A stretch of 29,766 nucleotides of DNA from a virus. Within the stretch, counting starts at the first letter, position 1. The number at the start of each line of letters is the position of its first letter. The stretch is taken from IMG/VR virus record IMGVR_UViG_3300025154_000316, positions 1 to 29,766 of that record. One strand, given 5' to 3'. The notes below the pieces were generated by a model. That model saw only the letters and a program-made list of their open reading frames with translations, did not search any database and was not told where the DNA came from. A program made the translations under genes and the position numbers. This document shows, piece after piece, positions 1-29,766 of the stretch.

Positions 1-3000
1 GTTTTCCGATCAGATCATCTGCCATTTCACTAAAGAAGTTTGTTGTAGTAACTCCGTTATACTTAGCCATATTGTAAATCGATTCGAGTGTAAAGTTCCC
101 GATCTTCTTCTCGCCATACTTCTTAATAATTTCTTTATTGCCTTTATCTAATGCGTTCATATAAATCTGTACATCTAACGCCCTAAAATATCTATCGGGA
201 TTTGTTAATCCGGCAGTCATGTTTACAAATGTGTTGCTTATTGCATTTCTGACATGAAAGGCAGGAAACCATACAGTTTGCGATTTTTTAATTAAGTTGT
301 GGACTTTATCATAAAGTTTTACAAAGTCATTCATTGTTTCATCGTTGAAGAAAGCTCCTTGAATTTTAGTAATTACTTTGTAAGTTTCTTCATCGAACCA
401 AGCATCTTTGAATATCGGTAGATCTATTTTCTTGTATCCTAATTTATCTAGTCTGGATTTTAGTGCTTCTCCAACTTCCCCTGTTGCCTTGAAATGGTCT
501 ATCTGTTTTTCTAATCCTTTCAATTTATCCGGTAGTGCATCGACTATCTCTGCTGTAGCGTAATAAAGTTTATTACCTGCCGCATCTTTTACTTTCCCAT
601 TGACTATATCCTGTCCAAAACCCTCGAAAGATACTGCTGTTTGATGTAGAATATCATCCTTAGCCTCTTGCTCTATTATTGCTGCTAATTGCTTTTTGCC
701 TTTTTCCTTTGTTATTGTGGTAACTCCCCCTGCTCTTTCCAAATCAATTAAATTATCATAAAATCTGTGTTTCTGCTGTATTACCGATTTTGGATCGAGC
801 ATACTTTTCATACTAGATTTAGGTACGCCCATCTCCTTACCAACTTTGTCTATAATTTTGCCCGATGGTGTTTGTAATAATTCTCTCCCTATATAAGATG
901 CTTTCGCCTTCCCTTTGATATATCCATGCTCAACATCCCATTCAGTCCTCACATTACGATATTCTATATCCTTCTCGAACCAATCTCTTAATTCTGGATC
1001 AACCATCCTTCTTGTATCGGTTATTTTCTTTTCGATCAACTCCTCTGATTTTTTAGCAAACTTCTCTGCTTGTTTTCCAGCCTTAATGATCTGTGCCTCG
1101 ACCTGTTTAAATTTACTTGGGGTAATTCCCATCTCCTTTATCAGCTTATCCTGTGGTGTCATTCCAGCTTTGTACATCTGCACCTCTGCCGTTGTGACTT
1201 CCTTTCCCATCTCATGTGATTTAGCTAGTTTCTCTTTATATTCACCCTCAAGTTCCCTTAACGCCTTTTCATATTTCTGGTGTTTTCCGTATGTCTTTTC
1301 GATCTGATCCGCATATTTTAACTCTATTGGATCTGTACCCTCTCTGAACCTATCCACTAAACTTAACTGATCTTCGCCCATACTAGTTGCCAATTTTTCA
1401 TTAGAATCGAATTGATCTAGCATTTTGGCTATTTGCGGATTACTTTTTAACGCTTCTATTTGGCTATTGACCGCCATAACTTCCTTTGCCTTGTCTGCTC
1501 TAGCCCAACTCATTTGTTTGGTTAAGTATTTAGTTTCCTTATATGGTATATCCTCTGGAACAAAGTTCAGTTTATTCTTAACAAACTTTTCCATAGATTT
1601 AGCATCCGTTATTCCGTAACTATTTAGCACCTCGACTTGTTTACTGCTAATCACTGGCTCGAATACTTTTTTCTTCACGCCTTGTTTATTGATTATTGTT
1701 TTTGATTTTCCTATCTTGGATAATGGCGATTTCTGCACTTGTTCCACCATCTGATTCTTTTGTGCTTCGTTTAATAGTTTCTGTTCTTCGGGCATTCCTT
1801 CTTCAATGTTTTTTAATATCTGTCTCGTGTCATCTGGTAACCCTACATCAACTTTTCCAGATATAATCTCGTCTATCTCTTTAGCAAAGCGTTGTTTATA
1901 TTCTTCTGGGGCTGTCGGCAATAACTCCTTTAATTTTTTTGCATCCTTATTGTATAACGCTAAATCGAAGTCATCCCTTGTTCCTGCTTTCCATCCTTCA
2001 CTTTTCTCAATAAATTGCTCTGATGATTTAGTCCCTATTGGTAAACCTTTAGCTATTTGTTTTTCAACTTCTGGAATATCCTCCATTAATCTATTTATAG
2101 ATTCTTGAATTTCCTTTGGCAATAACTTGATCTTCGATTCCGGTAATTGCTCAAGTAAATGTGGCAAAGTCGCTATATCCTTTTCCTCGATGATTTTAAC
2201 GACATTTTCAAATACTCCTCTGTAATGTTTCATCCTAGTATCGGTAACTCCCTTTAGATAATCCCCGACCTGATCCGCCCTTTCTAGCAACTGACCATAT
2301 CTACCCATGTTTCCATCGGCTAGTGCATACTTACGATCAAATAGTTTTCTTATTCCGCCTACAGTTTTGCCTAGTGTTTCACTTATGCCTGTTCCGGCTT
2401 TCTCAACTGCACCACCTATGCCGAATGGTAATTGCTTTGCTCCTTTATAGGCTGATGTAAGTGGATCAATATATGCCTTTGCTATTCCCTCTGTCTTTGG
2501 AGTTAGATCAAATATCTTTTTACCCATAAACTTGAAGCCTCCTTTGTCTAGTACGCCCTCTTTCAATACTTGCTGTACTAATTTGTTTGATTCTTCAAGC
2601 CCCAATGACTTTAAAACGCTTGCTCCTTTGTCTGCAAAATCAATCATCTTTTTTGATGTTAGCTCTCGAATTAGCCCTCCATTACCTCCAATTTTAAACA
2701 CTCCCTCAAGCCCATTCTCTGCTGCAATCTTTGCTATGTCATCTACGGATTTTTCAGCAAACTCCTTTACTAAATTGCTTTCAACTTTCGCTGCCAATTT
2801 AGTACCAGACTTTGTTAAAACTTTTGCCCCTCCCTTAGTTAAGATCTTTGCTCCTGCTCCTGTGCCTATTGTTACATACGTTGTCGGATCTAGTAACACG
2901 TCACCGATAAAACCTCCTACCCCTCTTACAAACTCATTCTCTACACCCATATCTTTTAAAATCTCGTTTGCTCCCTCTTTATCGTACTGATCTCGGAAGT

Positions 3001-3277
3001 CCTCGCCTGTTATTGCTCCGCCTATTGCCTTAGGAATATCCATTAGAAAATCACCTATCCCAGCAAGTATTCCTTCCTTCTGACCTTTGCGTATATCATC
3101 AGTGATCCTGAACATATCCAGTGGGGCTATAATTCTTTCCAGTAGGTTTAACTGTGGTTTCTGATCTTGAAGTCCTAGTTGCTCTATTAACATTTTTCTA
3201 GTAGCCGGATCTTCCAGATTCAGATTGTTGGATACACCTGTAGCTATCTTTTTTGTAGCAAAATCTGCAAATGACAT
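1..3277 (-). CDS. Giant internal virion / ejection-type protein, C-terminus cut by the window edge
   Basis: The reading frame opens with ATG at 3277 (MSFADFATKK) and stays open for 1092 codons to base 1, so the C-terminus is missing. It begins 7 bases after the preceding gene. The product is Lys/Glu-rich and mostly helical, with long charged stretches. A Gly-rich, weakly hydrophobic segment near residues 75-130 (GAITGEDF, GGFIGDVLLDPTTYVTIGTGAGAKI) could be membrane-active. Near residue 1000 it carries PAFHVRNAISNTFVNMTAG, which resembles an F/H-x-R-N motif I associate with very large phage polyvalent or internal proteins; that match is from memory. Position and size after the tail genes and two smaller proteins fit the largest of three podoviral ejection proteins (T7 gp14-gp15-gp16-like order). 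Function is inferred from context; enzymatic domains beyond the edge cannot be excluded. Confidence 0.8.
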   Translation of the reverse strand, partial: MSFADFATKKIATGVSNNLNLEDPATRKMLIEQLGLQDQKPQLNLLERIIAPLDMFRITDDIRKGQKEGILAGIGDFLMDIPKAIGGAITGEDFRDQYDKEGANEILKDMGVENEFVRGVGGFIGDVLLDPTTYVTIGTGAGAKILTKGGAKVLTKSGTKLAAKVESNLVKEFAEKSVDDIAKIAAENGLEGVFKIGGNGGLIRELTSKKMIDFADKGASVLKSLGLEESNKLVQQVLKEGVLDKGGFKFMGKKIFDLTPKTEGIAKAYIDPLTSAYKGAKQLPFGIGGAVEKAGTGISETLGKTVGGIRKLFDRKYALADGNMGRYGQLLERADQVGDYLKGVTDTRMKHYRGVFENVVKIIEEKDIATLPHLLEQLPESKIKLLPKEIQESINRLMEDIPEVEKQIAKGLPIGTKSSEQFIEKSEGWKAGTRDDFDLALYNKDAKKLKELLPTAPEEYKQRFAKEIDEIISGKVDVGLPDDTRQILKNIEEGMPEEQKLLNEAQKNQMVEQVQKSPLSKIGKSKTIINKQGVKKKVFEPVISSKQVEVLNSYGITDAKSMEKFVKNKLNFVPEDIPYKETKYLTKQMSWARADKAKEVMAVNSQIEALKSNPQIAKMLDQFDSNEKLATSMGEDQLSLVDRFREGTDPIELKYADQIEKTYGKHQKYEKALRELEGEYKEKLAKSHEMGKEVTTAEVQMYKAGMTPQDKLIKEMGITPSKFKQVEAQIIKAGKQAEKFAKKSEELIEKKITDTRRMVDPELRDWFEKDIEYRNVRTEWDVEHGYIKGKAKASYIGRELLQTPSGKIIDKVGKEMGVPKSSMKSMLDPKSVIQQKHRFYDNLIDLERAGGVTTITKEKGKKQLAAIIEQEAKDDILHQTAVSFEGFGQDIVNGKVKDAAGNKLYYATAEIVDALPDKLKGLEKQIDHFKATGEVGEALKSRLDKLGYKKIDLPIFKDAWFDEETYKVITKIQGAFFNDETMNDFVKLYDKVHNLIKKSQTVWFPAFHVRNAISNTFVNMTAGLTNPDRYFRALDVQIYMNALDKGNKEIIKKYGEKKIGNFTLESIYNMAKYNGVTTTNFFSEMADDLIGK

Positions 3278-3284
3278 AATATTT

Positions 3285-3896
3285 TTATTGTAATCCGAAT
3301 AATTTCCTTATTTGTGATACTGGATCTTGACCGCTTTTTTGAAAATTCTTCATCTGTTCCTGATCTATTCCGAATAAACCGCCTACTGCTTGTGGAAGAT
3401 CTCCTGTGTAAATACCTCTTTTTCCAGTTACAAGATCTTGCCCCATGCTTGTAATAGGATTTAAGTCTAGTATATTAAAGTCCCTTCTATAACTAGATGT
3501 ATCTTCTTTCACGTCAATTCCTGTTCCGTCTGCATTCATTGCCGTTTTGTACCCCATCTTTGTTGCGTATTCTTTTTCCTGATTATATGATTCTAGGTCT
3601 GCTGGATCTCCTGTTTCCATATACTTAGCATATGCTTTTTCTAGCCTACCCTTAATAGTAGTCTGCTTCATATTGTTATCACCAAGCCCTGATATGCTTT
3701 TATAGATTCCCTGAAGATCTGGTTTATCCTGTTTATTCATCAAGGATTCCATTGCAAGCTGCATATACATACTACCGGCTTGTTCGTTCTGTGGATTCTT
3801 TTGAACAACATTAGTTAATGCCTGCATAAGTTTACTCCTCATATCATCTGACATTCCCGTTCCGGTAGATGCTGTTGTGTTTGTATCTGTCGCCAT
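3285..3896 (-). CDS. Putative internal virion protein (203 aa)
   Basis: The ATG at 3896 is preceded only by A/T sequence (TTATTAATTAATT), with no Shine-Dalgarno. The protein (MATDTNTTASTG...) is hydrophilic and has helices rich in Gln, Met and Lys (residues 18-60), then a tract ending in GGLFGIDQEQMKNF. It has no signal peptide or membrane segment. It lies between a 247-aa helical protein and the giant open-ended protein, 16 and 7 bases apart, so the three probably form one unit. By podoviral gene order it would be one of three proteins held inside the head and ejected with DNA. No family was recognised from sequence alone; the role is inferred from position. Confidence 0.75.
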   Translation of the reverse strand: MATDTNTTASTGTGMSDDMRSKLMQALTNVVQKNPQNEQAGSMYMQLAMESLMNKQDKPDLQGIYKSISGLGDNNMKQTTIKGRLEKAYAKYMETGDPADLESYNQEKEYATKMGYKTAMNADGTGIDVKEDTSSYRRDFNILDLNPITSMGQDLVTGKRGIYTGDLPQAVGGLFGIDQEQMKNFQKSGQDPVSQIRKLFGLQ

Positions 3897-3912
3897 AATT
3901 AATTAATAAAAA

Positions 3913-4656
3913 TTATTTAGCATATTTCTGTGCTGTTTTAATCATGTTATTAAAGTTATTTAATAACGAATTGGTAGTATTTGTTATACCTGATCTTAGG
4001 TTAGGGGCTACAAAATCTACAGCTGAATTGCCTAATGATTGTAACCAACTACCACCTTGTTTTTTAGCAGTAGTAGTCGTACTATTTCGGCTTGTTCTTC
4101 CTTCATTAGATCTACTGGCTGCTGGGTTAAGGATCTTGTTGATCTCGTTTATCATATCCAAATAGTTAGTTTGCGATGCCCTATTTAGTGCGTTCTGCCC
4201 TGATTCGTAAGCCCTCTGTGCATTGGCACTATCCATATTCCAGATGTTACTTCGTTGTTGATACAGTTCGTTTAATCCTTGTTCTCTGGTAGTATCTTCA
4301 AGTCCTAACCTTCTGTCAATCTCATCTATAATATCCCCGTATCCCTGTTGTCCTACTGCTAGATTCCCTGATGTTCTCTGTAGCTGTTGGGTTATTGGCT
4401 CTCTTTCATAAGCAAGTAGTCTGTTCTGTTGCCCCTGATTCATTAATCTGCCGGCTGTTCTTCGCCTTACATCAGTTGGAAGGCTTGTTAAAAGATTCTC
4501 TGTATCCAGAATATTTTGTCTTGCACTCTGGATTGATTTACTCATATCACCAGCCCCAAGTTCTGTATGAAGCTGATTATATCTATCAAGACGATCCTTG
4601 CCCTGATTGGCTATTGTGCTTTGGATCTGTTGTGTTAATTGATCTGCTGTTGCCAT
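3913..4656 (-). CDS. Putative internal virion protein, Gln-rich coiled coil (247 aa)
   Basis: The start is ATG at 4656, two bases after the stop of the preceding gene, with no visible Shine-Dalgarno. Residues 1-170 are dominated by Gln, Asn, Arg and Leu in helical heptad-like patterns (QLTQQIQSTIANQGKDRLDR, RLMNQGQQNRLLAYE), as expected of a long coiled coil. A low-complexity Ser/Thr/Asn linker follows near residues 180-200, then a short amphipathic C-terminal part ending in NNMIKTAQKYAK. It is the first of three genes that close the structural module and is a plausible small ejection protein (T7 gp14 or P22 gp7-like position). No catalytic motif is visible. A TTGTCG/TATAAT promoter inside the preceding gene could drive this block separately. 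Confidence 0.75.
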   Translation of the reverse strand: MATADQLTQQIQSTIANQGKDRLDRYNQLHTELGAGDMSKSIQSARQNILDTENLLTSLPTDVRRRTAGRLMNQGQQNRLLAYEREPITQQLQRTSGNLAVGQQGYGDIIDEIDRRLGLEDTTREQGLNELYQQRSNIWNMDSANAQRAYESGQNALNRASQTNYLDMINEINKILNPAASRSNEGRTSRNSTTTTAKKQGGSWLQSLGNSAVDFVAPNLRSGITNTTNSLLNNFNNMIKTAQKYAK

Positions 4657-4658
4657 AG

Positions 4659-5120
4659 TTATAAAATATCAAAAATATAAACTCTTAGATCTATTGTGTC
4701 TCCACTGCAAGCTGTCCAGTCTGCTGCTGTCCCACCTATTGTTATGTTGGTTGCATCTACTTTTGCATTCTCAACATAAATAGGATTCGTTTCGGCTGCA
4801 CCGATTACATATGGTAATAAACAATAGTCGTCATTTTCTTTAATTGCTACCTGTACTAATGGTATCTTGTTCTTTATCTTATGTGCTATAACAACATCCC
4901 CTGTACCTCCTCCTGATGGCTCGAAAAAATCATTATAAGTAGTCTCTGGTATCGTTAGCGTAACATCTTCGTATCTTACAAGTTTAATAAAATTATACGA
5001 TGTCCTACCCTGCCCGACAATTCGGTCTGATACTGCATTTCCTGACATGGATTTATACATTACAGGATTTGATTCTATAGTCTCATCTTTGATTGTCTTT
5101 GATTCTTCTATATCGTTCAC
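4659..5120 (-). CDS. Tail-associated protein, third of three tandem paralogues (153 aa)
   Basis: The start is GTG at 5120, overlapping the TGA of the previous gene as GTGA, which implies translational coupling. The N-terminus ESKTIKDET...PVMYKSMSGN closely parallels that of the protein encoded at 5565-5945 (KSKTIEDES...PKMYESISGN) and more loosely that at 5117-5572. The C-terminus ends in a strand-like segment (LRVYIFDIL) also echoed in the two neighbours. The middle is beta-rich, with a Gly loop (SGGGTG). This suggests a duplicated structural protein, for example a tail or fibre-attachment component, since it follows the large tail protein. The family is not one I can name. A predicted promoter lies inside this gene around 4992-5020. 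Confidence 0.75.
   Translation of the reverse strand: MNDIEESKTIKDETIESNPVMYKSMSGNAVSDRIVGQGRTSYNFIKLVRYEDVTLTIPETTYNDFFEPSGGGTGDVVIAHKIKNKIPLVQVAIKENDDYCLLPYVIGAAETNPIYVENAKVDATNITIGGTAADWTACSGDTIDLRVYIFDIL
4992..5020 (-). promoter_or_regulatory. Promoter, TTGTCG-N17-TATAAT
   Basis: Read on the minus strand, TTGTCG (5020-5015) is followed by GG, a 17-bp spacer in total, and a perfect TATAAT (4997-4992). It lies inside the third tandem-paralogue gene, and transcription would start near 4985. It points at the 247-aa, 203-aa and giant proteins. The same -35 octamer TTGTCGGG and exact spacing recur at three other sites in this window. Confidence 0.65.
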
Positions 5121-5572
5121 AATGTTAGATCAATAAAGTATAGTTCCATCTCTACCACTGGAAAACTGGATGGCATTGATGGATAAGTAAATAAATAAAA
5201 CTCTATATTCATTTCGGTTATCTTTGTAACTAAACATCCGTATCTTAAACCTACTAGCATATTCAATGTGTATAAGTTTTGAATGTTTGTCCATGTTGTT
5301 GATCCCTTCTCTCTGTATCTTCCCATCACATAACATCTCTTTTTCAGTCCATGCTGTATTACATAAGGTAGCCAGTAAGGGCTTGCAACTGGATAATAAT
5401 CTGCACTTGTCTGTATCTCGAATTGCATCTTCTTGATAATCGGTAGCATTGTATAGTCCACTTGCGATCCCTCAAGTTTACTTGTTTGTGGAAGTCCGGA
5501 AGGCTCATCATTATACTTGGGAGCATCCGTTAAAACTTCTGTATCTTTAATTGTTTTGTTCTGTTCAGTCAT
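5117..5572 (-). CDS. Tail-associated protein, second of three tandem paralogues (151 aa)
   Basis: The ATG at 5572 overlaps the stop of the previous gene by 8 bases, and its own TGA overlaps the GTG of the next gene. The N-terminus QNKTIKDTEV carries the KTIxD signature shared with the two flanking proteins, followed by a weaker copy of the P-x-Y/M-x-S-G segment (KYNDEPSG). The rest is beta-rich and aromatic (SPYWLPYVIQHG, MELYFIDLTL) and is the most diverged of the three. Also shared is a hydrophobic P-[YF]-V-I element (LPYVIQ here, MTPFVIG and LPYVIG in the neighbours). A small structural protein of the tail or a receptor-binding attachment is the likely role, inferred from position directly after the large tail protein. 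Confidence 0.75.
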   Translation of the reverse strand: MTEQNKTIKDTEVLTDAPKYNDEPSGLPQTSKLEGSQVDYTMLPIIKKMQFEIQTSADYYPVASPYWLPYVIQHGLKKRCYVMGRYREKGSTTWTNIQNLYTLNMLVGLRYGCLVTKITEMNIEFYLFTYPSMPSSFPVVEMELYFIDLTL

Positions 5573-5945
5573 CTACACCAAGATCATAAACTATTACTTT
5601 ATATTTTGTCGGCATAACTTTTAGTCCATATTTATCCATCTGTATTCGTGTCTGTACTATATAATCTGGGGCTACAGCAGCCAATGTACTTGGATCAATA
5701 TATGGGAATATTGCTAAATTCCCATCACTTAATTCGTGTACACCAATAACGAATGGTGTCATCTGATAATGATTCTTAAATGCTTTCGGCATCTTATATG
5801 TAAGCACCTCTGCAATCTTTGGCGTATCAGATTTTGTATTCACGTTCTGGAATCTTGATGCCTTTGGATTACCACTGATTGATTCGTACATCTTCGGATC
5901 TACTGGCAATGATTCGTCTTCAATTGTTTTACTTTTTTCTATCAT
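5565..5945 (-). CDS. Tail-associated protein, first of three tandem paralogues (126 aa)
   Basis: The ATG at 5945 overlaps the TGA of the 744-aa tail gene as ATGA. The N-terminus EKSKTIEDES followed by PKMYESISGNPKASRF defines the shared signature of this gene trio. Downstream are the MTPFVIGVHEL segment and a terminal strand (YKVIVYDLG) that match conserved positions of the third paralogue. It is the shortest copy. Overlapping starts and stops make all three genes and the large tail gene one translational unit. The conserved N-terminus may be a docking segment onto a common partner, with the variable middle giving different surfaces. That is inference; no named family was recognised. Confidence 0.75.
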   Translation of the reverse strand: MIEKSKTIEDESLPVDPKMYESISGNPKASRFQNVNTKSDTPKIAEVLTYKMPKAFKNHYQMTPFVIGVHELSDGNLAIFPYIDPSTLAAVAPDYIVQTRIQMDKYGLKVMPTKYKVIVYDLGVDD

Positions 5946-8176
5946 GTGTGTACTGCAACTGCACCAAGCTGATTGCCAGTGTTATATTCAAAGTCCATCT
6001 CTAAAACTGATAGACTAGGTAAAGCCACTGGGCTTGTTGTGCTAGCTAATGTAATTTTAAACTCTACCTCGAAAAATCTTTTCTCGAATGGGAATGATTC
6101 ATAAACTAAGTTCGCTGTTGATATTGTCCCAAGTGTAGTAAAACTACCGTCATTATCGAGCCTGTATGCCACTGTGATCGTCTGACCTGTTACTAACTTA
6201 GTAAACCTCAAGCTGACTGTCTTTCCTACCTTTTCGTTGTTTGGTTTCTTTCCATCAAAACGTAAATCCTCTACATAAGCACTTGCTTGATCGTTTGATG
6301 TATCAATTATATCTACTCCATACGCTGCCGTTGGTGTTGAATCGTACCATCCTACAAAGAATTTATCCGTAGCAGTTCCGAGTATCGCACCAATTTTTAC
6401 TGTACTTCCATATCTTCCTGTACTTATTGGGTAATCCTTTGATAGTGCATTCGGGAAATCTTTATCCTTTTTACCATAACTATAAACTAATCTGGATGCT
6501 GTTGTGCTTGATCCATCTGAAATACCGAATCTTAATATCCCATTCCAAGTACATATTGCCTGTGGGTACACTTCTATTGTCTTATTCTCCCCCACTCCTT
6601 TTACCTTACGAAGTTTCTTTAAATATCCGTTATATGCCGATATACTCCCATCCGTTCCATGTACCGCATACAGTAGGTTATCTCCACCATTCCAGATCGC
6701 ATTGCCTTGTCCATCTAGTTGAACGAATCCTGTAAATGTAGTTGATACTCCATCCCAGAAGTAAACTCTGCTTGTTCCATAATCGTTTATTGATGTTCCT
6801 CTCCATGTTAGGATTGCTAGGTTATCTCCGATTGTAGCCAAAGCTCTTACCTTTTCTCCTATTGGAAATGTTAATCTCTCCGGATTGTATATCTCTGAAT
6901 CTTCTATTACTGCTAAGAATCTTCCGTTACCAATACAACAATAGTTTGCATACTCTTGCATTGGATGAAAACTAGTGTCTGATAAAAGAACTGGAAAGTG
7001 TGTCATATATCCAATCGTTGAAATTGTCGCTGCTGTACTTGATGTTATTGATCCATCTGCTACTGTAGATGTTGGATGTATATGATAAGTATCTCCATCT
7101 ACTAATGTTAATGGGGTAGTAAATGCGAATCTCTGGAATCCCCTATAAGCCATACTGGCTGTAGCAACTGTGGATGTACCTATAACATTATGATTTGAAT
7201 CATGAATTGTTACTGTCCAATCCCCTGTGCCTTTAGCGTAAACATATAGGCTTACTGCTGCTAATCCCTTTTTGTCTGGAACGAATGTCTTGTATGCTGT
7301 TTCTGATATTGCTGCTGGTACTGTGTATGAAACTAGAGAATCCTCTGTAGATAATGTTGTAGATTGATCTACATCCAGTGGATTATAATATTGTAATGTT
7401 ACAAAGTCTGCTGTTTCCTCATCTGCATTAGTCCCTGTTCTAAGTGTAGTGTCTGCTACTGTACTTGTTACATGAAAATGATATGTCCCTGTAGCTGTTA
7501 TTGCGTACTGTCTGTCGAAAATAAATACTAATGGAGCTGTGTTCTCGATATCTGCTGTAGCTATTGTCTTTGATGCTATTACTGTATTGGTACTATTGTG
7601 AAGTGTTAAAGTAACATTTCCACTGCCCTTCGCTGTTATAAAAACTATTACTCCGGTTATATTGTCTGCTGCTGCTACGAATGTTTGTCTGTGTGTTGCG
7701 TTTTCATCAATTGCTGCCGGTGTTGTATAAGCCTGTCCACTAGCTGCTAATATCTGATCTTGTTCTTGAGTTAAACTTTTAAAGTAATCATCCTCGAATG
7801 TTATTGCTCCTGATGGTGTTGTACCTTTACCAATGCCTGCATCACTAGCGTACCATAGAAAATCATTAAAGATCTCCATTCCGTTACCATGCGAGCTAGA
7901 TACAGTCTTTTTATCAGCCCATGTTCCGGCTGCGTTTCTTTGATATAAATGTCCAGCATCCCCATAGAAATAATACAGTCCCTGATATTCACGAATCCAT
8001 TTTGGTAGATCTACTACAGTTGTACCACTGTCTTTCTTTAGTGCATGAAGTCCTGTCAGTTTATCTCTATCCGATACGAAGTCTATCCCGATACCATCAG
8101 CATAACCGCCATCGTATCCGGTCTTGCTTCCATCGGATATTCCGCCCATAAATGTTTCTTTTCTGTATATTGCCAT
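5942..8176 (-). CDS. Large tail (nozzle / tubular-B-like) protein with two inserted beta-domains (744 aa)
   Basis: The start is ATG at 8176 (MAIYRKETFMGG), with no Shine-Dalgarno. The N-terminal 120 residues (GLHALKKDSGTTVVDLPKW, YYFYGDAGHLYQ, DFLWYASDAGIG) and residues 405-620 (IGDNLAILTWRG, RVYFWDGVS, NLLYAVHGTDGSIS) have repeated short strands with aromatic and Gly turns, as in beta-propeller tail proteins. Between them are two homologous units, about residues 149-262 and 283-392. Both contain PAAI-x-E, an AKG-x-G stretch, T-[LI]-H-[ND]-S-x-N-x-VI and T-x-ATA, followed by TYH-x-H and TSTVAD. They look like tandem beta-sandwich inserts. Order after an adaptor-like gene fits T7 gp12 or a P22-type needle/nozzle position. 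The role is inferred from context and fold appearance. Confidence 0.8.
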   Translation of the reverse strand: MAIYRKETFMGGISDGSKTGYDGGYADGIGIDFVSDRDKLTGLHALKKDSGTTVVDLPKWIREYQGLYYFYGDAGHLYQRNAAGTWADKKTVSSSHGNGMEIFNDFLWYASDAGIGKGTTPSGAITFEDDYFKSLTQEQDQILAASGQAYTTPAAIDENATHRQTFVAAADNITGVIVFITAKGSGNVTLTLHNSTNTVIASKTIATADIENTAPLVFIFDRQYAITATGTYHFHVTSTVADTTLRTGTNADEETADFVTLQYYNPLDVDQSTTLSTEDSLVSYTVPAAISETAYKTFVPDKKGLAAVSLYVYAKGTGDWTVTIHDSNHNVIGTSTVATASMAYRGFQRFAFTTPLTLVDGDTYHIHPTSTVADGSITSSTAATISTIGYMTHFPVLLSDTSFHPMQEYANYCCIGNGRFLAVIEDSEIYNPERLTFPIGEKVRALATIGDNLAILTWRGTSINDYGTSRVYFWDGVSTTFTGFVQLDGQGNAIWNGGDNLLYAVHGTDGSISAYNGYLKKLRKVKGVGENKTIEVYPQAICTWNGILRFGISDGSSTTASRLVYSYGKKDKDFPNALSKDYPISTGRYGSTVKIGAILGTATDKFFVGWYDSTPTAAYGVDIIDTSNDQASAYVEDLRFDGKKPNNEKVGKTVSLRFTKLVTGQTITVAYRLDNDGSFTTLGTISTANLVYESFPFEKRFFEVEFKITLASTTSPVALPSLSVLEMDFEYNTGNQLGAVAVHT

Positions 8177-8182
8177 AGTTAG

Positions 8183-9061
8183 TTATGTTAAATCAGAAGG
8201 ATAATCATTAACTGATCTGATCTTCTGTCTTTTTCTTTTAATTACATTACTTACTCCTTTGGTTCTTTGCGATAAGATTAACTTGCCTTCAAGTTCTGCA
8301 TCCATATCTTTAAGCATTAAGTACATACTTTGCTGTTCTTTATTAAACGCATAGTATTCTTTTGCTGGTCTTACCCATAATAGATCCTGAAATTCCTCTG
8401 GAATTATTGGATAATCACCAAGCGTATAGGTTAAAGTAGCTGCTGTAGTCCCTTGATATTTTTTTGTAAGCACAAGTGTATCCGCATCCGTTATACTAGC
8501 CACATCATATAAAACACCTTTGATTTTTATCTTGGTATTCTCATTGACTGTAGTCCCCGTAAATGTAGTTCCTGCTCCTTCGATTGTTGTACTAGCGTTA
8601 GTTGCTGTGATAGATCCTGTTGCATAATCCGTATTGCTCATTGCTACCGGTCTTTTTAAATATCTTATGGTGATTGTATTCCCTGCTGTTGCTGGTATTC
8701 CCCATAGATATATTGAGCCTTCTTCCTTGTAGTAGTATTGTGGATAATCTGTGGTGTCTGCCGTGTCTACGTTGTACTGATCCCATATCTCGGTACTCTC
8801 TATCGGCTGTAATGGGTACTTCTGTGAATCCACTGTTACCATTACTGATTCAATCTTCCTACAATTAGCCGGTAGATCATACGCCTGTTGGCTTGCCACT
8901 GTCACTGTAGTATAAGTCTCTTGAAGAAACGTAAAATCAGTAGTAGCACATATAAGATTGACTATCTGATTTGCTCTCTCGGCTATTAAGCTCTGATTTG
9001 CAGTAGTAGTATCTTTTGTTTTTTCCTGATAACGTGTCTTAATTTCTGAATATGAAAGCAT
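8183..9061 (-). CDS. Head-tail adaptor / tail tubular A-like protein (292 aa)
   Basis: The ATG at 9061 starts one base after the previous stop. The N-terminus MLSYSEIKTRYQEKTKD and residues 20-60 are helical (ERANQIVNLICATTDFTFLQ). They are followed by a beta-hairpin region with QAYDLPANCRKI, a motif typical of phage adaptor or tubular-A-like proteins, and GSIYLWGIP and TITIRYLKRP strands. Residues 150-210 form a Thr-rich insertion (TNASTTIEGAGTTFTGTTV). The C-terminal third returns to helix (FQDLLWVRPAKEYYAFNKEQ, SQRTKG). The gene precedes the large tail protein, the usual place for a gp11/gp4-like connector in podoviruses. Family assignment is by motif and order; a plain connector of another family is possible. 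Confidence 0.75.
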   Translation of the reverse strand: MLSYSEIKTRYQEKTKDTTTANQSLIAERANQIVNLICATTDFTFLQETYTTVTVASQQAYDLPANCRKIESVMVTVDSQKYPLQPIESTEIWDQYNVDTADTTDYPQYYYKEEGSIYLWGIPATAGNTITIRYLKRPVAMSNTDYATGSITATNASTTIEGAGTTFTGTTVNENTKIKIKGVLYDVASITDADTLVLTKKYQGTTAATLTYTLGDYPIIPEEFQDLLWVRPAKEYYAFNKEQQSMYLMLKDMDAELEGKLILSQRTKGVSNVIKRKRQKIRSVNDYPSDLT

Positions 9062-9062
9062 A

Positions 9063-9341
9063 TTATTTCTTTAAGAATTTAGCTCTGTTTTTGTCAATAT
9101 AATCAACAATAGATTTACCTTTTAACTCTTTACCATCTACAACTAAACTCACTTCTATTTTCGCATCCCCTTTATCCTTATACTCTTTTTCAAATACTTC
9201 ATGTAGATCCTCTGGTCTATTCGAGCTATTACTTGGATACTCCTGTTTCTTCTCAACCTTTTTAACTTCCTTCTTCTCTACTTTCTTTTCATCTTTCTTT
9301 CCTACTCTTTCGTTAATAGCCTGTATTATATTGTCTGTCAT
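9063..9341 (-). CDS. Small charged Lys/Glu protein (92 aa)
   Basis: The ATG at 9341 follows an A/T leader (ATTATTATTAAAATATT). Residues 14-35 are almost entirely Lys, Glu and Val (KKDEKKVEKKEVKKVEKKQE), a probable single charged helix or coiled coil. A short ordered part (KIEVSLVVDGKELKGKSIVD) follows, with a Lys-rich tail. It sits between the 154-aa beta-rich protein and the adaptor-like gene. It may be a small virion or assembly factor, but no family was recognised. Confidence 0.65.
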   Translation of the reverse strand: MTDNIIQAINERVGKKDEKKVEKKEVKKVEKKQEYPSNSSNRPEDLHEVFEKEYKDKGDAKIEVSLVVDGKELKGKSIVDYIDKNRAKFLKK

Positions 9342-9358
9342 AATATTTTAATAATAAT

Positions 9359-9823
9359 TTATGCTACTTCTGCACCCTCACTAATTGGTGTCCACAAGCA
9401 ATAGAATGTAACTACTCCTGCTGTGATATTTGCTGTTCCAACTGTTAAGATAATGTCTAATCCATCACCTATGATCTTTTCGGCTAGTCCGGAAATAGCT
9501 TCCACCTTTGTTGTTGGTGTTGCATCTAACCATACATCACCGATTGCAAGATCTGTTGCTGTGCTTTGTGCAATTAAACCTGCTGTATCTCCTGCTACTC
9601 CCACCTCGATTGTTGCTGTATCGCCTACTGGGGCTACTGATGCTACTCCATAAACTCTTACACTTACTGCTCCTGTTACTGTAAACAATGTTGCTGGATC
9701 ACCTGTTCCATCATGATCTCCAATTGCATTTGCTGTTCCACCTACGAATGTTACTGTTTTTGAAGCCACAAGATAGTTCCTACTAAACGGAACATGGCTA
9801 TCTTCTCTTGGGAATATTGTCAT
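9359..9823 (-). CDS. Beta-rich virion protein, decoration-like (154 aa)
   Basis: The start is ATG at 9823 (MTIFPREDSHVPFSRNYLV). The protein is rich in Ala, Gly, Thr and Val with alternating strands (TLFTVTGAVSVRVYGVASVA, TATIEVGVAG, LDIILTVGTANI) and has no charged helices, cysteine pairs or membrane segments. This composition resembles phage capsid-decoration or fibre-base proteins and the 157-aa protein next to the capsid gene. A terminator hairpin and a promoter lie in the 117 bases upstream, so expression probably depends on read-through or attenuation. It opens the tail module (adaptor, tail protein and paralogues follow). Function is inferred from composition and neighbours. Confidence 0.7.
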   Translation of the reverse strand: MTIFPREDSHVPFSRNYLVASKTVTFVGGTANAIGDHDGTGDPATLFTVTGAVSVRVYGVASVAPVGDTATIEVGVAGDTAGLIAQSTATDLAIGDVWLDATPTTKVEAISGLAEKIIGDGLDIILTVGTANITAGVVTFYCLWTPISEGAEVA

Positions 9824-9832
9824 ATTTACAAA

Positions 9833-9872
9833 CTAAAAAATAAAAAAGGCTACGACAAACAACTGTGCAGCC
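9833..9872 (-). terminator. Rho-independent terminator after the methyltransferase-glycosyltransferase pair
   Basis: In the minus-strand RNA, GGCUGC (9872-9867) pairs with GUAGCC (9853-9848), including one U-G wobble. A short inner ACA/UGU pairing extends the stem. The stem is followed at once by TTTTTTATTTTTT (9847-9835), the clearest hairpin-plus-U-tract in the window. It lies after the glycosyltransferase stop and before the ATG at 9823. Confidence 0.75.
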
Positions 9873-9905
9873 TAAATTTAGCGTGATTTTCACACGACCT
9901 GCTTT
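9833..9905 (-). ncRNA. Candidate short RNA / attenuator between promoter and terminator
   Basis: A TTGTCG-N17-TATAAT promoter (9940-9912) predicts a start near 9905, only about 30 bases before the terminator stem at 9872. The product would be an RNA of roughly 70 nt with a small GUGA-AAA-UCAC hairpin, a CTAAATTTAG palindrome and the terminator hairpin. It could be a discrete small RNA, or an attenuated leader controlling the gene at 9823. A GCAG near the 5' end could pair with CUGC of the terminator stem as a weak antiterminator. Confidence 0.4.
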
Positions 9906-9911
9906 TATATT

Positions 9912-9940
9912 ATTATAATTTGTTAAATCCTTCCCGACAA
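9912..9940 (-). promoter_or_regulatory. Promoter, TTGTCG-N17-TATAAT
   Basis: On the minus strand TTGTCG (9940-9935), continuing as TTGTCGGG, is followed after exactly 17 bp by a perfect TATAAT (9917-9912). It begins directly after the glycosyltransferase stop codon (9943-9941) and points to the tail module, but the terminator at 9872-9833 lies just downstream. Confidence 0.7.
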
Positions 9941-11149
9941 CTAATAGTGCTTATTTAACCAATCTAAGTTTTTACGATCTTTATCTATATAGTGCCACCC
10001 TAGTTTCTTGCTATCTACAGTGCTTTCATAAACTCTGTAAAGCATTTCAAACCATTCTTGGTACATGAATTTTACTCTATCTAATGAAAAATTCTTTTCA
10101 GCGTATTCCCTACATTTCTTTGGTGATATATTTTTTATATTATTAGTAGCCCACACAAAGTGATCCAATGTGGCACATCTGTATCCTACAATCCCATGTG
10201 GTATAGTTTCTGGAAAACACCCGAAGTCTGTCGTTATTACTGGCGTTCCGCATAAAAGCGATTCTATTGATATTCCTCCGAATGGCTCTAAATACTCTGT
10301 TGCTACAATGGTGGCTTTGGCGTGGCTCATTAAATCATTTCGTTTCTTCTTGTCTGCATATCCTACATATTCAAAATTATCTCCACGCAATTCACAATCC
10401 TCGCCCTTCAAATATCCGGCGTGGTATTCTGTAACACCTTGTCCGGCAATCTTTAATGGAATACCAGTTGCCTTTGATATTTCATCAGCAGTTAATATTC
10501 CTTTTCTCAATATAACTCTACCCATATAGAGAATATAGTTATCTTTCTTCTCTGAAAACTCGAAGTCATTCACATCAAAGTAATTTGGTATAACCCTATC
10601 GTAATTATTTCCGTTTATACTTCCTCCATTACTCTGCCATCCATAGGTAAAATTCTGCATATAAGATGATTCAAAGGCTCTAAACTTCGTATATGATCCT
10701 CTGTATCCTATCCCTGCCTCACAAGTTAAATAAAGCTCTACAGCATCATCTACCATCTTATTCTGGTATCCTTGCGTAAGTAATAGAAAGTCATCTGGTT
10801 TTTTACGCTTTGTTATTTCAATAATACAGTTGGCAAAGAATTTCAATGTTTGTGGATTATACGGAGGATCAAAGTTGTGCCGGAAAAATCCTTTGTGCCA
10901 ATCATAACCGAGTTCAAACCTATTGTCACCATCTCCGTATTGTTGTTGTATCTCCTTTAATGTAGAAACTTGTATAAACTCGGTACAAGGTGCATCACTT
11001 CCCTCTAATCCATATAAGAATACCTCATGTCCTAAACTCAATAACATTTTATTAAGTTTCACTATCTTTTGTGTGTATGCACAACCGCCATATCTTTCTG
11101 ATGTTGGTACATGGGTTAGTCCTAGTATATGGAATCTAAACTTTTGCAT
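9941..11149 (-). CDS. GT4-type glycosyltransferase (402 aa)
   Basis: A retaining, GT-B fold glycosyltransferase that would transfer a sugar from a nucleotide sugar in the cytoplasm. Seen: an N-terminal Gly-rich loop (ERYGGCAYTQKIV, residues 18-30) and helix (MLLSLGHEVFLYG). A sugar-phosphate-binding GR...KG pair follows (YMGRVILRKG, R211 and K216), then VGYADKKKRNDLMSHA. The family E-x7-E signature is EPFGGISIE (E288, E296), followed by LLCGTPVITTDFG. Length is normal for GT4. The ATG at 11149 overlaps the upstream methyltransferase gene by 14 bases. The pair has its own promoter and terminator, so it looks like a moron cassette. The target could be the adjacent Thr-rich fibre, another virion protein or host surface glycan; acceptor and donor cannot be read from sequence. 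Confidence 0.85.
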   Translation of the reverse strand: MQKFRFHILGLTHVPTSERYGGCAYTQKIVKLNKMLLSLGHEVFLYGLEGSDAPCTEFIQVSTLKEIQQQYGDGDNRFELGYDWHKGFFRHNFDPPYNPQTLKFFANCIIEITKRKKPDDFLLLTQGYQNKMVDDAVELYLTCEAGIGYRGSYTKFRAFESSYMQNFTYGWQSNGGSINGNNYDRVIPNYFDVNDFEFSEKKDNYILYMGRVILRKGILTADEISKATGIPLKIAGQGVTEYHAGYLKGEDCELRGDNFEYVGYADKKKRNDLMSHAKATIVATEYLEPFGGISIESLLCGTPVITTDFGCFPETIPHGIVGYRCATLDHFVWATNNIKNISPKKCREYAEKNFSLDRVKFMYQEWFEMLYRVYESTVDSKKLGWHYIDKDRKNLDWLNKHY

Positions 11150-11735
11150 ATTGATTGCCTAAAAATATTCCATAGTATGCCTTACCGAAACAGCCTTTAG
11201 ATTTCATGTCTTCAATTTTCCCTGTTCCTCCTAACCATTTATCTAAATTCTTATGGGTTAATTTTTGTATATGTCCCTCGTTAGTTGGTGTGTCTATCCA
11301 TTCAAAAATACGAATGAGTTTACCGGCTTGTCTGGCGTTGTTAACAATCTTCTCTGGATCTTCCGTATGTTGTAGACAGTTATAAATCCAAACCTCATCG
11401 AATCCAGTCAGTTTAATATCTTCACCTTTTTGTTTTATTAATTCTATTTCTTTGCTTTTATATCTATCGGTAATCCAGCTCGGATAATCACATGGATCAA
11501 CTATCACACAATCCGTTGGATTTTCCACTTTCAATAACATGGACGTTTCCCCCCCTCCTATGTCCAGTATTTTGCCGTAATTCTTGAAGTTTAATGGGGT
11601 ATAAGCTGTCCCATAGGTTTCAATTCCCATGCGTTTTGCGTATTCAAATTGTTTGGTTTCTTCATGATAAGTATTTGTGATAATTCTGCTATGCCAATGG
11701 GCTTCCCAATCTTGGGCTTTCTGCCATTTATTCAT
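11136..11735 (-). CDS. Class I SAM-dependent methyltransferase (199 aa)
   Basis: A Rossmann-fold methyltransferase. Motif I is ILDIGGGETSML (residues 56-67), the acidic residue after strand 2 is D80 in VIVDP, and motif IV-like is FDEVWIYNCLQHTEDPEKI, reminiscent of the H-x-x-D-P loop of small-molecule and sugar methyltransferases. The N-terminus WQKAQDWEAHWH is aromatic. It lacks a DPPY/NPPY motif, so a DNA amino-methyltransferase is unlikely. The start ATG at 11735 follows an A/T repeat leader. A strong promoter lies just upstream (11786-11759), and the glycosyltransferase overlaps its end. Paired with a GT4 enzyme, it could O-methylate a sugar on the same glycan. That substrate is inference. 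Confidence 0.8.
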   Translation of the reverse strand: MNKWQKAQDWEAHWHSRIITNTYHEETKQFEYAKRMGIETYGTAYTPLNFKNYGKILDIGGGETSMLLKVENPTDCVIVDPCDYPSWITDRYKSKEIELIKQKGEDIKLTGFDEVWIYNCLQHTEDPEKIVNNARQAGKLIRIFEWIDTPTNEGHIQKLTHKNLDKWLGGTGKIEDMKSKGCFGKAYYGIFLGNQYAKV

Positions 11736-11758
11736 TGAGGTTGTCTAATAATAATAAT

Positions 11759-11786
11759 ATTGTACTATACAAGATTTAACTGTCAA
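11759..11786 (-). promoter_or_regulatory. Strong sigma70-like promoter of the methyltransferase-glycosyltransferase cassette
   Basis: On the minus strand, a perfect TTGACA (11786-11781) is separated by 16 bp from TACAAT (11764-11759), which matches 5 of 6 -10 bases. It sits in the 56-bp gap after the adhesin stop and before the ATG at 11735. Its -35 is the classical consensus, unlike the TTGTCGGG promoters of structural genes. Confidence 0.7.
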
Positions 11787-11791
11787 TCTGC

Positions 11792-13375
11792 TTATAAGTT
11801 TGTTACACCTAACAGTTTCTTAACATTCGTATTATGATACCTGACTACCACCTTACCATTACCGCCATCCCCAGCAGTTGAGTATCCTGCACCTCCTCCA
11901 CCTCCGCCGCCACCCCCATAAGCATCCCAAGCATTCTGTCCTACAGCAGTTACATCACCTCCATTGCCACCTCCAGATACTCCATCAGCATCTCCACCAA
12001 GTGTAGCACCATCACCACCGCCCCCTCCACCTCCAAACCAGAAAAACTCTCCAGTGATTATAGTCCACCAACCAATACCACCATCCGAACCTCCTCCGCC
12101 TGCTATCCCAGCTCCTCCCCATCCACCGCCTCCTTGTGATAGATCGCCAGCTCCTCCATTGTTTCCCTGATATAATGTTCCCGATCCAGCAGCAGCATTG
12201 TTATGTCCACCACCTCCTCCAGACCCTCCATTACCGCCAGTATTATGTGCTGATCCACCACCACCTCCTCCAGTTACCGATATGTCATCAAATGCAGAAG
12301 CACCACCAGCAGTACCTCTCGTTGATCCACTTGCACCTGCTGCACCACCATCACCAACTGTTACAGTGGCAGCTCCTGTTAATAGCTTATCGTATGTTAA
12401 TGCTCCGGCTACGGCATTTTCTAAAACACCACCACCGCCTCCTCCTCCACCGGCATCATAACCACCTCCTCCACCTCCGCCTACAACTATATAAGCATTT
12501 TTTACTCCCACCACCGCAGGAGTAAATGTTCCACTTGCATTAAATTCATGTACTAAATCATTATCATCAGCATAGTTTATCCCACCTCCACTTGCTATTG
12601 GTACTGTTAATGATATGCCTGAAACACGTCTTACATTCCTATAGAGTTGTGCTACTTCCGCAGCAGTTAACCCCTTATTAAATATGAAGAAATCATCTAA
12701 ATTACATTCAATAAATCCTCCCACAGTTCCTCTATTGTCTATTGCTCCCAAACAGAAATTGTGATTAAAGTTAGCTGTATCTGTTATATCATCAGTATTT
12801 CGCAAAATCGTGGTAGCTGCATAACCATTTACATACCATTGGTACGCATGGGTTGATGGAGTAAATACTATACATAAGAATTGCCAAGCACCATCAAAGA
12901 CTTTTGCTCTCACACGAGCAATATTGTATTTCGTTGCTCCTTCTCCTCGAATAGCTAACGTTATATAATTGGCAATATAATTATCGTTTTGATCCCTATT
13001 AAAATTCAATCCGAGCAAAGTATTGCTACCATCATTTATAACGCCAAATTGTTTTATTGCTGCTGTATATGTGGACTTAAACCAAAAACCTAGTGTGAAT
13101 GTTCCTGTATCTAATGAAGCTCCTAATCCTCCCATTGTCCCAAGACTTGTGTATGATGACGTGCCATTGTATGATGCCCCTTGTGCGAATTTACCATAAG
13201 AAGTTCCATAAGTTACAGATGTATCACTCCCATTATTCGTACCCTCATGGTCATTGGAATTGCCCTCAAACTGATAATAGGATATAAGATTCGCATCATC
13301 AATTAACGAATGTGTATGTAACTCTATTCCATCGGTATTTAATATACCGGCTATTTTTTTTATCGAAGTTGCCAT
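11792..13375 (-). CDS. LamG-like plus glycine-rich adhesin, tail fibre / receptor-binding candidate (527 aa)
   Basis: The ATG at 13375 lies two bases after the collagen-like gene. Residues 30-247 look like a concanavalin A-like/LamG jelly roll: an opening LISYYQFEGNSNDHEGTN, GKFAQGASYNGTSSY, WYVNGYAAT, and a closing FNKGLTAAEVAQLYRN. Residues 285-515 are extremely glycine-rich, with runs of up to nine Gly separated by short aromatic or acidic turns (YDAGGGG, WWTIITGEFFWFGGG, NAWDAYGGG), ending in VVVRYHNT. Such glycine-rich tips form polyglycine-II bundles in known phage adhesins. LamG domains bind carbohydrate or protein. It is likely an exposed virion protein that contacts the host; which receptor is unknown. 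Confidence 0.8.
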   Translation of the reverse strand: MATSIKKIAGILNTDGIELHTHSLIDDANLISYYQFEGNSNDHEGTNNGSDTSVTYGTSYGKFAQGASYNGTSSYTSLGTMGGLGASLDTGTFTLGFWFKSTYTAAIKQFGVINDGSNTLLGLNFNRDQNDNYIANYITLAIRGEGATKYNIARVRAKVFDGAWQFLCIVFTPSTHAYQWYVNGYAATTILRNTDDITDTANFNHNFCLGAIDNRGTVGGFIECNLDDFFIFNKGLTAAEVAQLYRNVRRVSGISLTVPIASGGGINYADDNDLVHEFNASGTFTPAVVGVKNAYIVVGGGGGGGYDAGGGGGGGGVLENAVAGALTYDKLLTGAATVTVGDGGAAGASGSTRGTAGGASAFDDISVTGGGGGGSAHNTGGNGGSGGGGGHNNAAAGSGTLYQGNNGGAGDLSQGGGGWGGAGIAGGGGSDGGIGWWTIITGEFFWFGGGGGGGDGATLGGDADGVSGGGNGGDVTAVGQNAWDAYGGGGGGGGGAGYSTAGDGGNGKVVVRYHNTNVKKLLGVTNL

Positions 13376-13377
13376 TG

Positions 13378-14805
<1,428 letters not shown>

Positions 14806-14808
14806 ACT

Positions 14809-15102
14809 TTAAGTCCTAACAACTGATGTTAATACTTCTTTCGTAGCATCTGTATATGTTACTGTTACTGTAGCTACTGCAAGTCCACCATAAGTGAAAG
14901 TGTAAACCTCTGTGCTTGTTGTTGGATATGCTACAGTTACAGAATCCCAATTCTCGTTTATAATTCCTATTCCTCCTACTCCCTCTACTTTAAGCCTATG
15001 TGTTGTTGGATCTGCCTGTAATGGAACAATTGTGTTGTCACCATCACTTGATTCAGCAGCAGCTCCGGTAATCCTATTTTGATCTCTGTTTACGTTAGCC
15101 AT
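14809..15102 (-). CDS. Small beta-rich virion-associated protein (97 aa)
   Basis: The ATG at 15102 overlaps the coiled-coil gene by 8 bases. The N-terminus MANVNRDQNRITGAAAESSD is polar and flexible. A short HRLKVEG strand follows, then from residue 50 a beta-sheet pattern (SVTVAYPTTSTEVYTFTYGG, TVTVTYTDATKEVLTSVVRT). Small proteins of this kind commonly precede fibre genes in phage genomes and may attach or fold the fibre. It lies three bases before the collagen-like gene. No enzymatic motif is visible. Confidence 0.65.
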   Translation of the reverse strand: MANVNRDQNRITGAAAESSDGDNTIVPLQADPTTHRLKVEGVGGIGIINENWDSVTVAYPTTSTEVYTFTYGGLAVATVTVTYTDATKEVLTSVVRT

Positions 15103-15658
15103 TATTTTGTACTCGCTTAGTTAAAATTTCGTTCTGTAATGACCTTAATGAAGCTATCTTATCCTTAATGCTCTTTTCCTCCTTCTCCAATCTCTTAAAC
15201 CTTATATCCAATAACTTTGATCTTTGGTCTATTATTTCCCGATTGCTCCTAATATCAGCAGTAATATTCTCAAATAATTTATTCCATAATAAAATCGCTG
15301 TACTCTTTAACGATTCCAGATCTTCTTCTATATCGTAAACCTGTTTTTCTTTTGTCGTTAAACTGTCCTGCCATTTTACTAATTCCTGTTTATAACTTTC
15401 TAAATCCCTTCTCTTATTCTCCAGATCTGTATATACCAGATCTAGTGTTTCCTCTGGATGTTTGAGTTCTTCTTCGAACTCTGACATCTTTTTCATAAAG
15501 GCACTAGATTCTTTCTCTAGCTCTTGGGCATAATTACCCTTAGCTATCTCTAGTGCCTCATGTATATTGTTCAGTTCTTTCGTAAGATCTGTTAATACTT
15601 CTTCTTTAAGTTCTATTTCATTTTCAATAAATTTTAACTTTTCTTCTTGATGGCTCAT
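15095..15658 (-). CDS. Coiled-coil protein of the head/fibre region (187 aa)
   Basis: The ATG at 15658 overlaps the preceding TGA as ATGA. Almost the whole length is heptad-rich (EEKLKFIENEIELKEEVLTD through EKEEKSIKDKIASLRSLQNE), with many Glu, Lys and Leu, no cysteine and no membrane segment. It is probably an extended dimer or trimer. It sits between a protein with a C-terminal HeH-like domain and the fibre genes. It may be a structural rod, assembly chaperone or scaffold-like factor; sequence alone does not decide. Confidence 0.7.
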   Translation of the reverse strand: MSHQEEKLKFIENEIELKEEVLTDLTKELNNIHEALEIAKGNYAQELEKESSAFMKKMSEFEEELKHPEETLDLVYTDLENKRRDLESYKQELVKWQDSLTTKEKQVYDIEEDLESLKSTAILLWNKLFENITADIRSNREIIDQRSKLLDIRFKRLEKEEKSIKDKIASLRSLQNEILTKRVQNNG

Positions 15659-16239
15659 ACTCCATACTTTTTTTCCATAACTGCCTTTACCATTTCCTCC
15701 TGTGTCATCCCCTTAATCCATACACCCTCTTTTGTGGCAATGGCTCTAAGTTTCGGAGATGACATTGTTGCCATCGCATCCGCTTCTGCTGCCTTTGGAT
15801 TATTAATCTTTTTTTCTTTTGCGATCATTTCTTCTTCTGTTTCTGTTACGATTTTTTCATCGTTTAAATTCTGGAATGAATCCTCTATGACTTCTGCTTG
15901 CTCACTAGCACCTACCTCTGATTCCTCATTCATTTTATGCACTTGTTCCTGTAATACTTGTGCCTCTGTCTTTGGTTTTGGTATAGCATATCCAGTATTC
16001 TCAACTAGTAATGATGCGATTGTCTTGTCCATTAATTCCTTGTCATTGACCTTAACAATACCAAACTGATTTGTGACTATAAGTCTAGCCATTTTAAGGG
16101 CTGCGTGTTCTGCTAAAAATTTGGGGAAGTTTGTAACTGTACCTGCTTTAGCTACATAAGGTACTTTATCCCAAGTAAAAACATAATCTTCTGGCATTGG
16201 ATTCTTCACACCCATTACTGTAAATTCTGTTGTTTCCAT
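15655..16239 (-). CDS. Head-associated / connector-like protein with C-terminal HeH (SAP-like) domain (194 aa)
   Basis: The start is ATG at 16239. The first 80 residues are a compact alpha/beta part (TVMGVKNPMPEDYVFTWDKV, FPKFLAEHAALKMARLIV) that resembles phage head-completion or capsid-associated proteins. Residues 90-150 are an acidic, flexible linker. Residues 158-192 (SSPKLRAIATKEGVWIKGMT, then EEMVKAVMEKKY) fit a helix-extended-helix SAP/HeH module: L-R-x-I-A near the start, G in the loop, and a T-x-E-E-M helix. HeH modules bind nucleic acid and are common at the ends of phage structural or Rho-like proteins. A stable hairpin precedes the gene. The exact virion position is inferred from order. 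Confidence 0.65.
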   Translation of the reverse strand: METTEFTVMGVKNPMPEDYVFTWDKVPYVAKAGTVTNFPKFLAEHAALKMARLIVTNQFGIVKVNDKELMDKTIASLLVENTGYAIPKPKTEAQVLQEQVHKMNEESEVGASEQAEVIEDSFQNLNDEKIVTETEEEMIAKEKKINNPKAAEADAMATMSSPKLRAIATKEGVWIKGMTQEEMVKAVMEKKYGV

Positions 16240-16267
16240 GTATATAAAAATAATAAATAATCTTTGA

Positions 16268-16293
16268 GGAGGGGAATATTACTACTCCCCTCC
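16268..16293 (-). terminator. Intergenic GC-rich hairpin (partial terminator or mRNA-processing stem)
   Basis: A perfect 8-bp stem, GGAGGGGA with TCCCCTCC, and a 10-nt loop, in the gap after the decoration-like gene. The downstream minus strand is A/T-rich but has no clean T-run, so it may act as a leaky terminator or protect the 3' end of capsid-operon mRNA. Confidence 0.5.
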
Positions 16294-16303
16294 AGTTCCA
16301 GTA

Positions 16304-16777
16304 TTAAGACCCTAGATTGTCCGTTACAAACGGATAATTCAATTCAAAGGTTGCTAATAAAGTTGTTTCGTTTACTGCCGATCTGCCCATAGCACCGACT
16401 ACTAAGTCACCTGCTACTGCTGTATCGTCAACTGATCCTGCTGTGCCTGTCAAGAAAACTAAGCCGTTATCAGCAAAAGCTGTAAGAGCCAAGCCACTTG
16501 CTTCACCATAGATCTGAAACCAACCATAGCTAGAAGCTACGATTGCTGCCATAGCAACTCCTACTCTACCCTTTGCATTAGCTGCTGATCGAGTAGTTAC
16601 ACCGGCTTCATCGAATGAAACCCATGTACCAATCGCTACACTAGCTACGCCTAGAAGGTAGATGTATTCGTTACCATCTTTATCGAAAGCCCTTGTACCT
16701 ACTGGGTGCATTGCTGCTGAATCGACAACTGTCGTATCCCCAGTAAAAACTTCCGTTCTTCCTGTTAAGTATGCCAT
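16304..16777 (-). CDS. Capsid decoration-like protein (157 aa)
   Basis: The start is ATG at 16777 (MAYLTGRTEVFTGDTTVVDS). The protein is Ala/Gly/Val-rich and beta-structured. It contains HPVGTRAFDKDGNEYIYLLG, GRVGVAMAAIVASSYGWFQI, GLVFLTGTAGSVDD and DLVVGAMGRS, a pattern like capsid-cementing proteins in which GTRAFDKDGNEY..L.GV recurs. It comes soon after the major capsid gene, separated only by the beta-helix gene. The GC-rich hairpin downstream fits a gene needing high mRNA levels. A decoration role is inferred from location and appearance; another small virion protein is possible. Confidence 0.7.
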   Translation of the reverse strand: MAYLTGRTEVFTGDTTVVDSAAMHPVGTRAFDKDGNEYIYLLGVASVAIGTWVSFDEAGVTTRSAANAKGRVGVAMAAIVASSYGWFQIYGEASGLALTAFADNGLVFLTGTAGSVDDTAVAGDLVVGAMGRSAVNETTLLATFELNYPFVTDNLGS

Positions 16778-16806
16778 ATTTTCAAATATAACAATAAATT
16801 AAATAA

Positions 16807-17775
16807 TTAAGCTGCTGCTACTGTTAGACCTGCTGTCGCTCCTGTAGCTTGTGCCATTCCGCCTGCTGCTTCTACAACTGTAAAGTCGCTAGCCCAATCA
16901 GTAGCACCAAATAACCAGCTATCCCAAAGGATAACTGAACCACCTGCTGATGCACTAAGGCTCATAGCAACTGTCATAGTAGTAGCTGCTGAATTACCTG
17001 CATTATGGAACATACAGTGATCGAACATAACGAATCTATCTATATCTCCCGATGATGCAGCTTTGACAAATAATGCTCCTGCATTATCCGCATACGCTAA
17101 GAATAAACATCCTTTAAATACGTTGCGTGTACTAGCTGACGTAAGTTCTACGTTTGCATTAGCTGCTGATCTTGCTACTGTGTCAAGACCTATTGTACAA
17201 TTTTCAAATAAATTTTCCTCTGCTCCAGTCAATGTTATACATCGAGCTGTTGCATCATCACCTGCTGTTTCATGACCAATTCCAGCAAAATGTACATTGT
17301 TAAAGTAGTTCCTGTCTCCAGTTAAACTTACAAGTACATCATTACTAGCTTGGTATGTAGCAAGTTGAATGTTTAAAAATCTATTTCCATTTCCGGAGAT
17401 AGTCAAACAAGGATCTGTCGAATCAACTGTAAATACGATTCTTGATCTTTGCGAAATCCCCGTTTCTGCGTTTGCTCCAATTACTGTTATGTAACTCTTG
17501 TCCCATGTGATAGTTGCGACTTCCGCAGTACCAGCAGTTCCATTGGGAGCTACTATAATAACATCATAATTGTGAGTAACACATGAGTCCTCTGCTTTGG
17601 TGAGTGTCTTGTAGGCACTACCCCATGAATCGCCAGTATTGGTATCTAAACCATTAGTAGCATCAACATAGAATATGTTACCTACCATAGGCAAGCCCAC
17701 CATCCCAGCAATATCCTCTGGCATTATTTTGCCACCGAATTTAAGTGCTGGAATATAGTTGTGTGCTTTTAACAT
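16807..17775 (-). CDS. Right-handed beta-helix virion protein beside the capsid gene (322 aa)
   Basis: ATG at 17775 has a good Shine-Dalgarno (AGGAG, six bases upstream). After a 30-residue leader comes FYVDATNGLDTNTGDSWGSA followed by YKTLTKAEDSC, the characteristic opening of DUF1565/NosD-like pectate-lyase-fold proteins. Beta-helix coils follow: ISGNGNRFLNIQLATYQ, LTGDRNYFNNVHFAGIG, TGAEENLFENCTIGLD and TRNVFKGCLFLAY, with regular Asn and Phe ladders. No catalytic set is obvious. Its place between major capsid and decoration-like genes is unusual, because such folds are normally in tailspikes. It may be a capsid-anchored surface protein. Confidence 0.7.
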   Translation of the reverse strand: MLKAHNYIPALKFGGKIMPEDIAGMVGLPMVGNIFYVDATNGLDTNTGDSWGSAYKTLTKAEDSCVTHNYDVIIVAPNGTAGTAEVATITWDKSYITVIGANAETGISQRSRIVFTVDSTDPCLTISGNGNRFLNIQLATYQASNDVLVSLTGDRNYFNNVHFAGIGHETAGDDATARCITLTGAEENLFENCTIGLDTVARSAANANVELTSASTRNVFKGCLFLAYADNAGALFVKAASSGDIDRFVMFDHCMFHNAGNSAATTMTVAMSLSASAGGSVILWDSWLFGATDWASDFTVVEAAGGMAQATGATAGLTVAAA

Positions 17776-17791
17776 AGTTTACTCCTATTAA

Positions 17792-18850
17792 TTATGAGAA
17801 GTTAATTGTCCAGTGCCTATTTGGGTTGAATGAGATCAAGTTGCCAAGCAGAATTATGTGACCAACTTCTGCATATTGATTAATGCTATCTATTAGTCCA
17901 CTGAAATTAAAACCCATATTCTTACTGGGTACATCGCTGTATACACCATCAATCTGCTTATTCCCACCAATTTGAATTGGAGAGTATTTCTTGCTGGCTG
18001 ATTTAAGTCCATACCATGCTATGTGTCTCTCGTTGATACCCCACATCTTGCCTGATGTACATTTGTCATCGGCTACGATTGGAACACCTCTGAAAAATAA
18101 AGCATTGAATCCTAGATCACCTTTCAAAGCTGATATGCTTGGTACAACACTATTGCGAGTTACCTGCTTGTAGCCATCGGCTGTAACATTTGATGCTACT
18201 GTTGCTTGCAGTAATGTTTCATACTGATTGAAGCGAGTATCATCGGTAACTATAAGAGTGGTTTTATCGCTTCCCTTTTCGGCTGCTGACATTGCTGTAG
18301 CCATTGCTGCCAAAGTGACTGCTCCGGTTACATCATATTCATTAGCTTTAAGTGAAGGATAAGTTCCTCTTGCTAAACCTCCATAAGTTGCTACTTCACC
18401 ACCATCATCAATGATAGCTGCTAAACCTAAGAAGTCTTTGCTTGAGTTGCCTGTGCCATCTCCGTAAAGTATTGTCCCTATGTCATCCATTCCGGCGTTG
18501 GCTGCTTCTTCCATAGCTTCTATTACTAGATCTAAGGCTGCTTGCTCATCGGCTGCTGTGACATCTCTCTCTGTTCCATCAATAACGACTGGTATTTCAT
18601 ACCCTCGAATATCGAATGATAATCTCCTCTTGGTGTCAGATTTGTTGGTACTGAAAGTATCCATTGATCCGAATGATCCACCATTTGCTTGCTTGGTAAC
18701 AATAACAGTCTTGTCCATCTTTCGACCTCTCCAAGGCTGTGCGTTTCCAATTAAGCGTGTTGCCAATACATTTCCCGAAAGAATTGTATCAACTGCCTTT
18801 GGTGCAAGTTTTGTTTGCGTGAAGGCTTGTACGTTTGTTGAAAAATCCAT
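17792..18850 (-). CDS. Major capsid protein (352 aa)
   Basis: The ATG at 18850 is preferred over an upstream in-frame TTG (18853). The N-terminus (MDFSTNVQAFTQTKLAPKAV) is followed by DTILSGNVLATRLIGNAQPW and GRKMDKTVIV, typical of HK97-fold capsid proteins of podovirus-like phages. Residues 75-130 include FDIRGYEIPVVIDGTERDV and a long helix (AADEQAALDLVIEAMEEAA), like the spine helix. Later parts include TTLIVTDDTRFNQYETLLQA and GFNALFFRGVPIVADDKC, with RGVPIVADD resembling a P-domain strand. Its position directly after the scaffold gene and its length are as expected. There is no protease gene or fused delta domain, so head maturation probably relies on the separate scaffold. Confidence 0.85.
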   Translation of the reverse strand: MDFSTNVQAFTQTKLAPKAVDTILSGNVLATRLIGNAQPWRGRKMDKTVIVTKQANGGSFGSMDTFSTNKSDTKRRLSFDIRGYEIPVVIDGTERDVTAADEQAALDLVIEAMEEAANAGMDDIGTILYGDGTGNSSKDFLGLAAIIDDGGEVATYGGLARGTYPSLKANEYDVTGAVTLAAMATAMSAAEKGSDKTTLIVTDDTRFNQYETLLQATVASNVTADGYKQVTRNSVVPSISALKGDLGFNALFFRGVPIVADDKCTSGKMWGINERHIAWYGLKSASKKYSPIQIGGNKQIDGVYSDVPSKNMGFNFSGLIDSINQYAEVGHIILLGNLISFNPNRHWTINFS

Positions 18851-18867
18851 CAAAGTTAATTAAAAAA

Positions 18868-19713
18868 TTATTTCTTATTTCTATGTAGAAACTCAACTCC
18901 TAAATCAAACATACTTTTATTTCTCTCGGATGAAGGATCGTATGTGTCCTCCTTTGACGTAGACGCTGCGGATGATTTACCTGATCCAATTGCATTTAAT
19001 GTATTTGAATCTGGCTTATCTTTTTGATCCTTTGCAAGATCATTCCATAGATCTAACATATCTAGGATGGGCATTTTAGAGCCTGCTTTATACTTGGATG
19101 AGGCGTAAGTTAAAAACTTATCCCTGTTATCCTTATCATCAGCAAAGAAGGTTTCAACATCATCTAATTCTTTTTGTACAGATGTTTTAGTTTGTACCTC
19201 TTGGCTCTGTATTCTATCCCTTTCTCTTTGATCAATAATTGTAAGATCTTTTATAAGAGCTGCTCTTATGTCACCATAGAGTGACATAATGTCTGGATAT
19301 TCTTCTGGCTTCTTGAAAGTGTATTTAGTGTCGATAACTGGTTTAAAGTCCTCGAATCCTCCTACATTTCCATCTACCTTCTGTTTATCCTTTTCTGCAC
19401 CTGACAACTTGAGCTTCAATTCATCGAGTTCCTTTTGGAGTTGTTGCTTCTCTGAAAGAGTAGTTTCCTTCTCCTTTAGTGCATCGTTCTTTTGTTTAAT
19501 AAGTTCCTTGAATCTAGGAATCTCATTGTAGTTTTTAGCTTCCTTTGATTTTCCTTCTTCATCTTCCTCATTATCTTGCTCTGCATTGTCATCGGATTGT
19601 TTCTCATCCTTTGTGCTATCATCGGAATCTTTATTTTCAGCCTCATCCTTGTTGGCTGTTTCATCGGTGGATGAATCCGACTTTAATGCTTCATCCAATT
19701 CAATACTTCCCAT
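18868..19713 (-). CDS. Scaffolding protein (281 aa)
   Basis: The ATG at 19713 follows an A/T leader (TTATTATTATTATTAA) with no Shine-Dalgarno. Residues 1-60 are extremely acidic and Ser/Asp/Glu-rich. Residues 65-115 form a coiled coil (KELIKQKNDALKEKETTLSE, KQQLQKELDELKLKL). The rest is helical with charged turns and a basic end (FLHRNKK), as in scaffolds whose C-terminal helices bind capsid subunits. It would guide procapsid assembly and leave before or during packaging. Location between portal and capsid is classical. A TTGTCG-N17-TATAAT promoter lies 50-80 bases upstream, so scaffold and capsid can be transcribed apart from portal. Confidence 0.8.
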   Translation of the reverse strand: MGSIELDEALKSDSSTDETANKDEAENKDSDDSTKDEKQSDDNAEQDNEEDEEGKSKEAKNYNEIPRFKELIKQKNDALKEKETTLSEKQQLQKELDELKLKLSGAEKDKQKVDGNVGGFEDFKPVIDTKYTFKKPEEYPDIMSLYGDIRAALIKDLTIIDQRERDRIQSQEVQTKTSVQKELDDVETFFADDKDNRDKFLTYASSKYKAGSKMPILDMLDLWNDLAKDQKDKPDSNTLNAIGSGKSSAASTSKEDTYDPSSERNKSMFDLGVEFLHRNKK

Positions 19714-19733
19714 TTAATAATAATAATAAATAA

Positions 19734-19750
19734 CGACAATTACGTTGTCG
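19734..19750. promoter_or_regulatory. Inverted TTGTCG pair, possible operator
   Basis: CGACAA (19734-19739) and TTGTCG (19745-19750) form a 6-bp inverted repeat with a 5-bp spacer. It lies in the leader between the scaffold/capsid promoter and the scaffold ATG. The half-site is identical to the -35 hexamer of the four structural-gene promoters, so one protein might recognise both. Confidence 0.4.
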
Positions 19751-19762
19751 ATTCGATCCTAA

Positions 19763-21844
19763 TTAAATTATACCTTCACCATTCCCACCCGACAACATTC
19801 CTGCCATTCCCTGTGCTGGTGGCATTCCTTCTGGTGGCATTGCTCCTTGCATTCCTGCTTGTTGCATCGCCTGATCCTGCATCATTGCCTGTGCCTCTAG
19901 CCCTTGTTGTTCTACTGCTCCTTGCTGTGTTACCAAGTCCTGTGCTTGTGCCTGTTGTCCTTGCATCTGTTGTTCCTGTTGATTAGCTAATTCTTCAAGA
20001 TTGATCTTCTCAAGTTCTATATGTTCTTTTAGTTGTCCTTTTATAAATTCACTTAATGATTCATAGTCTGGAAGTCCATCATAGATCTCAACACCTTTGA
20101 GATACTGTATGTGTGTACTCAAGTGCTTGCTGTATGCCTCTAACTCCCCTTTGAATAAATCAACCTCCTGATCTCCTGTCTGTCTATCGGCTAGAATATC
20201 AACTGTATGCCTGACAGACAGGAGCTCAAACTGCATTGGATCTGTGATTTCTGGATAGAGTTGTGCTGGATCTGTTTGTTCTAGTAATGCGTTCTTAGCC
20301 ATCTTGTTAGGATTTGGATAATCCAATACCTCATATAGATCTTTTAATGACATTAGTTTATTCTTTGCCAAATCTATTGCCTGTGCTTGTTCTGCTATCG
20401 GCTCTTTCGGGGCTGTACTTCCATCTTTAACCTTACACAAAATCTTGGCTTTCTTAAAATCATTGATCTTGATCTTAACATCGGATCTGCTTTTTGCATC
20501 ATAGTATTCCGAATCTATTTCTAAATCATCGGTTTTAAATAGTTTCCACATCTGAATCTTCCAGTTGAAGTATTCTTCATCGTACTGTTCTAAGTTAGTT
20601 GTTGTTAAATCTATTCTTCCGTAGTCTGATTCCTTAAGAATTGCTCTACCTGTTGCTGTTTCAATCGAATCTCTTTCACCTCTTGTTGTGCTGTGTGTAC
20701 CGAATATATTGTCTATCTCTGATTTGCTATCAAGCATATCAGTGTAAGTACCATTATCAAGCTGTCTACCAAGTAGTTGAGTTAGCTTACCTTCTACATT
20801 GTCTGCCCCTTCTAGGTATATTGCGTGATCATTATTACCTATGTTCTCGGCTTCGTCTCTTGATATGTAGTTTCCGGCTACTACCCATCTACCATTTGCA
20901 AACTCTGTGTTTGTTTCGATCTGTCTCTTTCTCTTATTAACCGCATTCTGTATTGAGATAGATTGTTCAATCGTTGTCGTGTCATCGGCTATGTTTTCTC
21001 CTGTAGATATAAAGCTAGTAAAGAGATATGGTGATTTTGGTTTTGCAAAGTGATTGTTTTTTACATTTTTAAAATCATACAATGGTGACTGTGTTCTTTT
21101 CAGTAGTATATCCTCATAAAGATATGCTACTAAATCATTCTCCCAATACTCGAATACAATTATCTGTGATTTTAGACTTGGTTTATCACCATGTGTCTTT
21201 ACTTTTGCAACTACTTCTTCAAACTTATCTGGGAATAAATCTTTAATTTCCGTTAATGTGTATCTTTTAATCTCTACAATATAAGGAAGTTCATCCTTTG
21301 TTGCGTATCCTCTAGGAAACATTATAGATCTTGGGTTTACAATATAGTGTTTTGATCTTTGTTCATCTTCACACCAGTACATCTTTCCACAAACGAATCC
21401 TGCCATCTGCCCGTTCCTATCCCCGATCTGCATTTGTTGTCGCATCTTATCGTAAATATCCCATTCATCCTTGAGTAGTCTTTCTAGTTTATCTTTTAAA
21501 CTCTTGTTGGCATTCGTTCTAGGTTTAATAACAATTGATGGCTCTGGCGTTTTCCTTGTAGCAATAGGAACAATAGTTTCTACTGCTTGGAATATCTTAT
21601 TTATAACTATCTTACTTTCACCTACATTTAGTTTGCTTTCGTCAATTTGATTACCTTTCCAGTATTCTTTATTCTCGTTATATCTCCTTATTAATTCTTC
21701 GTAATAACCCTGACATTCGGCTATCCTTTCTCTGATTATTGTCGCTGCATCATCCTCACTAGCTGACATTAAGTCTTGCAAAATATTATCTTGTGGAACC
21801 TGATCCGCACTTGGAATATTCACTGAACGATTAGTATCTCCCAT
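19763..21844 (-). CDS. Portal protein (693 aa)
   Basis: The ATG at 21844 (MGDTNRSVNIPSADQVPQDN) is not preceded by a clear Shine-Dalgarno. Residues 35-75 carry the helical opening (RERIAECQGYYEELIRRYNE, then YWKGNQID). KIVINKIFQAVETIVPIATR and KTPEPSIVIKPR follow, a signature of large P22/T7-type portal proteins. Other landmarks are FVCGKMYWCEDE, HYIVNPRSIMFP, and SISIQNAVNKRKRQIETNTE for the long stem/clip helix. Residues 610-693 are Gln/Met/Ala/Gly-rich low complexity ending in GGNGEGII, probably a flexible barrel tail. Length suits podoviral portals. The dodecamer would be the DNA channel and terminase docking site. Its 3' end contains the promoter for the scaffold gene. Confidence 0.85.
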   Translation of the reverse strand: MGDTNRSVNIPSADQVPQDNILQDLMSASEDDAATIIRERIAECQGYYEELIRRYNENKEYWKGNQIDESKLNVGESKIVINKIFQAVETIVPIATRKTPEPSIVIKPRTNANKSLKDKLERLLKDEWDIYDKMRQQMQIGDRNGQMAGFVCGKMYWCEDEQRSKHYIVNPRSIMFPRGYATKDELPYIVEIKRYTLTEIKDLFPDKFEEVVAKVKTHGDKPSLKSQIIVFEYWENDLVAYLYEDILLKRTQSPLYDFKNVKNNHFAKPKSPYLFTSFISTGENIADDTTTIEQSISIQNAVNKRKRQIETNTEFANGRWVVAGNYISRDEAENIGNNDHAIYLEGADNVEGKLTQLLGRQLDNGTYTDMLDSKSEIDNIFGTHSTTRGERDSIETATGRAILKESDYGRIDLTTTNLEQYDEEYFNWKIQMWKLFKTDDLEIDSEYYDAKSRSDVKIKINDFKKAKILCKVKDGSTAPKEPIAEQAQAIDLAKNKLMSLKDLYEVLDYPNPNKMAKNALLEQTDPAQLYPEITDPMQFELLSVRHTVDILADRQTGDQEVDLFKGELEAYSKHLSTHIQYLKGVEIYDGLPDYESLSEFIKGQLKEHIELEKINLEELANQQEQQMQGQQAQAQDLVTQQGAVEQQGLEAQAMMQDQAMQQAGMQGAMPPEGMPPAQGMAGMLSGGNGEGII
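19767..19795 (-). promoter_or_regulatory. Promoter of the scaffold-capsid operon, TTGTCG-N17-TATAAT
   Basis: Within the last codons of the portal gene, the minus strand reads TTGTCG (19795-19790), continuing GG, with 17 bp to a perfect TATAAT (19772-19767). The predicted start near 19760 gives a leader of about 45 bases to the scaffold ATG at 19713. Confidence 0.7.
20173..20224. repeat. 12-bp perfect inverted repeat inside the portal gene
   Basis: CTCCTGTCTGTC (20173-20184) and GACAGACAGGAG (20213-20224) are perfectly complementary, with a 28-bp spacer, inside portal coding sequence. The frame is intact. It could be chance or a quasipalindrome improved by template switching, as proposed for the terminase repeat. 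Confidence 0.45.
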
Positions 21845-21867
21845 ATTTCATGTTTAACTATAATAAG

Positions 21868-21896
21868 ATATTACTACTGTTTTCTCTGCCCGACAA
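21868..21896 (-). promoter_or_regulatory. Portal promoter, TTGTCG-N17-TAATAT
   Basis: Overlapping the 3' end of the large terminase gene, the minus strand has TTGTCG (21896-21891), continuing GG, with a 17-bp spacer to TAATAT (21873-21868), a 4 of 6 match. The predicted start near 21861 leaves a leader of only about 17 bases before the portal ATG. It has the weakest -10 of the four TTGTCGGG sites. Confidence 0.55.
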
Positions 21897-23526
21897 ACTC
21901 ATCAAGTACAGATTGATCTACTGTTCCATCTGGCTTTACCCATATTCCCTCCCTTCTTGCTTTCTCCTGCTTCTTATACTTTAATCTGGAAGCAAAACCT
22001 ATCTTTGCTTTCTGTAATGCTATGTACCAATAAAGCGTAGCATGAGCAAAGTGATCTATTCCATTTACACTAGCCCATCTAAACCTATCATTACCTATTC
22101 TATCTGGCTCTACGATCTTAACTAGTGAACTCCAATGGCTTATGTATTCCTCAAGATCCGTTAATGATACCTGAATTGGAAACTCTCCTCCTTGAATAAG
22201 ATCAATAATAGCATCAAATGTTTCCTCTCTCCTAATCAGTACAGTACCATTATCCTCAAATTTAGCTATATCTCTTTGATCTGATTCTGGTTTATAGAAT
22301 GCCCTCCAAACTCTATTTTTAAAATCTGTTGACATTGATCTTGGTACTTGCTGATAAGGTAAAGCATCAATAACCATTTTGCATTGGTATTTTTCAAATA
22401 GATACTTTATCTCTTGCCATGATTCTGTCTTACCCACCTTGAATATTCCTTGTACATTACCAATAACATAATGCTTCATGTTACCCTGATCTACTCCCAT
22501 TGCATTTTGTTCCTGCCAATTCTTCTCACCATCCATATTAGCTACGATATTTTCTCTGTTCACTTTAATATCGGATGCTGTATATGGTCTGGCTAGTACA
22601 AAGTTATGGAAAAACGATTTCTCAAGTGTTACATCTTCTTCTTTCTCTAGTATATCTTTTACATGATGCCGGATATAAATCATTTGTGGCATCCAGTAAC
22701 CTCTATATTCTGTTCTACTTGGATACTTAGCTATCCATTCCCCAATACTTCTATCAACATCTGATAATTCCTGACGACACTTTCCACATACGAATATCTT
22801 TTTATCAACATCTACCCAGCTATGGCTTGTTCCCGATTTAAAATCTAGTTTATCAAGTCTGCACCAATCAATGTATTGCCTATATCCACAATGTCCACAC
22901 TGTACTATCCAATGTCTTTGATCTGATTTCTGATACACTGCATCCGACCCCATCAATGGATATGTTGGGTTATCGAATAACCATCTACCTTTATATAAAC
23001 TATTATCAAGCCTAGATCTCATTTGGTTTATAACAAATTGATCTGACCTGCTGGCTTCATCGTGGATGTTTAAGTCAGCAGGTCAGATCAATTTGTTATA
23101 AACCAAATGCTTCTTCAAGTCTGATTTACTGTTATATGTTCCTGTAAAGTTTATAAACCTTTGATCTAGCCCACTTCCCAGAGACTTTAAACTCATGTTT
23201 CCTGATACATCTCCAAATATAAGAGGATTGTTTTCTATTATCTTGTTTACTTTTGGTGGTACGAACTTCTCTAAAAATTGATCTGTTGGTAATGTATAGA
23301 TCACGTTATACTTTCTTACCTTTGCTGCATAGAAGGCTTTTAATATAGCAGTCTCTGACCATCCTATCTGCGATGATTTAATGATTGCTTGGTTTGGATG
23401 CCAATCGCACAATGGATCTGCTAGAAACTCATGTTCTTCCCATTCAAAAGGCTCCCCCTTGGAAGTCCGTATTTGATTATAGTGTATCCACTGTAAAATC
23501 CTATCGTCTAAATATTTATCAATCAT
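21874..23526 (-). pseudogene. Terminase large subunit, interrupted by one in-frame TGA within a 34-bp inverted repeat
   Basis: The packaging ATPase/nuclease. One frame runs from ATG at 23526 to the stop at 21874, 551 codons, with TGA only at codon 148 (23085-23083). The Walker A-like loop is IKSSQIGWSE (K50, G55, S57). Directly after the TGA comes PADLNIHDEASRSDQ, whose IHDE (D156, E157) is Walker B. Zinc-type pairs are C210/C213 and C247/C250. Nuclease acidic residues are likely D346 in GVDQGN, D387 in MVIDALPY and D491 in GIDHFAHATLY. The arrangement matches the phage GpA terminase family. Nine codons before PAD (HLVYNKLI-stop) are the reverse complement of the downstream codons, so removing 27 bp restores a clean gene. 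Either the copy is inactive or split, or the insertion is a sequencing or assembly artefact. The C-terminal part could start at ATG 23022, but it would lack the ATPase core. Confidence 0.85.
23020..23109. repeat. Perfect 34-bp inverted repeat with 22-bp loop in the terminase gene
   Basis: Arms 23020-23053 and 23076-23109 are complementary at all 34 positions, and pairing stops at both ends. The arm that encodes SRSDQFVINQM is the native one. The other arm creates HLVYNKLI plus TGA. Its innermost 7 bp (CCTGCTG, start of PAD) probably were native, forming a short seed palindrome with CAGCAGG. The remaining 27 bp look copied from the opposite strand. Confidence 0.95.
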
Positions 23527-23732
23527 TTTTCTAATATCATCATATTTCGGAATTGATCAGATATTCGCTTTAGTTCCTTGTCACAAGTTTTAATCCGTTG
23601 GATGTTTACCCACTGGATTTCCGCATCTTCTCTCTCCTTAACGATCCTTCTAAGTTCACTCTGTAGATCGTAGATCCGATGAAGAAGTGTCCATCCATTC
23701 ATCCTTTCTATCTTCGTCAAGCTCATCCTCAT
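23523..23732 (-). CDS. Small helical protein between the terminase subunits (69 aa)
   Basis: ATG at 23732, with an alternative at 23726; its TGA overlaps the large terminase ATG as ATGA. Residues 18-65 (LLHRIYDLQSELRRIVKERE, KELKRISDQFRNMMILEK) form a probable antiparallel or dimeric coiled coil. It overlaps the preceding short gene extensively in another frame. Tight coupling to the large terminase suggests a packaging accessory or a simple co-expressed small protein. No family was recognised. Confidence 0.6.
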   Translation of the reverse strand: MRMSLTKIERMNGWTLLHRIYDLQSELRRIVKEREDAEIQWVNIQRIKTCDKELKRISDQFRNMMILEK

Positions 23733-23784
23733 AAAAAGTTATAAACTTATAATTCTTACAACCACAATCCTTACATTCAATCAT
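23656..23784 (-). CDS. Very small Cys-cluster protein (42 aa)
   Basis: Start chosen at ATG 23784 (MIECKDCGCKNYKFITFYED) rather than an upstream ATG at 23886 that would lie deep inside the small terminase gene. The CKDCGC cluster followed by aromatic residues suggests half of a zinc ribbon. The second half is very acidic (DELDEDRKDEW). It overlaps the next gene by 77 bases in a different frame, which lowers confidence, though compact phage genomes allow this. Confidence 0.45.
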   Translation of the reverse strand: MIECKDCGCKNYKFITFYEDELDEDRKDEWMDTSSSDLRSTE

Positions 23785-23809
23785 AATTCTTTTTACCCAT
23801 TCTCTTTGT

Positions 23810-24334
23810 TTACTCTCTTTGAGTTTTATTTGCACGATTTTTTTGTTTAATATAAGCAAGGAAGTCACCAGTTCTTTGCTCTGCAATCATAGCAGCTCCG
23901 GTAAAATCTACCTCTGTCTTAGTTGCCGAATGAACACCAAGTATTTTATTCAACTCGGTTACTGCTGTTTTATAGATCAACGAATCGACTGCCGCAAGCC
24001 TCGCATTACCTTGTTTATCGTAGACTAATTGTGTCTTTGAAAATTCCTCTATAGCTTTCTTTAGATGTTCTATCATTCCTTCCTTCGTTCCCAGTCCATC
24101 TATCCGATTATATTCCTTCCATTTCTCAATAAGGTTGGTAATGGTTGGTAAATTCAATAGCTTAGATCCATTTGATTTCGAGGTAGCATTATCTTTCACA
24201 TTATAAGCAACTTTGTATGATCTGTTTGCATTCCCATCAACTGCATACTCTTTAGCAAACTTAGCCTGTTTTATAGTCACCTTTCTCTCAAGTTTCTTTA
24301 TCTCATCCAATAATGTTTTGATAGTTGCTAACAT
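23810..24334 (-). CDS. Terminase small subunit (174 aa)
   Basis: The ATG at 24334 has AAGGA six bases upstream, one of the clearer ribosome sites here. After a short helical N-terminus (TIKTLLDEIKKLERKV), residues 20-65 contain TIKQAKFAKEYAVDGNANRS followed by YKVAYNV and NGSKLLNLPTITNLI. This is the DNA-binding helix-turn-helix pattern of phage small terminases (x-Q-x-x-F-x-x-E-Y at the start, S-x-L-L-x-x-P-x-I/V at the end). The rest is helical, for oligomerisation, with a basic tail that may contact the large subunit. It would bind the packaging site and stimulate the large subunit. Its position upstream of the large terminase supports this. Confidence 0.8.
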   Translation of the reverse strand: MLATIKTLLDEIKKLERKVTIKQAKFAKEYAVDGNANRSYKVAYNVKDNATSKSNGSKLLNLPTITNLIEKWKEYNRIDGLGTKEGMIEHLKKAIEEFSKTQLVYDKQGNARLAAVDSLIYKTAVTELNKILGVHSATKTEVDFTGAAMIAEQRTGDFLAYIKQKNRANKTQRE

Positions 24335-24653
24335 ATTTTTCCTTATAAACTATTCTTGTAATAAAATCTATTAAAACTAATTGCGATTTGCTATGCTTTC
24401 TTACTCCGTACTTCTCTTGTAATGTTCTACCCATTGACTGACAGAATACACAAACTGCTCTTGGTGTTGGTTTCAATATATCTTCTGCGATATGCTCTAC
24501 TATGTCTTCTGCTTCATTATATGATATTTCCTTAAAATGATCTCTGGTCGATAATCTTGACCAGTCATTATGTAGGGAAAGTTTAACTATATAATTAAAC
24601 TCCTCTGCCGGTCTCCATATCTCCTCGTAGTGACAGTAGCACCTTCCTTGCAT
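24303..24653 (-). CDS. Hypothetical Cys-containing protein upstream of terminase (116 aa)
   Basis: The ATG at 24653 (MQGRCYCHYEEIWRPAEEF) lies 7 bases after a 26-aa membrane peptide gene, and the end overlaps the small terminase by 32 bases. There are two cysteine pairs, C-x-C-H near the N-terminus and C-x-x-C in AVCVFCQSMG, separated by a helical region (AEDIVEHIAEDI). A zinc-binding fold is possible. The C-terminus is basic and aromatic (RIVYKEKYVSNYQ). No nuclease HNH signature is complete. Function unknown; location suggests packaging or late regulation. Confidence 0.65.
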   Translation of the reverse strand: MQGRCYCHYEEIWRPAEEFNYIVKLSLHNDWSRLSTRDHFKEISYNEAEDIVEHIAEDILKPTPRAVCVFCQSMGRTLQEKYGVRKHSKSQLVLIDFITRIVYKEKYVSNYQNIIG

Positions 24654-24660
24654 GGCAGTA

Positions 24661-24741
24661 TTAGAAAGCTAATAAATATACTATTCCATAACAAATAAAT
24701 ATTAAAATAAAGATCAAAGCATAGTTAATTACTTTCTCCAT
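24661..24741 (-). CDS. 26-aa single-span membrane peptide
   Basis: ATG 24741 encodes MEKVINYALIFILIFICYGI followed by VYLLAF and TAA. It is a short N-terminus with one Lys and Glu and then one hydrophobic span. It overlaps the previous gene by 17 bases and ends 7 bases before the next ATG, filling what would otherwise be the only gap here, which supports its reality. Confidence 0.5.
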   Translation of the reverse strand: MEKVINYALIFILIFICYGIVYLLAF

Positions 24742-24994
24742 CTTTTAGTTCTATTTCACCACTATCTATTGCTTTATCAACTGCCGTACCTATCTCGGCT
24801 TTTTTATTAAATGGGTTTCCGTATGCCTTTGCAAAGTCTGGGTTTATTTCCATTTTCCTATCTGCTGAATTGTATCTTGTTGGCTGTAACATATCCTTAG
24901 CATGAGTTCTATTAAAATCTTCTGCTTGTCGCATTTGTTTGTCTGATAGATAAGATTTTCCTGATCTTGTTTGTATTCCGTATCTAATTAGCAT
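24725..24994 (-). CDS. Hypothetical protein (89 aa)
   Basis: The ATG at 24994 overlaps the preceding gene by 11 bases. The protein (MLIRYGIQTRSGKSYLSDKQ) is soluble and basic at the N-terminus with an acidic C-terminus (GEIELKDGESN). It contains DRKMEINPDFAKAYGNPFNK. No recognised domain, cysteine pair or membrane span. It belongs to the operon leading to terminase. Confidence 0.65.
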   Translation of the reverse strand: MLIRYGIQTRSGKSYLSDKQMRQAEDFNRTHAKDMLQPTRYNSADRKMEINPDFAKAYGNPFNKKAEIGTAVDKAIDSGEIELKDGESN

Positions 24995-25259
24995 TGTTAT
25001 TATTTTTAAAAAATTTATCTGGATCTGATGCTACATCTGGAAAGTATCTAGCCTTTTGTTCCTGATTGTATTGGAGTTGTGATTTTGCTTTAAGCGGTAT
25101 CATTCTGGTCATAGATTTCTTGGCTTCTTCATTCTTGGGGAATATATCTGTACTCTTTACTATCTCAAGTATAGTTATTAATATTCGTAAAAGTATATAG
25201 CCAACTATAAGGTTTGCTACAGACACTAACAATATAAGAAAGAATGAGACTATTTCCAT
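24984..25259 (-). CDS. Small membrane protein (91 aa)
   Basis: ATG at 25259 (MEIVSFFLILLVSVANLIVG) is preferred over an upstream in-frame TTG at 25277 that falls inside the leader hairpin. Residues 3-33 form one long or two closely packed membrane spans (ILLVSVANLIVGYILLRILI). Residues 40-91 are polar, basic then Asn-rich. It is the first gene after the promoter at 25387-25360. Topology would suit a holin-like or membrane-anchored phage protein, but no lysis enzyme is nearby, so the role is open. Confidence 0.65.
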   Translation of the reverse strand: MEIVSFFLILLVSVANLIVGYILLRILITILEIVKSTDIFPKNEEAKKSMTRMIPLKAKSQLQYNQEQKARYFPDVASDPDKFFKNNNNAN

Positions 25260-25272
25260 ATTAATACTATAA

Positions 25273-25301
25273 TCCAAGAAAGGCTCAACAACCCTCTTGG
25301 A
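25273..25301 (-). promoter_or_regulatory. Leader hairpin just upstream of the membrane-protein gene
   Basis: A perfect 7-bp stem (TCCAAGA with TCTTGGA) and a 15-nt loop lie 13 bases upstream of ATG 25259, in a leader of about 95 bases after the promoter. It could modulate translation or mRNA stability. No known riboswitch class was recognised. Confidence 0.45.
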
Positions 25302-25359
25302 ATACAGCAGATTTTTGCCCTTCGGAGTACCCTATAAGCAGTCCACCATACCCATAATT

Positions 25360-25387
25360 AGTATAGCGTATTGGCTGTATCTGTCAA
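25360..25387 (-). promoter_or_regulatory. Strong sigma70-like promoter for the pre-terminase operon
   Basis: On the minus strand, a perfect TTGACA (25387-25382) is followed after 16 bp by TATACT (25365-25360), 5 of 6. It begins just after the stop of the 72-aa gene and precedes a 114-bp gap, the longest non-coding stretch in the right half of the window. Confidence 0.7.
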
Positions 25388-25391
25388 CTAT

Positions 25392-25610
25392 TTAGTAGAA
25401 ATTTCCTAGTCTATACTCTGGAGGAAGTTTTTCTAATTCGTATGAATGATACGGCTGTTGTTTAACTATGTGTCCACACTTCCAACATCTTGACTTAGTA
25501 CCTGTTTGTATATACTCACACCTACCTTTCTTATGAGTAATTCTATCTATGCCATCTTTACAGGTCATACTATTTAATACTTTTGTTAGTTCCGGATATT
25601 GGTTTTCCAT
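25392..25610 (-). CDS. Small putative zinc-binding protein (72 aa)
   Basis: The ATG at 25610 (MENQYPELTKVLNSMTCKDG) overlaps the previous gene by 41 bases in another frame. Cysteines at residues 17, 31, 42 and 45, with CWKCGH followed by a His, suggest a single zinc-binding knuckle. The rest is basic and Tyr-rich (YHSYELEKLPPEYRLGNFY). It could bind nucleic acid or a protein partner. It is the last gene before the promoter at 25387. Confidence 0.6.
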   Translation of the reverse strand: MENQYPELTKVLNSMTCKDGIDRITHKKGRCEYIQTGTKSRCWKCGHIVKQQPYHSYELEKLPPEYRLGNFY

Positions 25611-25890
25611 TGTTGTTTAATGATTGATTTAATATATTAGTAAAGTCCTTAACTCTGATTCCATATACTCCAATGCCTATAAATTTATCCTTATCGTCAT
25701 GCTGATCTCTGTATTCAGTAACAATATATTTCTGTCCATACATCTTATGCTTTGATCCAATTCCAACTAGATTAGTAACTACTTTCTTTTCATCCCTTTC
25801 TACCACGTTTGGATTAGTAAGAATGTAGAGCCGAACAGTTTTGTCCTGCAACTTCTTTGTCTGCTCCTTGTTAAATTGAGACTTCGCCAT
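25570..25890 (-). CDS. Hypothetical protein (106 aa)
   Basis: The ATG at 25890 (MAKSQFNKEQTKKLQDKTVR) follows an ATTATTATTATTAAG leader without Shine-Dalgarno. A basic N-terminal helix is followed by beta-like segments (LYILTNPNVVE, KVVTNLVGIGS, QKYIVTEYRDQ, KFIGIGVYGIRV) and a disordered Asn/Ser/Lys tail. No catalytic motif. It follows two very small membrane peptides. Confidence 0.65.
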   Translation of the reverse strand: MAKSQFNKEQTKKLQDKTVRLYILTNPNVVERDEKKVVTNLVGIGSKHKMYGQKYIVTEYRDQHDDKDKFIGIGVYGIRVKDFTNILNQSLNNNGKPISGTNKSIK

Positions 25891-25906
25891 GACTTAATAA
25901 TAATAA

Positions 25907-25990
25907 TTAATATTGATCCCTTTGGAGATACGCAATTATAAAGAAAGTTGCAAATGCTCCGACAAACACACCAAATAAAAACGCTCCCAT
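25907..25990 (-). CDS. 27-aa single-span membrane peptide
   Basis: ATG 25990 encodes MGAFLFGVFVGAFATFFIIA then YLQRDQY and TAA, a glycine/alanine/phenylalanine transmembrane helix with a short polar tail. It starts four bases after the stop of another tiny hydrophobic gene. Gly-x3-Gly-like spacing (G2, G7, G11) favours helix-helix packing. Possible roles are pinholin-like, membrane partner of a neighbour, or superinfection control. Confidence 0.5.
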   Translation of the reverse strand: MGAFLFGVFVGAFATFFIIAYLQRDQY

Positions 25991-25994
25991 TGTA

Positions 25995-26072
25995 TTAGAT
26001 ACTAAGATATATTACTTCGATTATTATAATCTCTAATGCTATTGCAATAAATGTTTCTATGTTTCTTCTCAT
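25995..26072 (-). CDS. 25-aa hydrophobic peptide coupled to the gene before it
   Basis: ATG 26072 overlaps the TGA of the 92-aa membrane gene as ATGA. The product MRRNIETFIAIALEIIIIEV followed by IYLSI has a positive N-terminus and an Ile-rich span containing two Glu residues. The four-base coupling typical of this genome and the four-base spacing to the next small gene support translation. Confidence 0.5.
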   Translation of the reverse strand: MRRNIETFIAIALEIIIIEVIYLSI

Positions 26073-26347
26073 GTAAATAGTTTAATTAGTACAACTGATA
26101 TTCCAATACCAAAGGTTAGACTTGCGGATCCGAATAATATCCATTTAGCTACCTCTTTAACAAACCACGTTATCGAATCTTCAAACATAGCTACTGCCAT
26201 TTTGTTTTGGTCATCCATTGCATCGTCATAATCTTGCTGTGTTAATCCAGACGTGACCGCATATGCTTTTCCATCATCCTTGATCTCGACTATCTGATCT
26301 GGTTTCAATCTTTCACCTGCTTTAAATGTTCTGTATTCATTCATCAT
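26069..26347 (-). CDS. Small protein with C-terminal membrane anchor (92 aa)
   Basis: ATG at 26347, with a second ATG immediately after; no Shine-Dalgarno. Residues 1-60 are soluble and charged (TFKAGERLKPDQIVEIKDDG, DYDDAMDDQNKMAVAMFEDS). Residues 62-92 (WFVKEVAKWILFGSASLTFG then IGISVVLIKLF) form an amphipathic segment and one membrane span. It is followed by two tiny membrane peptides in a coupled arrangement, so the three may act together at the inner membrane. A holin/antiholin-like set is conceivable but unproven. Confidence 0.65.
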   Translation of the reverse strand: MMNEYRTFKAGERLKPDQIVEIKDDGKAYAVTSGLTQQDYDDAMDDQNKMAVAMFEDSITWFVKEVAKWILFGSASLTFGIGISVVLIKLFT

Positions 26348-26360
26348 ATTATACTAATAA

Positions 26361-26681
26361 TTAATGCCCATTCGTACTACAATTGCCATCCTCTAATTCC
26401 TGAACACGTTCCTTTAATTTCCCTATTTCAGTATACAGCTCGTTTAAAACCAATCCCAATTCGTTATTATCTAACTCTGGAAAGTAACAGGGTTTCTTTA
26501 GATAAGGAGCAAAGTGTGGTGTCATAGGAAATATCCTGCCCGATGGTAATCTTTCTCGTTTTGCTTCTTCCTCTAATACCTTTAGTTTCTCTGCTGATCT
26601 TATAACCTCCGATATAGGCGTTGGTGTTTTCTTCATCCGTATAAATTCTTCCGGTACTTTTCTTTCTGTTTTATTTTTCAT
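26361..26681 (-). CDS. Coiled-coil hypothetical protein (106 aa)
   Basis: The ATG at 26681 overlaps the previous gene by 11 bases. Residues 25-45 are a charged helix (SAEKLKVLEEEAKRERL). The middle contains a Pro-rich stretch (FPMTPHFAPYLKKPCYFPEL), and residues 76-100 form a second coiled coil (LNELYTEIGKLKERVQELED). Soluble; no known domain. Confidence 0.65.
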   Translation of the reverse strand: MKNKTERKVPEEFIRMKKTPTPISEVIRSAEKLKVLEEEAKRERLPSGRIFPMTPHFAPYLKKPCYFPELDNNELGLVLNELYTEIGKLKERVQELEDGNCSTNGH

Positions 26682-26862
26682 TTTGGTATTGTTCTAATAA
26701 ATCATAAAATGTCTTTTCATTGTCACTTAAAAGAAGTGTGAATAATAAATGTACTTTTGAGTAATGCTTTTTGCAGTAGCCCAATCCTGATATATCCATA
26801 TCTGGTGATAGTGTTCCAGTTGCTTTATGGTGGCAAATAATACACTTCTTGTCTGGTTTCAT
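26671..26862 (-). CDS. Small zinc-finger-like protein (63 aa)
   Basis: The ATG at 26862 encodes MKPDKKCIICHHKATGTLSP. C7, C10 and H11/H12, then C30 and H33 in LGYCKKHYSKV, form a CxxC...CxxH pattern suited to one zinc ion. It resembles small treble-clef fingers found in many phage genomes. The C-terminal helix (FTLLLSDNEKTFYDLLEQYQ) may mediate dimerisation. Likely a nucleic-acid or protein binder; function unknown. Confidence 0.65.
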   Translation of the reverse strand: MKPDKKCIICHHKATGTLSPDMDISGLGYCKKHYSKVHLLFTLLLSDNEKTFYDLLEQYQNEK

Positions 26863-26903
26863 TTTGTGTCATATAAATTAATTTATGTGTTGCGATAGTA
26901 ATA

Positions 26904-27095
26904 TTAACTTTTCTTAACTAGTATAAGGTCAGGGAATAGTTTGTCTTCACCATTTACCCTTTCTTTTGTAGCATTTTTGTAATCTAGTACATAATCCTTA
27001 CCATTAACCTTACAACCGCCATAATACTTTGCTATTGATAATTGAGAGTTCGCCCAAACATCATAAGGTATTCTATCTGCAAACTGTTCTGTCAT
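26904..27095 (-). CDS. Hypothetical protein (63 aa)
   Basis: The ATG at 27095 has AGGAG directly upstream, closer than usual (TTTAGGAGAATG). The product MTEQFADRIPYDVWANSQLS has a short aromatic N-terminus and a beta-like part (KVNGKDYVLDYKNAT, LFPDLILVKK). No recognised motif. Its upstream spacer shares a 17-bp sequence with the leader of the next gene to the right. Confidence 0.6.
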   Translation of the reverse strand: MTEQFADRIPYDVWANSQLSIAKYYGGCKVNGKDYVLDYKNATKERVNGEDKLFPDLILVKKS

Positions 27096-27117
27096 TCTCC
27101 TAAACTAATAAATTAAA

Positions 27118-27330
27118 TTACTTGGTTACCTTTTCAAAATCGTCAACTAATATAAACCCATATTCTGTTGAGTGTTCTTTTTGATATTCCTTGAGCTGAC
27201 CAAACCAATCCTTACCTATCATTTTTTTATCCGAAAGTTCATAACCTGTATCTGCATCACATACGCTTATTTCTACTGCTCCCACCTTATTTCGTCTCAG
27301 CTTTACGTAGTTATTTGCACTCATTTTCAT
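27118..27330 (-). CDS. Hypothetical protein (70 aa)
   Basis: Start at ATG 27330 (MKMSANNYVKLRRNKVGAVE) or the internal ATG at 27324; the TTG before them is less likely. The predicted fold is alpha/beta, with strands VEISVCDADTGY and YGFILVDDFEK around a central helix. The leader carries a strong hairpin (27357-27408). Function unknown. Confidence 0.6.
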   Translation of the reverse strand: MKMSANNYVKLRRNKVGAVEISVCDADTGYELSDKKMIGKDWFGQLKEYQKEHSTEYGFILVDDFEKVTK

Positions 27331-27356
27331 CAAACAATAAATTAAATTACTTACTC

Positions 27357-27408
27357 TTTGGTGATGGCAAGGAGACTATTTGTGGAGTTAACCTTAACCA
27401 TCACCAAA
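27357..27408 (-). promoter_or_regulatory. Long intergenic hairpin flanked by direct repeats
   Basis: TTTGGTGATGG (27357-27367) pairs with CCATCACCAAA (27398-27408), 11 bp without mismatch. After a small internal loop, AAGG/CCTT adds four pairs. It lies in an 87-bp non-coding gap. CAAACAATAAA occurs at both edges (27331-27341 and 27405-27415). There is no T-run, so it is not a standard terminator. Confidence 0.6.
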
Positions 27409-27420
27409 CAATAAACAATA

Positions 27421-27663
27421 TTAAATAGTTACCCTTAATGTATTAAAGTAAAATCTTGTTAAGTGCTTGATAATATCCCATCTCGAACTTTTTTCATCAA
27501 TCACAATTATATATTTCTTCTTAGTTTTAATTGTCGGCATAGTAATTCTGTATGGTTTTGTTTCTTGGGTTAATGTAATTAAACAGATATAACTTATCAA
27601 TTCTTTTTTTGATAGTTTTTCTAACTTTTCAGAATTATAGATTTTGCTCGTTTTCATTTTCAA
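27421..27663 (-). CDS. Hypothetical basic protein (80 aa)
   Basis: ATG at 27663, with an alternative at 27657; A/T-only leader. Lys-rich N-terminus (MKMKTSKIYNSEKLEKLSKK) with a helix ELISYICLITLTQ, then strands (YRITMPTIKTKKKYIIVIDE) and a terminal RFYFNTLRVTI. Possibly a small nucleic-acid-binding or inhibitory protein, as is common in early phage regions. No family was recognised. Confidence 0.6.
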   Translation of the reverse strand: MKMKTSKIYNSEKLEKLSKKELISYICLITLTQETKPYRITMPTIKTKKKYIIVIDEKSSRWDIIKHLTRFYFNTLRVTI

Positions 27664-27686
27664 AAAGTAATAATATATCTACCTAC

Positions 27687-27914
27687 TCAACCTAACCTTT
27701 CAACGAAATAATCATTGTTATAAATCCCGTTTAATCTTTTTCCGTATTCATAAATCCTATTATTAAAGTATATCTCGGTATTAAAATCTCTAAATTTCGT
27801 TATTGCCCTATTACCTATTATTTTTTCAACTTCATACCTTCTGTATTCCTCCTTTAATAATGGATTATCGACATATATCACATCACCAACTTTTAGTTTA
27901 TATTTTTGCTTCAT
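27687..27914 (-). CDS. Small beta-barrel-like protein (75 aa)
   Basis: ATG at 27914 with AGGGG four bases upstream. The sequence KYKLKVGDVIYVDNPLLKEE, YEVEKIIGNRAITKFRD and EIYFNNRIYEYG suggests an SH3-like or KOW-like small barrel: an opening K-V-G-D-x-I-Y-V strand, then a variable loop and three more strands. It is rich in Tyr and Lys. Such barrels often bind nucleic acid or partner proteins; the specific role is unknown. Confidence 0.6.
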   Translation of the reverse strand: MKQKYKLKVGDVIYVDNPLLKEEYRRYEVEKIIGNRAITKFRDFNTEIYFNNRIYEYGKRLNGIYNNDYFVERLG

Positions 27915-27922
27915 AGCCCCTA

Positions 27923-27951
27923 ACTATAATTAATTTAATACTTCCGACCAA
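27923..27951 (-). promoter_or_regulatory. Possible promoter, TTGGTC-N17-TATAGT
   Basis: In the 52-bp gap before the gene at 27914, the minus strand reads TTGGTC (27951-27946), 17 bp, then TATAGT (27928-27923). The -10 is good and the -35 weak. GG follows the -35 as in the TTGTCGGG class, so it may be a diverged relative. Confidence 0.4.
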
Positions 27952-27966
27952 CAGCAGTTTTCTTTC

Positions 27967-28278
27967 TCATCTATACCCCTTTCGTTCATAAAAACCTGAA
28001 TTTGTAATCTTTATAATCGAACCATGTTTACCTTTCTTAAATGCCTCTCTTACTACATCACTTCCACCCTCTCTTTGTGCTTCGTGTATTGCTTCCTTCA
28101 TCTCTTTTTTATGTTCCTTACTTTGTGCTTCTAATAGGTCGGAGGTTATCTCCTTCTGAATTTGAGATAATGTCATAACTAAAGGTGTCCCACATCTTGT
28201 GCCACCTGCTTTAATTGCTATGTGGATTGATTTCATCCATCTTAACAACTGTTCGGCTTCCTTATCTAGTTTTTCCAT
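27967..28278 (-). CDS. Helical hypothetical protein (103 aa)
   Basis: The ATG at 28278 lies one base after the previous stop, with a weak GAGAAG upstream. Residues 1-20 (MEKLDKEAEQLLRWMKSIHI) and 36-70 (TLSQIQKEITSDLLEAQSKE, then HKKEMKEAIHEAQREGG) are amphipathic helices. The C-terminus is basic with Gly (KKGKHGSIIKITNSGFYERK). No cysteine cluster or membrane span. Unknown function. Confidence 0.65.
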   Translation of the reverse strand: MEKLDKEAEQLLRWMKSIHIAIKAGGTRCGTPLVMTLSQIQKEITSDLLEAQSKEHKKEMKEAIHEAQREGGSDVVREAFKKGKHGSIIKITNSGFYERKGYR

Positions 28279-28279
28279 C

Positions 28280-28462
28280 TTACTTCTCTGATAAATTATA
28301 TTTACTTAATATGTACTCTGCTATTGCCTTTGCATCTTTTTCACTTATCCCCATCGGGTAACTCCTCGTGTCATCTATCGGCATTTCAACTCTTACATTT
28401 TCCGAAAGCTCTTGTGTTAGGTCGTAGATTGCATTGTAGTCGTCCATAGACAATTTATTCAT
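28280..28462 (-). CDS. Small acidic protein (60 aa)
   Basis: Start at ATG 28462 (MNKLSMDDYNAIYDLTQELS) rather than an upstream TTG at 28480. Acidic and helical, with a middle MPIDDTRSYPMGI and a final helix EKDAKAIAEYILSKYNLSEK. Possibly a small inhibitor or adaptor; no family recognised. Confidence 0.6.
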   Translation of the reverse strand: MNKLSMDDYNAIYDLTQELSENVRVEMPIDDTRSYPMGISEKDAKAIAEYILSKYNLSEK

Positions 28463-28472
28463 AGTTAATTTT

Positions 28473-28682
28473 TTACACAAAAAGAAATCTAATTAGCTTA
28501 AATACCGCCTTGATTTTCATTCTGAATCCCAGCGGAGCTACTACTACCCCCTCTGGTTCGACTCGTCTGAAACCTTCTAGTGTACACTGGTGAACGTCAC
28601 AATTGTAAAGTTCCAATACAGATTTTCCGTATTTACTTACTATGAATAAATTGCTTATTTTACTTCGTCTTTTCATAATCAT
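28473..28682 (-). CDS. Small basic protein (69 aa)
   Basis: ATG 28682 overlaps the previous TGA as ATGA and is preceded by a full AGGAGG, four bases away; ATG 28676 would be ten bases away. The product (MIMKRRSKISNLFIVSKYGK) is strongly basic at the start. It has one mixed Cys/His stretch (NCDVHQC) and ends in a hydrophobic basic helix (FRMKIKAVFKLIRFLFV) that could lie on a membrane. Unknown function. Confidence 0.6.
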   Translation of the reverse strand: MIMKRRSKISNLFIVSKYGKSVLELYNCDVHQCTLEGFRRVEPEGVVVAPLGFRMKIKAVFKLIRFLFV

Positions 28683-28981
28683 ATTTCCTCCTGATAAATA
28701 AATGTGCCTTTTGTTTCTTCTTTATCTTTACGCAATCCGCTTTTATAATACGTTCCCCTTAATTCTTCGTTTAACTCTTGCACTTTTTGTCTACATCTTC
28801 TGATTGTTTCTGGCTCTATTGCCTTGCTAAAGAAGTTTCTATTCGTCATGCCAAGTTCTCCATAACCAAAATCTGTAACTACTCCCTGATCCTTCCATAC
28901 CGCAAACATTAATTTTTTATCGCTATCTCTTAATTCTGGAAAATCTGCTAGTAATTGTTTTACTTTATCGTATACTTTCAT
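28679..28981 (-). CDS. Conserved-looking phage protein with TIRRCRQK helix (100 aa)
   Basis: ATG at 28981 (MKVYDKVKQLLADFPELRDS). Two N-terminal helices and an aromatic MFAVWKDQGVV segment are followed by ETIRRCRQKVQELNEELRGT, an Arg-rich helix I recognise from memory as recurring in small uncharacterised phage proteins (T-x-x-R-x-R-Q-K-x-Q-E). It has a basic then acidic C-terminus (GTFIYQEEI). A DNA- or RNA-binding helix-turn-helix is plausible. It sits just after the alpha-CTD-like gene, so both might work in regulation. Confidence 0.65.
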   Translation of the reverse strand: MKVYDKVKQLLADFPELRDSDKKLMFAVWKDQGVVTDFGYGELGMTNRNFFSKAIEPETIRRCRQKVQELNEELRGTYYKSGLRKDKEETKGTFIYQEEI

Positions 28982-28992
28982 AGATAATCGTA

Positions 28993-29322
28993 CTATATTA
29001 AATTAATATTATACTTACCGGCAACCTCTTTGATCTCACTTATTGCCTTACCACCAACCCCACGCCACCATTTAATCTCATTTATATTAACATTCTCTAA
29101 TTGATCTAAATAATTAATGTGTTGATTAAGTAAAGCATTAATAGTTCTTGTAGACATGCCCGTCTCTCCAGTCCTGATTCTGTCTTTATTTATATTAACG
29201 CTACCCTTTTCTAGTTCCCTCAATATCTTCTGTAGTAATGAGATTTGAATGGTTAAGTTATAATTGATAGTTTCTAGTAGCCCTTGTTGTGGCTGTTTTA
29301 TGCTTCCTAATGTAGTTTCCAT
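28993..29322 (-). CDS. RNA polymerase alpha C-terminal-domain-like protein (109 aa)
   Basis: ATG at 29322 after an A/T leader. Residues 56-109 align by eye with the C-terminal DNA-binding domain of the bacterial RNA polymerase alpha subunit: MSTRTINALLNQHINYLDQL matches the first helices and GVGGKAISEIKEVAGKYNIN the helix-hairpin-helix. Compared with E. coli alpha (from memory), DNA contacts R265, N268, G296, K298 and E302 correspond to R59, N62, G90, K92 and E96 here, while C269 and S299 are both Ala. Residues 1-50 are an unrelated helical part (ETINYNLTIQISLLQKILRE), possibly a dimeriser or partner-binding segment. The protein lacks the alpha N-terminal assembly domain. It could bind A/T-rich upstream elements or host polymerase and redirect transcription. 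A generic HhH DNA-binding protein is the alternative. Confidence 0.75.
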   Translation of the reverse strand: METTLGSIKQPQQGLLETINYNLTIQISLLQKILRELEKGSVNINKDRIRTGETGMSTRTINALLNQHINYLDQLENVNINEIKWWRGVGGKAISEIKEVAGKYNINLI

Positions 29323-29334
29323 AATCTTTATTAA

Positions 29335-29634
29335 TTAATAATTATGTTGAAATTCCTTTGGTATAATGAACGTATCGTGTTCAATATTCCAATCCATAAA
29401 GTATTGTTCATTAATTTTCCATATTCGATCAAATACATTTTCCTCTTTCAAATATTGTTTTTCTTTAGTCAAAAATCTAGCAATCTCCGTAGGCATTGAA
29501 TACATAGATGATATGCTAATAGTTTGTTTATTGCTCCCTGTCCGGAATAGATGAAAACTATCTTTTGGAAAATTTGATTCTAATAAGGCATACAGTATTC
29601 TTAAATCCGTTCCTGCATTTTGATGTTTGTTCAT
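29335..29634 (-). CDS. Hypothetical protein (99 aa)
   Basis: ATG at 29634 with AGG adjoining it (TTATTAGGATG). The product MNKHQNAGTDLRILYALLES is soluble, mixed alpha/beta and aromatic, with HLFRTGSNKQTISISSMYSM in the middle and FDRIWKINEQYFMDWNIEHD near the end. No recognised domain. It precedes the alpha-CTD-like gene by 12 bases. Confidence 0.6.
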   Translation of the reverse strand: MNKHQNAGTDLRILYALLESNFPKDSFHLFRTGSNKQTISISSMYSMPTEIARFLTKEKQYLKEENVFDRIWKINEQYFMDWNIEHDTFIIPKEFQHNY

Positions 29635-29643
29635 CCTAATAAT

Positions 29644-29766
29644 TTAATAATTAGAAAATTGAGTTACAAATGACCAGATATGACTTTTCCATGCTTCACA
29701 ATTATCTCTTGCTCCACAATAATTACCATGATTGCTATCATAAAGATCAAGACTTTGTTTAGTACC
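29644..29766 (-). CDS. Partial gene, C-terminal 40 residues
   Basis: The frame enters from the right edge and ends at TAA 29646-29644, nine bases before the next ATG. The visible peptide (GTKQSLDLYDSNHGNYCGAR then DNCEAWKSHIW) has two Cys and three Trp/Tyr-rich positions. Too short to assign; the start lies outside the window. Confidence 0.55.
   Translation of the reverse strand, partial: GTKQSLDLYDSNHGNYCGARDNCEAWKSHIWSFVTQFSNY

Follow-up and report, generated by a model that had tools for sequence, protein, structure and literature searches.

A perfect palindrome beside Walker B of a viral large terminase gene, probably a product of fold-back library fragments

The DNA analysed here (the window, 29,766 bases) is IMG/VR virus record IMGVR_UViG_3300025154_000316, positions 1 to 29,766, which is the record itself. 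Its minus strand carries genes for a large terminase subunit and a portal protein, and a protein resembling tail fibres, with repeats of the collagen type (Pfam Collagen, E 2e-36), is encoded at positions 13378-14805. A preliminary description made from the letters of the sequence had assigned the terminase, and this was borne out by PHROG 675, which matches on both sides of an internal stop (E 8e-55 for one part and 4e-18 for the other), and by Pfam GpA_ATPase, for which the shorter part falls below Pfam's cut-off. The description was also right that a TGA is the sole stop in the 551-codon frame, that the frame is intact on both sides of it and that it stands beside Walker B: codon 148 is eight codons before the Asp-Glu pair at 156-157. 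The first possible start codon after the stop is the ATG at 23022. Walker B sits between the stop and that ATG, so that neither terminase fragment would contain it.

The stop is part of a perfect inverted repeat, reported earlier as two 34-bp arms around a 22-bp loop, of which both the coordinates and the pairing were reproduced: the arms are complementary at 34 of 34 positions and the structure occupies exactly 23020-23109. About 2e-14 inverted repeats of this size are expected by chance in 30 kb. The longest one in 15 Markov-resampled copies of the window was 13 bp, the longest comparable one in other IMG/VR terminase loci (484 kb) is 16 bp, and the fold of the window version of the site has a z of -14.1 against shuffled DNA. 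Other repeats in the window measure 10-11 bp (15499/15549, 2768/2795, 27357/27398 and 27759/27852), and their number is close to the chance expectation. The perfect 11-bp inverted repeat at 27357-27408, with a loop of 30 bases, lies between two small genes and may be a terminator, an operator or a chance pairing.

When the downstream portion of the terminase protein was used as query, a single close relative was obtained from IMG/VR, contig IMGVR_UViG_3300009285_000166 (11,149 bases, here called L004), which is also the sole other near-identical contig. L004 aligns over its full length with window positions 13412-24560 without any difference in length, and the comparison of events is confined to this part. 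No terminase relatives were found in genome contigs, and for the window parts beyond L004 neither three proteins nor an exact pattern of 33 bases led to a close relative among viral contigs. The sequence spanning the outer junction 23109/23110 was found in no other viral contig when searched for as an exact match. Over the 11,149 bp the window and L004 differ at 30 bases, all within two clusters and with no single substitution elsewhere. The first cluster (23077-23109, 24 of 33 positions different) belongs to the right arm of the terminase palindrome, and the second (20216-20223, 6 of 8) to that of a palindrome located in the portal gene (Table 1). Both sites are non-palindromic in L004, and a nearby reverse-complement template accounts for all 30 differences. 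The preliminary description had proposed a search of related phages for the ungapped form. L004 has no palindrome, its terminase frame is open and its codon number is the same as that of the window.

Table 1. Positions of the terminase and portal features in the window
Feature	Position	Strand	Description
Terminase large subunit gene	21874-23526	minus	551 codons including stop; TGA at codon 148 in this record, open in L004
Terminase palindrome, left arm	23020-23053	none	Native, template of the copy; minus strand codes for residues just after Walker B; same bases in L004
Terminase palindrome, loop	23054-23075	none	22 nt, native, identical in L004; holds the minus-strand Walker B codons and, at its ends, most of the seed GGCTT/AAGTC
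Terminase palindrome, right arm	23076-23109	none	Non-native; length-neutral replacement by the left-arm reverse complement; carries the in-frame TGA
Portal gene	19763-21844	minus	EPEAV in L004 versus ELLSV in the window; frame kept, no stop made
Second palindrome, left arm	20173-20184	none	Native
Second palindrome, right arm	20213-20224	none	6 of 8 positions at 20216-20223 changed relative to L004; length kept

Judged from the alignment with L004, the terminase event is a length-neutral exchange in which 33-34 native bases gave way to a reverse-complement copy of the left arm. The site had first been read as an insertion of nine codons (27 bp) seeded on a native 7-bp pair, CCTGCTG/CAGCAGG. Of this reading, the templated, non-native origin of one arm is supported by the comparison, and so is an artefact, which was named there as a possibility. 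The insertion has to be abandoned, as the site is equally long in L004 and hence nothing was inserted; the proposed seed fails as well, since CAGCAGG at 23076-23082 is itself mostly new. Homologues with the same nine codons but no stop, which would speak against a templated origin, did not turn up. The native seed is instead formed by GGCTT (23053-23057) and AAGTC (23072-23076) at the inner end of the arms, with four Watson-Crick pairs and one G-T pair. At the outer boundary, 23109/23110, there is no homology for a return switch, yet the register is exact. A move of the native arm to another place in the window was considered and rejected, the best match there being 22 of 34 positions. Before the event, as represented by L004, the two 34-base tracts matched at 10 of 34 positions, and the fold of this stretch resembles that of shuffled DNA (z -0.5), so there was no quasipalindrome at the terminase site to correct. 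Quasipalindrome correction, which needs a prior imperfect inverted repeat, was therefore rejected; in the portal gene such a repeat existed only weakly (6 of 12).

The second length-neutral reverse-complement replacement relative to L004 is located at window 20169-20228. The portal tract is the reverse complement of its left arm, seeded on a native GTC/GAC of 3 bp, with 8 positions replaced, and there is a weak native outer pairing (C-G and TGA/TCA). The two events have in common that the new tract is the reverse complement of the adjacent arm, starts at a native seed, keeps the length and is absent from L004. Relatives of the portal protein in the phage collection were only two, both about 25% identical, from a spring-water Caudoviricetes genome (MW202566) and from TM7 phage DolZOral124_53_65. 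The host may belong to a little-studied bacterial group.

By alignment with the terminase family, the L004 tract is a better fit than the window tract. A Gly-Ile-Ser...Asp segment leading to Walker B is common to L004 and five annotated phage terminases. Of 79 distant IMG/VR relatives, 73 have a Ser aligned with Ser147, 74 have an Asp aligned with Asp151, and none has a stop at the site of codon 148; in the window tract Ser147 is lost and the stop is gained. A single observation favours the window tract: its stop is followed by Pro-Ala-Asp, and Pro and Ala are the residues preferred in the family at 149-150, whereas L004 carries Thr-Ser there. At minus-strand codons 147-151 (23074-23088), Ile-stop-Pro-Ala-Asp in the false arm comes close to the family consensus Ser-Ile-Pro-Ala-Asp. 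We judge this likeness to be a coincidence because the tract copies the other arm exactly. The TGA together with the loss of the conserved stretch beside Walker B would probably be lethal.

In view of the above, the palindrome is most likely not biological. The comparison of the two contigs suggests that it is probably a sequencing or assembly artefact derived from fold-back library fragments. Such an origin is favoured because two multi-base replacements with no other difference in 11 kb make an odd mutation spectrum, because the exact in-register end without homology at 23109/23110 would be expected of an ungapped read end, because a conserved stretch beside Walker B is lost and the terminase is broken, and because a known library artefact (Star et al. 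2014, PMC3946424) has the same anatomy. We infer the following course for the fragments and the consensus step. A short single-stranded library fragment that starts at 23020 on the plus strand would fold back at the chance pairing of AAGTC on GGCTT. Its unpaired 3' end would be trimmed, after which an end-repair polymerase would extend the trimmed strand as far as the 5' terminus of the fragment itself, and the product would be a 90-base interrupted palindrome that corresponds exactly to 23020-23109. The false 34-base tail could then have entered the contig column for column at low read depth. The exact length would follow if the read was laid ungapped on the contig during low-depth consensus calling. 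A second fragment of 52 bases (20173-20224) with the seed GAC/GTC may have taken the same course in the portal gene.

In the artefact described by Star et al. 2014, single strands fold at short natural complementary stretches, lose their unpaired 3' ends and are filled in with the strand's own 5' end as template (PMC3946424). The resulting reads, of about 65-80 bases and low in G+C, have complementary ends, are wrong only at the 3' end and possess arms of 11 bp on average (PMC3946424). The two sites described here share with these reads a correct left arm, a short inner seed, a false right arm that pairs with the fragment start, a single direction of extension and fragment-sized units (90 and 52 bases). 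In both, the false 3' arm matches the reverse complement of the 5' arm without error, the 5' arm and the inner part agree with L004, and GGCTT/AAGTC and GTC/GAC are short natural inner seeds. The sites differ from the reads in that they occur in an assembled contig and not in reads, and in that the longer arm, with 34 bases, exceeds the 11-bp average. Fold-back reads are reported to be rare in libraries from modern DNA (PMC3946424). A likeness also exists to the chimaeras explained by the PDSM model (PMC10908179), in which end repair leaves reads whose ends are reverse-complement copies of the sequence nearby; those, however, were found in human DNA and mostly at pre-existing near-perfect repeats, of which the terminase site had almost none. 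Against an artefact it can be argued that a pure de Bruijn assembler needs real molecules across 23109/23110, and a simple fold-back read gives none. Alignments totalling 147 kb, from 24 further pairs of near-identical IMG/VR contigs that are not all independent, showed no event of this kind. It is therefore not a general fault of IMG/VR, and any fault would be specific to this sample or record.

Real template switching, either as a mutation in the phage or during whole-genome amplification before sequencing, would have to have happened twice in this genome, and we consider it unlikely, though it is the strongest competitor of the fold-back artefact. The plus strand would fold at AAGTC/GGCTT, copy 33 bases of itself and return to the template, and the terminase copy would represent a dead or defective genome. 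Short-range template switching is described for bacteria, yeast and apes, and its signature, a perfect local reverse-complement copy with a seed of 3-5 nt, is seen in both tracts (PMC7954356, PMC8604942, PMC8794818). It is documented in yeast coding genes (PMC8604942), and perfect hairpins can arise in one switch step (PMC8794818). Clustered substitutions and a one-step perfect hairpin made by local reverse-complement copying are likewise in line with the four-point model (PMC7954356), and in the portal gene the outer native pairing would guide an in-register return. The terminase event, however, is in exact register without outer homology for the return, and the length is unchanged in only 5.5% of the template-switch events in apes (PMC7954356). 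Two events in genomes that are otherwise identical, with no point substitution in 11 kb, are also unlike this process, and a lethal allele is unlikely as the consensus of a growing population. For a switch during amplification it should be considered that amplification chimaeras usually have one junction. That phage or host replication often makes length-neutral, homology-free replacements of this type, two per 11 kb without a point mutation, appears very improbable; if true, it would mean a mutation process that rewrites gene stretches in one step with the frame kept.

To a functional recoding site in a two-part terminase, acting by read-through, hopping or reinitiation, we attach hardly any probability. 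The in-frame TGA, the intact frame on both sides and the strong hairpin agree with it, as do the Pro-Ala-Asp codons after the stop, close to the family consensus at 149-151, if these are not taken as coincidence. An ATC codon precedes the TGA and another lies 21 bases on, and the stop just after a repeated codon had invited a comparison with T4 gene 60 bypassing. But L004 has neither the stop nor the hairpin, the 79 relatives give no sign of a conserved signal, the tract destroys positions conserved in them, and an ATC-to-ATC hop would delete codons for the strand that runs up to Walker B. A split packaging motor, also suggested earlier, would have Walker B in neither fragment. TGA ends 10 of the 37 likely genes in the window and is thus an ordinary stop here, for which reason an alternative genetic code with TGA as an amino acid codon was rejected; tRNA genes were sought in the window and none was found. 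Moreover, the same kind of change makes no stop in the portal gene. That the inverted repeat is old, had a conserved role and was lost in L004 is the least credible reading, being backed by the perfect pairing and nothing else, while the hairpin is absent from all relatives and it is the L004 tract, not the window tract, that encodes an open frame and residues common to distant terminases.

If the palindrome is a fold-back artefact, as we suggest, fold-back copies in assembled viral contigs can disrupt essential genes and at the same time pass for remarkable hairpins. A reverse-complement replacement that leaves the length unchanged and has no homology at its end would be a usable warning sign, for which contigs can be screened by comparing near-identical pairs. 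Should reads prove the palindrome to be real, it would point to an unusual template-switch process in a phage.
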